Below, one piece after another: positions 1 to 64,000 of a DNA stretch of 64,000 nucleotides. The position numbers and the translations under genes were made by a program. The stretch's first letter is position 1, and each line of letters begins with the position of its first letter. The notes under the pieces were generated by a model that saw only the letters and a program-made list of their open reading frames with translations, ran no database searches and was not told where the DNA came from. The stretch is from Aeoliella mucimassa. GTDB lineage: Bacteria; Planctomycetota; Planctomycetia; Pirellulales; Lacipirellulaceae. The stretch covers positions 5,084,001-5,148,000 of the forward strand of contig NZ_CP036278.1 of the NCBI RefSeq assembly GCF_007748035.1, read 5' to 3'.

Positions 1-406
1 AAGCTCATCGCTGGTGAGTGCCTTAGGCCTTTAGAGGCCGAATTATGCCCTAAGTGTCTGGTTCCATAGCCTGCATTGCAGCGAGACTAGACCGGTCCAG
101 GTGTACGCTGCATGAGCTTGGCCTATTGGATGGACCAACGCAGTTCACTCTTGGATACCTGCAGGCGAGTTGTTGATGGCGGTGACGATCACGCAGGCTT
201 AAGCGTTAGAACCAATCCAGCGCGAACAACCGCTACAAACAACCAGCTTCTGACACGCCGAGCGTAGTAGGGGTGCGACTTTGACAGTTAGTACAGTTAG
301 GCATTCAAACCCTTGCCGCTCGATACCTATTTATTAGGCAACGTTTTGGGAGCGGAAACAAATCGACCTCGCCCGACAGTTTGCCAGGGCGGACCGGTAG
401 CGATGG
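1..406. other. non-coding start of window
   Basis: No reading frame here has the look of a gene on either strand. There is a TTGACA hexamer near 282 but no convincing partner hexamer and no plus-strand gene downstream, because the next gene runs on the minus strand and ends at 407. I see no tRNA or clear terminator hairpin. It is the 3' flank of the cobalamin gene and probably the flank of a gene outside the window. Confidence 0.4.
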
Positions 407-1642
407 CTACTTGGTAACCGCGATCAGGAAGCTGGGATTCAGTGCATCGAACGTCAGTCGCTCGAGCTGCTCGGTGCCGCGGGAGATGTTGACCATCCAG
501 ACCTGCACCCCGTCGTTCTTGGCACGCAGCGCCGTGGTGAGTTCGGTCAGGTTGTCGATACTCACCAGATTCACGACCAGGCGGCCGCTCTGGCGGAGCC
601 GGGCGTAAGCGGCCTCGGCGATTCGGCAAACCTCACGACCACCTCCCGAAATGAATACACAATCGGGATCGGGCAGGGCTTCCCAAGCTTCGGGGGCCTG
701 ACCTTGGATCGGCAGCACGTTTGCCACGTTAAAGCGTTTGGAGTTGGCCTTGATCAACTGGTGATCTTCGGGGTCCATCTCAATGGCATACACGGTACCT
801 TCGGTCGCCAGCTGGGCGGCCTCGATGCTAACCGAACCGCTACCCGCACCAACGTCCCATACGATACTGTCGCGCCAGATGTCCATCTGGGCGAGCGCCA
901 GCGAGCGAACCTCGGCCGGGGTGATCAAGCCATACTTCGGCCGCGATTGAATGAACGCCTCGTCGGGGTTGCCAAACAATCGCTTGCCGACTGCTTCGCG
1001 CGGACGATCGGGGAGCTCTCGCTGCCGCACCAGGATCATCACGTTCAGCGGTTCGAACGTTTGCTGAGCGATATCCTCGAGCGATCCGCGCGTCACCCGT
1101 TCGTTGCGGGCACCGAGGTTTTCGCACACGTAAGCATCGAAGTAATCGATCTGCTTCGCGAGCAGCGACTTGGCCACTTCGCTCGGACCGACTTCCGCGG
1201 TGGTGAATAAGCCCACCTTGTCGGCGATGCGACACTTCTCGATCACTGAGTCGATACTGTGGTTCGCCAAGTTGGTCAGGAACGCTTCGTCCCAACTCTC
1301 CATCACGCGGGCGAACGCCAGCTGCATGCTACTGACGTGCGGAATGACCTCGAACTGATCCTTGCTGAACTCGTCGGTAATGTAGCGGGCGAGTCCGTAG
1401 AACATGGGATCGCCAAACACCAGCACCACGGCAGCCCGATCGCCGACCTTGCGAATCTGGTCGGCCAGTTCTGCCAGATCTCCGCTCAGCAATACCCGCT
1501 CGCCGGAGACCGAAGTGGGCAGCAAATCGAGCGCCCGCTCCGGTCCCAGCAATACTTGGGCTTCTTCAATTCGCTTGCTAACCGCGGGGGACACCGCCTG
1601 CAAGCCATCGTCACCAATGCCGATAATGGAGATCTTTGTCAT
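407..1642 (-). CDS. cobL: bifunctional precorrin-6Y C5,15-methyltransferase (decarboxylating), CbiE-CbiT fusion
   Basis: A 411-residue fusion acting in the corrin-ring steps of cobalamin synthesis. It uses S-adenosylmethionine to methylate C5 and C15 of precorrin-6B (or its cobalt analogue) and decarboxylates the C12 acetate. Residues 1 to about 210 look like CbiE, a tetrapyrrole methylase, with IGIGDDGL at the N-terminus and VFGDPMFYGLARY near residue 80. Residues from about 240 onward look like CbiT, a Rossmann methyltransferase, with the SAM loop DVGAGSGSVSIEA near residue 265 and ITPAEVRSLAL before it. The length fits the CobL fusion. It ends with UAG and starts at an ATG. No other cobalamin gene is in the window, so it stands alone here. 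The aerobic and anaerobic pathway versions cannot be told apart from this gene alone. Confidence 0.93.
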   Translation of the reverse strand: MTKISIIGIGDDGLQAVSPAVSKRIEEAQVLLGPERALDLLPTSVSGERVLLSGDLAELADQIRKVGDRAAVVLVFGDPMFYGLARYITDEFSKDQFEVIPHVSSMQLAFARVMESWDEAFLTNLANHSIDSVIEKCRIADKVGLFTTAEVGPSEVAKSLLAKQIDYFDAYVCENLGARNERVTRGSLEDIAQQTFEPLNVMILVRQRELPDRPREAVGKRLFGNPDEAFIQSRPKYGLITPAEVRSLALAQMDIWRDSIVWDVGAGSGSVSIEAAQLATEGTVYAIEMDPEDHQLIKANSKRFNVANVLPIQGQAPEAWEALPDPDCVFISGGGREVCRIAEAAYARLRQSGRLVVNLVSIDNLTELTTALRAKNDGVQVWMVNISRGTEQLERLTFDALNPSFLIAVTK

Positions 1643-1718
1643 TTGTCCGTTGTCCGTGGCGTGAGTTGAATTCGCTCAATTTACCACCGACAACAGACCA
1701 CTGACAACTGACCGCTCG

Positions 1719-3839
1719 CTATTCGGCTACATAGCAACGTAGCGAATGGTGGTCGAGCGTTACCGGCGAATGGCCAGAAATCACTGGACCATCGTGCTTG
1801 GGATACACGTCCTTGGGAGCCTCGGCAGCGGTGTCGATCAGCAACCGCCATTTCAGTTGGCGAGCTGTTTCGGGCACATGGAACTCCTGCGGCTGGCCAC
1901 CGGAGTGCATGAAGATCAACACGGGACGAGCCGCGGGATCCTCAAGCCAACAGGTGCCGAGCACACACGACAGGCTATGGAACGTGCTCTCCCAGTCGAT
2001 CGACTGACCTTCGACGCCGTACCAGCTGACATCTGGCAGTTCCCCTGGTCGGCTAGCGGTGCCGGTCAGGAACTTCTGCCGACGGAGCACCGGTTGGCTG
2101 CGACGGAACGCGATGACTTCGCGAGTGAATCGCAGCATCTCGTCATTGCGTTCCACGAGTCGCCAATCGAACCAACTCGTTGCGTTGTCCTGGCAGTAGG
2201 CGTTGTTATTGCCCCGCTGGGTACGCAGCACTTCGTCGCCGGAGACTATCATCGGCACGCCTTGGCTCAGCAGCAGCGCAGAAATCATGTTCTTTGCTTG
2301 CCGCTGCCGCAGCGAGACGATCGCCGCCCGGCGCGTGGGGCCTTCGACCCCATAGTTGGCCGAGTAGTTGTTGTTATCGCCGTCGCGATTGTCCTCGCCG
2401 TTGTCGAGGTTGTGCTTCCGCTCGTAGCTCACCAAGTCGTTCAGCGTATAGCCGTCGTGCGACGTGATGAAGTTAATGCTGTGATACGGACTGCGACCAC
2501 TCGGTTGGTACAGATCGCTGGAACCTGCCAAACGGGTGGCCATGGCACCGGTCACGCCGAAGTCGCCCCGCCAGTATCGGCGGATATCGTCGCGGTAGTG
2601 ACCATTCCACTCGGCCCAACGCAGGTTGGCAAACGTACCGACCTGATACGCCCCGGCTGCATCCCACGCTTCGGCGATAATCTTGGTATCGGCCAGCATC
2701 GGATCTTCAGCAATCAGTTCCACCAACGGTGGGTTCGGTACCAGTTCGCCTTTCCGGTTGCGGCTCAAAATGCTCGCTAGGTCGAAACGGAACCCGTCGA
2801 TGTGGTAGTTGTATACCCAATGACGCAGGCAGTGGAAAATCATCTCGCGGACAATCGGATGATTGCCATTCACGGTGTTTCCACACCCCGAGTAGTTCTT
2901 GTAACCACCATCTTCGGTGGTCATGTAGTACACGTTGTTTTGCAGGCCTTTGAAGCTGAACGTGGGGCCATGCTCGTTCCCTTCCGACGTGTGATTGAAC
3001 ACCACGTCGAGAATCACTTCGATGCCGGCCGCATGTAGTTCGCGAACCATGGTCTTGAACTGATCGACCTGGGCACCTGGCTTGTTGCCATGCATGTAAC
3101 CCCGATGCGGCGCGAAGAACGCCATGGGGTCGTAGCCCCAGTAGTTGCTTCGCCGCGGCTTCGAGCCATCGCTCTCGGCCATGGGAAACTCATGCACCGG
3201 CATCAGCTCAACTGCAGTGACGCCGAGCGATTTGAGGTAAGGAATCTTGTCGATCACCCCCAGGTAGGTTCCTGGTTGGTTGGTATCGCTGGTCGAGCTG
3301 CGCGTGAGCCCACGCACGTGCATCTCGTAGATGATCGATTCGGCCAGCGGGCGACGCAGATGGCGATCGCCTTGCCAATCGAAGGTGTCGTCGACCACCA
3401 CGCACTTCGGCGGGCGGACCACTCCGTCGGACGATCGCTGGTACTTGCCAGCCAGCGCCCGAGCGTACGGATCGATCAAGCGGGCGTTCTTTTGGAATCG
3501 CAATCCCTTGGCCGGTTCGTAGGGTCCGTCGGCCTGAAAGTGGTAGAGGGCACCGGCCTTGAGGTCGGGTACCACCACACTCCAGATGTCGCCCCAGCGA
3601 TCGTTTATGGGATCGAGTTCCACGATTTTCGAGGGTTCTCGATCGCTGACGCGATTGTAGATCAACACGCGCATGGCCGTAGCCGACCGGCTGTACACGG
3701 CGAACTGCACACCGTGATCGTGCAGAATCGCGCCATACGGCAGGGGATAGTTAAACTGCGGGATGGGCTGAGCGGATTGCTTCTGAGGCATTACAATGCC
3801 CGCTGGACGGGCAAAAAGTGAGGTCGCCTGTAATTGCAT
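1719..3839 (-). CDS. glgX: glycogen debranching enzyme GlgX (isoamylase family, GH13)
   Basis: Cytosolic enzyme that hydrolyses alpha-1,6 branch points in glycogen or limit dextrin. An N-terminal CBM48/isoamylase-N region (PLPYGAILHDHGVQFAVYS) is followed by the GH13 barrel with DVVFNHTSEGNE, the nucleophile Asp in GFRFDLAS (about residue 350), the acid/base Glu in IIAEAWDAAG (about 390) and the third acid in TSHDGYTL (about 460). About 706 residues, normal for GlgX/TreX. The start is uncertain: a GTG at 3854 and ATGs at 3839 and 3791 are in frame and none has a clear ribosome binding site; conserved sequence begins just after the 3791 ATG. Its partner glgB lies about 19 kb away on the same strand. 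UAG stop. Confidence 0.94.
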   Translation of the reverse strand: MQLQATSLFARPAGIVMPQKQSAQPIPQFNYPLPYGAILHDHGVQFAVYSRSATAMRVLIYNRVSDREPSKIVELDPINDRWGDIWSVVVPDLKAGALYHFQADGPYEPAKGLRFQKNARLIDPYARALAGKYQRSSDGVVRPPKCVVVDDTFDWQGDRHLRRPLAESIIYEMHVRGLTRSSTSDTNQPGTYLGVIDKIPYLKSLGVTAVELMPVHEFPMAESDGSKPRRSNYWGYDPMAFFAPHRGYMHGNKPGAQVDQFKTMVRELHAAGIEVILDVVFNHTSEGNEHGPTFSFKGLQNNVYYMTTEDGGYKNYSGCGNTVNGNHPIVREMIFHCLRHWVYNYHIDGFRFDLASILSRNRKGELVPNPPLVELIAEDPMLADTKIIAEAWDAAGAYQVGTFANLRWAEWNGHYRDDIRRYWRGDFGVTGAMATRLAGSSDLYQPSGRSPYHSINFITSHDGYTLNDLVSYERKHNLDNGEDNRDGDNNNYSANYGVEGPTRRAAIVSLRQRQAKNMISALLLSQGVPMIVSGDEVLRTQRGNNNAYCQDNATSWFDWRLVERNDEMLRFTREVIAFRRSQPVLRRQKFLTGTASRPGELPDVSWYGVEGQSIDWESTFHSLSCVLGTCWLEDPAARPVLIFMHSGGQPQEFHVPETARQLKWRLLIDTAAEAPKDVYPKHDGPVISGHSPVTLDHHSLRCYVAE

Positions 3840-4147
3840 GGGGGGAGGGCTCACAGGAAGGATGACGCGAAACTAGCCGAAACGGGAACCGTGCGCAAAC
3901 ACGGATCGGCTGAAGGGTCTCGTCGGCCACCTGAATCGCAGCCCTGCACTTACGAATCATCGTACCTTACAGTTTCACTCCCCAGAATGGTTCCCGGGGA
4001 TGCTACGGCAAGAAACACTGGATTTATCCTTCCTTCCTTTACAATAGGCACCAATTGTGCTTCGACATCCCCTAATCTCGCCGCACGTTGACACTCATTT
4101 GTTGTGAGTCCTACAATCGGACCACTCCGTTTTTTCAGGGAAGTTTT

Positions 4148-5185
4148 ATGGCGAAAGCAACTTATAAAGATTCTGGTGTCGACCTGGAGGTTTATGCCGA
4201 GAGCATGGCCAAGCTGCCTCGGCTGTTGCGGCGAACCCACACTCCGCGGGTATTGCCGGCCGAGGGAGGATTTGCCGGACTTTTCTCGCTCGATTTTCCG
4301 GGAAAACTGTTTCGTCGCGATTATAAGGACCCCGTGCTCGTTTCGTGCACCGATGGAGTCGGCACCAAAGTGGTGGTCGCCCAGATGGCCAACCGGCACG
4401 ACACCGTCGGCATCGACTTGGTCGCCATGTGCGTGAACGACGCCCTCTGCATGGGCGCGGAACCGCTGTTTTTTCTCGACTACATGGCGATGAGCCACGA
4501 CGACCCCGAGCGGGTCGAAGCCTTGGTCGAAGGCATTAGCGCCGGGTGCCTGGAAGGCGACATGGCCCTGGTCGGCGGCGAAACCGCCATCATGCCCGAC
4601 GTTTACGCTCACGGACATTACGACCTGGCCGGTTTCTGCGTCGGCGTGGCCGAGCGCGACAATCTGCTGGATGGCCGCCAGATTGCCGCAGGCGACCAAC
4701 TGATCGGCATCGCCTCGAGCGGAATCCACAGCAACGGCTACAGCCTGGTTCGCAAGATTGTGTTCGAAATCGCCGGCCTCGGCATCGACGACACCATCGC
4801 CGAGTGCGGCGGCAATACCGTGGCCGATGTGCTGCTCACCCCCACGCGCATCTACGTGAAGCCGATCCGCAAGCTGCTAACCACGATTGTCGAAGGTCAA
4901 CCGATTCACGGCATCGCTCACATCACCGGCGGCGGACTCGAAGAGAACGTCACCCGCATCATGCCAGCCGGACGAGCGATCGAGGTCACGCCGAATAGCT
5001 GGACCGTGCCCCCCGTGTTCTCGTGGCTGCAACAACTCGGCGAAGTCGACGACGCCGAAATGGCGCGCGTCTTCAACATGGGCGTCGGCCTGGTGCTGGT
5101 GGTCGATCCGGCTGCCGCCGATCAAGTGACCAGCGAGCTGAACTCGCTCGGCCTGGAGAGCTGGAACATCGGCTCGGTGGTCTAG
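4148..5185 (+). CDS. purM: phosphoribosylformylglycinamidine cyclo-ligase (AIR synthetase)
   Basis: Fifth step of purine synthesis: ATP-dependent ring closure of formylglycinamidine ribonucleotide to aminoimidazole ribonucleotide. 345 residues, the usual length. Family motifs are SCTDGVGTKVVVAQ (about residue 65), VNDALCMGAEPLFFLDY, ALVGGETAIMPD and the C-terminal HITGGGLEENVTRIMP, then FNMGVGLVLVV. The ATG at 4148 opens directly on the conserved N-terminus, so the longer frame from 4088 is rejected. Single gene, no other pur gene nearby; UAG stop. Confidence 0.96.
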   Translation: MAKATYKDSGVDLEVYAESMAKLPRLLRRTHTPRVLPAEGGFAGLFSLDFPGKLFRRDYKDPVLVSCTDGVGTKVVVAQMANRHDTVGIDLVAMCVNDALCMGAEPLFFLDYMAMSHDDPERVEALVEGISAGCLEGDMALVGGETAIMPDVYAHGHYDLAGFCVGVAERDNLLDGRQIAAGDQLIGIASSGIHSNGYSLVRKIVFEIAGLGIDDTIAECGGNTVADVLLTPTRIYVKPIRKLLTTIVEGQPIHGIAHITGGGLEENVTRIMPAGRAIEVTPNSWTVPPVFSWLQQLGEVDDAEMARVFNMGVGLVLVVDPAAADQVTSELNSLGLESWNIGSVV

Positions 5186-5301
5186 CAAGCGAAGTATCTC
5201 TCCGACTTAGCACACGTCACACAAACTGGCACCCCGCAGCACAAGCAAGTAAGCTGGAGGGCCTGTAGTGCATTGCCGTTATTCGTTTCGTGTCGCTTGT
5301 C

Positions 5302-6204
5302 ATGTCAGAACTGCCCCAACTTTCACGCCTGTCGAATATCGACCGTCGCCATTGGCTTTCCAGCAAGCAAGCGCTCACCGCCCTGCAAGCACTTGGGGAG
5401 CGACAAGCGATTACCTGGTTGCGTCAACAGTTCACTTCGCCGGCCGACTTGGAATGGGGCCGCCTGCTTCGCGACCTGAATCCCACCTGGGAAGAACTCA
5501 CCCTATGGATTCGAGGAGATAAAGAACACTGCTTGGTTGGCATCGACGCCCTAGCGGAGTTCACTCCGCACCCCAACACCAACGATCCCACCAAACCGGT
5601 GCTACCGACGGGCGCGACGACCGAGTTGATAAACACAGCGATCGATCAGGCTCTTGCGAAGTACGCCAATCCGCGTCTTGAGAAGACAGTCGCTCGGATA
5701 CACCGAGTCTGGCCAAAACATCGCTCACCTAAGAAGAACATCACGATTCCCCGTTGGCTGCAAAGCGTTGCCGAAGCGCTAGCCGAAAACGATTCGCAAG
5801 TGGTTCGCGGCTGGCACAAGAAGCTGCTCACCAGTGTAGATGCTCCGAAATCCGAGGATGACTTCTGGTTCGCGTTAATTGAGTGCCTTAGCGAAAACAA
5901 CATCGTAGCGGTGGTCGACTGGAGAGAGTTCACCGATGCGATCGTTGAGAGCCTTCAGAGTCTCCGTTCAGCGAGAAACATCGACTTGGACTGGGAAACC
6001 CTGAAGTCGTTCGATGGCGACAACGAGGTCTTCTTTCGTCATGTAAGTGGTTTGGTTGGTAAGACCGGTCGGTCGTTAGTGTCGTTCGACACCGGAGGAG
6101 ATGAGTACGCGTTGACTTTCATGCCAACCAACCACATCCCTAAGTACCACGAGGTGCTCACGAGCAACCTGACGTGGAGCTCGGGCGTCACTAAGTTCGA
6201 CTGA
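5302..6204 (+). CDS. unknown soluble protein, about 300 residues
   Basis: I do not recognise this protein with confidence. It has no signal peptide or membrane segment. The middle part (about residues 110-170) is basic and helical with several Trp residues. The C-terminal third reads as an alternating alpha/beta domain (NNIVAVVDWREFTD, then GRSLVSFDTGGDEYALTF), which faintly recalls DUF6630-like domains; that is a memory-based guess. A GTG at 5290 gives four more residues, but ATG at 5302 is the simpler start. It lies about 115 bases after purM and could be co-transcribed. Its 3' end faces murG across the hairpin-repeat region. Confidence 0.7.
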   Translation: MSELPQLSRLSNIDRRHWLSSKQALTALQALGERQAITWLRQQFTSPADLEWGRLLRDLNPTWEELTLWIRGDKEHCLVGIDALAEFTPHPNTNDPTKPVLPTGATTELINTAIDQALAKYANPRLEKTVARIHRVWPKHRSPKKNITIPRWLQSVAEALAENDSQVVRGWHKKLLTSVDAPKSEDDFWFALIECLSENNIVAVVDWREFTDAIVESLQSLRSARNIDLDWETLKSFDGDNEVFFRHVSGLVGKTGRSLVSFDTGGDEYALTFMPTNHIPKYHEVLTSNLTWSSGVTKFD

Positions 6205-6363
6205 GCTTTCTCTGCGGTTCGATGCCCCTGCCCTTCCAGCTTTTTCGTAGCAATTGGCCACCTCTTGTGCTACAACCAAGGGTGGATATGTGCGCCCGTA
6301 CAGTATTCGGTAGCTGCCGCTGACAGCACTGGCAGCCACATCCCCCGATCGGGTGTTGGCTGT

Positions 6364-6418
6364 GGGAAAATAGATTCCCATCCGGCGAATAGATTCCCAC
6401 CGGTGGGAATCTATTTTC
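6364..6418. repeat. hairpin repeat cluster A: three copies of a 17-bp GGGAAAATAGATTCCCA-type unit
   Basis: Copy 1 at 6364-6380 reads GGGAAAATAGATTCCCA, copy 2 at 6385-6400 is a direct near-copy (GCGAATAGATTCCCAC) and copy 3 at 6403-6418 is inverted (GTGGGAATCTATTTTC). Copy 3 can pair with copy 1 or copy 2, which gives two mutually exclusive hairpins. Each unit is also a small inverted repeat, GGGAA...TTCCC. It lies in the gap between the convergent genes 5302-6204 and murG. Seen directly; function unknown. Confidence 0.8.
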
Positions 6419-6504
6419 GGCCTGTTTCATCACTTACGACGAGAGCATGACAAAAACAGCCTGGAAACATCGAGCAAACTTCACCGCGCGTCGACGTAAG
6501 TCGC

Positions 6505-6559
6505 GGGAAAATAGTTTCCCATCGAATCGTGTTACGCAGTTTTGGGAATCTATTTTCCC
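6505..6559. repeat. hairpin repeat cluster B: inverted pair of the same 17-bp unit
   Basis: The unit at 6505-6521 (GGGAAAATAGTTTCCCA) and its inverted copy at 6543-6559 (TGGGAATCTATTTTCCC) make a 17-bp stem with a single T/T mismatch, around a loop of about 21 bases. Same repeat family as cluster A 90 bases upstream. It ends 30 bases beyond the 3' end of murG. No U-tract follows, so it is not a standard intrinsic terminator, but a hairpin between convergent genes may still stop or protect transcripts. Confidence 0.8.
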
Positions 6560-6588
6560 TGCTGCCAGAGAGATGCTGCTGGTAACCG

Positions 6589-7725
6589 CTAGGCGGCAGC
6601 ATGCAGGAAACCGACGTCGAGAATCTCGCAGCACCGCCGGGCGATGTCGTCGGCGGCGTTCGGGCGAGCCAGCGTTTCCATCGCTTCTCGCATTTGGTTG
6701 CGACGCTCCTGGCTGGCAACGAGTTGCCGGATTTCGGTCGCCAGGCACTCGGTGAGTCGCGCACCCGCTTGCCATTCGTCGACTACCACGCAGGCACCCG
6801 CTTCGGCATACACCCGAGCGTTGGCCATTTGATGATTTTCGGCCGCATCGGGGTACGGCACCACCACGGCCGGCACGCCGGCCAGCGCTAGCTCGGCTAG
6901 CGTGTTGCCCCCCGCGCGGCAAACCACAATATCGGTTTCGAACAACAACGAGGCAAGCTCATCGATATAACTTACGGTCAGCACCCGCGATTGATCGGCC
7001 GGGTAACGAGCTTCGGTCGCCTGCAACTGGCCTTCGCCGGTTTGGTGAACGATGCGCCAGTCCTTCAGCTCGTCGCCAAGCATGGCAACCACCTGCGGCA
7101 TGTGTTGGTTCAAGGTTTGGGCACCGGAGGCTCCGCCGAGAATCACCAGGCGTGGTTCGCGCGACGCTGGCAGTACTGGCTTCTGCTGGCGCTGGCGATA
7201 CTGCTTGAGGAACTGCGGGCGGGAGGGCGTGCCGGTGTGCACCACCTCGGCCAGCGGCGACAAATAGGCGTTCACTTCCGAGAATCCCGTGCAAACCGAT
7301 TCGACCATGCCGGAGAGCCAACGCGTGGTGCGGCCGGTCACGGCGTTTTGTTCCATCAATACCGTCGGAATCCCTCGCCCAACGGCCGCTCGCACGGTCG
7401 CAGCGCTAGCGAAACCACCAAGCCCGATCACGAGCGACGATTGTTGTTCGCGAAGCATCCAAGCGGCGGCCATAAAGCCCATCGCATTGTCGGTAACGAA
7501 CCGCACCGCTTCGATCGGGTTGTGCGGAGCAGGTCGAGCCGGCAAGGCAACGTAGTTGTATCCCGCCGAGCGGACGAGGTGGCGCTCGAAGGGCCGCCCG
7601 GTACCAGCAAACAGGAGCGATACGCCAGGCAGATGGCTTTCGAGAGCCTCGGCCAAAGCCAAACCAGGATGGACATGGCTGGGCGAGCCGCCACCGGCAA
7701 TCACAATTTCAAGCGAACTGGACAT
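6589..7725 (-). CDS. murG: UDP-GlcNAc:undecaprenyl-PP-MurNAc-pentapeptide GlcNAc transferase (lipid II synthase)
   Basis: GT28 family enzyme that adds GlcNAc to lipid I at the cytoplasmic membrane to make lipid II for peptidoglycan. 378 residues. The N-terminal loop AGGGSPSHVHPGLALAEAL stands where most MurGs have GGTGGHIxPALA, so the Gly-rich loop is altered but recognisable. The C-terminal half has GGASGAQTLN and the donor-binding stretch CRAGGNTLAELALAGVPAVV followed by PYPDAAENHQMANA, typical of MurG. The ATG at 7725 opens on the first beta strand. A MurE-like gene lies upstream on the same strand, 371 bases away, so this is a remnant of an envelope cluster rather than a dcw operon. UAG stop. 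Confidence 0.92.
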   Translation of the reverse strand: MSSSLEIVIAGGGSPSHVHPGLALAEALESHLPGVSLLFAGTGRPFERHLVRSAGYNYVALPARPAPHNPIEAVRFVTDNAMGFMAAAWMLREQQSSLVIGLGGFASAATVRAAVGRGIPTVLMEQNAVTGRTTRWLSGMVESVCTGFSEVNAYLSPLAEVVHTGTPSRPQFLKQYRQRQQKPVLPASREPRLVILGGASGAQTLNQHMPQVVAMLGDELKDWRIVHQTGEGQLQATEARYPADQSRVLTVSYIDELASLLFETDIVVCRAGGNTLAELALAGVPAVVVPYPDAAENHQMANARVYAEAGACVVVDEWQAGARLTECLATEIRQLVASQERRNQMREAMETLARPNAADDIARRCCEILDVGFLHAAA

Positions 7726-8096
7726 GGAAATGCAGAAAGCGGGGGTGGTGCAGATAGCGGAGCGAGGTTTAGGCAGGTGGTCGATTTCGAACTCCGCACA
7801 GCGAAATCGGTTGTATCCACTGAGTCGTCGAGGCGGCGATGATTCGCCACCCCGACGCTCAGTTCATTAGTTCCATCGCGAAGCACCAATCAAGGGCGAT
7901 CGACCCAGTAATCGCCCAGGGACTGGCTGTATTGCTCCAACCCAAGGGGAGGGCAGCCACGCAAGACCCCGCAATCCGCGTAGCCTAACGACGGAACTAC
8001 AGCATGGTTTGGTTTCACTCTTTCGTAATGCCAATGACTCCGACAACTCTCCAATCCGACTCGCACGGCTCGCAGTTCCGCACGCGGAAGATTGGG
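7726..8096. other. 371-base gap between the MurE-like gene and murG
   Basis: No frame here is convincing on either strand. Since both flanking genes run on the minus strand, it probably holds the murG promoter and 5' leader. I could not pick out a clear promoter pair, terminator or repeat. Confidence 0.4.
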
Positions 8097-9557
8097 CTAA
8101 GCTGCTCGTTTCCATTCGCTGGCAATTTCGTACATCAACGACTGCAGCAGTTGCTCTTCGGTAACGGCCGTCGTTGCCCGACGACCATTCGGCACCAGTG
8201 TGCCCCAGCCGCTTACGACGACGGTGTCGCCTTCTTCGGCCAAGAGCAACGCCTGGGCGACGCCGCCAAGTTTTTGGACGATCGTTCGCAGGTGCTCGTC
8301 GTTGGTTACTTCCAAGGCTGCCAGCACGCGGGCCACCGCGTTGGTCACGACTCGGCAATCTTGCAAGCAACTCGTCGCAATCGTGCGGTCGGCGAGTGTG
8401 TCGGTTACGACGCACTGATGATCAACCACAACGTACATGTCTCCAGTAGTAACTTCTCGAACATTTTTCAAGGCCGAACTGCGGGCGATCGCCGAATTTC
8501 CGCGATCTACAAAAACCGAAACCCCGAGACCAGCATCGAAACGATGCATCACGCCCGGTATTACGGTCACTCGTTCGATACCACGAACAATGTCGGTAAG
8601 CGAAATGCCGTAGACCTTGGCGATCGCCGCGGCGGCCAGGCAGTTCTGCACGTGCGTTTCCCCGACCACTTTGGCCCGCACTGCAGCCGACTCGTCGCCA
8701 CATATCAACACAAAGGTTTGTTCGTTCACGTACTGCTCGGTCACCAAAGCGGTGATGTCGGCAGCGTCCGACAACCCAAAGGTGAGCGCCGGGCCATCGT
8801 ATTCGGCCAGCACTCGCATCGAGTTGGGATCGTCGGCATTCAGCACTGCCATGCCTTGCGGCGAGAGCAGGTCGAGTGCCATGGCTTGTTGTTCACGCTG
8901 AGCTGCTGCGTTTTCTGGCGAGTTGCTATCGCCATGCATATTGGCCAGGCAAACAACGTCGAACTCAATCGCACTAGCGGCTTGGGTGTGCAGCGTTTGC
9001 TCGTCGAGTTCCACGACTGCCTGACGGCAACCACTTGCCAAGGCTTCGTCGACGAAGTCGGCAATCGCTGGAGCCGTGGTCGGTGGCAGCAACGCCTGGC
9101 ACTCGCCATCGACGCGTGTGAACTGATTGGTCGCGGTCGCGACCGGACGTTTGGCCATGTTGAAGATCGAATCGACCAACATGGCAATCGAGGTCTTGCC
9201 ATGCGTGCCAGCGATGGCGATGGGATTCAGCTCGCGTCCGGGATGACCCAGCAACGCGTTGCAAAGTTCGCTGTAAGCCTGGCTGGCATCGTCGACCAGG
9301 TATTGAGGAACACCAAACACCGGCAGGTACTGCTCGGCGATCACTGCAGTCGCTCCCCGCTCGACGGCCTCGCGTGCGATGTCGGCTGCCAGCGTATTGT
9401 TCTGGCAAACCACAAACGCATCGCCCGGGCGTACCGCGGTCGACTGGTTGGTACAACTCGTCACGGCAACATCGACGCCGCTTGCCAACTGGGCGGATGG
9501 CAAAGCTTGCGAAATGAATGTTGCGTGGGAATGGAAGGGATGAGTGTTAGCAATCAT
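8097..9557 (-). CDS. Mur ligase family protein, MurE-like paralogue with altered substrate motifs
   Basis: 486 residues with the three-domain Mur ligase layout. The ATP-binding loop is GTHGKTS (about residue 119), as in MurC/Mpl rather than the GTNGKT(T/S) usual in MurE. The central domain has VVELDEQTL and CLANMHGDSNSPENAAAQRE, then MAVLNADDPNS. In MurE the C-terminal domain starts around a DYAHTP motif after GRMxR; here GVMHRFDAG is followed by VFVDRGNSA, so that signature is lost, and I find no DNPR diaminopimelate motif. It therefore resembles MurE in fold, but is unlikely to be a plain meso-DAP ligase. Neighbour of murG. Start ATG 9557. Confidence 0.82.
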   Translation of the reverse strand: MIANTHPFHSHATFISQALPSAQLASGVDVAVTSCTNQSTAVRPGDAFVVCQNNTLAADIAREAVERGATAVIAEQYLPVFGVPQYLVDDASQAYSELCNALLGHPGRELNPIAIAGTHGKTSIAMLVDSIFNMAKRPVATATNQFTRVDGECQALLPPTTAPAIADFVDEALASGCRQAVVELDEQTLHTQAASAIEFDVVCLANMHGDSNSPENAAAQREQQAMALDLLSPQGMAVLNADDPNSMRVLAEYDGPALTFGLSDAADITALVTEQYVNEQTFVLICGDESAAVRAKVVGETHVQNCLAAAAIAKVYGISLTDIVRGIERVTVIPGVMHRFDAGLGVSVFVDRGNSAIARSSALKNVREVTTGDMYVVVDHQCVVTDTLADRTIATSCLQDCRVVTNAVARVLAALEVTNDEHLRTIVQKLGGVAQALLLAEEGDTVVVSGWGTLVPNGRRATTAVTEEQLLQSLMYEIASEWKRAA

Positions 9558-9851
9558 CGGCGCGACCTCCTGTCTTGCCGTGTGGGTCCACCTAACGGTG
9601 GTTGTCTGCTGCTGCTACCATCCTTGGCAGCGCGGGTGTTGCAGCCGACAAGGGCCTGTTTCGCGGAATCACAAAAAACTGTCAAGGCGAGTTTGCACGA
9701 CTTTGTGCTACTCGCAATGCTTGGCAATTGCACCCAACAATTGCTAGCATGCAGTTCAACGAGCAATGAGTTTACCTTGTTTTCACGACCATTATCAACG
9801 GGCTCTAATCCTCGGGCATCGTGCCCAATTCGACCCAAGCCCGACAAACAA

Positions 9852-10586
9852 ATGACCAATAAACTTCGCGTGCTAGCGTGGGGCGACACCACGCATCGCG
9901 ATTTTCAGCAAGCCTATTCGGCGATCGCTAGTGACGACCACACGCAGTTGGTAGGTCCGCAGGAACCGTACGCGTTGGTGGTGGTGTTCCAAGCGCGGCC
10001 AGGTACGGTGTGCGCTAATGATGTCGAAGTGTTGCGAGAGCGAATGCCGCTCGCAGGGCTGGTGGTGGTGCTCGGTAGTTGGTGCGAAGGGGAGATGCGT
10101 ACCGGCACTCCGCTGCCGCACGCGGAACGATTGTTCTGGTATCAGTTTCCTGCCTGGTGGCAGCGCGCTCGCGGCCAATGGCAACGTGGCGAAGCGACCG
10201 ACTGGCAACGCCCAAGCGGTCAACCTCTGCCCACCACGACTTCGCTGGCTGGCAAAGTGATTGCCATCGACGCGGTCGATCACGCTTCGGCCGACACACT
10301 GGTGACCACCATTGAAGATCACGGAGGTCGCGCCATCTGGCAACCTCGCCGGCAAACGCCAAGATTGGCCTCGCCCCCCGATGCCGGCGTGTGGGTTGGC
10401 AGTCAACTCGACTCCGCGGAAGAAGCACAGCTTGCAGCGTTCCAGCAAACACTAGCCGAAGGGGCTCCGCTGGTGGTGCTACTCGACTTTCCGCGAGCCG
10501 ACCGCGAACAAGCCGCCAAACAGTTGGGAGCCACTGCGGTGCTCGGCAAACCATGGAGAGTCGAGCAACTGATGGCTAGCTTTTAG
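9852..10586 (+). CDS. unknown protein, 244 residues
   Basis: Unrecognised. No signal peptide or membrane segment. The protein reads as alternating alpha/beta with two similar halves: LRVLAWGDTTHRDFQQAYSAI at the start, then after residue 135 GKVIAIDAVDHASADTL, and it ends in a receiver-like strand and helix (VVLLDFPRADREQAAKQLGATAVLGKPW). That suggests a pseudo-receiver or DNA-mimicking regulator, but no phosphorylation site can be assigned. The frame stays open far upstream, antisense to the MurE-like gene; that part is an artefact of GC-rich codon use, and ATG 9852 is the first sensible start. Divergent from the MurE-like gene across 294 bases. UAG stop. Confidence 0.65.
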   Translation: MTNKLRVLAWGDTTHRDFQQAYSAIASDDHTQLVGPQEPYALVVVFQARPGTVCANDVEVLRERMPLAGLVVVLGSWCEGEMRTGTPLPHAERLFWYQFPAWWQRARGQWQRGEATDWQRPSGQPLPTTTSLAGKVIAIDAVDHASADTLVTTIEDHGGRAIWQPRRQTPRLASPPDAGVWVGSQLDSAEEAQLAAFQQTLAEGAPLVVLLDFPRADREQAAKQLGATAVLGKPWRVEQLMASF

Positions 10587-11005
10587 TAGGGCAAGACGAG
10601 TCCCGCTGAAATCCCAGAAAGCGTACACAGCACATAGACTGTCAGCCCCACAGCCCCCAGAGTACCAATCGTAAAAACCACCATCCGCAACCATGGCACT
10701 CGACCGCACCACCATGTGACATAGCCTTCGAGCCATGGACCAGCCATGAAGCAGAGGTTAGCTCCCATGGCGGCCAATAAAAGATCTTCAGCTTGCCTGA
10801 CGAGAAAAAACAAGTCATACGAGAGAATAAGGACCACGAACTAGCTCACGCCCCCCAGCACCAAATTGTACCAGATTCGCAAACGCTCCCATGCGATAAA
10901 CACTTCGCCTAACAAGGCGAGTCGCTCTCGGTCGGGCGGCGGCGGAACCGATTCAGCTACGTCCAACGCCGTGGCCACTTGCGGAGACGAATACGGATTA
11001 TCCAT
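10583..11005 (-). pseudogene. MDNPYSSP-type small membrane protein interrupted by an in-frame amber codon
   Basis: The gene starts at ATG 11005, behind an AGGA ribosome site, with MDNPYSSPQ, a hallmark opening of a planctomycete-type family of short membrane proteins. The frame reads into WERLRIWYNLVLGGVS and then meets UAG at 10841-10843. After this single codon the same frame stays open to 10583 and encodes what the family should have next: FVVLILSYDLFFLV, then ANLCFMAGPWLEGYVTWW and a last membrane helix. So the gene is 140 codons long with one nonsense codon and no frameshift. It is either a recent pseudogene, a sequencing error or a readthrough gene. UAG is an ordinary stop in neighbours such as purM and murG. 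It overlaps the 9852 gene by four bases at its 3' end. Confidence 0.72.
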
Positions 11006-11164
11006 GATGGTTTTCCTACGTTCAACAAACAGCAGAGCGAACGCAGGCACCCCGCCGAGCGACTCTCTATCTCAATAACACACAGTATACACCGCTCGAG
11101 GGACGAGAATCCCCCACGCGAAGAAAACTACCACCATCCTTCCCCCAAAGAGTGGAAAGCAATC

Positions 11165-11971
11165 ATGAGAATCGTACGAGTCGAAAACACCGCTGGCGAA
11201 GTCGTACTCGGTTGCGAGCAGGCTGATGGCTCGATCACCCGGCTCGAAGGCGACCTGTTCGGCACCCTGACCGACACCGGCGAGTCGGTAGCCGAGGCCA
11301 AACGACTAGCACCGGTGATGCCGTGCGACCTGTACTGCATCGGACTCAACTACGCCCGCCATGCTGAAGAAGGTGGCAAGCCGGTGCCCGAGAATCCGGT
11401 AGTGTTCATGAAGAGCAGCGCAGCAGTGCAGCACCCCGGCGAAGCGATCGCCCTGCCCCGCAAGCTGAACAGTGACAAGGTTGACTACGAATGCGAGCTG
11501 GTGGTGATCATCGGCAAAGCCTGCAAGAACGTGAGCCGTGAGCAAGCGCTCGACTACGTGTTTGGCTACACCTGCGGCAACGACGTGAGCGCCCGCGACT
11601 GGCAGCGCAACGGTGGCGGCGGCCAATGGGTTCGCGGCAAAACCTTCGACACGTTCGCCCCGCTGGGCCCAGTGCTGGTGACTGCCGCCGAGATTCCGAA
11701 TCCCAATTCGCTCGACATTCGCACGGTGCTGAATGGCGAGGTGATGCAGGACTGGAACACCGACGACATGATCTTCGATGTGCCGACTCTGATTGAGTTC
11801 CTGAGCGGTAGCACCACCCTGCTTCCCGGAACCGCGATCTTCACCGGTACACCGCACGGGGTTGGCTTCGCCCGCAAGCCTCCGGTCTACCTGAAGGCAG
11901 GCGACGAAGTCACCGTGTCGATCGACCAGATTGGCGACCTCACGAACCCAGTTGTGGAAGAGTCGATTTAA
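11165..11971 (+). CDS. fumarylacetoacetate hydrolase family protein
   Basis: 268 residues with the FAH-fold catalytic domain in the C-terminal four fifths. Motifs are YCIGLNYARHAEEGG (about residue 60), PVVFMKSSAAV, YECELVVIIGK with the metal-binding Glu pair, GYTCGNDVSARDWQ and GKTFDTFAPLGPVLV. The family includes C-C bond hydrolases and isomerases for 2-oxo acids (5-oxopent-3-ene-tricarboxylate decarboxylase, acylpyruvate hydrolase, oxaloacetate decarboxylase); the substrate cannot be read from sequence. ATG 11165 is chosen because the family N-terminus MRIVRVE starts there; the upstream in-frame ORF is not protein-like. Single gene. Confidence 0.88.
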   Translation: MRIVRVENTAGEVVLGCEQADGSITRLEGDLFGTLTDTGESVAEAKRLAPVMPCDLYCIGLNYARHAEEGGKPVPENPVVFMKSSAAVQHPGEAIALPRKLNSDKVDYECELVVIIGKACKNVSREQALDYVFGYTCGNDVSARDWQRNGGGGQWVRGKTFDTFAPLGPVLVTAAEIPNPNSLDIRTVLNGEVMQDWNTDDMIFDVPTLIEFLSGSTTLLPGTAIFTGTPHGVGFARKPPVYLKAGDEVTVSIDQIGDLTNPVVEESI

Positions 11972-11996
11972 CAGCCAACGCTCTGCAGCGGCGCGA

Positions 11997-12434
11997 CTAG
12001 CGAGTGGCTGCTTGCTGCAGGATTTCGGCCGGTGTGCTTCCCTTTTTGACCACGCGTTGCACTCGGCCCGAGCCACGGCGTTCGCGGTCGCGACGGAAAG
12101 CGGCTAGCTCCTCGTCGACCTGCTGCTGCGTCATGAAATCGAGTTCTACTAAGCACTCGGTAATGCGACGTCGGCGGTCCGACTGTTCGAGCAGCAGCTC
12201 GGCCAAGTCGCGACGGGTCATCAAGCCGAGCTCGACAGCAATATCGCCAAAGCGGTCCTGAGGCAAATCGCTTTGCACGCGCAAGATGCTCAACACGTCG
12301 CGGACATCGAGCTTGCCCGACTCCATGGCCAGCACGCCGAGCGGCAGCTTGCTATCGCTTTGCAGCATTTGCGCCTCGACCAGCTGTTCGCTGGTGATGA
12401 TGCCGCGTTGGTAAAGGTAGAAGCCGAATTCCAT
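11997..12434 (-). CDS. small unknown protein, MshEN-like helical repeats
   Basis: 145 residues. The ATG at 12434 is preceded by GGAGGGA at good spacing, so it is preferred over the longer frame from 12521. The N-terminus MEFGFYLYQRGIITSEQLVEAQ is followed by LGVLAMESGKLDVRDVLSIL and FGDIAVELGLMTRRDLAELL, three units of the pattern hydrophobic-G-x-hydrophobic-(T/D)xxxL. This resembles the N-terminal MshEN/GspE-II helix pairs of type II secretion or pilus ATPases that bind c-di-GMP or partner proteins. That is my inference from the repeat pattern. It has no ATPase domain, so it could be an adaptor. The tail is basic. Divergent from the cystathionine gamma-synthase gene. Confidence 0.72.
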   Translation of the reverse strand: MEFGFYLYQRGIITSEQLVEAQMLQSDSKLPLGVLAMESGKLDVRDVLSILRVQSDLPQDRFGDIAVELGLMTRRDLAELLLEQSDRRRRITECLVELDFMTQQQVDEELAAFRRDRERRGSGRVQRVVKKGSTPAEILQQAATR

Positions 12435-12738
12435 GGGAAATCCCTCCGCACGGATTTGGGAGTAACGAAGCGACGCGTTCACTGCATCGACCATCTGATA
12501 CACGAAAGTGTACCTCGACAATCTTGCAGCTCGTCGCCAAATGTTGCGCGTTTTAGCAGGTGGAAATTGTCGCCCGCGCAGGAAGTAACGGTTTCAGGAG
12601 TTGATTTGCGAAATCCAATTCGGCAGTAAGCTCCCCCCGCCCCTCCCCCGGGGGCCAGATTCATGCGACGCCCGTTCGGCTAGCCCTCGGCTGGCCGTTC
12701 GTGATGAAATAGGCAATCTACCTCCTTGATTTCAACGC

Positions 12739-12900
12739 GTCTCCCGGGTACGGTTAAGGGAGACTGGGATTTGTGGCCGCTTGCAGCCGAACTGCTAAAG
12801 TGCCCACGCGACCCAGGGCCTTTTGCGCCCCAAGTTGCGTGTCAAACTCTATCGGGTGCAATGCCGCAGATGCCTAGTGACGGGCAGTCTGCGGATTTTT
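12739..12900 (+). promoter_or_regulatory. structured leader with terminator-like hairpin, possible attenuator or riboswitch
   Basis: Three helices can be drawn. GTCTCCC (12739-12745) pairs with GGGAGAC (12758-12764). CTGGG (12764-12768) pairs with CCCAG (12812-12816) and encloses GTGG/CCAC. A terminator-like hairpin of CCGCAGATGCC (12864-12874) with GGCAGTCTGCGG (12883-12894) is followed by ATTTTT to 12900. No plus-strand gene lies just upstream, so a terminator 57 bases before the start codon makes most sense as conditional control of the downstream gene. I do not recognise any known SAM, SAH or cobalamin riboswitch core. Confidence 0.5.
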
Positions 12901-12956
12901 GTGCGCCAGATCGACGCAACCCTGATTGCCCCCGTAATTTGCGAAGGTTTAGTCAG

Positions 12957-14198
12957 ATGAGTAGCGTCGAACTCCCAGAGGAAACGGTCGATTCCTTGAG
13001 CTCCCAATCATCCAACTCGCAAGGTCGTCGTATGTCGACCGTTGCGGTGCATGCCGGTGAACAGCGTCAAAAACCAGGCGACTCAATCACCGACCCCATT
13101 TTCTGCGCGTCGACCTACACCTTCCGCGACACGCAAGCCATTATCGATTACATCGAGCAGGAGCAGCCACGCGAGGAATACGGCCGCTACGGCAACCCCG
13201 GCGAACGCGTCGCCGAGCGCAAGCTGGCCGCCCTCGAAGGTGCGGAAGACGCAGTGCTGTTCGCCAGCGGCATGGCCGCCTTGGTCGGTTTGCTGATGGC
13301 CAAGCTCAGCTCGGGCGACGAAGTGATCTTCTTCGACGAGTGCTACCACCGCAGCCGTGAGTTTTGTGCCAAGCACATGTCGCGGTTCGGGGTGAAGACC
13401 ATCCAGGTACCAGCGTGCGACTACGACGCGATGGAAGCAGCCATCACGCCGAACACGCGCCTGCTGATCAGCGAGTCGCCGACCAATCCGCACATGAGCG
13501 TGGTCGACCTCGAACGCTTTGCCGACCTCGGCAAGCGCACCGGGGTCGAAACGCTGATCGACGCCACGCTGGCGACCCCCTACAACCTCCGCCCGATCTC
13601 AGCAGGGGTCGACTACGTGCTACACTCGGCTACCAAGTACCTAGGCGGTCATAACGACCTGCTGGCCGGCGTGGTCGCTGGCAGCACCGAAAGCATGGAG
13701 TCAGTACGCAACCTCCGCGGCATAATGGGTGGCATCAACGGTCCACAGAACGTCTACCTGCTGCTCCGCGGCCTGAAGACGTTCCAGCTTCGCATGGCCC
13801 GGCACAACGAGAACGGCTTGAAGGTCGCTCAGTTCCTCGAATCGCATCCCCGCGTCGAAAAGGTGTACTACCCCGGCCTCGAATCGCATCGCGACCACGA
13901 AGTCGCCAAGCGTTCGATGACCGGTTTCGGCGGGCTGATCACCTTCTTGATCAAGGACGCCGACTGGCGAGCCACGGCCGACGTGATCGACTCGGTGACC
14001 ATTCCCCGCATCGCTCCCAGCCTGGGCGGAGTCGAGTCGCTTATCGAGCAACCGATGGTCATTAGCTACTACAGCTACGCTCCAGAAGATCGCCAGAAGT
14101 TCGGGATTCCCGATAATATGATTCGCATGTCGTGCGGTATTGAAGATAGCGATGACCTGATCGCCGATCTATCGCAGGCGCTCGACACAACCGCGTAA
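12957..14198 (+). CDS. metB: cystathionine gamma-synthase, plant-like (PLP-dependent Cys/Met metabolism family)
   Basis: Makes cystathionine from cysteine and an activated homoserine ester in transsulfuration, or acts in direct sulfhydrylation; the pathway branch is inferred. About 413 residues. PLP lysine is in HSATKYLGGHND; other family marks are YGRYGNPGERVAE, ALEGAEDAVLFASGM, ESPTNPHMSVVD, GGINGPQNVYLLLRGLKT and the C-terminal SYYSYAPEDR. The wording of several motifs (SATKxLGGHND, EYGRYGNP, FGGxxSxxxQP) recalls plant CGS1 more than E. coli MetB. ATG 12957 has GAAGG nine bases upstream; an alternative ATG at 13032 sits right at the conserved core. The upstream structured leader may control it. 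Confidence 0.9.
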   Translation: MSSVELPEETVDSLSSQSSNSQGRRMSTVAVHAGEQRQKPGDSITDPIFCASTYTFRDTQAIIDYIEQEQPREEYGRYGNPGERVAERKLAALEGAEDAVLFASGMAALVGLLMAKLSSGDEVIFFDECYHRSREFCAKHMSRFGVKTIQVPACDYDAMEAAITPNTRLLISESPTNPHMSVVDLERFADLGKRTGVETLIDATLATPYNLRPISAGVDYVLHSATKYLGGHNDLLAGVVAGSTESMESVRNLRGIMGGINGPQNVYLLLRGLKTFQLRMARHNENGLKVAQFLESHPRVEKVYYPGLESHRDHEVAKRSMTGFGGLITFLIKDADWRATADVIDSVTIPRIAPSLGGVESLIEQPMVISYYSYAPEDRQKFGIPDNMIRMSCGIEDSDDLIADLSQALDTTA

Positions 14199-14216
14199 CC
14201 ACTCGACAATAGCGGG

Positions 14217-14717
14217 ATGGACTCCCCTTCCCCACTCCCGTCGCCGCGAGCATCCATTAAGTGGCCGCTGCAACTCGCAGCCGCCGTGCTGGTGGGTGCG
14301 TTGGTAGGCATGTTGGCTGCGATGCCGCAGGTCGCGGGCTACTTCCGCGTCGGCGTGCAATCGCTCCTAGCTGGTCTGGTGCTGGGAGTGATGCTAATAG
14401 GCGTGCTGACGATGGCCCGAGCCGCGAGGATCCACTGGATCACTCCGCTGCTCGCGGCAATAGTTGCGGTATTCGCGGAACACTATTGGCTGTACCTGAC
14501 CGCATTGCGACTGCGCCGCGAAGCGTTGGCAAAGCAACCGGCCGCAGGACTCTTCCGTCCTGGCTGGGCCGAAGAGGGGTTCTTCTCGTACATGAGCTCC
14601 GAAGCCACGAGTACTGCACTCATGTGGTGGAGCCTCGACGCCTGCTTGCTGGCCGCTGCTGCGGTAGGTATCGTCGTGTTAAGCAATTATTGGCAGTCAA
14701 CAAGCGACGAAGGCTAG
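14217..14717 (+). CDS. small integral membrane protein of unknown function
   Basis: 166 residues with four likely membrane segments: about residues 16-36, 45-68, 72-95 and 140-160. A soluble stretch between the third and fourth segments (LRLRREALAKQPAAGLFRPG) is conserved-looking and charged. No recognised domain. It starts 18 bases after the cystathionine gamma-synthase gene and ends 44 bases before acpS, so the three may be one transcript. No function is claimed. Confidence 0.65.
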   Translation: MDSPSPLPSPRASIKWPLQLAAAVLVGALVGMLAAMPQVAGYFRVGVQSLLAGLVLGVMLIGVLTMARAARIHWITPLLAAIVAVFAEHYWLYLTALRLRREALAKQPAAGLFRPGWAEEGFFSYMSSEATSTALMWWSLDACLLAAAAVGIVVLSNYWQSTSDEG

Positions 14718-14761
14718 TGCAACCTGGCACTGGCCGCACTCCACTCTTTAGCGTCTTACTT

Positions 14762-15145
14762 ATGCATATCATTGGAATCGGCACCGACATCACCGAGTGC
14801 TTGCGCATTGCCAATATGATCGAACGGCACGGCGAGCTGTTCATCTGCCGAGTCTACACACCGCAAGAAATCGAGTACTGCAGCACCCGCAAAGCCGCCA
14901 CACAGCACTACGCTGGCCGCTGGGCGGCCAAGGAGGCGGTGCTCAAAGCGATCGGTACTGGTTGGCAGCGCGGCATCAGCTGGCGCGACGTCGAAGTCGT
15001 GAACCTCTCGAGCGGGGCACCCACTATCGAACTGCACGCTGGTGCCCGCGAAGTGGCCGACTCGCAGGGCATCGCCCGCGTGCACATCAGCATCTCGCAC
15101 GCCCGTTCGCACGCGATTGCCTACGCGATCGCCGAGGGAGAATAA
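14762..15145 (+). CDS. acpS: holo-[acyl-carrier-protein] synthase
   Basis: Transfers the 4'-phosphopantetheine arm of coenzyme A to a serine of apo-ACP, needed for fatty acid synthesis. 127 residues, the standard AcpS length. The metal-binding start MHIIGIGTDITEC, FTxxE-type region (VYTPQEIEYC) and the RWAAKEAVLKAIGTGW motif are all present, as is the C-terminal strand HISISHARSHAIAYA. ATG 14762 is chosen because the family always starts two or three residues before GIG; the frame upstream of it is out-of-frame shadow of the previous gene. Converges with topA. Confidence 0.95.
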   Translation: MHIIGIGTDITECLRIANMIERHGELFICRVYTPQEIEYCSTRKAATQHYAGRWAAKEAVLKAIGTGWQRGISWRDVEVVNLSSGAPTIELHAGAREVADSQGIARVHISISHARSHAIAYAIAEGE

Positions 15146-15190
15146 ACGCACCGCAGTTCCATCCATCGAAGGCCTCCCGCAGCAAGCGGG

Positions 15191-17983
15191 TTAGGCTTCC
15201 TTCTTGGTCGTCTTGCGTTTGGTCGTGCCTTTTTTCGTCGACTTCTTCTTAGCAGCCTTCTTGGTGGTTTTCTTCTTCGCGGTCGACTTTTTCTTAGTCG
15301 CTTTCTTCTTCGAACCACCTGCAGCAGCACGAGCAGCCAGCAGGTTCAAGGCCTCGTTGAATTCCAGCTCCTCAGGACTGGTACCCTTGGGAAGCGACGC
15401 GTTGGTTTCGCCATCGGTCACGTACGGACCGTACCGACCATCGAGCAGCTGGACCTTCATGCCGGTCACCGGCGACTCGCCATCGAACACCTTGATCGGT
15501 TCTTTCTTGGCAGCACCGCGGCCGCGGGTCTTCGGCGTCTTCAGTAGCTCGATCGCCTGCTCGAGCGTCACATCCAACGGCGAGATGTCGGCCGGCAGCG
15601 AACGGGTTTCGCTCCCACACTTCACGTAGGGACCATAACGACCGTTGTAGGCCATCACTTTGCCACCCTTGGCCTCTTTCTTGGCTTCTTCCTTCTTCTC
15701 GTCGGTCTCGCCTTCTTTGGCTTTTTCTTCGTCCGACTCTTTCTTCTCCGCCTCGGCCGGCGCAGGGGGGTGATACTCCCCGAGTTCGCGGGGGAGCGAC
15801 AGCAGTTTCAGCGCGGTCTCAAAGTCGATGTCTTCCGGCGACATTCCCTTGAGCAGCCCCGCGTTCTGCGGCTTTTCTTCGTCGTCGGGATGGCCACGCA
15901 TGATGTAGGGACCGAACCGCCCAATCTTCAGGTAGACCGGCTTGCCTGTTTCGGGGCAAGTACCGAGAGGTTCGTCCGCTTTTTCAGCCTGGGCCAACAG
16001 CTCCAGGGCTTTCTCCATCGTCACTTCATCGGGAGGAAGGTCTTCGGGCAGCGAGGCGGTTTGCTCCCCTTGCTCCACGAACGGCGAGTAACGCCCCACC
16101 CGCACGTAAACCTCTTCGCCCCCTTCGGGCTTGCCGATCAGGATGCGACTGATGCCGCGGGCGTCGATTTCGTCGACCTTGTGCTCGAGCTGCTTCTTCA
16201 GCCCGGGCGTGCCGTTGCCGAAGTAGAACGACTCGAGGTACTCAATGTGCTTGCGTTCCCCGCGGCTAATCGCGTCGAGATCGTCTTCCATCTGGGCGGT
16301 AAACTGATAGTCGACCAACCGAGCCAGGTGGTCTTCCAGCAACTTGGTCACCGAGAAGGCGATCCAGGTCGGCACCAGGGCGTTACCCTTTTTGAACACG
16401 TAATTGCGTGCCTGAATGGTCTCGATAATCGAAGCGTAGGTACTCGGGCGACCGATACCTCGCTCTTCGAGCGCCTTGGTCAGGGCCGCTTCGCTGAAAC
16501 GACTCGGTGGCATCGTGTTGTGCTCTTTGGCCGTGATCTCACGACAATCGAGCTTCTCGCCAACTTCGACCGAGGGGAGAATCCGCTCCTGGTCGGCGAG
16601 ATCGGCCGTGGGATCATCGGAACCTTCGACGTACGCCCGCAGGTAACCTGGGAAGTCGATGGTCTTGCCGCTCACCTGGAATACGCAACCGCTCCCCTCG
16701 ATGGTGATCGAGATACGGCGGCCGCGGGCGTCCTCCATCTGGCTGGCGACGGTTCGCTTCCAAACCAGATCGAAGATCTTCGCCTCGTCGGCGTTGAGCG
16801 AACCCTTAATCGCACTGGGCAACTGGAACGGATGACCTGCGGGGCGAATCGCTTCGTGAGCTTCCTGGGCATTCTTCACCTTGCCCACGTACGTACGCGG
16901 CGAGGCCGGCAAGTACTGGTCGCCGTATTCATCGACAATCAGCTTGCGGGCATCTTCCACCGCGACCGACGCCAGATTGGTGCTGTCGGTACGCATGTAA
17001 GTAATATGACCGTTTTCGTACAAGCTCTGGGCCGCCTGCATGGTGCGACGAGCGGTAAAGCCGAGCTTACGGTTCGCTTCCTGTTGCAGCGTACTGGTGG
17101 TGAATGGGGCGTAAGGCTTGGTGGTGTACGGCTTGTCTTCCACCTTGGTCACGGTGAACTCGCCAGCGCGTATGCGTTCGGCCAACTCCATCGCTTCGGC
17201 CTCGCCGAGCAGGCGGAGTCCGTCGTTCTTGAGCTTGCCCGTCGCAGGATCGAAGTCCTTACCGCTGGGAATCTTCTGTCCTTCGACCGAAACCAACGTG
17301 GCTTCCAGCTTCTCCTGCTTGGCATTCGAGAACAGCCCGAGCAAATCCCACCACATACTCGAGACAAACGCCATGCGTTCGCGTTCGCGCTCGACGATCA
17401 ACCGCACCGCGACACTTTGAACGCGACCAGCCGAGAGCTTCGGGCGGACTTTGCGCCACAAGAGCGGTGAGACTTCGTAGCCATACAAACGGTCGAGGAT
17501 TCGGCGAGTTTCCTGCGCTCGAACCAGCCCGTCGTCCACGTCGCGGGGCGACGCCAAGGCGGCCTGAATGGCATCCTTGGTGATTTCGTGGAACACCAGT
17601 CGCCGGACCGGCACCTTGGGCTTGAGGATCTCAAGCAGGTGCCAGCTGATGGCCTCTCCTTCGCGGTCTTCGTCTGTCGCCAGATAGAGCTCGTCGGACT
17701 CCTTGAGCTTGTCCTTGAGCATCTTGATATGCTTGCTCTTGCCGGGCGGTACCACGTAGATCGGCTCGAAGTCGTTCTCGACATTCACCCCGAGATTCGC
17801 CCACGACTCGCCTTTAAACTTGGCGGGAATCTGCTTGGCTCCCTGCGGCAAGTCGCGAACGTGGCCAATGCTAGCCTCGACCGTGAAGCCGGGGCCCAGG
17901 TACTTTCCGATGGTTTTGGCCTTGGCCGGTGATTCCACAATCACCAATGCCTGGTTGCTGCCTGCTGCCTTCTTCTTTGCCAT
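15191..17983 (-). CDS. topA: DNA topoisomerase I (type IA)
   Basis: Relaxes negative supercoils by a transient 5'-phosphotyrosyl break. 930 residues. The Toprim domain opens with ALVIVESPAKAKTIGKYLG (residues 12-30) and has DEDREGEAISWHL; the catalytic Tyr is in HITYMRTDSTNL (about residue 327); GIGRPSTYASII follows. The C-terminal third carries about four repeated beta units with GRYGPYV or GRFGPYI cores that lack the four-Cys zinc ligands of E. coli TopA, separated by acidic linkers. The last 45 residues are an Ala/Lys/Thr-rich tail of KKKATKKKSTAKKKTT type, which suggests non-specific DNA binding. Start ATG 17983, divergent from the PpiD-like gene. Confidence 0.96.
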   Translation of the reverse strand: MAKKKAAGSNQALVIVESPAKAKTIGKYLGPGFTVEASIGHVRDLPQGAKQIPAKFKGESWANLGVNVENDFEPIYVVPPGKSKHIKMLKDKLKESDELYLATDEDREGEAISWHLLEILKPKVPVRRLVFHEITKDAIQAALASPRDVDDGLVRAQETRRILDRLYGYEVSPLLWRKVRPKLSAGRVQSVAVRLIVERERERMAFVSSMWWDLLGLFSNAKQEKLEATLVSVEGQKIPSGKDFDPATGKLKNDGLRLLGEAEAMELAERIRAGEFTVTKVEDKPYTTKPYAPFTTSTLQQEANRKLGFTARRTMQAAQSLYENGHITYMRTDSTNLASVAVEDARKLIVDEYGDQYLPASPRTYVGKVKNAQEAHEAIRPAGHPFQLPSAIKGSLNADEAKIFDLVWKRTVASQMEDARGRRISITIEGSGCVFQVSGKTIDFPGYLRAYVEGSDDPTADLADQERILPSVEVGEKLDCREITAKEHNTMPPSRFSEAALTKALEERGIGRPSTYASIIETIQARNYVFKKGNALVPTWIAFSVTKLLEDHLARLVDYQFTAQMEDDLDAISRGERKHIEYLESFYFGNGTPGLKKQLEHKVDEIDARGISRILIGKPEGGEEVYVRVGRYSPFVEQGEQTASLPEDLPPDEVTMEKALELLAQAEKADEPLGTCPETGKPVYLKIGRFGPYIMRGHPDDEEKPQNAGLLKGMSPEDIDFETALKLLSLPRELGEYHPPAPAEAEKKESDEEKAKEGETDEKKEEAKKEAKGGKVMAYNGRYGPYVKCGSETRSLPADISPLDVTLEQAIELLKTPKTRGRGAAKKEPIKVFDGESPVTGMKVQLLDGRYGPYVTDGETNASLPKGTSPEELEFNEALNLLAARAAAGGSKKKATKKKSTAKKKTTKKAAKKKSTKKGTTKRKTTKKEA

Positions 17984-18236
17984 GTGGGTGCTCAGTGGGT
18001 ATATGGGTTGCGCTTTTGGCTGCGTTTATCTCGGTACTTCGTCATTCGTCGGTCGCAGGCTGTATCGATCTCCCAATCGGCGAATAGTCTGCGGACTCTG
18101 CGGAAGATTCGAATTAACTGGATTGAACCAACCTTGGGCATTTTGTGGCCCCTCAGCCAGGGTAGATCGTCGCCTCGCCAGGGGTAGTAAGTCTAGTCGG
18201 GTACCCGGGGGGTCTCTCCACTACTGCTGACTGGGA

Positions 18237-18264
18237 TTGCATTTACGTCGATCTATCCTAGAAT
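18237..18264 (+). promoter_or_regulatory. putative sigma70-type promoter
   Basis: TTGCAT at 18237-18242 and TAGAAT at 18259-18264 are separated by 16 bases. They lie about 117 bases upstream of the PpiD-like start, in the 397-base divergent gap shared with topA, the rest of which shows no gene. The match is fair at -10 and weak at -35. Confidence 0.35.
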
Positions 18265-18380
18265 CGATAGCTTGCCTTCAGCAGCCTTACTTGTCCAACC
18301 AATAGGATCGGCCCGGCAAACTGTCAAGGGTTCCGCCCCTCGACTTCGAGGGGGCCAGCTAGACCGAGAGGATATACGCA

Positions 18381-21038
18381 ATGTTCCGGTTTTTCCGCCG
18401 CCACCAGAAAATTTTCATCGTCGTCGGTGGCGTCATCCTGATGCTGGTGTTCACTGTCGGCGACGCGTTAAACGGCTGGGTTCGGTCGCAAGACGACTCG
18501 GGCGACCGCCGCAACCCAAATGCCACTGCGGTTACCTGGGATGGCGGAAAGCTCTCCGAAGGGGAACTTAGCAGTCTTCTTTACAAACGGCAAATCGTTG
18601 CTGGATTTGTACAGACTGCTGCACAGGTTGGCTACCAGCGGTCCATCGAAGCCGAGTTAACCCCGGTTCCCCGGGTGGTGCCGGTTGCCTTGATCGGACA
18701 GGAATGGACCCGGGACGTGCTGGAAGAAGATGTCGTGCGCCGGCATATTCTTGCTCAGCGAGCCGAAGATATGGGCATCTATATCTCCGACGATGTGATT
18801 CGTCGGTACATCGATGAACTCGGACTTGGACAGTTAGACCCCAACGATGTGCTAGCAATCCTGTCGGCCATGAATCCGGCCGGGCGGTCTCCTTCGACGA
18901 GCGATTTGTTCGATTCGCTCCGTAGCGAACTGATGACCGAAGCAGCGCTGCGTGCCTACGGTGCCAGCGGCACCTACTCGGGGCTCGACCTGGGTGCGAC
19001 CGAATTGCCGGTTGATCGCTGGGAAGAATGGAAACGCATTAACGACTACATCATTGTCGAAGCCGCTGCGATCGATCCGTCGTCGTCCATGGTTGATGTT
19101 CCCGAGCCAACCGCCGACGAACTGCAGGCTTACTACGTCAAGTACAAGGACAATCCAGCGTTCCCAATTCCGCTGCGAGACGGCACGATGCTGCCAGCTC
19201 CGACCCCTGGATTCATGATCCCCCGCAAGGTGAAGCTTGCCTATCTTCGCGCCGACTACGAAGAAATCGTGGCGAAGTTCGAGTCCGAGGTGACCGACGA
19301 GCAGATCGCCCAGTATTACGAAGACTACAAGTTCCAGTTCACGATCAACGACGATCTGAGCATCTTCGACGATCCGGCTCCGGAGGAAGAAACTCCCGCC
19401 GAGGAACCTGCGGCCGAAGAATCGACCGATACCGATGCTCCGGCTACCGAGGAATCGGCCCCGGAAGAGCCCGCTGACGAAGCGGAAGCAGCCGAAGAGC
19501 CAATGACCGAGGAGCAACCGGCTTCTGAAGAACCAGCCACCGAAGAACCGGCTGCGGAAGAGCCCGCCGCCGAAGGTGAAACGGCCGAAGAGCCGATGAC
19601 CGAGGAACAACCGGAGCCAGAAGCTCCGGCCGAGGAAGAGCCCGCTGCGGAAGAGCCAGCCACTGAAGAGCCGGCTCCCGAGGCTGAGCCGGCCGAAGAA
19701 CCAGCTACCGAGGGCGAGTCTCCCGCGACGGAAGAGCCCGCGACCGGTGAAGCCGAAGGCGAAAACACCGAGTCGGGCGAGGCCACCGAGTCGCGTCCCA
19801 GCCCGTTCCGCCTGGTATCGCTGCAGGAAGAAACTCCTGCCGAAGAGCCAGCGACGGAGGAAGCAACGGAAACCGAAACCCCGGCCGAGCCGGCGGTAAC
19901 TGAAGAGGCCCCCGCGGAAGAAGCCGCGGCGGATACCGATTCGGAAGCAGTCATGGCTGAGGAGACCGCCGAACCTGAGGTTACCGAAGAGGTTCAGTAC
20001 GAACCGCTCGAAAAGGTGAAGGACAAGATTCGCCGCCTGCTGGCTGAGAATCGCTATACCACGGAAATCGACGAAGTCATGCAGTCGGCCGCCCGTGACC
20101 TTCAACCTGCCTATCGCAAGTACGTCAGCGATTCGCTCTCGATGGACGAGGGAACTCCTGAACCAGCGATTAAGCTTTCCGACTTGACCACACTGGGCGA
20201 AAAGTACGGACTGCAAGTCGAAGACACCGGCGAACTCAGCTTCTACGAGTTGTTCGAAACCGAAGCGGGTAAGTCGTTCTGCGACTCGAAGTACATGGGC
20301 GACATGCCAGCCCAGGTATACGCCGCGGCGTTCCGTAACATCATCGACCTTTTTGAGCCGACCATTAGTTCCGACATCGCCGGCTACGGCGACCGCTACG
20401 TGGTCATCAAGCTCAGCGACTCCCCGAGTCGGGTGCCGACCTTCGACGAAGTGAAGGACGACGTGATCGCCGCCTGGAAACGCGAGCAAGCTGCCGACAA
20501 GGCACTAGAGAAAGCCAAGGCCCTGGCCATCAAGGTTCAGGACTCTGGTCTCACCCTGGAAAGCTACTTTGTCGGCGACGACAAGGTGGTTGAGGTCACC
20601 AAGACCCCCAGCTTCACGCTGTACACCGCTGGCGACTTTGCTCCCACGGGACAGGCAACCTACCGTCCGTCGCAGCCACAAGGCCTGAAGGACGTTGGTC
20701 CCGACTTCCTCGCCGAGCTGTTCAAGCTCTCCGAGGGCGAAGTGACCGCACTGCAGAACTTCGATAAGTCGCTTATCTACATCGTTCGCAACGCCGACGA
20801 CGTGGAATCGCCCGAGATGCTGCGGAGCAACTTCCTCGAAGTCGCCAACTACTGGGATGGTCGCGGTCAGTTCCGCAACGCCAAGGCGGGTCAATTCCGC
20901 TCGAGCGTGATCGAAGCTCTGCTCAACGACTTGAACCTCACCTGGAAACGGGAGGACGCAGCCGATAGCGACAGCGAGGAAACCGCCGACGAAGCAGAAG
21001 CCGAGTCGGAAGCGGACACCGAAGCCGAAACCAAGTAG
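18381..21038 (+). CDS. PpiD/SurA-like membrane-anchored chaperone with long Glu/Ala/Pro insert
   Basis: 885 residues. A basic start (MFRFFRRHQK) and a membrane helix at about residues 11-30 place the bulk outside the cytoplasm. Residues about 110-160 (VVRRHILAQRAEDMGIYISD, then VIRRYIDELGLGQLD) read like the SurA-N/PpiD helical domain. From about residue 330 to 538 lies a low-complexity tract of EEPAAEEPATEE-type repeats. After it, the C-terminal domain resumes (VKDKIRRLLAEN, PTFDEVKDDVIAAWKREQA), again PpiD-like, but I see no clear parvulin catalytic motif. The tail is acidic. ATG 18381 is preceded by a purine-rich GAGAGGAT at good spacing. Likely a periplasmic folding factor; enzymatic activity is doubtful. 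Confidence 0.7.
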   Translation: MFRFFRRHQKIFIVVGGVILMLVFTVGDALNGWVRSQDDSGDRRNPNATAVTWDGGKLSEGELSSLLYKRQIVAGFVQTAAQVGYQRSIEAELTPVPRVVPVALIGQEWTRDVLEEDVVRRHILAQRAEDMGIYISDDVIRRYIDELGLGQLDPNDVLAILSAMNPAGRSPSTSDLFDSLRSELMTEAALRAYGASGTYSGLDLGATELPVDRWEEWKRINDYIIVEAAAIDPSSSMVDVPEPTADELQAYYVKYKDNPAFPIPLRDGTMLPAPTPGFMIPRKVKLAYLRADYEEIVAKFESEVTDEQIAQYYEDYKFQFTINDDLSIFDDPAPEEETPAEEPAAEESTDTDAPATEESAPEEPADEAEAAEEPMTEEQPASEEPATEEPAAEEPAAEGETAEEPMTEEQPEPEAPAEEEPAAEEPATEEPAPEAEPAEEPATEGESPATEEPATGEAEGENTESGEATESRPSPFRLVSLQEETPAEEPATEEATETETPAEPAVTEEAPAEEAAADTDSEAVMAEETAEPEVTEEVQYEPLEKVKDKIRRLLAENRYTTEIDEVMQSAARDLQPAYRKYVSDSLSMDEGTPEPAIKLSDLTTLGEKYGLQVEDTGELSFYELFETEAGKSFCDSKYMGDMPAQVYAAAFRNIIDLFEPTISSDIAGYGDRYVVIKLSDSPSRVPTFDEVKDDVIAAWKREQAADKALEKAKALAIKVQDSGLTLESYFVGDDKVVEVTKTPSFTLYTAGDFAPTGQATYRPSQPQGLKDVGPDFLAELFKLSEGEVTALQNFDKSLIYIVRNADDVESPEMLRSNFLEVANYWDGRGQFRNAKAGQFRSSVIEALLNDLNLTWKREDAADSDSEETADEAEAESEADTEAETK

Positions 21039-21167
21039 CACTTGGTTTTTCGGTGAGTCGCGGCGAGATCCACCACTCAGTTCGTTTCCACCGCTCCAGT
21101 AAGGCACATGAAATCGCGCAGTGACTGGCTGCCGTTGTTGGTGCTACCGCTGGCAGTGTAGACGTTC

Positions 21168-21977
21168 GTGCCGGTCGACTGGCCGCGATGGGTGCTGATG
21201 TGGTGCTTGGCCATCGCGATCTATCTCGGCGTGAAATGGCTGACCATGCGTCGCGCCCGCGTCGAGTCCCCCTCCCGCTGGCGGGCCGTAGCGTACTTGC
21301 TTGCCTGGCCAGGGCTCGATGCCGATGCGTTTCTGGCCGCGCCGGCCAGTTCGGTCATCACGCCCCGCCGTGGGGAATGGCTGCTAGCCGCGGTGAAGCT
21401 CGGCCTTGGGCTAACGCTGCTTTATGGAGGGCAGTGGGTGATCGCTCCCTCACAACGCTTGCTGCTCGGATGGGTCGGCATGGTGGGCATCGTCTTCACG
21501 CTGCACTTCGGGCTGTTTCATCTGCTCTCGTGCTTCTGGCGTTTCCTCGGCGTGCAGGCCGAGCCGCTGATGCAATGGCCGATCGCCAGCCAGACGGTCG
21601 CTGAGTTCTGGGGGCAGCGGTGGAATACCGCGTTCCGCGACCTCACCTACCGCTTCCTGTTCCGCCCGCTGAGTCGACACTGGGGCCCCGCTCGTGGGTT
21701 TCTGATCGGGTTCCTGTTTAGCGGCCTGGTGCACGACGCAGTGATCTCGCTGCCTGCTGGCGGTGGGTATGGCTATCCCACGCTCTACTTCCTGCTGCAG
21801 GCGCTCGGCATTCAGTGGCAACGCACTCGGTGGGCTCCCTCGGCCTTGCTCGGCCAAGCCTGGCTCTCGCGAGCCACCACGCTTGCGGTGGTCGCTGGGC
21901 CGGCCCCTTGGCTGTTTCACGCTCCCTTTGTCTGCCGAATCGTGTTACCGTTTATGCAAGCGATCGGTGCGTCCTGA
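21168..21977 (+). CDS. MBOAT / wax-synthase-like acyltransferase, N-terminus cut by an amber codon
   Basis: 269 residues from a GTG at 21168, with six to seven membrane segments. The acyltransferase core has EFWGQRWNTAFRDL (about residues 146-159) and FLFSGLVHD with the proposed catalytic His (about 185), the pattern of the wax synthase/MBOAT_2 family that esterifies fatty alcohols or similar acceptors with acyl-CoA. Upstream in the same frame, ATG 21108 with AAGG in front encodes MKSRSDWLPLLVLPLAV, then UAG (21159-21161), then TFVPVDWPRW. The missing residues form the expected first membrane helix, so the GTG is probably not the ancestral start. Substrate unknown. It follows the PpiD-like gene closely. 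Confidence 0.75.
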   Translation: MPVDWPRWVLMWCLAIAIYLGVKWLTMRRARVESPSRWRAVAYLLAWPGLDADAFLAAPASSVITPRRGEWLLAAVKLGLGLTLLYGGQWVIAPSQRLLLGWVGMVGIVFTLHFGLFHLLSCFWRFLGVQAEPLMQWPIASQTVAEFWGQRWNTAFRDLTYRFLFRPLSRHWGPARGFLIGFLFSGLVHDAVISLPAGGGYGYPTLYFLLQALGIQWQRTRWAPSALLGQAWLSRATTLAVVAGPAPWLFHAPFVCRIVLPFMQAIGAS

Positions 21978-22002
21978 TTCCTGCTTACAGCGATAATCCC
22001 CT

Positions 22003-22413
22003 ATGCAACCTACTTTGTCGAACGCGATTTTCCTGGCAGGCATCGGACAGCTTGGTGTGCTGGTGGCCACTGCGTTGGTGCCGCTGCAATTGAACTGGAA
22101 AAGCGAACTGGCCTCCCTGCCAAAGCTGCACCGACAGATGTACTGGGTGTACGGCGGCTACATCGTGCTCGGCATCGTATCGCTAGGCACTATTTGCTTG
22201 GTATGCCACGAAGAGCTAGCCAGCGGCAGTCTGCTCGCTCGGGCGTTCTGCTGCTACGGTCTGGCTTTCTGGGCTATCCGCTTGTCGCTGCAGGGAGTGT
22301 TCGACGTCAAGCCGCACCTTACGCGGTGGTGGCTTACCGCGGGGTATTACCTGCTAACGGTGCTGTTCGTCACCTTCACGGCGGTGTACGCCTGGGGAGC
22401 GTTCGGGCATTAG
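22003..22413 (+). CDS. small integral membrane protein of unknown function
   Basis: 136 residues with four likely membrane helices (about residues 8-27, 47-68, 80-98 and 112-132). It begins 25 bases after the acyltransferase gene, suggesting a two-gene unit. Motifs of note are PKLHRQMYWVYGGYI and SLQGVFDVKPH between helices. No recognised family. It may assist the acyltransferase, but this rests only on adjacency. Confidence 0.7.
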   Translation: MQPTLSNAIFLAGIGQLGVLVATALVPLQLNWKSELASLPKLHRQMYWVYGGYIVLGIVSLGTICLVCHEELASGSLLARAFCCYGLAFWAIRLSLQGVFDVKPHLTRWWLTAGYYLLTVLFVTFTAVYAWGAFGH

Positions 22414-22529
22414 CCCTCGCGATCAGGTGCTGCGCGACTTCACTTGCTTACCAAAACTAGCTGGCCGACGAAGCAAGTGCTCCGCCGGCCAGGCGTAGTC
22501 CATGGGTAGTGAATCGTCGCGTTCGCGTG

Positions 22530-24758
22530 CTAGTCGCGTTTCGGCTTGAAGATCACCGTGCCGAGCGGTGGCAGCGTGACTTCCATCGAAGCTGGGCGGC
22601 CATGGCTTTCCTTCGGTTCGGCTTTGATGCCACCGTCGTTGCCGACGTTGCCGCCACCGAAGTAGGCCGAGTCGCTGTTGCTGATTTCTTCGTACCAGCA
22701 AGCTTCCGGCACGCCGATCTTATAACCCTGCCGCGGAACCGGCGTGAAGTTGCTACAGATCAGTACGAAGTCCTTAGGATCCTTCGCCTTACGTAGGAAC
22801 GCCATGGTGCTGGCTTCATGATCGTGGCAATCCACCCATTCGAAACCAGTGTTCTCAAAGTCGACTTCGTACAACGCTGGCTGCGAAGTATACAGGTGGT
22901 TCAGATGGGCCATGTAGTTTTGCAGGCCTTGGTGCGATTCCCACTGCAACAGATCCCACTGCAGGCTCGTGTTGTAGTTCCACTCGTTCCACTGACCGAA
23001 CTCGCCACCCATGAAGTTGAGCTTCTTGCCTGGGTGGGCAAACATGTAGCCGTAGAGCAAACGCAGGTTGGCAAAACGTTGCCACAGGTCGCCTGGCATC
23101 TGGTCGAGCAACGAACCCTTCCCGTGCACCACTTCGTCGTGCGAGAACGGCAGAATGAAATTCTCGGTGAACGCGTAGATGAGCGAGAAAGTCAGCTCAT
23201 CATGGTGATACTTGCGGTGAATCGGTTCGTGCCGCATGTACCGCAGGGTATCGTTCATCCAGCCCATATTCCACTTCAGGCTGAAGCCCAGGCCGCCGAC
23301 ATACGTGGGCCGCGACACGCCGGTCCAGGCGGTCGACTCTTCGGCGATGGTCAACGTGCCAGGATGCTGCAGGTGGCACTCTTCGTTAAATTTCTTGAGG
23401 AAGTCAATCGCTTCGAGGTTCTCGCGACCACCGAACATGTTCGGAATCCAGTCGTCTCCCTCACGGCTGTAATCGAGGTAAAGCATCGAGGCGACCGCGT
23501 CGACACGCAGGCCATCGATGTGGTACTTGTCGAGCCAGAACAGGGCGTTCGAGATCAGGAAGTTCCGTACCTCGTTACGACCATAGTTGTAGATCAGGGT
23601 GCCCCAGTCGGGGTGCTCGCCCTTACGGGGATCTTCGTGCTCGTACAACGCCGAGCCATCGAAGCGACGCAAACCGTGATCGTCTTTCGGGAAGTGAGCC
23701 GGCACCCAGTCGATGATGACACCGATGCCGTTCTGGTGACACATGTCGATCAGGAACATCAGGTCCTGAGGCGAGCCAAACCGGCTGGTTGCGGCGTACA
23801 TACCGACCGGCTGGTAACCCCAGCTACCCGTGAAGGGATGCTCGCTCACCGGCAGCAATTCCAGGTGGGTGTAGCCCATCTTCTGGCAGTACTCGATCAG
23901 CTTGGGAGCCAGTTCGCGATAGCTCATCCACTCGTCGGGACGTTCCGGATCGCGTTGCCAGCTGCCGAGGTGCACTTCGTAAATCGACATCGGTGCGTCG
24001 AGCGCGTTGTGCTTCTTACGATCGGTAAACCATTGCTCGTCTTGCCATTCGTAGGCCGATAAGTCGGTCACGATGTTGGCCGTCCGCGGAGGGACTTCGG
24101 CTGCGAAGCCGTAGGGGTCGCACTTCTCGACCACCCGGCCGCCTTGCTGCTTGACCGCAAATTTGTAGAGCGTGCCAACCGGCAACTCGGGAATGAACAA
24201 CTCCCACACGCCGCCGGGCAGGTGCTTTCGCATGGGGTGCGATTTCACCGACCATTCATTGAAATCACCGACAACGCTCACCCCTTCGGCGTTCGGCGCC
24301 CACACGGCGAAGTTCACCCCTTTGGTGCCATCGATCTCGCGTAACTGGGCACCGAGGCGATTGTAGCAATCCCAGTGATTCCCTTCGCCAAGTAAGTAGA
24401 GGTCGTAGTCGGTGAGCAGTGGGTCGAATGCGTAGGGATCTTTCATGGTACGATGAGTGCCGTGCTTGTCGGTTAATTGAAAATGGTAATTGCCTCCGGC
24501 GATCGCAGTTCTTCCTTCATCTTGTGCGGGACAGATGGCTTCGTATAGCCCCGACGGGTGGATCCGCCGCATCGGACGTCGCCGTCCGTGGGCTTCGTCC
24601 ACCAACCAGGCTTGTTGCGATTCGGGCAGAAAAGCCCGTACAGCAAGCGCCCGGCGGCCGTCGCCGATGATTTCATGCGGCCCCAACACCTCGAAAGGGT
24701 TTTCGTGATATCCATTCACAAGCGGGGTAACCGCATCCAAGCTAACTTGCGTACGCAT
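22530..24758 (-). CDS. glgB: 1,4-alpha-glucan branching enzyme
   Basis: Creates alpha-1,6 branches in glycogen by transferring oligoglucan chains. 742 residues, normal for long bacterial GlgB with an extra N-terminal module. The N-terminus contains NPFEVLGPHEI, and CBM48 follows with GVNFAVWAPNAEGVSVVGDFN. In the GH13 barrel, the nucleophile Asp is in GLRVDAVASMLYLDYSR, the Glu in LTIAEESTAW and the third acid in FSHDEVVHGKGSLL. ATG 24758 is the first start giving a family-like N-terminus; the longer frame from 24842 is rejected. Lies 93 bases downstream of the RNase H-like gene, same strand. Confidence 0.95.
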   Translation of the reverse strand: MRTQVSLDAVTPLVNGYHENPFEVLGPHEIIGDGRRALAVRAFLPESQQAWLVDEAHGRRRPMRRIHPSGLYEAICPAQDEGRTAIAGGNYHFQLTDKHGTHRTMKDPYAFDPLLTDYDLYLLGEGNHWDCYNRLGAQLREIDGTKGVNFAVWAPNAEGVSVVGDFNEWSVKSHPMRKHLPGGVWELFIPELPVGTLYKFAVKQQGGRVVEKCDPYGFAAEVPPRTANIVTDLSAYEWQDEQWFTDRKKHNALDAPMSIYEVHLGSWQRDPERPDEWMSYRELAPKLIEYCQKMGYTHLELLPVSEHPFTGSWGYQPVGMYAATSRFGSPQDLMFLIDMCHQNGIGVIIDWVPAHFPKDDHGLRRFDGSALYEHEDPRKGEHPDWGTLIYNYGRNEVRNFLISNALFWLDKYHIDGLRVDAVASMLYLDYSREGDDWIPNMFGGRENLEAIDFLKKFNEECHLQHPGTLTIAEESTAWTGVSRPTYVGGLGFSLKWNMGWMNDTLRYMRHEPIHRKYHHDELTFSLIYAFTENFILPFSHDEVVHGKGSLLDQMPGDLWQRFANLRLLYGYMFAHPGKKLNFMGGEFGQWNEWNYNTSLQWDLLQWESHQGLQNYMAHLNHLYTSQPALYEVDFENTGFEWVDCHDHEASTMAFLRKAKDPKDFVLICSNFTPVPRQGYKIGVPEACWYEEISNSDSAYFGGGNVGNDGGIKAEPKESHGRPASMEVTLPPLGTVIFKPKRD

Positions 24759-24851
24759 GATTTTCAGGTTCTGGGATCGAAGTGGGGGGAAGTTCGATTT
24801 CGCTAAGGTGGCAAACGATCGGGATGGAGTGGAGCGAACCAAAGCCGCCTG

Positions 24852-25475
24852 CTACCCAGTGGGCAACAGGGCTGGTTCTACGAGTGTCTCAAGGCCCCGC
24901 CGCAACTGGCTCAGAGTCGATCGCGAAGCGGCCGCAATGCGACTGCCGCGACGACGGCGGGGACGTTTCGGTACCACCAGAATGGAGGGTTCGTCGATTC
25001 TGGTGGTCGTCTTGTTCGATAGGTCTTCGACTGGCGCCTCGGTGGCTCCCACCACCGCTTCGGCACCTGTGAGACTCGGCTCGCCCCAAGGGCGGCAATC
25101 CACAAGGTGGAATTCTAGCGCTCGGTCGACGCGTTGCCAAAGGTCGGAATCCCGAATCGGCACCCGGCGGCCAAACCGCTCCCAGTGCCAGTGCTGAGCT
25201 CGCCAGTGGGGCAAATCGCGAGAAAAACCGCGGCTCACGTACCCGCTGCCGGTAAACAGGCGGACATTGGCCGGCCCATCGAGGGCCTCGAGTCCGCGGA
25301 CAACGGCCAGCAGTTCGGCTCGGGTAACCGAATCTTCGTCCACCTCGTCGCTGGCGGTAATCGAGTGGTCGCTGCCAGCCTCGAGCAGCAGCATCCGCCA
25401 CATCAATTGGCCGGAGCTTTGCCGAAGCGCTTCGGTAAACAATAGAAATTCAGGGCGAGAGGTCATGGAACGCAT
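24852..25475 (-). CDS. RNase H-like fold protein lacking catalytic acids
   Basis: About 207 residues. The middle aligns by eye to RNase HI: TRAELLAVVRGLEALDGPANVRL, then a strand where RNase HI has TDSQYV and this protein has TGSGYVSRGF, then WERFGRRVPIRDSDLWQRVDRAL, which matches the KNxDLWQxLD region. Of the four catalytic acids, only the Glu (about residue 53) appears conserved; the first and third Asp positions are not Asp and the last strand is absent. So it is probably not a nuclease. The C-terminus is basic and disordered (PKRPRRRRGSRIAA), fitting nucleic acid binding. Start uncertain; ATGs at 25475 and 25466 are both possible. Confidence 0.68.
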   Translation of the reverse strand: MRSMTSRPEFLLFTEALRQSSGQLMWRMLLLEAGSDHSITASDEVDEDSVTRAELLAVVRGLEALDGPANVRLFTGSGYVSRGFSRDLPHWRAQHWHWERFGRRVPIRDSDLWQRVDRALEFHLVDCRPWGEPSLTGAEAVVGATEAPVEDLSNKTTTRIDEPSILVVPKRPRRRRGSRIAAASRSTLSQLRRGLETLVEPALLPTG

Positions 25476-25934
25476 CGACACCAAGGACTGCGATTGGGGT
25501 TGAATACTGTGGCTGGATTTGGCCTGGTCGTCCTTGGCACGCTCGGCAAACCCAGTTTTAGGCGGTTCAGCACCGCTCAACTTGGCTCGCCAGACCGGTC
25601 GTCAATGACCAGTCGCTAGCTTACTGCATTTGCTGTATCGTCACAGTTTTCCCACTCCATCCATATTTACATGTCGATTTTGCCAAGATTCCCCAATACC
25701 ACCAGTCCTCGGGAGCTACCCGAAGTCGGTTTTCCTACTTAAACGATCGAAACAAATCGGATATTTGCTGGGTTAGGGAGTGTAGCAACACGTTTTTTGG
25801 CTACTTATGATGAAAACACCCGCCATCACTCCCCTTCCCCCCAGCTTACGCTAGCTTTCTAAAGCCACCTTTATGCGGTGCTGAACCTAGCTCACCGCCT
25901 GTGCTCACCGCGCTTAAACCCTTCAGAATCTGCG
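25476..25934. other. divergent intergenic region without recognisable gene
   Basis: Separates the minus-strand RNase H-like gene from the plus-strand secretin-N gene. It is more AT-rich than its surroundings and probably holds both promoters. I found no strong promoter pair, hairpin or repeat. Confidence 0.4.
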
Positions 25935-28900
25935 ATGCCAACCCTTACCGAAACCACACTTGCCCTCCGCTTGCTCCTGCTATGTGCTGCAGCGGGCCTC
26001 TTCATGCGGGCAACCGCCACTGAGGCCACCGCGGCCGACGCCGAACTGGTGGGAGTGCTAGCCCTGGCCGCCGAAGACAGCACCATCAAGGAGCTGGATC
26101 TTTCTAAAGAACAAGTAGAAAAGCTCTACGATCTCTTGGACAGTCGCGACCAGGCGGCCCTGGCCGTGGCCAGTCAGGTCCGTGGCTTGTCGGGCGAAGA
26201 GCGTGCCGAGAAGCTCCGGCCGCTGCGTGTGGAATCGCAACGCTTGATGGCTGGCATCCTGAGCGACGACCAGCTCAAGCAACTCAGCACGATGGCTGCT
26301 GCCAAGCCGAATCCGTACTACGAGCCGCTCTCTGGCAATGCACCCGCGGCCAACGTCGAAGCCGAACCGGCCGCCGACGAAGAACCGATCGACGAAGACA
26401 TGATGATGGAGCAGTTCGCCCGCGAAGAAGCAGGGGGCGATCCTGAGCCAGCCAACGATGAAGCCACCAGCGAAGAGCCGGCTGATCCAGCCGCTGCCGA
26501 CCAGGACGCCGCACCAGCCGAGGAGCAAGCCTCGACAGAATCTGGCGAAGCGCCGGCCGACGAGACGATGGAGGAAGCTCCCGAGGACGACTACGCAGAA
26601 GCCCCCGCCAAAGAGGGCCGCGACGAAGACGCCGGCGACGAGCCAGCCCCTTCGGGCCGTTTTGGATCCAGCCGCTTCTCGCGTGGCGACGACGAAGGTG
26701 GTTCCTCACGATTCGGCCGCGATTCCGGCAGCAGCTCGCGTTTCGGACGCGATGATCGCGAGTCTTCCAGCAGCCGCAGCGGTAGCTCATCGGTACGCAG
26801 TGGTTCGAGCCGCGAAGACTTCCCCAAAATCGACGCCGACGGCAAGCTGTCGTTCAGCTTCCGCTACCAACCCTGGCAAGACGTGCTCGATTGGTTCGCT
26901 GATCAAAACGGGCTGTCGCTGCTGATCGAATCGCCTCCGTCTGGCACGTTTAACTACACCGACACCCGACGTTACACGCCGGCCGAAGCGCTCGACGTGA
27001 TCAACAGCGTGCTGCTCACCAAGGGTTACACTCTGGTGCGACGGGATCAAATGCTGGTGCTCGTGAACCTGGAAGATGGTGTTCCGCCTAATCTGGTGAC
27101 CGATGTACCGCTGGAAGAACTCAACCAGCGTGGTGAGTTTGAGTTGATTCGTGTGCTGTTCCGCGTACGAAATATGACTCCCGAAGCCGCTTCGGACGAA
27201 GTCAGCCGACTAATTGGCCCGCAAGGCAAGGTCGTGGTGCTGCCACGTGCTGGCATGTTGCAAATCACCGAAACCGCCGGGCGGTTGCGGGCGATTCGCG
27301 ACGTGATCGACGCAATCGAAAGCCCCGAGTCGTCGAAGCTCGGCGGTATCCGTCCTTACGACATGCAATACGCTTCGGCTGCTGGAGTGCTGCCGGTGCT
27401 GCGTCAGATGCTCGGTATTCCGGAAGACGCATTCAGCACCCCCGAAGGCACGTTGCAGATTGCCCTCGACTCGACCTCGCCGAATCGCCTGCTGGCTTAT
27501 GGCAACCCGGAGATGATTGGCCGCCTGGAAGAGTTGCTGACGATCATCGATATTCCCAGCGCTGCGGGTGGTCAGATGGCTGCCTTGCAGTTGAACGTCT
27601 ACCCCATTAGCAAAGCCGATCCCGACGCAGCGCTGCTAGTGTTGCAAACAATTCTGGCCGAAGAGCCTGGCACCCGCCTGACGATCGATCCGCAAACCGG
27701 CAGTCTGGTTGCCCTGGCCTCGCTGGCCAACCACGCAACCATTCGGGCCACGCTGGAACAAATGCAGGAGGACGCCCGCGAAATTGCCGTGATTCCACTT
27801 TCGACGGTCGATCCGCAGCTAGCGATTCTTTCGATCAGCAAGCTGTTTGGCCTGAACAAGACTGGCGAGGAGGAACCCGATCCACGTGCTCCCATCGTCG
27901 ATGCTGATCTATCGACCAACAGTCTGCTCGTGCGAGGCAGCAAAGCCCAGATCGAGCAGATTCGATTGCTGCTCAACCAGATGGGCGAGTCGGAAGACTC
28001 GGCCGTCGCGGCGGCTGCCGTTGATCGTGGCAACATTCGGGTGGTCCCGCTCAGTTCCACCGAAGCCCGTACGGCGCTAGAGCAGCTCGAAGCGATCTGG
28101 CCAAGCTTGCGAGCGAATCCCATTCGCCGAGTGACTCCGACGACTGCCATTAAGTCGTATAGTCCTTCGGAGCAAGATTCTCCAGAGGATCAGCTCGAAA
28201 GAGAACTCGACCAGCTGTTCCGCTTTGGTGATCCCCAGGACACGCCCACCTCGGGCAGTGACCGCGAAACGCGCAACAGCCTGAAGTCGAAGTTCATGCT
28301 GGCCGCCTTCCCTCAAGAGGAAGCTGCCAGCGAGCCCGAAGTTGCAGCCGCTGCGGAGGACTCGGTCGCCGAGAGTGAACCGAGCGACGTACAACCGGTA
28401 GCACCCAAGTCGCCCTCAAAGCCGAATGCCCCCATCCTGGTGGCTCCTGGCCCGAGTGGGCTGATTATTGCTTCGGACGATATTGAAGCTCTGGATGCCT
28501 TTGAGCGGTTGCTGGAAGCATCGACCCTGCAAAACACCACCGGTGGTCGCGAGTACGCGGTGTTCTATCTGAAGCACGCCAAGGCAAATACCGCCGCTGC
28601 CATCCTGGGCGAGATCTACGGCAGTTCCACCTCGTCGAGCGGGGACCTGATGGGTGGCATCGTCGATAGCGCCCTGGGTGACATCGGCGGTGGCCTGATG
28701 GGCGACCTGCTCGGTTTGGGTGGCACCGGCTCCTCCAGCGGTTTTTCGGCGGCTGGTGTCGATATCGTAACCGACGCCCGTTTGAATGCGATCATCGTTT
28801 ACGCACGTCCCGACGACATCGACATGGCCTTCCGCCTGCTGCAGGTGCTCGACCAACGCATCGGCCCCACCGAGATCGAGGCCGAGGGCGTTCCGCGTTT

Positions 28901-29507
28901 GATTCCAGTGGTGAACACCAGTGCCACGGATATTGCCGAAGTGGTCAAGCAGATGTACCCCGGCAGGATCGAAGGAGCCAGCGGCGGACAACCTTCGCCC
29001 GAAGACCTGATCCGCGCCCTGCGAAACAACGGAGGCGGCGGAGCCGATAGCCAAGAGGTTTCGAAGATGTCGATTGGTGTCGACACTCGTAGCAACAGCT
29101 TGATCGTGAAAGCGGAAGACGCCTTGTTCTTTGATGTAAAGCGGCTTGTCGAAGAGCTCGATACCGTGCAAGTTGATACTAGCGAAAGCACCGTGGTGCT
29201 CTCGCTTCGCAACAGCAATCCCGAAATGATGAAGGAAGCTTTGTCGAGCTTCCTCGGCAGCCAAGCGGTCACCAGCACCACCCAGGCACCTGGGCAAGAT
29301 GCGAACCGTGGTGGCAATAACAACAACGGTGGCGACCAGGCCCGTCAGCAACAAGAAATGATTCGCCGCATCCAAGAGTTCCGCCAACGCATGCAAGGTG
29401 GCGGCGGAGGGTTCCCCGGTGGCGGTGGTCGTGGCGGTGGCGGTCGTGGTGGTGGCGGAGGAGGAGCCCCCGGCGGTGGTGGTCGTGGCGGCGGTGGCCG
29501 CGGCTAA
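25935..29507 (+). CDS. giant secretin-N-domain protein without secretin barrel, RGG-rich C-terminus
   Basis: 1190 residues. A hydrophobic start (ALRLLLLCAAAGLFM) looks like a signal peptide. Residues about 110-295 are acidic then Ser/Arg-rich. An STN/N0-like domain follows (about 298-378, FRYQPWQDVLDWFADQNGLS). Several repeated secretin N1-type units run on to about 1115, each with the pattern of strand, helix and strand: LIRVLFRVRNMTPEAASDEV, VIPLSTVDPQLAILSISKL, VLSLRNSNPEMMKEALSSFL. The outer-membrane secretin barrel signature is absent. The last 40 residues are Gly-rich with RGG-like repeats. Probably a large periplasmic or surface scaffold; a role in type II secretion or pilus assembly is possible but no partner genes are here. 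Start ATG 25935; 25878 would also be in frame. Confidence 0.78.
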   Translation: MPTLTETTLALRLLLLCAAAGLFMRATATEATAADAELVGVLALAAEDSTIKELDLSKEQVEKLYDLLDSRDQAALAVASQVRGLSGEERAEKLRPLRVESQRLMAGILSDDQLKQLSTMAAAKPNPYYEPLSGNAPAANVEAEPAADEEPIDEDMMMEQFAREEAGGDPEPANDEATSEEPADPAAADQDAAPAEEQASTESGEAPADETMEEAPEDDYAEAPAKEGRDEDAGDEPAPSGRFGSSRFSRGDDEGGSSRFGRDSGSSSRFGRDDRESSSSRSGSSSVRSGSSREDFPKIDADGKLSFSFRYQPWQDVLDWFADQNGLSLLIESPPSGTFNYTDTRRYTPAEALDVINSVLLTKGYTLVRRDQMLVLVNLEDGVPPNLVTDVPLEELNQRGEFELIRVLFRVRNMTPEAASDEVSRLIGPQGKVVVLPRAGMLQITETAGRLRAIRDVIDAIESPESSKLGGIRPYDMQYASAAGVLPVLRQMLGIPEDAFSTPEGTLQIALDSTSPNRLLAYGNPEMIGRLEELLTIIDIPSAAGGQMAALQLNVYPISKADPDAALLVLQTILAEEPGTRLTIDPQTGSLVALASLANHATIRATLEQMQEDAREIAVIPLSTVDPQLAILSISKLFGLNKTGEEEPDPRAPIVDADLSTNSLLVRGSKAQIEQIRLLLNQMGESEDSAVAAAAVDRGNIRVVPLSSTEARTALEQLEAIWPSLRANPIRRVTPTTAIKSYSPSEQDSPEDQLERELDQLFRFGDPQDTPTSGSDRETRNSLKSKFMLAAFPQEEAASEPEVAAAAEDSVAESEPSDVQPVAPKSPSKPNAPILVAPGPSGLIIASDDIEALDAFERLLEASTLQNTTGGREYAVFYLKHAKANTAAAILGEIYGSSTSSSGDLMGGIVDSALGDIGGGLMGDLLGLGGTGSSSGFSAAGVDIVTDARLNAIIVYARPDDIDMAFRLLQVLDQRIGPTEIEAEGVPRLIPVVNTSATDIAEVVKQMYPGRIEGASGGQPSPEDLIRALRNNGGGGADSQEVSKMSIGVDTRSNSLIVKAEDALFFDVKRLVEELDTVQVDTSESTVVLSLRNSNPEMMKEALSSFLGSQAVTSTTQAPGQDANRGGNNNNGGDQARQQQEMIRRIQEFRQRMQGGGGGFPGGGGRGGGGRGGGGGGAPGGGGRGGGGRG

Positions 29508-29578
29508 ACGAGCACAGATGCCTGCAATGGCCGGTCGTGTTGGTACCTGACAATCGACCAACGACAAAATGAAACCAT

Positions 29579-29610
29579 AACAGCCGTCGAGCAAGTGCTC
29601 GACGGCTGTT
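29579..29610 (+). terminator. intrinsic terminator of the secretin-N gene
   Basis: AACAGCCGTCGAGCA pairs with TGCTCGACGGCTGTT as a perfect 15-bp stem with a 2-base loop, followed by TCTTTCTT. It lies 70 bases after the stop codon. The rest of the gap to 29946 shows no gene. Confidence 0.85.
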
Positions 29611-29946
29611 TCTTTCTTAGTCTCTAGGAGTAGACCTCCCCAGCTTGCGTCTCGCGATCTCGCATCGACTGCGAGCCAAGTGAGAATCCCTGAGGGCTGA
29701 GGGAGCTGGACTGTGCCTTTTATGGCACTTTAGCTAGCGAGCTGCACCACCCCACGTCGCTCGACTGAGCATCGCAGGGTTGGGTGCAGAGCTGGTACTA
29801 CCGCGAATCCCCCGCAGTAAGCTGTAAGCCTGTAGCCATCAATGGATCGACTGCCGCCGTGGCAGAAGCCGCGCGTCGCGGCCGATCTGTTTCTCTCGAA
29901 GCTAGCTAACCATTTCACTGAAAGACGGCAGCAAGATCGCTGTTGT

Positions 29947-31158
29947 TTAGCGATCGTTTCGCGAGGCGTATTCTTGGCCGGTGGCGATGCCATCGCCATT
30001 CAGATCGTACTTCTGGAACTCGCGGACCTTGCTTTCGCTCCAGGTACTGCTGAACTCGGCCATCGAAACCTGGCCATCCTCGTTTTCGTCGTACCGTTTC
30101 ACCCAGCTACGAGCGCTGCTGGGGAGCCGATCCAAGGCCGAGGTGAAGCGGTAGGTGCCACTGCCGGAGGACGAGCTACTGCCGCTCGAGGAACGACTGC
30201 CCGAACTACCACCGCGGGCAACCGCAAGAAGTTCTTCCATGGTAATCCGCTTATCGCTGTTGGAATCGTAGCGATCGGCACTCCGCATCTTCTCGAATTC
30301 GCCCCCCTCGATCACCGAGTTCTTGTCTTCGTCGTACTTTTCCATGACGCCTTTGGCAAACTGGGTGGCTCGGTCGCCGGAATCGCCGCTGTCGCGTTCG
30401 CGGTCTTCTGCAGGTTCCCGCTCTTCTTGTCGATCACCGCCCCGGCCGCGGAACCACCGCCCACGCTCTTCGGGCTCTTCCTCGGCGGTGACTTCCATCG
30501 ATGGAACTTTGTCGGGATTCAGCAAGTAGAGCTCATCTTCGGTTAGTTCAGTGTCGAAGCCAGGCACCTTTTCCAGCTCTATCGGGGGGAGAAAGGCGGT
30601 TGGGTTCTCTTCCCGCAGCTTTTCCCGGTCCTGATTCTTCTTCGCATTCATGTATTGGTCGTAACTCACGGCCTTGGAGGTATCGAGGCCAGCGTCTTTC
30701 GCACTGCGTTCGAACCAGCCCCACATCCGCTCGTCGACTTCCGACTTTTCGACCTTCCCGTCGCCGTTGCGATCGAGTCGGCGGAAGAACCACTCGCGGC
30801 GCTGGTCGGCCGAAGGTTGCTCGCGGCCGCCGTTGTCGCCGCCGCCACGGTCTCCTCCGCGATCGCCGCCCCGATCGCCGCCGCGGTTTCCACCACGGTC
30901 GCCTCCGCGATCACCGCCTCGGTCACCCCCCTGGTCACCGCCGCGATCACCACCTCGGCCACCGAAGCCGCCTCGCCCGCCAAATCCTCCGCCTGGGCCG
31001 CCACCGCCGCCGGGACCTCCGCCGCCAAAACCACCACGGCCACCAAAACCACCGCCGGGGGGACCTCCCCCGCCAGGGCCTTGAGCAAGCACACCATCAG
31101 CGGAACCAACCCACATCAGGGCGGCGAACAAAAGAACGACGAATGAATACCGGTGCAT
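29947..31158 (-). CDS. secreted EF-hand protein with Gly/Arg/Asp-rich repeat region
   Basis: 403 residues. Signal peptide MHRYSFVVLLFAALMWVGSADGVLAQ is split here in description: residues 1-25, cleavage probably after AQ. Residues 27-115 are Gly-rich, first GGGFGGRGG types, then repeats of GGDRGGDR. Five EF-hand-type loops follow with the DxNxDG pattern: DRNGDGKVEKSE (about 133), DEDKNSVIEGGE, DSNSDKRITMEE, DENEDGQVSMAE and DLNGDGIATGQE (near the end). Calcium binding is therefore likely at several loops. Role unknown. It converges on the secretin-N gene, whose C-terminus is also RGG-rich, which may mean the two products act at the same envelope site. Confidence 0.82.
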   Translation of the reverse strand: MHRYSFVVLLFAALMWVGSADGVLAQGPGGGGPPGGGFGGRGGFGGGGPGGGGGPGGGFGGRGGFGGRGGDRGGDQGGDRGGDRGGDRGGNRGGDRGGDRGGDRGGGDNGGREQPSADQRREWFFRRLDRNGDGKVEKSEVDERMWGWFERSAKDAGLDTSKAVSYDQYMNAKKNQDREKLREENPTAFLPPIELEKVPGFDTELTEDELYLLNPDKVPSMEVTAEEEPEERGRWFRGRGGDRQEEREPAEDRERDSGDSGDRATQFAKGVMEKYDEDKNSVIEGGEFEKMRSADRYDSNSDKRITMEELLAVARGGSSGSRSSSGSSSSSGSGTYRFTSALDRLPSSARSWVKRYDENEDGQVSMAEFSSTWSESKVREFQKYDLNGDGIATGQEYASRNDR

Positions 31159-31376
31159 AATTTACCTCCAACGATAAAACCCCTGAGGGGCACCGTTGGT
31201 TTCGAGAGTTTTCGCAGAAAAACACCTATTTTAGTTGCCAATGCCGCACCTGGCGAATCGGTTTTCCCACCCCGCGGATGGGCTACCTCGCCGGCTGGCG
31301 ACTACGTTAGAATCATCGATTCGCGCCCGGTTGTGCGCGGTCTCCGTGCCCTTTCGCCCCCCGTTGATCCGATACG

Positions 31377-32552
31377 ATGCCCCAGCCCCCCCAAACGTGT
31401 GAAGAACTACTTGCCCGGATGATCGAGTTCGACACCGTCGTGGCTTACCAGTCGGGCCGCGAAGCTCCCGAGAAGCCGCTGGCCGACTATTTGGCCGGTT
31501 TGGCGACTGAGTGGGGCTTTCGGATACGCGAATTACCAGTCGACGGGGCGGGGCCGAATCTGCTGATCGAGCACCTGGTCGACGAGCAGGCACCCTGGAT
31601 CATGTTCGATTCGCACCTCGACACTGTCGGCACCGAGGGGATGAGCATCCCGCCGTTCGAGCCGGCGATTCGCGACGGCCGCATGTACGGGCGGGGGGCC
31701 TGCGACACCAAGGGCACCGGGGCCACGATGCTGTGGTCGCTCAAACAATATGCCCAGAGCGAGTCGCAGCCTAACAATATTGCGGTGCTGCTGAGCGTGG
31801 GCGAAGAACACGTGCAGATCGGCGCCCGAGCCTTTGTCGACCAGCACCTCGCGTTGCTCGGCTGGCGTCCTGCAGCGGTGGTGGTCGGCGAACCAACCCG
31901 CATGAACGTGCTGGCAGCCACCGGGGGTTTCATCCGCTGGAAGATGACCACGCTCGGCAAAGCGTGCCATTCGAGCCAGCCGGATCGAGGGCACAATGCC
32001 ATCTATGACATGGCACGGCTGATTACGATGCTTGAAGACGACTACATCGCCAAGATCGAAGCCACCGACCCGCTGGTCGGTCGGGCGAGCGCTGCAGGCA
32101 CGGTCGTCTCTGGCGGCCGCCAGGTGAACGTGATTCCGAGCGAAGCCACCCTGACGTTCGACCGCCGGCTCGTGCCTGGCGAGATCGGCGAAACCGAGCT
32201 CACCCGGGTGAAGGAGTTGGTAGCCGAGTTAATCGCCCGCCGCCCCGGCATGCAAGTCGACCACCATCACTTCGAGTCGGCCCCGCCGATGGCGGTAGTG
32301 GATGGAGGAGCCTGGTCCGAAGCGGCCGTCGCCGCCCTGGCGTCGGTCGGCATCACCAGCAAGATTTCCGGCGAACTGTTTACCACCAATGGCAATCATT
32401 TTGCCGCCGCCGGCATCCCCACGTTGGTCACTGGTCCTGGCGATATCGCCCAGGCGCACACGGTCGACGAATGGATCGAACTGGAGCAAATTGCCTTGGG
32501 AATTAAGGGTTATACGGCCTTGATGCAGGCCGAGGTCCCCATTCGCGACTAA
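31377..32552 (+). CDS. M20 family metallopeptidase (ArgE/DapE-type deacylase)
   Basis: 391 residues. Di-zinc amidohydrolase fold with SHLDTVGTEG (zinc His and Asp, about residue 78), GRGACDTKGTGATML (bridging Asp, about 105) and VGEEHVQIGA (catalytic Glu, about 143). A lid/dimerisation domain sits in the middle (CHSSQPDRGHNAIYDM) and the last zinc His is in the C-terminal QAHTVDEWIEL. Candidate substrates are N-acetylornithine, N-succinyl-diaminopimelate or dipeptides; the sequence does not decide. No arg or dap genes nearby. Start ATG 31377. Confidence 0.9.
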   Translation: MPQPPQTCEELLARMIEFDTVVAYQSGREAPEKPLADYLAGLATEWGFRIRELPVDGAGPNLLIEHLVDEQAPWIMFDSHLDTVGTEGMSIPPFEPAIRDGRMYGRGACDTKGTGATMLWSLKQYAQSESQPNNIAVLLSVGEEHVQIGARAFVDQHLALLGWRPAAVVVGEPTRMNVLAATGGFIRWKMTTLGKACHSSQPDRGHNAIYDMARLITMLEDDYIAKIEATDPLVGRASAAGTVVSGGRQVNVIPSEATLTFDRRLVPGEIGETELTRVKELVAELIARRPGMQVDHHHFESAPPMAVVDGGAWSEAAVAALASVGITSKISGELFTTNGNHFAAAGIPTLVTGPGDIAQAHTVDEWIELEQIALGIKGYTALMQAEVPIRD

Positions 32553-32612
32553 AGGCGATCCGCCACCCTTGCGGAAACGTCGCTGGTGTGGCATTCTCTT
32601 AGTTTCGCACAC

Positions 32613-32696
32613 GCCGCCGTGGCGGAATTGGCAGACGCGCATGGTTCAGGTCCATGTCCACGCAAGTGGGTGGAGGTTCGACTCCTCTCGGCGGTA
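32613..32696 (+). tRNA. tRNA-Leu, anticodon CAG
   Basis: 84 bases. Acceptor arms GCCGCCG (32613-32619) and CGGCGGT (32689-32695) with discriminator A at 32696. Anticodon stem CATGG/CCATG encloses a 7-base loop with CAG at 32647-32649. A long variable arm is present as expected for class II Leu, and GGTTCGACTCC forms the T arm. CCA is not encoded. Reads CUG codons. Confidence 0.95.
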
Positions 32697-32774
32697 CTCT
32701 CCAGTGGCGGGCATCTCGCCCGCCCACTGTTTCTGGCGTGTGGCACGCAGCCCGCACTTTGCACGCAGCCCAAA

Positions 32775-33104
32775 TCAGTAGCGTGGCAAGCTTGGGTCGA
32801 TTTCTTCGGCCCACTGATCGATGCCCCCATCCATGGTTTGCACGTTCGGAAACCCGCGAGTCCTTAGCCACTGCGCGACCTGGGCACTCCGCATCCCGTG
32901 ATGGCAGTATACGATCAGGTGATCTTCTTCGCGGCCTGCTAGCTCGCCGATGCGGTCGCCGATCTTGCTCATCGGCAGCAGGATCGAACCTTTGATGTGA
33001 ACCAGGTCGTACTCTTCGCGCTCGCGGCAATCGAGGAACACCGGTGCTGGCGTGGCAGCATCGAGCAGGTCCTTGGTCTCACGGCAACTGATAGACAAAT
33101 CCAT
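32775..33104 (-). CDS. single-domain rhodanese-like sulfurtransferase
   Basis: 109 residues, one rhodanese domain. It has the N-terminal LDCREREEYDLVHIKGS and the active-site loop VYCHHGMRSAQVAQWL with the catalytic Cys (about residue 67), then the family C-terminus MDGGIDQW. The CHHGMRS loop matches the GlpE/ThiF-associated type. Likely transfers persulfide sulfur, donor and acceptor unknown. Stands alone, just downstream of tRNA-Leu on the opposite strand. Confidence 0.9.
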   Translation of the reverse strand: MDLSISCRETKDLLDAATPAPVFLDCREREEYDLVHIKGSILLPMSKIGDRIGELAGREEDHLIVYCHHGMRSAQVAQWLRTRGFPNVQTMDGGIDQWAEEIDPSLPRY

Positions 33105-33399
33105 GGGGGGTTCCTCAGCACCTCTTACGCTTCGTCGGATGGGACTTTCGATACTGCCAGCATAGTCGAGCGGCTGCCCTCTGGCAGGATGCCCCGTGGC
33201 AAAGGTTGCCGGTTAGAAAAGCAGTTCCGGTTTTCACTGTTTTTTGGGTCAGGATCTCTGTTCCGGTTGCCGATAGGAGTTTGCAGGCGATTTATCCGCG
33301 CTCGGCTGCCGACTGCCATGTTGGTGCTAGCGTGTCGCAGATAGTCGCCGACGCTCATCGCAAAACCTTCTCCCCACCGCTCCAGATTGGTGAAGCACG

Positions 33400-35664
33400 A
33401 TGCTTAAACTGGTTTCCACCACCGGATGGCCCCAAATCACTTTGCCCAAGCACTTTGCCCTGGCCACGAGCTTGGCCCTGGCAATTTCGGGCTCCCTAGC
33501 CCAGGCACAAACGTCGGGCGTTGTTTACGTCGACGACTTGGCCGCTCAAAGCCAACGCGCGGCTGCCAACGGTTATCAGAGCAACATGCCGATGCCGCTG
33601 CGAGCCTCCAACCAGGTGATTCCGTCGAATTACCCTCGGCCTTCGGTGCAGCAATTACCACCTTTGGAAATGCCACGCACCAACGCAATGCCCGAGCGGG
33701 AAGAACCACCAACCTTGTTCGGCAAACTCGGCGGACTGTTCGGCGGCAACAAGAATGCCAGCCAAGAACAAGAGGAACGACTCGCCCAGCAGCAGAACAT
33801 GCAACGCATGGCTCAGTTGCAAAGCGAACAAGGCCGCGCTGGTTCGACGACTGCCAACACGAATGGCATCCGTCAGAACAACTCGAACATGCAACTGCGT
33901 TCGAATGGATCGAGCAACCAACCAACCAGCTTGTTCTCACTGTGGACCGGTGATTCGAATAAGAACGAAGCAAACACCCCTTCGCAAACCAGCCCTCAGC
34001 AAGTTGCTCGCAGCAACTCGCGGAAGCCGAGCAGCTGGGGCAACAAGTCGCGTAGCGCTAGCACCGCTGTAGCTCAGTCGGTTCCTTCGATGCCGAACCA
34101 AGTTGCGATGCGTAACGCACCTTTGCCGTTGCCGATGACCACCTCGGCTCCCCAGGAGCCAAGCTATGCGATGGTGACCGACCAAACTCCGGCCATGCCG
34201 AAAGAGCCAGCCGACGTGGCCATGGTTTCGGATCAAGCCGACCTCGGCATCCAGCTCGCGATGCAGGACGCCGACGCTACCGTTACTTCGACTCCTGAGT
34301 TCCGCAGCCCTGCGATCGAACCTTCTGAGAGCCCCGAACCGGAAGTCAAGCAAGCCATCAGCCAACAAATTGCCGAAGCGGCTGCTAAGCTGCCGGCCAG
34401 TAGCCATATCGTTCAGATCTCCGACGAAGTCGCCACCGTGGCTCCGCAGCCGAAGCCCCAGGCTCCCGTTGCAACGCCGCAGCCACCAGTCGCCAAGCCT
34501 CAAGAAATCGTGAATGAGCATGTGGCTTCGAACCACGTGACTCCACGGCCTGCACCTATCGTCAGCACTCAGGCGTCGCGTCCTCGCCAACCGTTGGTGA
34601 AAATCCAGGCTCAGGAAGCGGCCGCTGCCATGCATTCCAACCCGGTAACCCCGGCTCCGGAAGTGGCCGACCAGCCTTCGACCAAGTCGGTGGAACTGCT
34701 GGCCGAAGCCAACAAGCTGGCTGGTGCTGCGGAAACCGAAGAAGACTACACCGCGGTCGTGCAAGCTTGTCGCCACGTGCTGGCGATCGAAAATGCACCG
34801 GTCGCTGTGGCCTACTGCCATGACCTCGCAAGCTGGGCACTTAATCGCCGCGGCGAGCTGAAGACCGACGAAGGTCGCATCAAAGAAGCTCTGCTCGACT
34901 TCAACGATTCGCTTCGCCTTGATCCCAAGCGGTACCGTGCCATCCACAACCGTGGTGTGCTGGCCGCCCAGGCGGGTCGCTTTGCCGACGCGTTCGACGA
35001 TTTCAACCTGACCATCGAACTGAATCCTGAGTTTGCCAAGGCTTACTCGAACCGGGGTGCCCTGTACGTGCAAGCCGGCGAGCTCGAAAAGGCCTCGGCC
35101 GACTATCGCCAGGCGATCGCACTCGATCCCGATCTGGCAGTCGCTCACAAAGGTCGCGGCCGCGTGTGTCACATGCTGGGCCGGATGGAACTCGCCCTGC
35201 AGCACCTGGATGCCGCTGCTCGGTTGGCTCCCGAAGATGCTCGCATCGTCAACAACCGTGGCGACCTGCTGTACGACATGGGCCGCTACCGCAGTGCGAT
35301 GAACGACTACGAAACCGCCATTCAACTGGCTCCTGCTTTTGCCGATGCTCACCGCAGCCTGGCCTGGTTGTACGCTACTTGCCCCGACCGCGAGTGCCGT
35401 AACCCCAGCAAGTCGGTCGCCTTGGCCAAACGAGCCATCGAGTTGTCCGGAGAGCCCGACGATCTGGAATACGACACCCTCGCAGCCGGTCTGGCCGCCA
35501 GCGGCGACTACCAGAACGCGGTCGCGATGATGGACAAAGCCCTGGAAATGGCTACCGAGAAAGACCGTGAGAACTACACTTGGCGTCGTCAGCTGTACAC
35601 CAAAGGTCAACCTTACATCTCGGAGCCGGCCGGTAACATCCAACAGGCCAGCTACGTCGAGTAG
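33400..35664 (+). CDS. exported TPR-repeat protein
   Basis: 754 residues. A signal peptide is likely (LATSLALAISGSLAQAQ, about residues 20-40). Residues 60-420 are low-complexity, rich in Pro, Gln, Asn, Ala and Ser. The C-terminal third has about five tetratricopeptide repeats, for example AIHNRGVLAAQAGRFADAFDDF, AYSNRGALYVQAGELEKASAD and IVNNRGDLLYDMGRYRSAMND, which suggests protein-protein contacts in the periplasm. Start ATG 33400 lacks a strong ribosome site. Single gene with its own terminator. Partner unknown. Confidence 0.82.
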   Translation: MLKLVSTTGWPQITLPKHFALATSLALAISGSLAQAQTSGVVYVDDLAAQSQRAAANGYQSNMPMPLRASNQVIPSNYPRPSVQQLPPLEMPRTNAMPEREEPPTLFGKLGGLFGGNKNASQEQEERLAQQQNMQRMAQLQSEQGRAGSTTANTNGIRQNNSNMQLRSNGSSNQPTSLFSLWTGDSNKNEANTPSQTSPQQVARSNSRKPSSWGNKSRSASTAVAQSVPSMPNQVAMRNAPLPLPMTTSAPQEPSYAMVTDQTPAMPKEPADVAMVSDQADLGIQLAMQDADATVTSTPEFRSPAIEPSESPEPEVKQAISQQIAEAAAKLPASSHIVQISDEVATVAPQPKPQAPVATPQPPVAKPQEIVNEHVASNHVTPRPAPIVSTQASRPRQPLVKIQAQEAAAAMHSNPVTPAPEVADQPSTKSVELLAEANKLAGAAETEEDYTAVVQACRHVLAIENAPVAVAYCHDLASWALNRRGELKTDEGRIKEALLDFNDSLRLDPKRYRAIHNRGVLAAQAGRFADAFDDFNLTIELNPEFAKAYSNRGALYVQAGELEKASADYRQAIALDPDLAVAHKGRGRVCHMLGRMELALQHLDAAARLAPEDARIVNNRGDLLYDMGRYRSAMNDYETAIQLAPAFADAHRSLAWLYATCPDRECRNPSKSVALAKRAIELSGEPDDLEYDTLAAGLAASGDYQNAVAMMDKALEMATEKDRENYTWRRQLYTKGQPYISEPAGNIQQASYVE

Positions 35665-35696
35665 CACAATCGTATAGAGGGTGGGGGAGAACGAGC

Positions 35697-35733
35697 GGGC
35701 CCAGTCGCGATCGAGCGCGACTGGGCCCTTTTT
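35697..35733 (+). terminator. intrinsic terminator of the TPR gene
   Basis: GGGCCCAGTCGCG (35697-35709) pairs perfectly with CGCGACTGGGCCC (35716-35728), 6-base loop, then TTTTT. About 33 bases beyond the stop codon. Confidence 0.92.
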
Positions 35734-35779
35734 CGTTGATTGCCCGCTTATCGCCCCTCTACGGGCCGACTCCGACAAG

Positions 35780-36034
35780 CTATTTCTTTCGCCCAAGCAG
35801 GTACCGGACGAAGTCGATTAGTCCGGCAAAGCGGTACTCACCATCGATGTAGTGCTCGATCACGTAGAAGGCAAAGTAGTAAGAGCGGCACCATGCCCAC
35901 ACACACAATGCAAGTAGCACTGCGACGCGCCAGTCGCGGGTGAGCACCACCATCAACACGGCGCTTATCAGGCCGATCGCCACGAACAGACCACCCTTCA
36001 GGTACATCAGCTTGGGTGACTTGAGGTCGCTCAT
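35780..36034 (-). CDS. small membrane protein of unknown function
   Basis: 84 residues with two membrane helices (about residues 12-30 and 35-55) and a C-terminal amphipathic part (EHYIDGEYRFAGLIDFVRYLL) ending in GRKK. No recognised domain. It lies 28 bases downstream of the CPBP protease gene on the same strand, so the two are probably co-transcribed and may act together. Confidence 0.7.
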   Translation of the reverse strand: MSDLKSPKLMYLKGGLFVAIGLISAVLMVVLTRDWRVAVLLALCVWAWCRSYYFAFYVIEHYIDGEYRFAGLIDFVRYLLGRKK

Positions 36035-36062
36035 GGAGAAGCCTGCGACTAGTCGGGGTGAG

Positions 36063-36932
36063 TTACCAGAGTTCCCACCACCCAGTGGTGACGACCACGA
36101 TGCCGAGCATCAGGTTCGTAATCGCGTGGGCGGTAACGCAGTCCCAGTAGTTCTTGGTGCGAACCATCAGCCAAGTCACCAGGCTGAACCACACCAAGGC
36201 GGCCAGTCGTTCGGGGTGATACAGCACCGGCAGTCCGACACCGACCAGCACGGCCATGCGGTTCACATGGCCGAACGGTATCTCGGTCCAGTTGTCGTGC
36301 ATTACGAATCGCATGAGGAAGCCCCGCAGAAAGGCCTCTTCGATCACCGGCACCAGCAGCGCGAGCCCAATGAATCGCACCGCGAGAAACAGATAGCCCA
36401 TGGTCGTGGGTCCGAGGGCCTCAGCCGACAACGGGTTGTACGCGGCCCGCTCGCCGGGGGCGATCCAGGAGTAAAGCCAATGCTCGGGCCCGAGCCAGTC
36501 GGCCAAGTGTCCAGTCGGATTCAAGTAGCTACAGAAGAGCCATAGCCCGCCGCCGACGAGTCCCACGCCGACCGCTAGCAGCGAGATCTTAAACGGCCAT
36601 TGCAGGTACACCGGCAAGAAGGCGAGCACCACCGCTAGCGTCGCTACCACTTTGATGGTGTAGACCACGGGGTAGTATTCGGCAGGAATCGTAATGATGC
36701 CGAGCCACACTTTGTCGGTCCCGGAGTTCTCGAGCAACGGGTCGTCGCTAGCGAGATCCAGGTCGAACTCGGCCGCTTCGGACTCGACCACCGCACTCGG
36801 AGGGGTAGGTTCGGCCGACTGAATCACCATGTAAACCACCATCGGCAGCAGGAACGCGAGCAGGGCTCGTTGCTGATTGTGCTTGGTGTCTTCCGACGTT
36901 GCGGTCGCTGGAGAGAGATTTTCGTCGCTCAT
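36063..36932 (-). CDS. CPBP (CAAX-type) family intramembrane glutamic endopeptidase
   Basis: 289 residues with about seven or eight membrane segments. The catalytic EExxxR motif is EEAFLRGFL (about residue 195), with later His-containing motifs around FGHVNRMAV and CVTAHAITNLMLG. Members of this Abi/CPBP clan cleave within membranes; some are linked to exosortase/PEP-CTERM sorting (the CAAX-protease-related family). Two PEP-CTERM proteins are in this window about 17 kb away, so that link is possible but unproven. The first 40 residues are a soluble tail. Followed by the small membrane protein. Confidence 0.85.
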   Translation of the reverse strand: MSDENLSPATATSEDTKHNQQRALLAFLLPMVVYMVIQSAEPTPPSAVVESEAAEFDLDLASDDPLLENSGTDKVWLGIITIPAEYYPVVYTIKVVATLAVVLAFLPVYLQWPFKISLLAVGVGLVGGGLWLFCSYLNPTGHLADWLGPEHWLYSWIAPGERAAYNPLSAEALGPTTMGYLFLAVRFIGLALLVPVIEEAFLRGFLMRFVMHDNWTEIPFGHVNRMAVLVGVGLPVLYHPERLAALVWFSLVTWLMVRTKNYWDCVTAHAITNLMLGIVVVTTGWWELW

Positions 36933-37526
36933 TGAGTGCTTGATGCCTCCGGTAGTTTCCGATGAATCCGCCCGCTGGCGGGCCCCACATTATGCCGTAA
37001 CATCCTCAGCTGCAACAGCTTACGACAATTCCACCAGAGTCCCCCCCAGTGCCTCGCTTTACGCGCCTGCTTGTCCTCTTTGCACGAACTTAACTGGAGT
37101 TCGAGTGAATTTGGGCTAGCGATTGGCTGTCGATCAGCTATTATACAGGCTTCGCCAGCATGCGCGGGGAGCGTACTATGGTGTTTAACCCTAGCTTCTT
37201 CGATGGTGATCGCGGTCTCGCTCAGGAGCGAGCGACTGAAAACGATCATAATCACAGGAGCGAAAACTGCCAAAACATAGCTCCCTCCTGGCGAAAGCGT
37301 CTTCCGCCTCGCCCGCCGCGAATCCTGGTTGCACCACCAGATACTGTTAGCCCTACGAGAAAAATATATCCACGCCTTCGGCCTGGGATCGCTTCGATCC
37401 TGAACCCCAAGCCCGATGGAGTGGTCCTGGATGATTCCCTATAGTTCCTTCGAACCCAGCTATTCCTTAGAAAGCGGGGTACCTGCTACCGGCAGAGAAC
37501 GTTTGGTCAAAGGTTAGAGAGAAAAA
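36933..37526. other. 594-base gap upstream of fusA
   Basis: Divergent gap between the CPBP protease and fusA. A short perfect inverted repeat GCCCGC/GCGGGC lies at 36970-36983 close to the protease start. Further in, the sequence is AT-richer and probably holds the fusA promoter and a long leader, but I could not fix a promoter pair. No reading frame looks real. Confidence 0.45.
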
Positions 37527-39635
<2,109 letters not shown>

Positions 39636-39659
39636 TCGAGTTGCTCCGAGTGTTAAACA

Positions 39660-39698
39660 CAAAGAGCCCCGCACCATCGTGCGGGGCTCTTTTTTTAT
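39660..39698. terminator. strong terminator between fusA and the ABC-F gene, probably bidirectional
   Basis: AAAGAGCCCCGCAC pairs with GTGCGGGGCTCTTT, 4-base loop, with a T-run on the plus strand and an A-run before it that gives U's on the minus strand. It can end both the fusA transcript and the convergent ABC-F transcript. Confidence 0.93.
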
Positions 39699-39726
39699 GC
39701 CTTGCCGTCGACCAGCTTCGAGAGAG

Positions 39727-41523
39727 CTACGCTTCCAGCTCTTCCCAGCGGGCGTAGGCGTGCGATAGCTCGTCGTTCAGCTGCTTCAAACGTTCGCTCG
39801 CTTCGGCAATTTTCTCTGCGGGCTGCTTGAAGTACTCCGGATCGCTCATCGCAGCAGTCAGCTCTTCGGTCTCCGACTCGAGTTGCTCGATTCGAGCCGG
39901 CAGCATTTCGAGTTCTCGCTGATCTTTGTACGACAGCTTCTTCTTGTCCGTCGACGCGGCCGGTTTCGTTTCCACCGGGGCCTTCTTCTCGGCCTTCGGT
40001 TTCGACTCCTGCGGCGACTGCTTATCGAACTTGCGTTGGCGAATCCAATCGTCGTAGCCGCCGACGTACTCGCGGACTCCGTCGGGCTCGAAGGCAATCA
40101 CGCTCGTCACTACGTTGTTCAGGAACGCCCGGTCGTGGCTCACCACCAGCAGCGTTCCATCGAACTCCATGAGTCGTTCTTCGAGCATCTCGAGCGTTTC
40201 GGAATCGAGATCGTTCGTTGGTTCGTCCATCACCACCACGTTGGCTGGCTTCGAGAACAGCTTGGCCAGCAGAATGCGATTTTGCTCGCCGCCGGAAAGG
40301 AACTTGACCTGCGTGCGGGCGCGGTCGGGGGTGAACAGGAAATCCTGCAGGTAGCCGAGCACATGGCGGCTGTTGCCGTTGATCACGACGCTGTCGGACC
40401 CCTCGCCCACGTTCTCCTGCACGGTCTGTTCGCCGTCGAGGGTGTTGCGAAGCTGATCGAAGTAAGCGACATCCACCTTGGTGCCGAGCTTCACCCCGCC
40501 CGATTGCGGCTCGAGCTTGCCGAGCAGCAGCTTGAGCAGGGTACTCTTACCTGCTCCGTTGGGCCCGACGATGCCGATTTTGTCGCCCCGCATCACGGAG
40601 GTCGAGAAGTTACTTACGATCGGCCGCTCGTCGTAGGCAAAGCTTACCTCTTCCAACTCGGCGACGAGGGCTCCGCTTTTCTGGGCCGATTGGATCTCGA
40701 GCTTCGACTTGCCCACCTTTTCGCGGCGTTGGGCTCGCTCGTTGCGCATCTCCTTCAAGGCTCGCACCCGGCCTTCATTGCGGGTGCGACGCGCTTTGAT
40801 GCCCTGGCGAATCCAGGCTTCCTCCTGGGCGAGCCGCTTGTCGAATAGCGCGTTCTGCTTCTCTTCGGCCGCCAGGGCTTGCTCTTTGCGGACCAGGAAC
40901 GTGTCGTAGTCGCACGACCAGTCGAAGATCCGGCCACGGTCGATCTCTAGAATACGCGTCGCCAGACGCCGCAGGAACGCCCGGTCGTGGGTCACGAAGA
41001 GCAGCGTGGTCGGCCAGCCGAGCAGTAGCTCTTCGAGCCAGGTAATCGCGTCGATGTCTAAATGGTTGGTAGGTTCGTCGAGCAGCAGCAAATCGGGTTC
41101 GGCCACCAGGGTTTGGGCGAGCAACACCCGACGCTTCATGCCGGACGAGAGATTCTCGACCAGCAGATCACCATCGAGCCCCATGCGGGAGAGCAGTTTC
41201 TCGACCCTTGGCAGCCGATTCCACTCTTCTAGGTGCGGATCGTGCTCGGCCAGGCTGTCGGCCACTACTTGGGTGATCGGCCCCTGCAAATGATGCGGCA
41301 CGTCCTGCGCCAGGATGGCCACCTTCGCGCCAGCGGCGATGACCACATCGCCATGATCGGGGTGCACGTTGCCTGCGAGCATCCGCATCAGTGTGGTCTT
41401 GCCCGCCCCGTTCCGCCCCAGCAGGCCAATTCGCTGTCCTGTTTCAATCTGACAGGTTACCTCATCCAGCAGCGCCGGCCCTCGATAAGCGATGGTAACG
41501 TCACGTAATTCAGCAAGGGCCAT
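39727..41523 (-). CDS. uup: ABC-F family ATPase, Uup-like
   Basis: 598 residues, two ABC domains, no membrane segments. Walker A motifs GRNGAGKTT (about residue 35) and GPNGAGKST; signature motifs LSSGMKRR and LSGGEQNR; Walker B with LLLDEPTNHLD and VVMDEPTNDLD. A linker between the domains is basic and helical. The C-terminal 80 residues form a coiled coil (ELEMLPARIEQLESETEEL), as in Uup, which binds DNA or ribosomes. Members act on ribosomes or in DNA metabolism; exact role inferred. ATG 41523 gives the conserved N-terminus MALAELRDV; the longer frame is rejected. Confidence 0.9.
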   Translation of the reverse strand: MALAELRDVTIAYRGPALLDEVTCQIETGQRIGLLGRNGAGKTTLMRMLAGNVHPDHGDVVIAAGAKVAILAQDVPHHLQGPITQVVADSLAEHDPHLEEWNRLPRVEKLLSRMGLDGDLLVENLSSGMKRRVLLAQTLVAEPDLLLLDEPTNHLDIDAITWLEELLLGWPTTLLFVTHDRAFLRRLATRILEIDRGRIFDWSCDYDTFLVRKEQALAAEEKQNALFDKRLAQEEAWIRQGIKARRTRNEGRVRALKEMRNERAQRREKVGKSKLEIQSAQKSGALVAELEEVSFAYDERPIVSNFSTSVMRGDKIGIVGPNGAGKSTLLKLLLGKLEPQSGGVKLGTKVDVAYFDQLRNTLDGEQTVQENVGEGSDSVVINGNSRHVLGYLQDFLFTPDRARTQVKFLSGGEQNRILLAKLFSKPANVVVMDEPTNDLDSETLEMLEERLMEFDGTLLVVSHDRAFLNNVVTSVIAFEPDGVREYVGGYDDWIRQRKFDKQSPQESKPKAEKKAPVETKPAASTDKKKLSYKDQRELEMLPARIEQLESETEELTAAMSDPEYFKQPAEKIAEASERLKQLNDELSHAYARWEELEA

Positions 41524-41591
41524 AAAAATTCGCGTGGGGATGGGGGTAAGTAGGGGGGATTCCTGCAACTTCCGACAAGCAGGCTATGTGG

Positions 41592-41597
41592 TAGAAT
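41592..41597 (+). promoter_or_regulatory. possible -10 element of a leaderless transcript
   Basis: TAGAAT ends ten bases before the ATG at 41607, so a start of transcription six or seven bases downstream would fall almost on the start codon. A weak -35 candidate (TTCCGA, 41570) is 16 bases upstream. No ribosome site precedes this ATG. Confidence 0.3.
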
Positions 41598-41606
41598 ATA
41601 CGAGCC

Positions 41607-41885
41607 ATGAAGATTCCCGAAAACACCCAGATGGACGCCGACTACTGGCGAGACATCGAACGTGCCAAGCAAATGACCCCGCAGGAGCGGGTACGCATTG
41701 GGCACGAGTTGTTTGAAAGGGCCATCTATTTGATGACCCAAGGGCTCAAAATGCAGTATCCCGATCTATCGGAAGCGGAGCTTCGCGAGCTTCGTCGCGA
41801 ACGGCTGGCTCGTATTCAGAAATGGGAGTCTCGAGATGCTCAAATCGGAGGAAATTGTCAAGCAGGTGCTCGCCTCGCTGAGTAA
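41607..41885 (+). CDS. small helical protein, first gene of a nucleotidyltransferase cassette
   Basis: 92 residues, charged and helical: DADYWRDIERAKQMTPQER, then LRELRRERLARIQKW. It overlaps the next gene by 50 bases in another frame, so the two are translationally coupled. No recognised domain, though this size and position recall the antitoxin or regulator half of nucleotidyltransferase-type toxin-antitoxin pairs. Not preceded by a Shine-Dalgarno sequence; possibly leaderless. Function inferred only from context. Confidence 0.7.
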   Translation: MKIPENTQMDADYWRDIERAKQMTPQERVRIGHELFERAIYLMTQGLKMQYPDLSEAELRELRRERLARIQKWESRDAQIGGNCQAGARLAE

Positions 41886-42396
41886 GCACGGCCACTCGTT
41901 CATGCTAGTGGGCTCCTACGCGACGAATCTCTACTGCGTCCCTCGCGGTACTCAGGATATCGACCTGGTAGTCGAAGCAGAATTCATCGCTGCGGCCCGA
42001 GAAATCGCCCAGTCGCATCCCGAAATTCACCTCGACCCCCAACTCGGCTTTGAGTCGGTTACGGCTACCAAGCGTGTGCTGCTAACCGCGGATGATACAG
42101 ACTTCAAGGTCGAGATCTTCGAATTGAGCAATGATCCACATGACCAAGCTCGATTTCAACGTCGACTACCGATCGATCTGTACGACGAACGTGCGTGGGT
42201 AGCGACCCCGGAAGATACAATCATCACGAAACTCAATTGGTCACAAAAAACCGGCAGAGGCAAAGACAGGGACGACGCCCAAAACGTGATGGCGACCCAA
42301 CACGAAACGCTCGACTGGCCCTATATCGCCTCTTGGTGCGAGCGGCACGGAACGCACGAAAAACTAGCCGAATTGCGGACCCAATTAGGTGTTTGA
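41836..42396 (+). CDS. predicted nucleotidyltransferase (Pol beta superfamily, AbiEii/DUF6036-like)
   Basis: 186 residues. The catalytic motif GSYATNLYCVPRGTQDIDLVV (about residues 28-48, given in part: GS near 27 and DID near 42) fits the GS-x(9-12)-DxD pattern of nucleotidyltransferases, and a third acid occurs in DFKVEIFEL (about residue 92). A later TPEDTIITKLNWSQ with RGKDRDDAQNV is typical of this subfamily. GGGAG precedes the ATG at 41836. All key residues look intact, so it is probably an active NMP- or AMP-transferase, perhaps a toxin of the AbiEii kind or its regulator. It shares an overlap with the gene before it. Confidence 0.82.
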   Translation: MLKSEEIVKQVLASLSKHGHSFMLVGSYATNLYCVPRGTQDIDLVVEAEFIAAAREIAQSHPEIHLDPQLGFESVTATKRVLLTADDTDFKVEIFELSNDPHDQARFQRRLPIDLYDERAWVATPEDTIITKLNWSQKTGRGKDRDDAQNVMATQHETLDWPYIASWCERHGTHEKLAELRTQLGV

Positions 42397-42569
42397 TTTC
42401 CCCATTTTTTGCTTAAAAATGGCCACCTACTTTGATCTAATAGAGAGGTTATTTAGCAGCCTAGAACTCGCAACAGGGAAAAACCTCCTTCTAAACCGCC
42501 AATCATGAACGCTCGATCACCAAGTACTCTGGGCAAGATTCTCACCACCGGCGAGAATAGCGAGAGTTA

Positions 42570-44868
<2,299 letters not shown>

Positions 44869-44898
44869 CCCTTTCAACGAACCCCATAAAGAGGATTC

Positions 44899-45492
44899 AT
44901 GCTACCTTTCCCCTCCGATACCGAAGCGCTGTTGTTTGATTGCGATGGAACGCTGGCCGATACGATGACGCTGCACTACGCAGCCTGGCGCGAGACCATG
45001 GCCGCCCACGGGGTCGATTTGCCTCGCGAGTTCATCGACAAGCACGCTGGCGTGCCGACCGATTTGATCGTGGAAGACATCAATAACTGCTGGGGAGTAA
45101 CGCTCGATCCCCCGGCCATCAGCGAAGAGAAAGAAGATCGCTTCCGCTTGCACATCGAGTTGGTTGAACCGATTGAGGAAGTCGTGGCAACCGCGCAGAG
45201 CTACTTCGGCAAGCTGCCGATGGCCGTGGTGTCGGGCGGTCCGGTCGATGTGGTGACCGCTACGCTGGAGCAGATCAGCGTGCTCGACTTGTTTCCCGTA
45301 CTGGTGACTGCCAGCGATCCGGTTCCACCGAAGCCGTCGCCGGAAGTGTTTCTCGAAGCCGCTCGGCGACTAGGAGTCGATCCCACGAAGTGCCATGTAT
45401 TCGAAGATGGCGATCCAGGCATCGTTGCCGCCAAGGCCGCCGGCATGACCTACACCGACGTGCGATTGGTGGTCGCTGCTCGCGATCAATAG
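44899..45492 (+). CDS. HAD superfamily phosphatase / beta-phosphoglucomutase-like
   Basis: 197 residues. Motif I FDCDGTLADT with the nucleophile Asp (about residue 15), motif II VVSGG, motif III Lys in KPSPEVFLEAAR and motif IV VFEDGDPGIVAAKAAG. An alpha-helical cap sits between motifs I and II, as in the phosphoglucomutase/phosphonatase subgroup. Small-molecule phosphatase or sugar phosphomutase; substrate not decided. ATG 44899 with a GAGG ribosome site. Ends in a 7-base overlap with the convergent DUF1207 gene. Confidence 0.88.
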   Translation: MLPFPSDTEALLFDCDGTLADTMTLHYAAWRETMAAHGVDLPREFIDKHAGVPTDLIVEDINNCWGVTLDPPAISEEKEDRFRLHIELVEPIEEVVATAQSYFGKLPMAVVSGGPVDVVTATLEQISVLDLFPVLVTASDPVPPKPSPEVFLEAARRLGVDPTKCHVFEDGDPGIVAAKAAGMTYTDVRLVVAARDQ

Positions 45493-46538
45493 TCGTACCA
45501 GATGGCCCAGCCGAACTGCTTCTCCGACTCGTTGTACCACTGATAGTAGTTGCTATGACCAGTCTGGAAGTTGAAGCCTGTACGGAACTGACTGCCGGAA
45601 CCACCCCGCCACAGCCAACCAACCTGGGCGGTGTAGTCTCCACCGAAGTCGATTTCCTGACGCAGATGGCCATTGGTCGCAAAGAACGGCGTCCCCGCCC
45701 GGCCGGTAACCCCCGGCTTGGCGTACTCGGCACCGAATTGGAACTCCCACGGCTCGGCCCCGCCGGCGGTGAAGAAGGCGTAAGCCGTTTCGCCATACAG
45801 TCGCCAGGAGGGTGTCGGGTTGTAGGAGAGACCAAAGATGATCGCGTCGCGAACGTAGTTTTTACGAGTCGCACCAGGCGTACGAACAATCAACTCGTCG
45901 CCCAGGTGAGAACTCAAGTGATAGTAACCAAACTTGGTTTGCCACTTGCCAGAACCATAGGTAAGCGGCACGCCGAAACGAAAATCGGAGGAATCGACAT
46001 CCCGTTCGTTATCAAGGTTTAATCGCACCAGCGCGGCACCTTCCATATCGAGCTGCCATCCCTCGGGATGCAACGTATCGAAAGAGCCATAACGCCAGAC
46101 ACCACGACGACCACCCAGGATCACGTCCCAGAGAGTTTGACCGGTGCCAGTTTCCTCTAACGTATTCAACTGAAACTTCGACTCACGAGGACCAGCCATG
46201 TAGCTGCGATAGATCAGACCATCGGGCATCAACTGCTCACCCCAAGAGTTGGGATTGCAGTAACCGGAACCGCTCGAGTAATCGCCGAGCACCAATTCGG
46301 GTTCCGAAACAACCGCTCCGGTTGGCTCGTCCGAAATCCACTGCGTCGGCAGGATGTGCGAAAGCGAACCAAACTGCGAGTGCGAACCGAGCCCTGGCTG
46401 AGATCCGAACGACTGCTCAACTGCCGCTGAGGTTTGGGCGTTGGCCACTCCGCCGGTCAGCGTACAGATTACCAGCGTCAAACCAACCGCGAGGATGGAA
46501 CGAAGATGATGACAGAGCTGAGCGATTGATGTGGACAC
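45486..46538 (-). CDS. DUF1207 domain outer-membrane-type protein
   Basis: About 350 residues from a GTG at 46538 (the open frame extends to 46691). Signal peptide in LRSILAVGLTLVICTLTGG, cleavage after NAQ. The mature part is beta-rich with repeated aromatic strands (WQTKFGYYHLSSHLGDEL, AQVGWLWRGGSGSQFRTGFN) and ends in FGWAIWYDY, with a terminal aromatic residue as in outer membrane barrels. GxMxGPRESKFQ-type LIYRSYMAGPRESKFQ and the HLGDE motif are what I recall from the DUF1207 family. Function unknown. The start is uncertain because no ribosome site is seen. Confidence 0.8.
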   Translation of the reverse strand: MSTSIAQLCHHLRSILAVGLTLVICTLTGGVANAQTSAAVEQSFGSQPGLGSHSQFGSLSHILPTQWISDEPTGAVVSEPELVLGDYSSGSGYCNPNSWGEQLMPDGLIYRSYMAGPRESKFQLNTLEETGTGQTLWDVILGGRRGVWRYGSFDTLHPEGWQLDMEGAALVRLNLDNERDVDSSDFRFGVPLTYGSGKWQTKFGYYHLSSHLGDELIVRTPGATRKNYVRDAIIFGLSYNPTPSWRLYGETAYAFFTAGGAEPWEFQFGAEYAKPGVTGRAGTPFFATNGHLRQEIDFGGDYTAQVGWLWRGGSGSQFRTGFNFQTGHSNYYQWYNESEKQFGWAIWYDY

Positions 46539-46817
46539 GAGAACAAATCCAACGGAGTTGGTTGGCGAGCTAATGACAGGTAGTAAGGTATGTATCGTCT
46601 GTTCCGGTAATGCGAGACTGCCGCGAAGGGTAGCGAATCTATAATTCCGGCAGAATAGTAAAACCCGAAAGACGTAAGCCTTTTTGCGCAAACAACTTAC
46701 GACGACAGAAAAGTTGCGACCTGTGGTCCGCCGCTGACAAGACGGGGAAACTTTGCGGGCGGCTGTCCATGGGAGTTTCCGAACATTCTGCCAGAAATTT
46801 CCGATAGCTGCAAAAAA

Positions 46818-47837
46818 CTACACTGCAGGAGGGGTGTTCTCAGGGGTATCGGCCGCAGGACTCATGCCGAACCACCGCCGCACCGAGCTGGCCGCTTGGC
46901 CAACTAAGGTGCCGTCGAGCAACTCCTCAGTGATGGTCCGCCGGTCGGTGGAGAAGTTCTCCCAGACCGCCGAGATATAAGGCCGACTGACTTCGGCCAA
47001 CGTGTTGTAGTAACCGCGCTGATGGATGTCGGTCAACGCGGTTTCGTAGTGGTCAATTACATGACGATCGAGCAACGTACCCGCGATGGTGAATCCCGAA
47101 ATAGCCCCCTGCCCTACCTTACCGAGTCGATCCAACGTATGCAGCGTCATGGCACCAGAGACTTCGAGCAGCGAGACTTCCTCGCCGCGGGAGACTTCAT
47201 GCATCTCGCGCCAGAGTCGTTCGATTTCCGCTGCCGGCAGTACTTTGGTGGGATCGATTTTGCGAACCGCCGCAGTGGTGGTTTGGATGGCTTCGGTCAT
47301 GCCGTCGACCGACAGCGGCGGCGTATCGAACACCTTAGCCCCTACGGCCGACGATTCGCGAATCGCGTCGAGCAGGTCATTCGCATGGTCGATGGTCGAA
47401 TTCTCGTCGATCACCCCTTCGCGTTTCAGTTCAATCGCCAGCTCTTTCAGGTAGGTCTGCGACCCGTAAGCCACATCGCTCACAATGGCTAGCAACAACG
47501 CTGGCGAAAGGTGCAACGTCGCCAGACTCGCCATTTCAATGAAACCACCGACCGCCTTCTTGGCGACAAAGTCCTCTACTACTTCCGATTCCCCTTCCGG
47601 CTGTGATGAACGAACTCCACCAATATCCCGTGTCAGAAAGTCGAGGCCTTGTTGAACGACAATCTCGTAGCTTTTCGAACTGCGAAACGCCTGGGGCACC
47701 AGCAGATTGGCCCCCTCGCGTACCACCCCGCCGGCGACGCCAACCGTGCTGCGGAGGGCTCGTTCGGGGAGACTTAGCGAATATAGCAGGTAATCGTGGA
47801 CCGATTGGGCCTTGGGTTCTTGGGGATCCATGCTCAT
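46818..47837 (-). CDS. unknown conserved-looking protein
   Basis: 339 residues. No membrane segment of certainty, although LATLHLSPALLLAIVSDVA is hydrophobic. Largely helical, with Gly/Ala-rich amphipathic stretches (GVAGGVVREGANLLVP, DRLGKVGQGAISGFTIAG) that might contact membranes, faintly reminiscent of the EcsC group. I cannot assign a function. Two ATGs at 47837 and 47831 are equally good. It shares the strand with uppP upstream of it but is separated by about 130 bases. Confidence 0.7.
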   Translation of the reverse strand: MSMDPQEPKAQSVHDYLLYSLSLPERALRSTVGVAGGVVREGANLLVPQAFRSSKSYEIVVQQGLDFLTRDIGGVRSSQPEGESEVVEDFVAKKAVGGFIEMASLATLHLSPALLLAIVSDVAYGSQTYLKELAIELKREGVIDENSTIDHANDLLDAIRESSAVGAKVFDTPPLSVDGMTEAIQTTTAAVRKIDPTKVLPAAEIERLWREMHEVSRGEEVSLLEVSGAMTLHTLDRLGKVGQGAISGFTIAGTLLDRHVIDHYETALTDIHQRGYYNTLAEVSRPYISAVWENFSTDRRTITEELLDGTLVGQAASSVRRWFGMSPAADTPENTPPAV

Positions 47838-47964
47838 GGAAGGCTCGAAATTCGGAAAGGGGCAATAGTATCCAATAGTTCGTCTTCGTCGTCGGCGAAC
47901 CGATCTTGGGACCTAAAACCGCTAGAAATAGCGACTTTCCAACCTCACACAAGATGCTGGCAAC

Positions 47965-48768
47965 TTAGCTGAACCACAATTGCCAGGCGACTACCACGAT
48001 CCCCAGCGGCAGCAAGTAATAGGAAAACAGCGATAGCTTCCCCTGACGGACAAAGCGAATGAGCAGAAGCAATGCCCCCCACCCCACGAGGAACGAAACC
48101 ACGAATCCCAGCAGCAACGTGACCGCCGGCGTGGTGGAACTTTCGGCTTCGAGCATGTCGATGCCCTCGAGCACACCCGCACCTGCAATGGCAGGAATCG
48201 CAAGCAAAAAAGCAAACGTAGCCGCCGATTCCCGGCGCAACCCGGTAAGCAATCCTGCGGCGATGGTCGAACCACTGCGGGAAATCCCCGGCAGCAGCGC
48301 CATGGCCTGGGCAACGCCGATGCCGAAAGCGGTGCCGAAGCTTAACTGGGGATAATCCGATTCGCCATCCTTGTGCCGAGTCGCAAACCAGAGCAATGCA
48401 GCCGTGATCGGAAACATGCAACCAGCAAGCAGCACGTTTTCCAACACCCTCGCCTGCAATTCGTCGGGCAGGCCCTTTTTAATCAACACGCCAAGCACCG
48501 CGGCTGGAATGGTTCCGATCACGATGCAGGCGGCAACATGCCAATCACTTCGCAGCATACGAAAGACTTCACGCCGATAGTGCACGAGGATGGCCAGCAA
48601 CGTACCAAGATGCAGCACGATGTTTACTTCCACCAGATCTTCTGTTGGCGGATGGCCCAACGATTCCAAAACCGCGTTTGCCACCACCAGATGCCCCGAC
48701 GAGCTTACAGGAAGAAATTCAGTGAGCCCTTGAATAATAGCGAGAATGCAGATTTCGAAAGGGCTCAT
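47965..48768 (-). CDS. uppP: undecaprenyl-diphosphatase
   Basis: Dephosphorylates undecaprenyl diphosphate to recycle the lipid carrier for peptidoglycan and other wall polymers; gives bacitracin tolerance in some bacteria. 267 residues, about eight membrane segments. Family motifs are GLTEFLPVSSSGHLVV (about residues 15-30) and PGISRSGSTIAAGLL, containing the proposed catalytic Glu, Ser/His and Arg. ATG 48768 gives the usual N-terminus; the frame is open further upstream but that part overlaps the next gene and is not protein-like. Works with murG and the polysaccharide export gene in envelope synthesis. Confidence 0.94.
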   Translation of the reverse strand: MSPFEICILAIIQGLTEFLPVSSSGHLVVANAVLESLGHPPTEDLVEVNIVLHLGTLLAILVHYRREVFRMLRSDWHVAACIVIGTIPAAVLGVLIKKGLPDELQARVLENVLLAGCMFPITAALLWFATRHKDGESDYPQLSFGTAFGIGVAQAMALLPGISRSGSTIAAGLLTGLRRESAATFAFLLAIPAIAGAGVLEGIDMLEAESSTTPAVTLLLGFVVSFLVGWGALLLLIRFVRQGKLSLFSYYLLPLGIVVVAWQLWFS

Positions 48769-48849
48769 AACAGGTGTCGGGATCATTGAGAGGATCGGGC
48801 TGGCGAATGTGATAGGATAGCACGCAGCAGCAGAACTTGGCATAGCAGG

Positions 48850-49821
48850 ATGGATATGTTTCACTACGACGATGGGCTCTTTATCACCCGAGCAGGCCTG
48901 GCGGTCGATGTGCGCAGGCGACAACCGAGGGGGTTCGTTTCGCACGCTCATGCCGATCATATGGCCCGACACGAGTATGCCTTCGCAACTCCCGCAACGG
49001 GAAAGCTGTATCAACACCGCCTTGGAAAAAACCTGCGGGTGCGTGAACTGCCCTACGGAACGCCGACCGAACTCGGCAGTGTGCAGCTCACCACGTTGCC
49101 AGCAGGGCATTGCCTGGGCTCTGCCATGCTGCTGGCCGACAACGGGACCACGCGGCTGCTCTACACCGGAGATTTCAAGCTCGGCGAGTCGCTCACCGCC
49201 CGGGAGGCCGAGCTACCTGCGGCCGACATTCTGGTAATTGAAAGCACGTTTGGATCCCCCCGCTACCGCTTGCCCCCTCGGGAGGAGTCGATTGAGCAGT
49301 TGGTCGAGGGTGTGCAGCAGACGCTCGACTCGGGCCGCACTCCAGTGGTGCACGCGTACGCTTTGGGCAAGGCGCAGGAAGTCACCGCCATTCTCACCCG
49401 CGCGGGTTTCCCGGTGCTGCAACACTCAAGCATCGCCGAAATCAGCCGGGTATACGAGCGCTGCGGTGTGTCGCTCGGCAACTGGTCGGAGTACAAACAT
49501 GGAGTGTTCGATGGTCATGTGGTGGTGACCCTTCCGAAGTCGATGAAGGGGTTTCGACTCGCAGGTCTTGGCGAGGCGGTTTCGATTGCAGTTACTGGAT
49601 GGGCAGTTCATCCTTCCACCCAACATCGCTGGAAAGTCGACCTGGCGGTGCCGTTGTCGGATCATGCTGACTTCGACCAACTGATGGAAGCTGCCAAACG
49701 CATCGCTCCCAAGAAAATCTACACAACGCACGGGCCGGCCGGCTTTGATGAGCACCTTCGTGCTGCGGGCTTCGACGCCGAACCGCTGAATCGCAATCGG
49801 CAGCAGCGACTGTTTCATTGA
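48850..49821 (+). CDS. metallo-beta-lactamase / beta-CASP fold nuclease
   Basis: 323 residues. Zinc motif VSHAHADHMARH (about residue 35), later LLYTGDFKL (Asp ligand), and the beta-CASP part with PVVHAYALGKAQEV, IAVTGWAVHP, VPLSDHADFDQL (His ligand) and TTHGP. This arrangement matches the ligase- or RNA-associated beta-CASP exonucleases (mRNA 3'-end processing factor-like). Acts on DNA or RNA; which one is open. ATG 48850 has AGCAGG just upstream. Divergent from uppP across about 80 bases. Confidence 0.88.
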   Translation: MDMFHYDDGLFITRAGLAVDVRRRQPRGFVSHAHADHMARHEYAFATPATGKLYQHRLGKNLRVRELPYGTPTELGSVQLTTLPAGHCLGSAMLLADNGTTRLLYTGDFKLGESLTAREAELPAADILVIESTFGSPRYRLPPREESIEQLVEGVQQTLDSGRTPVVHAYALGKAQEVTAILTRAGFPVLQHSSIAEISRVYERCGVSLGNWSEYKHGVFDGHVVVTLPKSMKGFRLAGLGEAVSIAVTGWAVHPSTQHRWKVDLAVPLSDHADFDQLMEAAKRIAPKKIYTTHGPAGFDEHLRAAGFDAEPLNRNRQQRLFH

Positions 49822-50063
49822 GCCACGATGCTAGCACGCAACGCCGGGCGTATTCGACAGTGACTCTAGGCAGACTTTAACGGCTTATCGGCTCGGGTGG
49901 TCCGGTTGTGACGACCGTGCGGTCGAGAACCGGCTTGCTGGTTCGGATTGAACCGCTTTTGTTGGCTGGAGCGCACGCGGCTGGCCGACTGCTAATGGTG
50001 CATGCTGCGCCTTGAGCAGGCATGCTTTCATGCTTTGAGAAGTCGATCACCATGTGACCATCT

Positions 50064-51554
50064 ATGCCTCGATCATCACAACAACAGACTCGCGTGTTCT
50101 GGACGGTAGCGTCGGCGCTGACTGCTGTGCTTGTGTATCAAGTCGCGTGCCTGTGTCAGCGACAACCGTCGGCAACTCCGCAAGCCGAACCGCCGGAGGT
50201 GGCTCGCGCATTCACCCACGATCCCCAGCCGACCTGGGTGCCACACTCGCCAGTTTGTGATATTCCGCCGGCCCCGATCGATCCGCGTCTTGCGTTTCAA
50301 GCGGCTGAGCTTCACTCGCATCAGCCGGTACAAAATGCCCAAACGCCCACGGAGAAGTCTCCAGTCAACAAAGTGGCAACCGCTCGACCGGAACCGACAG
50401 GCCCTGTTCTTCCGGATCTACCTGACATCAACGAACCAACCTTGGTTGCTCCTGCAATCAACGAGCCGATCGCTGACAACGATACGGAAGACTTGGCAAA
50501 TGAGTTGCCGGTCTCGCCCGATGAAATCTCCGCTCCTTTACCAGCGACTCTGTCGAGTACGCCAGCTCGCGTGCACAACGTGGAAGAGTTCGACGAAGCC
50601 GCGCAACGCGCGGCCAACACTTCGGTCGAGGAGATGTTAGCCTACTTCCCCGCTGAGAACGAACTGAGCGAGCAATTCCGCGACGACGTGCAGCAAGCCT
50701 TCACCCTGGCCCGCAACGGCGCACTGCACGCTGCCCGCCGGGAGTTTGAGCGGTTGCTCTCCGAAATGGCCAAGGCGAAAGACGCCAGCCAAATGACCGA
50801 TCGACACAGCCGGGCGTTGGCCGCCGGTTTGCGAGCGATGGCCGAAGCCGACGATTTTCTTGCCGCCGGCGACGAGGCGGGAACCCCAGCCGCACTAGCC
50901 CTGGGGCATCAAACTCCGATGCTTCACGAACCTGAATCCAAGTGGGTGTTGCGTCACGAGGCGATCGCCATGTATCACTTATACGCTCAGCAAAAGCTGG
51001 CGGATGCGGTACTGGGGGAGCAAGCGGGATCGATGGTGCTGTTTGGACTCGGAAAGACGTATGCTCACCTCGCAGATCGCGATGACTTGCCACAAGCCAT
51101 TCGCAAGAGCCTGACGATGTACCGCGCGGCAGTCGGTGCTCATGGCCAAAACCACTTAGCTGCCAACGAAGCTGGCGTGCTGCTGGCTCGCGCAGGTCGC
51201 TACCGCCAGGCGGCGCCGCTGCTGGAGCTGGCCGCACAGCTCGGAAATGCGAGTGCAACGCATCGCAACTTGGCGTTCGTTCACCAGAAGCTGGGTGATA
51301 CGCAGTTAGCGAGTACCCATCAGCAGATTGCTACTTACCTGGCCCAACGCGAAATCGCCCAAGGACAACTATCCGCCGAGCGCGGCATCGCCTGGATCAG
51401 CCCCGATCAATTCAATCGTACAGGGCAGCAAACCCCACCGGCGGCCGAACTGGCCAGCCGCCCCTTCGCTGCCCCTACCCCAACATCAGCTGGTGCTGTA
51501 CGTCAGCCCGAGCCCCCTCGCGAGCCCGCCCCCCGACCTTCGTTCTGGTGGTAA
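50064..51554 (+). CDS. membrane-anchored protein with helical TPR-like C-terminus, partner of the export gene
   Basis: 496 residues. One N-terminal membrane segment (FWTVASALTAVLVYQVACL, about residues 11-29), possibly a lipoprotein-type or signal anchor. Residues 35-190 are Pro-rich and disordered. The C-terminal half is helical with Sel1/TPR-like pairs (LFGLGKTYAHLADRDDLPQA, HLAANEAGVLLARAGRYRQA). The gene is 30 bases upstream of the Wza-like gene and is probably co-transcribed. Function unknown; its placement suggests a role in polysaccharide export or assembly. The stop is followed directly by the next gene's leader. Confidence 0.78.
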   Translation: MPRSSQQQTRVFWTVASALTAVLVYQVACLCQRQPSATPQAEPPEVARAFTHDPQPTWVPHSPVCDIPPAPIDPRLAFQAAELHSHQPVQNAQTPTEKSPVNKVATARPEPTGPVLPDLPDINEPTLVAPAINEPIADNDTEDLANELPVSPDEISAPLPATLSSTPARVHNVEEFDEAAQRAANTSVEEMLAYFPAENELSEQFRDDVQQAFTLARNGALHAARREFERLLSEMAKAKDASQMTDRHSRALAAGLRAMAEADDFLAAGDEAGTPAALALGHQTPMLHEPESKWVLRHEAIAMYHLYAQQKLADAVLGEQAGSMVLFGLGKTYAHLADRDDLPQAIRKSLTMYRAAVGAHGQNHLAANEAGVLLARAGRYRQAAPLLELAAQLGNASATHRNLAFVHQKLGDTQLASTHQQIATYLAQREIAQGQLSAERGIAWISPDQFNRTGQQTPPAAELASRPFAAPTPTSAGAVRQPEPPREPAPRPSFWW

Positions 51555-51584
51555 GCCAAGCTTCATTTCACTGCCTGTGCATTC

Positions 51585-52907
51585 ATGAAATTAACGTCCT
51601 TCAAAACTTGGTATGTGTTGGTCGCCTTGCTCTTGGTGCCGACGTTTGCCTACATGCAAGCAGAGTCTGGTGATCCGCGAGAGCCATCGGATCGCAACCA
51701 GATGCTGCGTCAGGATGAAATAGTACAAGTCTCCAACTCTGCAGTCACGGAACCAAGCACTGCCAGTAACGCGCCGATCACCCTCTGTCAGGCATTGGGT
51801 CCGGCTGCTCCGCACAACATCTGGTCGGTCGATAGTGCCGCGGGTCGAGGTTGTGGAGAGGTTGGCTGGGACTCGCGTGGATACTGCAACTGGCAATCGT
51901 ACGCTCAGGGCGAGTACGTTGGCCACGCGAGATTGCCCCACGTTACCGAATACCGATTGCGAGTCGGCGATCAGATCGCCGTGTACTACCTGCGGACGCG
52001 AGAAGTACTTTCGCAGCCTTACGAATTGCAGGTGGGCGATACCATTTCGGTGGAGTCTCTCACTGCAGGCAGTGCATCAGGTGCTTCGGCCACAGGAGAA
52101 GGAGCTTCGGGGGCCAACAGCGACCTGAATCGTCAGGTAATCGTGCAACCGGACGGCACGATTACGCTCCCATTGCTAGGGCAGATTCGCGCGGCGGGGC
52201 ATTCGATTCCGACACTCCGCGATGAACTCGAAGAACTCTACAAGGAGTTTTATCGTTTGCCAGCGATTACCGTTACCGCGGTGAATATCGACACTCGCTT
52301 GGAAGACCTTCTCGATACGGTCGACGCTCGTGGTGGAAACATTGGCGGACGTCAACTGCAGGTCACCGTGACCCCTGCGGGGCGGATCAACTTGCCTGGC
52401 ATCGGCAGCGTGTACGTGCAGGGGCTGACGCTCGACGAAACTCGCATGGAACTCGATGCTCGCTACGAGGCGACCATCCCAGGCGTTCGCGTGACTCCCG
52501 ACTTGCTTCAGCGTGCCCAACGGTTTGTCTACGTGCTCGGCGAAGTGCAAACTCCCGGTCAGTTTGAACTCGATGGCCCCACGACGGTGATACAAGCGAT
52601 CGCCCAAGCGGGAGGATGGCAAGTGGGGGCAAACCTACGCCAAGTGGTGGTGTTTCGCCGCGGAGAGGATTGGCGACTCATGGCGACCATGGTCGACCTG
52701 CGAGGAGCACTATACGCCCGCCGCCCAGTGCCAGCGGATGAAATCTGGCTGAACGATTCGGATATCGTGCTGATCCCCAAAACACCGATTCAAATGGCCG
52801 ACGAGGTAATCGAACAGGTATTCACGCGAGGCGTCTACGCAGCGGTCCCTGTTGAAGTGATGTGGGGACAGGGTTTCTCGAGTGTGAGCAGCATCATTGC
52901 GAGATGA
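51585..52907 (+). CDS. polysaccharide biosynthesis/export protein, Wza-like with SLBB domain
   Basis: 440 residues. Signal sequence (WYVLVALLLVPTFAYMQA). A poly_export domain begins with YRLRVGDQIAVYYL (about residue 122) and continues after a Gly/Ser-rich insert (GSASGASATGEGASG) with IVQPDGTITLPLLGQIRAAG. Two SLBB-type domains follow, one with GQFELDGPTTVIQAIAQAGGW and DSDIVLIPKTP. Members form the outer membrane exit for capsule or exopolysaccharide. No Wzc kinase or glycosyltransferase is present in the window. Second gene after the TPR-like protein. Confidence 0.88.
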   Translation: MKLTSFKTWYVLVALLLVPTFAYMQAESGDPREPSDRNQMLRQDEIVQVSNSAVTEPSTASNAPITLCQALGPAAPHNIWSVDSAAGRGCGEVGWDSRGYCNWQSYAQGEYVGHARLPHVTEYRLRVGDQIAVYYLRTREVLSQPYELQVGDTISVESLTAGSASGASATGEGASGANSDLNRQVIVQPDGTITLPLLGQIRAAGHSIPTLRDELEELYKEFYRLPAITVTAVNIDTRLEDLLDTVDARGGNIGGRQLQVTVTPAGRINLPGIGSVYVQGLTLDETRMELDARYEATIPGVRVTPDLLQRAQRFVYVLGEVQTPGQFELDGPTTVIQAIAQAGGWQVGANLRQVVVFRRGEDWRLMATMVDLRGALYARRPVPADEIWLNDSDIVLIPKTPIQMADEVIEQVFTRGVYAAVPVEVMWGQGFSSVSSIIAR

Positions 52908-53045
52908 TGGTTCCGCTTGCCATTCGCGAATTCAATTCCTACGAGTAATGAATTGCTTCATATTGGTAGACTTTCTTGTAGCAAGTCTTTGGCAAGATTG
53001 ATACGATTGATTTGAGTCGATTGATCACTTTCCACTCTACTCATC

Positions 53046-53291
53046 ATGCAGTCTTCACAGTCAAAGCCAGCTGCACCTAAGCACGATGGCAATGAATTGG
53101 CAAGCCCTATCCTGGCGGGACCGCTTCAGCCTGGCCTACTGAGGGCGTGCCTCGACTGCGGCCGGTGGTTTGCTTTGGAATTGCAGAGCCAGTCATTCGA
53201 TCCACAGCTAGGAACGCTTTCGACTTATTGCTGCAAGCACTGCAATTCGACGTTCGACTTTGCAGAGCATCTGCCCGACGGGGCGATCTAG
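53046..53291 (+). CDS. small zinc-ribbon-like protein
   Basis: 81 residues. Two Cys pairs, CLDCGRWF (about residue 35) and YCCKHCNSTF (about residue 60), spaced as in zinc ribbons. A Pro/Lys-rich N-terminus. No other recognised domain. ATG 53046 follows ACTCATC, a weak ribosome site. It could bind nucleic acid or protein; unknown. Confidence 0.6.
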   Translation: MQSSQSKPAAPKHDGNELASPILAGPLQPGLLRACLDCGRWFALELQSQSFDPQLGTLSTYCCKHCNSTFDFAEHLPDGAI

Positions 53292-53320
53292 TTCTCGATT
53301 GCCATCGAAGCCTGCGCAGC

Positions 53321-53360
53321 AAAAAAGCGGGAGCAACTCACAATGGGTCACTCCCGCTTT
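53321..53360 (-). terminator. intrinsic terminator of the small PEP-CTERM gene
   Basis: AAGCGGGAG (53325-53333) and CTCCCGCTT (53351-53359) form a stem with a 17-base loop. Read on the minus strand it is followed by TTTTTT, right after the minus-strand gene that ends at 53397. Confidence 0.8.
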
Positions 53361-53396
53361 CAAGTATCATAAGACTAAAGCAGCTTTTTCTTAACT

Positions 53397-54245
53397 CTAG
53401 CCCCAGCGAGAACGAAGGTAAGTGGCGGTGCCGAACATGCCGAACAGACTACAGAGGGCCAAGGTCGATGGTTCGGGAACACCAACGGGATTGCTGAGAT
53501 CGCTACCCGCTGCGTAGTAGATATTGTCGATCATCAGGGTGCTTCCCTCACCACCAGCGGCCATGAAGCCCATAGCGTTCAAGGCTTGGCCGGCCGGCAG
53601 CAAATCGGTGTTTCGCCAATAGGCATCGTTGCTGACAAGGGTCGGAGCATCGCTACCTGCTGAGTAATATAGATCGTACGAAGGGCTAGTGGCATCATTG
53701 TTCACAACGACCCAGACATTATACCATTCATCCGGATTCATCGGAGCCCACCACTCCGCATCGGGACCATCGGCATTAATAAATGGTGTGTCTGCAGCAT
53801 TGTTAACAAAGGGCATCACATTGAAATCCTGCCAAGCGTTGGTGATATCGATATTGTCGACGCTTGGAGAGAGGCCCATCATAAAGTCGAATCCACCACC
53901 AGTGCTAGTGGCTTGCACCTGCCAGAAGTAGGTCTTGGTTTCACCAACGGCAATAGCCGCATCGGTGCCAGTGAGATCACGATCGGCACCACGCCACGCA
54001 GCGCCGCCCTTGGTTACAAGGGATTGGCCTTTGTCTGTGGCTAAGACGTTTGAATTAGAGGTAATTCCACCGACTCCGTCATCGAACTCAGACATCCAAA
54101 CTCCACCGGTAGCGAGCGAAGTTCTTGTATCAGCCGAGTTGTCATAGCTGTCAAAATCATCGAGCAGTAAAAAAGCCGCCGAGGCGGTTTGGCTGATCAT
54201 GCAGCCAGCTGTCAGTAGGGCGAATGCCCAGCGAACACATTTCAT
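53397..54245 (-). CDS. PEP-CTERM sorted extracellular protein with FDSYDN module
   Basis: 282 residues. Signal peptide in FALLTAGCMISQTASA. The body is a beta-rich domain starting LLLDDFDSYDNSADTRT and containing KGQSLVTKGGAAWRGA, NAWQDFNVMPF, EWYNVWVVVNNDATSPSYD and GQALNAMGFMAAGGEG. It ends with VPEPSTLALCSLFGMFG and a C-terminal helix with Arg, the PEP-CTERM signal cleaved by an exosortase. The start ATG 54245 has GGGAGG upstream; a longer frame is open but not protein-like. The same module occurs inside the neighbouring 1810-residue protein. No exosortase gene is in the window. Confidence 0.9.
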   Translation of the reverse strand: MKCVRWAFALLTAGCMISQTASAAFLLLDDFDSYDNSADTRTSLATGGVWMSEFDDGVGGITSNSNVLATDKGQSLVTKGGAAWRGADRDLTGTDAAIAVGETKTYFWQVQATSTGGGFDFMMGLSPSVDNIDITNAWQDFNVMPFVNNAADTPFINADGPDAEWWAPMNPDEWYNVWVVVNNDATSPSYDLYYSAGSDAPTLVSNDAYWRNTDLLPAGQALNAMGFMAAGGEGSTLMIDNIYYAAGSDLSNPVGVPEPSTLALCSLFGMFGTATYLRSRWG

Positions 54246-54364
54246 TAGAACGGTACCTCCCAGGAGAATGACAATAGCACAGAGAAGAACAAAGGATGGT
54301 TGAATTGTCGCGACTGCGTCAAACCGTGGGATGCTGCCCTTTCCCACGGCGACGCAGCGCAACG

Positions 54365-54390
54365 CTCTGCCGAACCCGTGTTCGGCAGAG
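54365..54390 (+). terminator. stem-loop between the two PEP-CTERM genes
   Basis: CTCTGCCGAA (54365-54374) pairs with TTCGGCAGAG (54381-54390), 6-base loop, followed on the plus strand by TTTGTTTT. The adjoining genes run on the minus strand, where no U-run follows, so its orientation is odd for a terminator of the large gene. It may stop antisense transcription or protect a 3' end. Confidence 0.55.
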
Positions 54391-54404
54391 TTTGTTTTAC
54401 TACA

Positions 54405-57400
54405 CTAAGCAGTCGTTCGCTTGCGAACGACCAGCAGGCCACAGCCGGCCAAAGCCAGCAGAGCCATGGTGCTTGGTTCTGGCACATTGGCCTGACCATT
54501 CACACCGCTGAACGCAGCGGAAGTCGCACCGAAGTTTGCCTTCCAAGTCGCGTAGTCAGCGGCATCGACAATGCCCGAACCATCTTCAGTGCTGCCAGTG
54601 GCAAGCACCGAATCATCGGCACCAAGATTGTCGCGCCACACGGTGTAGTCGCCGAGGTTCACGATGCCATCGCCGTTGAAATCGCCGAGCAAGCCAGCGG
54701 CAATCACCGACAGCACACCATCCGTGAGATCCCAAGTGAGGGAACTATCCAATCCTTCGGGAAGCATCAGCGTGAAGTCATCGAACGAACCGCTGAGCGT
54801 GTCGTAGCTGAACAATGACCAACTACTTCCAACGCCCAAGTCATCAATCGAAAGACCAGAGTCGAGATTGACATCCAATACCGCACCACTGGCAATCGCA
54901 AGTTCCCCAAGAATATCAATCGAATCATTTGAACCTGACGTGGCAATGTCAAACTCGATGATAGCACCAGAGGCAAGGCTAAGATCGCCTTCGATTGTCA
55001 GCACTTCACCTTCGTAGCTTGTACCAGATTGACTCCAGTCGGCCACGAGTGGGTTGTCGGTACGAATACCTTCTGCATACCAAATGTTGTCAACCAACAT
55101 ATTGCTTCCTTCGCCGCCGGCTGCCATGAAACCAATGGCATTCAACGCTTGCCCCACGGGTAGCGGGGTGGTGTTTCGCCAAACAGCATCGTTAATGGCT
55201 ACATTACCCGCAGCATTTCCAGTGGATGTCCAAACCTCGTAATAAGGATTGGTGGCGTCATTATGGACGACATACCAAACGTTGTACCAAGTTCCCAGAG
55301 TGGCATCCGTGATGAGATTCTCATCACCATCGGGACCAGTGGCTTTAAGATCAGCGGTGCCATCTGCTGCACCGGCAAAGAACGGCATGACATTGAAATC
55401 CTGCCAAGCATTGTTCTGGTCAACACTGGAGACTTCGGGAGCTAGGCCCATCATAACATCAAAAGAACCACCAGTAGTTGTTGGGTTAAACTGGAAGAAA
55501 TAGGTGGATGTCTCACCTACCGCAGTGCCAGCACTCCAATTGGAGTTGAGGTCTGCTACAGCTCCTCGCCAGGCCGCACCACCCTTGGTTTCGAGTGACT
55601 GCCCCTTGGTCGAATCGACCACGTTAGAGTTGGCTGTGCCATCGAACACGCTGGCCCAAACACCACCGGTAACAGTTGCAGTAGCGGTGGATGAGGAGTT
55701 GTCGTAGCTGTCGAAGTTTTCGAGCAATCGACCACTCACCGTTACCTCTTTGGGCATAGTGGCCGCACCGATGCGTAGACGCCCCGTGTTGTTCACAGTG
55801 ATACTATCCTGGAAGGTAGCAGTCCCCCCCAGGGTGCCACCGCTCTGCACGTTTACGACACCACCCACGGTATTGCTGAAGCTGGCTACGGTGCTAGCCC
55901 CAGAAACCGTCAGCGTACCAGCACTGATGTTGTCGCCACCAAACTCATAGGTACCACCACTCACGGTCATCGTACCAGGCGAAACGGTTCCAGATACGTT
56001 GACGCTACCTTGACCAGTCGTACCGAAGGTCACGTTATCGAAGTCGTAGAACTTGTTATCGCTGCTGGTCCAGTTGTTGGTTCCAGTCAAGCCTTTGTCC
56101 CAGTTACGAATGCCCGAGGCAGCGTTCCAGGTGGACGAAACTGAGTTGCCAGTAACGTTCAGGTTGATCGCGGTGCTGGTTGAGCTTACCGAGAAGTCCC
56201 GACGGGTAGTTACGGCGTTGCCTTTGCGATCGGTCACATTGAGAGCCAGACCCGATACGTTGGGCGTAGCACTCGAATTGAAGCTGGCCAGTGTGTAGGT
56301 GCTGCTACCAGCAGCGGCACGATTCTGGTCGAAGGCGACGTTCAAGTTGAACGCCATGTTACCCGAGGTGGTCAGCGTGCCATTGATCTGCAGCAGATCG
56401 TTAGCAGTACCACCAGCGGTTGTCGTGCTACCAAGTTGGTAGTTCAAAGCACCGCCACCGCCGACGTTGGTGATCGATGCACGGCCATCGACAGTGAGTG
56501 TACCGATGCCATCGCCGATCGTCACAATGTTGTCGTCATAGATACCCAAGGCACCTGTGCCAACATCAACCGTACCGGAACCGGCTAGTTCCTGTCCGAT
56601 ACCGAGGTTGTAGTTGGCACTGTCGTTTTGCCAGGCGGTTACATCAAGAGTTGCACCCGACTTGACTTGCACCAACTGACTCTGCAGTTCGCCTACGCCG
56701 GAGCCATTGGATTCGACTTTGAGCGTTCCACCTTCCACGATGGTGGCGACACCCCAGTAATCATCTTCGCTATCGGTTGCCGTAGCCACAGTCATGGTAC
56801 CAGCACCACGCTTGATGACGGTCACATTCGAGCCAACGCTGGTGGCAGAGAAGTTGCCATCGGCATCCACGGCACCGTCGGTGATCTTCGATACGATGAA
56901 GTTGCCGTCACCACTAAACACCAGAAAACGATCGTTGGGAGCGGCACCATCAAAGGCCGAGACTGTTCCACTCAGAGTTAAATTACCACCAGCAGCTGAG
57001 GAGAACTCGTAATGGCTGCCTTCGTCGTCGGTACCAGCGTGAATGTTGCCCGCAATCGAGCTATTGCCGGAACTGGCGATCTTGGCTTGTTCGCCATCGA
57101 AGTTCTCAGAAAGCAGAATGTACTCGTTACCAACAGCGATGCCATCGAGAGCCAGTTGGCTCTCTTCAGCCAGAGTAGTACCAGTAGCAGCGGTTCCGTC
57201 GGAAGCACCAAGCGTCCCAGCACCAGTCAGGGTAATAACCGAAGTATTGTTTGCCAGAGTAACCCCGTTGTAGGTGTTCGCGGCCGACATCGTAAGCGAA
57301 GCGGCTTGGTCGTTGGCTCCCACGTACAGGCGAGGAGCTGCTGAACCCGAAATCACACCACTAGCAGTAACGTCGGCACCATTGATGTCGAACGTACCAT

Positions 57401-59837
57401 CCGTGGCAATGGCACCACTGATCGCAACGGTTGCTCCATCGGAGATGCGGAAGTCGCTGCCGGAGGAAATCGAGATATTGCCATCGATGGAACCGGTGTC
57501 ATAACCAGTTGCCCCATTATCGGAGAAGAATCCATTATTCGGCCCCCAGATTCGAAGCAACCCCGTATTCTGCACGGTGATGTCGTTGCCAGCGGCAATC
57601 GCATCAGCGTGAGTCACCGCGAGGTTCGCATCGTCGACAACAATTCCGCCAGTGAAGCTGTTAGCCGCATCCAGAACTAATTCGCCAGGGCCGGTCACGT
57701 TCAGACCGCTGGTACCAGCTACCCCCAACTGCAACCAATGACGACCGGTTATATTAACCTCGGCGTCTCCAGTAAGTTGGAATGTCTCATTGGAGTTGGC
57801 TACCAAATGATAGTCGCCATTACCGGCAGGATTGTCGAACACGATGGAGTTTACCTGGAAGGCGGCTCCTCCGTTATCGACAGTTACGGTACGGTTCGCG
57901 GAAATGATATCACTGAATAGCACGTTGGTGCTCGCACCCGAGGTGGGAGCTACACCGCTATTCCAATTGCTACCAACACTCGAAACGCCATCGGCGTCGA
58001 CGGCCCAGACATCGCCCTTCGAGAGAAGCCCCGATGCTTCGTTGAATGCCCAGACACCGTTAGTCCAGATTCCAGACGCTTCGGTGAAAGCCCCATCAGC
58101 AGTGCTCGACACGGCGAAGTTGGCACCGAACGTCTCGTTCAGCGTTGCCGTGTTAACCAGCGACCAGGCACCGACCAGATCGGTGACAGCCGAACTATCC
58201 ACCGAAACGGCCCCATTCAGTTCCACCGTACCAGCACCGACGATCGAACCACTCGTGTTGTTGTCGGCCAGATTGAAGGTGGTAGTGCTGGCGTTGCTAA
58301 AGCGAAGCGTCGCATTGTCGGCACTCAGAACACCGTTAGCAGTCACAGCACCATCAAGGGTCAGATCGACGCCGTCAAAGACGCCAAGAATACTGCCGCT
58401 GGCGACCGAAACCGAGTCGCTGATGGTATCAGTACCAAAACCGGCCGAACCTTGGCCGGTGAAGAAAGTATTGCTCGATCCGTAGAATCGCAAGTCGCCA
58501 TTGTTCGATAGATCAATGGCATTGCCAGCAGCAATCGCTCCATCGTTGACTACCGCGACATTCGTTTGGCGAATGTTCAGGCCGCCCGAGAACGAGTTGG
58601 TTGCATCGAGCACTAGTTCGCCGTTACCAGCGGTAGTCATGCCCGAGGTGCCAGCCACTTCGGCACGCAACCAGTGACGTCCCGTGGTATTCACGGTAGC
58701 ATCGCCGATGAGCGTGAGGGTTTCGCCGCCACCGTTGTCGACGATGAAGTAGTCGCCATCACCGGTGTTGTTGAAGGTAAGCGTATTGATCGAAACGCTC
58801 GAGTCGAGTGTCACGGTGCGATTCGCGGAAATCACCAATCCAAAGTCGACGTCTTCGCCGATACCAGGAGCCGATCCGCTTTGCCAGTTGGTGCCAACGC
58901 TATACAAACCGTCGGCGTCGACTCCCCATTGATTCATGGGAATCTCAAACAAGAACTGGCTGGGATTCAACGCGACGTCGCTAACGCGGACATCGTCCAA
59001 GTAACCATTTAGCATGTCGACTGGATTACCATCCCATTGCCCTCGGCCAACAGTCCAGATGGTGTCGGGCGTAGGATCGTACAGGCCGGTGTATCCAGTA
59101 GTTGTCCCCACTGAGTTGCCATCTACAAATAGTTCCAGAGTACCCGCCGTAGCATTACCTACCGCAGCCACGTGGTACCATGTGTCCGTCGTGGGCGTAA
59201 ACGAAGTACCTTCGACGGCCAAGTCAGTCCCAGCGGCATCGGCCAATGCCACGCGGAAGTAGTCGTTGTCGTGAAGCGACAAGTAAAACAGAGCACCTCC
59301 TCCCGAAACCAAATCGGCATCATCGCGACCAACCATGGTTTGATAGCCATCAAGATTCGAGAAGTTTACGAATGTTTCAATCGTGAAATCGGTAAAAGCG
59401 TTGGTTGCCCAAGAGGCACTGCCAACCGTGTCGGGCCCTAAGTAAAGGTCGTCGCCGCCGTCGTATTGCATCGACAACGTCGAGCCGGTCGTGGTGCGAT
59501 TGGGCACCGTCGTGGCCGAGTAGTTAGGAGACTGGGCCGAACCGTACGAAATCAAGCCATTCGTACCATCGCCACTGTCGGTAACAGTCAGACTGTCGGC
59601 TGGACTGTTTGCGACGGTGTTAATTTCCAGACCATCGGAACCTTCCTCGAAGTCGTAGTAAGCGACCGTTACCGCTTGGGCAGCAGGCATCGCCAAACAA
59701 AGAGACAAAGCCACGGCCCCAAGCCCAGCAGCTTTTGCAACAGGGCGGAGTACTCTCACGCCCGAGGCGAACTTTCGCGCCTCTATGGATCCTCTTACCG
59801 CTTTCATAATTCCACTCGCCTTAGTGTCGAATGCCAT
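54405..59837 (-). CDS. giant LamG/beta-strand-repeat adhesin-like protein with dockerin-type and PEP-CTERM ends
   Basis: 1810 residues. After a basic signal region (LGAVALSLCLAMPAAQA, cleavage near residue 55) comes a LamG/jellyroll domain (about 58-290, with TMVGRDDADL and TDTWYHVAAVG). Two tandem copies of a beta-strand module then run (about 302-560 and 610-870), sharing WGVDADG/VWAVDADG, ISANRTVT, TGRHWL and GELVLDA-NSF, as in autotransporter-associated beta-strand repeats. The FDSYDN module (about 1370-1595) is a paralogue of the adjacent gene. A dockerin-like pair of EF-hand repeats (GDFNGDGIVNLGDYTVW, SGIVDAADYATW, about 1720-1775) precedes the PEP-CTERM VPEPSTMALLAL. GGAG precedes ATG 59837. 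Likely a secreted surface or matrix protein. Confidence 0.88.
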   Translation of the reverse strand: MAFDTKASGIMKAVRGSIEARKFASGVRVLRPVAKAAGLGAVALSLCLAMPAAQAVTVAYYDFEEGSDGLEINTVANSPADSLTVTDSGDGTNGLISYGSAQSPNYSATTVPNRTTTGSTLSMQYDGGDDLYLGPDTVGSASWATNAFTDFTIETFVNFSNLDGYQTMVGRDDADLVSGGGALFYLSLHDNDYFRVALADAAGTDLAVEGTSFTPTTDTWYHVAAVGNATAGTLELFVDGNSVGTTTGYTGLYDPTPDTIWTVGRGQWDGNPVDMLNGYLDDVRVSDVALNPSQFLFEIPMNQWGVDADGLYSVGTNWQSGSAPGIGEDVDFGLVISANRTVTLDSSVSINTLTFNNTGDGDYFIVDNGGGETLTLIGDATVNTTGRHWLRAEVAGTSGMTTAGNGELVLDATNSFSGGLNIRQTNVAVVNDGAIAAGNAIDLSNNGDLRFYGSSNTFFTGQGSAGFGTDTISDSVSVASGSILGVFDGVDLTLDGAVTANGVLSADNATLRFSNASTTTFNLADNNTSGSIVGAGTVELNGAVSVDSSAVTDLVGAWSLVNTATLNETFGANFAVSSTADGAFTEASGIWTNGVWAFNEASGLLSKGDVWAVDADGVSSVGSNWNSGVAPTSGASTNVLFSDIISANRTVTVDNGGAAFQVNSIVFDNPAGNGDYHLVANSNETFQLTGDAEVNITGRHWLQLGVAGTSGLNVTGPGELVLDAANSFTGGIVVDDANLAVTHADAIAAGNDITVQNTGLLRIWGPNNGFFSDNGATGYDTGSIDGNISISSGSDFRISDGATVAISGAIATDGTFDINGADVTASGVISGSAAPRLYVGANDQAASLTMSAANTYNGVTLANNTSVITLTGAGTLGASDGTAATGTTLAEESQLALDGIAVGNEYILLSENFDGEQAKIASSGNSSIAGNIHAGTDDEGSHYEFSSAAGGNLTLSGTVSAFDGAAPNDRFLVFSGDGNFIVSKITDGAVDADGNFSATSVGSNVTVIKRGAGTMTVATATDSEDDYWGVATIVEGGTLKVESNGSGVGELQSQLVQVKSGATLDVTAWQNDSANYNLGIGQELAGSGTVDVGTGALGIYDDNIVTIGDGIGTLTVDGRASITNVGGGGALNYQLGSTTTAGGTANDLLQINGTLTTSGNMAFNLNVAFDQNRAAAGSSTYTLASFNSSATPNVSGLALNVTDRKGNAVTTRRDFSVSSTSTAINLNVTGNSVSSTWNAASGIRNWDKGLTGTNNWTSSDNKFYDFDNVTFGTTGQGSVNVSGTVSPGTMTVSGGTYEFGGDNISAGTLTVSGASTVASFSNTVGGVVNVQSGGTLGGTATFQDSITVNNTGRLRIGAATMPKEVTVSGRLLENFDSYDNSSSTATATVTGGVWASVFDGTANSNVVDSTKGQSLETKGGAAWRGAVADLNSNWSAGTAVGETSTYFFQFNPTTTGGSFDVMMGLAPEVSSVDQNNAWQDFNVMPFFAGAADGTADLKATGPDGDENLITDATLGTWYNVWYVVHNDATNPYYEVWTSTGNAAGNVAINDAVWRNTTPLPVGQALNAIGFMAAGGEGSNMLVDNIWYAEGIRTDNPLVADWSQSGTSYEGEVLTIEGDLSLASGAIIEFDIATSGSNDSIDILGELAIASGAVLDVNLDSGLSIDDLGVGSSWSLFSYDTLSGSFDDFTLMLPEGLDSSLTWDLTDGVLSVIAAGLLGDFNGDGIVNLGDYTVWRDNLGADDSVLATGSTEDGSGIVDAADYATWKANFGATSAAFSGVNGQANVPEPSTMALLALAGCGLLVVRKRTTA

Positions 59838-60308
59838 CGAAAGAACTCCACCTGCAGAAAACGTTCATCTGCTACTGAACGTGCATAAATGAAAAGTTGT
59901 AGGCGCCCACGACCGTGCACCAGGCACCCGCCATGAGCATCTGCCAACCTATGTTAGCTAACCTTAGGGATAAGTTTTGGCCCGCCAACTGCCAAATCAG
60001 TTGCCTTGAGGACCATGAAAAGAATCCGCCGTGTACCTCTGTGTAAAATCTAAACTAATCAACGATTTCTCTGCTGTCAACAAGCTTGCAACGAAACGTC
60101 GTAGTTAGCCGTGCTGGTCTTTAGGCGGATTCGACCAGAATGGCAGAGAAATTTCTTGCGCCAGCAATAGCACCGGGTTTTTTAGGATTTTTGACGACTC
60201 AAACATCGCCAAGAAACCCTTCACCGTTTAACCATCACTGCAAGATTAGGCACCCGCCCCGCGCTGAAAGGCACAACCTATTTGGGGGGCAGGATAAAGA
60301 AAAACCCG
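59838..60308. other. 471-base gap upstream of the giant PEP-CTERM gene
   Basis: Contains the leader and presumably the promoter of the minus-strand giant gene, and the 3' flank of the cnnm gene. It is AT-richer than its surroundings. I saw no gene, convincing promoter or terminator. Confidence 0.4.
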
Positions 60309-61607
60309 CTAGGCGCTTTCCCGGCTGCTAGAAGGAAGTCGCTCGAGTCGCACCCGGTCGATGCGACGCCGGGTGGCTTCGAGCACGGTGATCTTGAGCA
60401 CCTCGTCCCACAGCAGCGATTCTCCGACCGACGGAACGCGGCCGAACTCCGTGAATACGAAGCCACCGATGGTGTCGAAATCGCCATCTTCTGGCAATTC
60501 GATGCTCATCGCACTGTTGATCTCGTCCACATGGGCGCGGCCGGCTGCTTCGAAGATATCCTCGGCCTTCTGTTCGATGACTTCTTCAACATCCTCGTCG
60601 TATTCGTCGACGATCTCGCCAACGATTTCCTCCAGCACGTCTTCGATGGTCACCAGGCCAGCAACGCCGCCATACTCGTCGAGCACGATGGCAATATGAG
60701 TTCGCTCTTGCTGAAACATCTTGAGCAGGTCGTCGACCGCTTTGGTTTCGGGCACGAACAATGGTTTGCGAACGATGTCTTGAACCGGGCGAGGCTGTTC
60801 GTCGCCGGGGCGGGTGAGCTCGGGCAACAAATCCTTGCTGTAGAGCACGCCGATGATATCGTCGCGATTGGTGTCGTACACCGGAATGCGGGTATGGCCC
60901 GACGAAATAACGTCGGCCAGTAGCGCGTCCCAAGGCAAGTCGAGCTGCACCATGTGCATGTCGGTGCGGGGAGTCATGATCTCGGCCACATCGGCATCGG
61001 CCAACTCGATCACACCTTCGATCATTTCGCGGGCTTCGCCTTCGAGCAGTCCCTCGCGGTGTCCCTCACTGACGATCGTACGAATCTCTTCTTCCAGCGA
61101 CTCTTCGTCCAACTGCGGTGCAGTGCGACCGAACACCCGATGCAAAATGGTATCTAGCAAGCGGGCGAAGCCAACAACAGGACTTGCGACAAGGGCCAGG
61201 AAGTTAAAAAGCGGCCAGCAATAGTAGAGTAGGTGAGCTGAGAATAGTCGCGACGTGGTCCAAGGCACCGCCACGCGAATACCGGTTAGAATTAGCCCCA
61301 GCACCAAGGCTTCGCCAACGACCGAAGGCCATGTGCGCGGCAACGAGATATGTGGTTCAGTCCAGGCAAACGCCGCGCAGCTTACGATAAACGTCGTGGT
61401 CGCCAGCACCACGAGCATGTCGAGGCCCAGTGCTACTCGATCGTGCGAGCGGAGCACTTCGCTGAACAGATCGACGTCGTTGCGAGCTTCGCACAGTTCG
61501 CGCAGATCATGCCGCGAAAAACCTCGCAGCACGCGGGTACCAATCGAAAAGAAGCAAACCAGGGCGCCACTTACGATGGCTACCCACAACAGCGGATCGA
61601 GGGTCAC
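60309..61607 (-). CDS. CNNM/CorC-HlyC family protein (DUF21, CBS pair, transporter-associated domain)
   Basis: 432 residues. N-terminal DUF21 membrane domain with three or four helices, then a CBS pair containing MTPRTDMHMVQLD (about residue 212) and VTIEDVLEEIVGEIVDE, then a CorC_HlyC C-terminal domain. Family members export Mg2+/Co2+ or regulate it. GTG 61607 overlaps the ybeY stop by four bases, so translation is coupled. The gene order ybeY then corC-like matches the E. coli ybeY-corC (ybeX) pair. Confidence 0.92.
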   Translation of the reverse strand: MTLDPLLWVAIVSGALVCFFSIGTRVLRGFSRHDLRELCEARNDVDLFSEVLRSHDRVALGLDMLVVLATTTFIVSCAAFAWTEPHISLPRTWPSVVGEALVLGLILTGIRVAVPWTTSRLFSAHLLYYCWPLFNFLALVASPVVGFARLLDTILHRVFGRTAPQLDEESLEEEIRTIVSEGHREGLLEGEAREMIEGVIELADADVAEIMTPRTDMHMVQLDLPWDALLADVISSGHTRIPVYDTNRDDIIGVLYSKDLLPELTRPGDEQPRPVQDIVRKPLFVPETKAVDDLLKMFQQERTHIAIVLDEYGGVAGLVTIEDVLEEIVGEIVDEYDEDVEEVIEQKAEDIFEAAGRAHVDEINSAMSIELPEDGDFDTIGGFVFTEFGRVPSVGESLLWDEVLKITVLEATRRRIDRVRLERLPSSSRESA

Positions 61608-62110
61608 CGCGCAGGTTCTCCGTTAGGGACCAATGGATCATCCGTAGAATCGTGATCGACATAGACCAATCGATCGATTCGTTCGCGGGGCACCCCAAGC
61701 TCAGCGAGCCAATAGGCCTCGGCTTGGCGCATCTTCTTGGCATCGACTTCCGACTTATCGCCTAAGCCGACAAGATGCAGTACGCCGTGTACGACGTACA
61801 GCAGTAGTTCTTCGGCTGGCAGATTGCCATACTCTTCGGCATTCGAGACCGCGGTTCCGGTGCTCACAATCACTTCGCCCGCCAGCGGTTCGCCGGGACC
61901 GGAAAGTGGAAAGCTGAGCACATCGGTCGGATAGTCGTGTTCCAGATGCTCGCGATTGAGCGCGTGCATCTCTTCGTCGTCGACTACGGTAAGACTGATG
62001 CTGGCTGCTTCGCGGCCGTCGCCGACAATGATCTGGCGACAAGCTTCAACCAACTGGTCGGCATCGATCGGCAAACGTTCCTGGCGATTCGTGATCGCGA
62101 TATCGATCAT
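61604..62110 (-). CDS. ybeY: endoribonuclease YbeY (16S rRNA 3' maturation)
   Basis: 168 residues. Metal-dependent RNase for rRNA processing and quality control. The family motif with three His ligands (HGxLHLxGYDH) is here HGVLHLVGLGDKSE: the third His is Asp. NREHLEHDYPTDVLSFPL (TDVLSFP is a family mark) precedes it. The change His to Asp is seen in some members and may still bind metal. The ATG at 62110 gives the standard N-terminus MIDIAITN; 62125 is also possible. Coupled to the downstream CNNM gene by a four-base overlap. Confidence 0.92.
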   Translation of the reverse strand: MIDIAITNRQERLPIDADQLVEACRQIIVGDGREAASISLTVVDDEEMHALNREHLEHDYPTDVLSFPLSGPGEPLAGEVIVSTGTAVSNAEEYGNLPAEELLLYVVHGVLHLVGLGDKSEVDAKKMRQAEAYWLAELGVPRERIDRLVYVDHDSTDDPLVPNGEPAR

Positions 62111-62192
62111 CGTATTCCGATTCAAAGGGGTAAGTCGCGAACCGCCTCGCGATCGGGCTAATACTCTTCCAACAACTGGCCAGAATGGGGAG

Positions 62193-64000
62193 CTACCCGA
62201 TCTTGGCCTTCTTCTCTGGTTTTTCCTGTTCGGGATATTTCACACGGCCATGATATACGGCCGTCAGCGATTTTACCAAGCTGTCGCCTATTTTACGCAC
62301 TTCTTCCAAAGTTAGTCCACATTCGTCGAACTGCCCATCGAGCAGGCGCTTGCGGGTGAGCTCATCCACTAGGTTTTCGATGCGTGACGGGGTGGGTTCC
62401 ACTAGCACGCGACTAGCACTTTCCACGGCGTCGGAGAGCATCAACACCGCAGCTTCCTTGGTCTGTGGCTTCGGCCCAGGATACCGGAACGAACTCTCGT
62501 CGACCTCGGCTTCGTCGGGGTTGTTCTCTCGGCGGTCCGTTGCTTGACGGTAGAAGTACTCTACGAGCGTCGTACCGTGATGCTGCTGGATGAAGTCGAT
62601 GATCGGCTCAGGCAGCTTGTTCTGACGGGCAAGGTCGGCACCGTCTTTCACGTGAGCAATGATCACCAGGGTGCTCATTGCTGGTACCAGCGAGTCGTGT
62701 CGGTTATCGCCGGTCATCTGGTTTTCGACAAAATAGCCAGGTTTTAGCATCTTGCCGATGTCGTGGAAGTACGCCCCCACGCGAACCAGCAACCCGCGTG
62801 CACCAATCGACTCGGCCGCCGCTTCGGCTAGCGAAGCAACATTGATCGAGTGGTTGTAGGTACCAGGAGCGCGACGCACCAACTCTTGCAGCAATGGATG
62901 GGCGGGGTCGCCGAGTTCGAGCAAACTCAAGTCGGTTTGCACGCTAAAGAGCTTTTCCACTTGCGGCAGGATACAGGTCATCAGCGAACCAGCGATCACC
63001 GCCCACAATGCCAGCCAGAGCGATTCGTGCAGCGAATGCATGAACTCATCGCCTCGTAAGGTGCCGACCCCAACGTTGGTTAGCAAAGCCACCCCAGCAG
63101 CAACAAACCCCACCCCTAGCAGCTTGCTGCGGGTTCGCACGGTGTCGAGCACAATAATCGCCCCCGTGGTGGTAGCCGTGAGCACCACCGCTTCGTGCAG
63201 CGTTGTACCGGTGCTGATCACACCGATCAAAGCCACCGCGGCTGATAGCAACAATGCAAGCGGTTGGGAATAAGCAATCGCAATCGTCATGCCAAACAGC
63301 AGCAGCGGAATCACTTCAGCTTGGCAGTTGTAGCGGAACGTTACCACCATCATCAATACGGCAAGTACCACGGCCGTAAGCACCCCGAGAAACCGGCTGG
63401 TTTCGTTCAGAATGTGAGGCTCCATCTTGTACATATAGAAGCCGCACAGCGTGTACAACGCGATATACAAACCAAACATCGCTCCGGTACGAGTCACCTT
63501 GGCTTGCCAACCAAGTTCTTCCAAGTACCGCGCATGATCGGCCTCGAGCAACCAATACTGCGGAGGTAGCACCGGTTGGCCAGCCTTGGCAATCAGATCG
63601 CCTTCGGCGATTTCGGTTTTCACCGGATTTTCGTCGACCTTCTCGGCCGCTTTTTCGCGTTCGATACGGGTTAGCTCTTCGTTGAGCGTGAGCGTGCCGG
63701 GCAGCTCGTCAAACAACCGCGCGAACAGATGGGCGGCCATTTCGAGCGAAGGCATCTCTTGCTCGAGCTTGCGGCGTACCTGATCGCGCACTGTCGAGAG
63801 CTGCACCTCGTTGATTTGCTTCTGGAATGGGAACTTCTTGCCATCGGGTGGTTGGATCAAGATGCTCGTGCTGGTCGCCAGATTCTCTTTTGGCAAGGCT
63901 TCCAAAATGCCCGACTGTTCGAGCGGAGTGAAGATCGAATCGAGCGTTGCCTTTATCTTTTTCTCGCTCGCTTCGTCGAGAAGCACTTTTTTAAACGCAT
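62193..64000 (-). CDS. pgpH: PgpH-type 7TM-HD phosphohydrolase, 5' end beyond the window
   Basis: Incomplete: the frame stays open past the window end (in-frame residues AFKK before the GTG at 63986), so the start is missing. The visible 600 residues contain the end of the extracytoplasmic 7TMR-HDED domain, about seven membrane helices and the HD domain: GTYNHSINVASLAEAAAESI and AYFHDIGKMLKPGYFVENQ with HD and metal ligands, then QHHGTTLVEYFYRQA. Family members hydrolyse cyclic di-AMP. The gene sits upstream of ybeY, 82 bases away, the order known in other bacteria. Confidence 0.92.
   Translation of the reverse strand, partial: AFKKVLLDEASEKKIKATLDSIFTPLEQSGILEALPKENLATSTSILIQPPDGKKFPFQKQINEVQLSTVRDQVRRKLEQEMPSLEMAAHLFARLFDELPGTLTLNEELTRIEREKAAEKVDENPVKTEIAEGDLIAKAGQPVLPPQYWLLEADHARYLEELGWQAKVTRTGAMFGLYIALYTLCGFYMYKMEPHILNETSRFLGVLTAVVLAVLMMVVTFRYNCQAEVIPLLLFGMTIAIAYSQPLALLLSAAVALIGVISTGTTLHEAVVLTATTTGAIIVLDTVRTRSKLLGVGFVAAGVALLTNVGVGTLRGDEFMHSLHESLWLALWAVIAGSLMTCILPQVEKLFSVQTDLSLLELGDPAHPLLQELVRRAPGTYNHSINVASLAEAAAESIGARGLLVRVGAYFHDIGKMLKPGYFVENQMTGDNRHDSLVPAMSTLVIIAHVKDGADLARQNKLPEPIIDFIQQHHGTTLVEYFYRQATDRRENNPDEAEVDESSFRYPGPKPQTKEAAVLMLSDAVESASRVLVEPTPSRIENLVDELTRKRLLDGQFDECGLTLEEVRKIGDSLVKSLTAVYHGRVKYPEQEKPEKKAKIG

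Follow-up and report, generated by a model that had tools for sequence, protein, structure and literature searches.

Palindromic repeats beside murG of Aeoliella mucimassa: probably a gene-less copy of a dispersed element whose full-length form encodes a small-terminase-like protein

The genome of Aeoliella mucimassa (G000) is a single contig of 6,608,792 bases, of which a stretch of 64,000 nucleotides (positions 5,084,001–5,148,000; G+C content 58.3%), hereafter called the window, was analysed. The gap between two convergent genes of the window, namely a forward-strand gene coding for a DUF6630 protein (5290–6204; Pfam PF20335, E = 1.3e-21) and murG on the reverse strand (6589–7725; Pfam PF04101/PF03033), harbours five copies of a 17-bp unit, GGGAAAATAGATTCCCA. 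Units 1 (6364–6380), 2 (6383–6399) and 4 (6505–6521) are found on the forward strand with 0, 3 and 1 mismatches to this sequence, respectively, and units 3 (6404–6420) and 5 (6543–6559) on the reverse strand with 2 and 0. Only 0.10 units are expected by chance in 64 kb, and none of 100 shuffles yielded five or more. A preliminary description, which had placed five units at these positions in a convergent gap, is thereby confirmed; the near-identity that it ascribed to them holds for four units, the exception being unit 2 with its 3 mismatches, and the distance between cluster A (units 1–3) and cluster B (units 4 and 5) is 84 bp rather than 90. The same description had postulated inverted pairing with competing partners. 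Such pairing is indeed possible between units 1 and 5 (17/17), within a perfect 28-bp palindrome of cluster A (6388–6415, 14/14 paired) and between units 4 and 5 (94%).

The units make up the right half of an element of ∼330 bp (about 6236–6563), which leaves both flanking genes outside and reads, on the forward strand, from a promoter-like left end through hairpin A and a middle stem to hairpin B. The left end (6236–6304), absent from the preliminary description, is composed of CCAG, a T-run, GCAATTGGCCACC with GGCCAC at 6256–6261, and the extended -10-like sequence TGCTACAAC (6268–6276). Hairpin A (6383–6420) is formed by units 2 and 3, with unit 1 as an extra left arm, and has counterparts in both families of genomic copies (fam1 and fam2, see below) as well as at the 3' ends of genes for terminase small subunit (TerS)-like proteins. 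The middle stem (6432–6501), as read from the sequence, pairs ACTTACGACG (6432–6441) with CGTAAGT (6495–6501), and comparable middle hairpins occur in other copies. Hairpin B (6505–6559) consists of unit 4, the loop TCGAATCGTGTTACGCAGTTT and unit 5; the loop motif GAATCG is common to fam2 and other species. The right end is approximate (6560–6563), as conservation in fam2 fades ∼4 nt past hairpin B. No U-run is present 3' of either hairpin of the window, so the combination of a GC-rich hairpin and a U-run typical of an intrinsic terminator is lacking, in agreement with the earlier opinion.

A search of the whole genome (6.6 Mb) for the unit, as the preliminary description had proposed, gave 399 matches at up to 3 mismatches, whereas the reversed unit used as a control gave 2. 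A purely local duplication of no broader significance, the reading reserved for a unit found nowhere else, is refuted by this number together with the fixed spacing of a composite element, and hardly deserves further consideration. In 1.26 Mb of the genome, 45 clusters of units with nearly fixed offsets were recognised, and a 226-bp core, mostly 82–96% identical and almost free of indels, is common to 39 copies. Since unbiased stretches contain ∼24 clusters per Mb, ∼150 copies or more are to be expected per genome. The majority of the genomic copies (fam1) follow the same plan as the window element; all 36 scored fam1 copies are intergenic, and copies of the element sit in unrelated flanks. 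To the left of the fam1 core lie degenerate heptamer arrays and then, ∼150–380 nt upstream, a common left end of the pattern CCA-TTTTCG..GGAATTGGCCACC..TGTTCTAATG, which resembles an extended -10 promoter. This motif is common to fam1, fam2 and the TerS copies, its conservation beginning at CCA ∼18 nt before GGCCAC. The members of fam2 have the left end and plan of fam1 and a different unit, GCCCCCA, present in 38 exact copies in A. mucimassa and in none of 59 relatives; their A-to-B stretch measures 164–168 nt in most copies despite a diverging middle.

Several features of the copies were noted in passing. The heptamers upstream of the fam1 core are of four kinds (CCAACTC, CCGCAAT, GGCTGTC and GTCCGTT), shuffled as modules between copies, and the loop of fam1 hairpin A is found both ways round (CCCACCCATGGG / CCCATGGGTGGG), as though it had been flipped between its two arms. 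At the right end, fam1 copies carry tail arrays of TGGGAATCTATT plus ∼9 variable bases with a period of 20–22 nt, amounting to 0–4 extra units per copy. Fam1 copies form long same-strand runs along the chromosome, and the exact fam2 units are biased in strand (28 reverse versus 10 forward). An ORF can be read through the 226-bp fam1 core, but correlated changes alter its residues and older copies contain stops, and a coding role was rejected.

The position of the elements relative to genes might point to a transcript boundary, that is, a terminator or barrier acting in both directions where genes converge. In ten sampled convergent gaps the right end of the core lies 15–284 nt from the convergent stop codon (at most 174 nt in nine of them), the distance in the window being ∼26 nt. 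However, such a position would suit any gap-dwelling element, 26 of the 36 fam1 copies are located outside convergent gaps, and the window hairpins lack a U-run. The evidence for a transcript barrier is thus positional, and this role, while conceivable, seems improbable.

Dispersed bacterial palindromes have usually been traced to transposases, and the preliminary description considered a REP-like element with a tyrosine transposase. Mobilisation of REP/BIME repeats by such an enzyme would be in keeping with intergenic, dispersed palindromes of species-specific sequence. However, none of 14 Y1 transposase matches is internal to an element, TerS being the only gene found inside, and six of the 14 represent nearly identical copies of an IS200-like element, four or more of which are inserted inside fam1 repeats. 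The Y1 genes, then, mostly belong to IS200-like copies that insert into the repeat and do not mobilise it, which makes this explanation very improbable. For the IS200-like element the fam1 repeat is a landing site, insertion having taken place at its AA/TAGATTCCCA unit (L315, L317, L318, L319). A gene resembling, by eye, an IS110-family transposase occupies the same spot of two fam1 copies (16,612 and 6,276,327), and two matches to Acido-Lenti-1 RNA just under the gathering score (L200, 2474–2520 and 1815–1861) lie near a gene for a Y1 transposase and near a fam2 copy.

The full-length form of the element in A. mucimassa is ∼1 kb long and has the same left end, a single TerS-like gene and both hairpins at the 3' end of that gene. 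In the fam2-type copy at 1,364,510 (L201/L328), the gene sits between the left end and the hairpins, and its product matches the phage terminase small subunit (PHROG 4102, E = 4.5e-15), a profile also matched by all 31 aligned homologues (best E = 1.7e-18). The AF2 model of the protein (pLDDT 82) predicts a helix-turn-helix followed by a long helix, and fold comparison returned weak matches to Sf6 gp1 and other phage small terminases. Two more TerS genes (1,926,382–1,927,278 and 4,027,244–4,028,203) contain a fam1 unit within the 3' coding end. These two fam1-type elements share 89% identity over 994 bp, which starts exactly at the left end and stops just past hairpin B, and their flanks are unrelated. 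With a pN/pS of 0.13 over 158 codons, TerS is under purifying selection. The family was detected in 45 of 60 relatives, a single genome having as many as 11 copies, and many of its genes there lie behind a GGCCAC-type promoter. Inspection of the gene calls revealed no terminase large subunit gene next to any of the three orphan TerS genes of A. mucimassa, the large subunit being confined to a separate prophage-like cluster at 590–592 kb. The region 584,500–600,800 (L378, L379) resembles a prophage or gene transfer agent, with genes for ParB-like, acetyltransferase-like, TerS, terminase large subunit, portal and protease proteins; the acetyltransferase–TerS arrangement seemingly occurs in two other families of the order as well (L352, L353).

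The left end of the window element aligns to that of the full-length TerS element with a score of 54 (shuffle maximum 31) and the window hairpins (6383–6559) align to the 3' end of the TerS element with a score of 72 (shuffle maximum 34); the left and right parts thus match, in order, the two ends of a fam1-type TerS element. The spacing from the left of A to the left of B is 101 nt in fam1 copies and in both fam1-type TerS genes, and 119 nt in the fam2-type TerS gene as compared with 119–120 nt in most fam2 copies; the 122 nt of the window matches neither TerS lineage exactly. At the murG end, the sister species G001 carries a TerS version in the same orientation where the window has its gene-less copy. 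When units and TerS genes were compared in a cross-matrix, no unit occurred at the 3' end of a TerS gene outside its own genome or a sister species. There are two such unit/TerS pairs in A. mucimassa and likewise two in G019, and G001 has a second, variant pair; no partner of the main G003 unit, GTTTTGCCCCA, was found among the TerS genes detected, the G003 assembly being incomplete. Remnants of the TerS start codon were sought in five fam2 copies, none of which aligned to TerS significantly better than shuffles.

Taken together, we consider it probable, at roughly 70%, that the window feature represents the gene-less version of a dispersed element that, at full length, carries a TerS gene together with palindromic sites. 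The window copy would have kept the left end and the palindromes of a full-length parent and lost the gene, a direction of descent suggested by the shared ends and the murG locus rather than by a dated tree. The earlier idea of a transposon-end remnant comes close to this reading, in which the units are the tail end of a dispersed element and the parent gene is TerS-like and not a transposase.

Exact fam1 and fam2 units are absent from other species, and the exact window unit gave 29 scattered single matches in other named genomes, as expected by chance. De novo word counts, meanwhile, showed that each sister species has a unit of its own (GTTTTGGGCC in G001, GTTTTGCCCCA in G003) within the same architecture. 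Another genus (G019, G006) has the unit TTTTGTCCCTA..GGGACAAAA, and exact palindromes of this genus number 70 in G019, 37 in G006 and 0–1 in 58 other genomes. Covariation of hairpins A and B across three species and the window reached 0.183, versus 0.110 ± 0.009 for shuffled and 0.06–0.09 for slid alignments. A nested fold of A-left with B-right scored 0.147, less than the local hairpins, and was discarded as the main structure; RNAalifold retained 6 pairs only, all of hairpin B. Two or more species have an element at each of five loci (murG, RNase P RNA, three protein genes), with side and orientation conserved; many copies therefore seem to be ancient, their units apparently having been exchanged in situ. 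The copy near the RNase P RNA gene (L194; A. mucimassa 122,892–123,268) lies ∼70 nt upstream of it, and one is found in the same place in G001 and G003.

Such conserved positions and the covariation of the hairpins would also be expected of a family of structured non-coding RNA genes with their own promoter, in which hairpins A, middle and B act in RNA (in regulation or as decoys) and the association with TerS is secondary. The conserved extended -10-like left end, a boxA-like GCTGTTTGACAATTTGG in many copies and the orientation of the element, which is that of the neighbouring genes in 17 of 18 tandem gaps, speak for it as well. However, no Rfam covariance model matched the elements, G-U versus A-C mismatches display no clear preference for RNA, and the anatomy is shared with the 3' coding end of the TerS gene. 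On balance, an RNA family is regarded as unlikely.

TerS recognises the pac site of the phage genome, and cosB of lambda has three TerS-binding R sites; non-phage elements encoding their own TerS, the PICIs/SaPIs, are known too (PMC6092414). The elements described here share with phage TerS and pac/cos systems (PHROG 4102, Sf6 gp1 type) a protein that matches TerS and putative sites within its gene. Headful phages have their recognition sites within terS or close to it. The genes found here, however, are orphans away from any capsid cluster, exist in multiple copies and are accompanied by hundreds of candidate sites elsewhere. Like PICIs/SaPIs, the element carries its own terS, but it is ∼994 bp long with one gene, and integrase, regulator, replication and interference genes are absent. 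MITEs are similar in their numerous non-coding, mosaic, intergenic copies, which agree at both ends with a parent that carries a gene, whereas the parent gene here is TerS-like, the left and right ends are unlike, terminal inverted repeats are lacking and no target duplication was seen at two TerS copies. REP/BIME with RAYT, BOX, ERIC and Correia repeats are likewise intergenic dispersed palindromes with species-specific units and modular structure; the present element differs in its partner gene, in its self-contained promoter-like end and in the replacement of the stem sequence together with the partner gene lineage. Hence REP-RAYT, MITE, PICI, Rfam and terminator membership each fails on a defining feature, and the element fits none of the described families tested. 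No description of orphan TerS repeats or of such Planctomycete repeats was found in the open-access literature, although an earlier one may exist.

With the gene-less TerS element as the preferred reading, the palindromes are probably TerS-binding (pac-like) sites. The TerS-like protein may bind the units in trans as pac/cos-like sites, and such binding would account for one unit per family per genome and for a unit that changes with the TerS lineage. The two-turn (21-bp) steps of the tail arrays and the difference between spacings of 101 and 122 would fit arrays of such sites on one helix face. Copies might spread through cutting and packaging that depend on a terminase or a phage, which is the least certain step; the head-and-packaging cluster at 584–601 kb (TerS, terminase large subunit, portal) could supply the packaging. 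No transposase or nuclease was found in the element, nor any target duplications or terminal inverted repeats, and its mobility is deduced from copy number and boundaries only. More tentatively still, and with considerable doubt, the elements may be selfish ones with no gene other than that of a small terminase, each TerS spreading its own packaging-type site through the chromosome; given 100-plus such sites in a genome, a phage-like particle resident there could begin to package chromosomal DNA at defined positions.

What the full-length copies contain is here a small-terminase gene, and the palindrome changes in step with the lineage of that gene, both between and within species. If TerS does bind these sites, a phage packaging protein would have a novel means of persisting in chromosomes, and the elements might indicate the places at which host DNA is open to packaging and transfer. 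A large share of the intergenic repeats of this bacterial family can also be readily explained by the TerS element.
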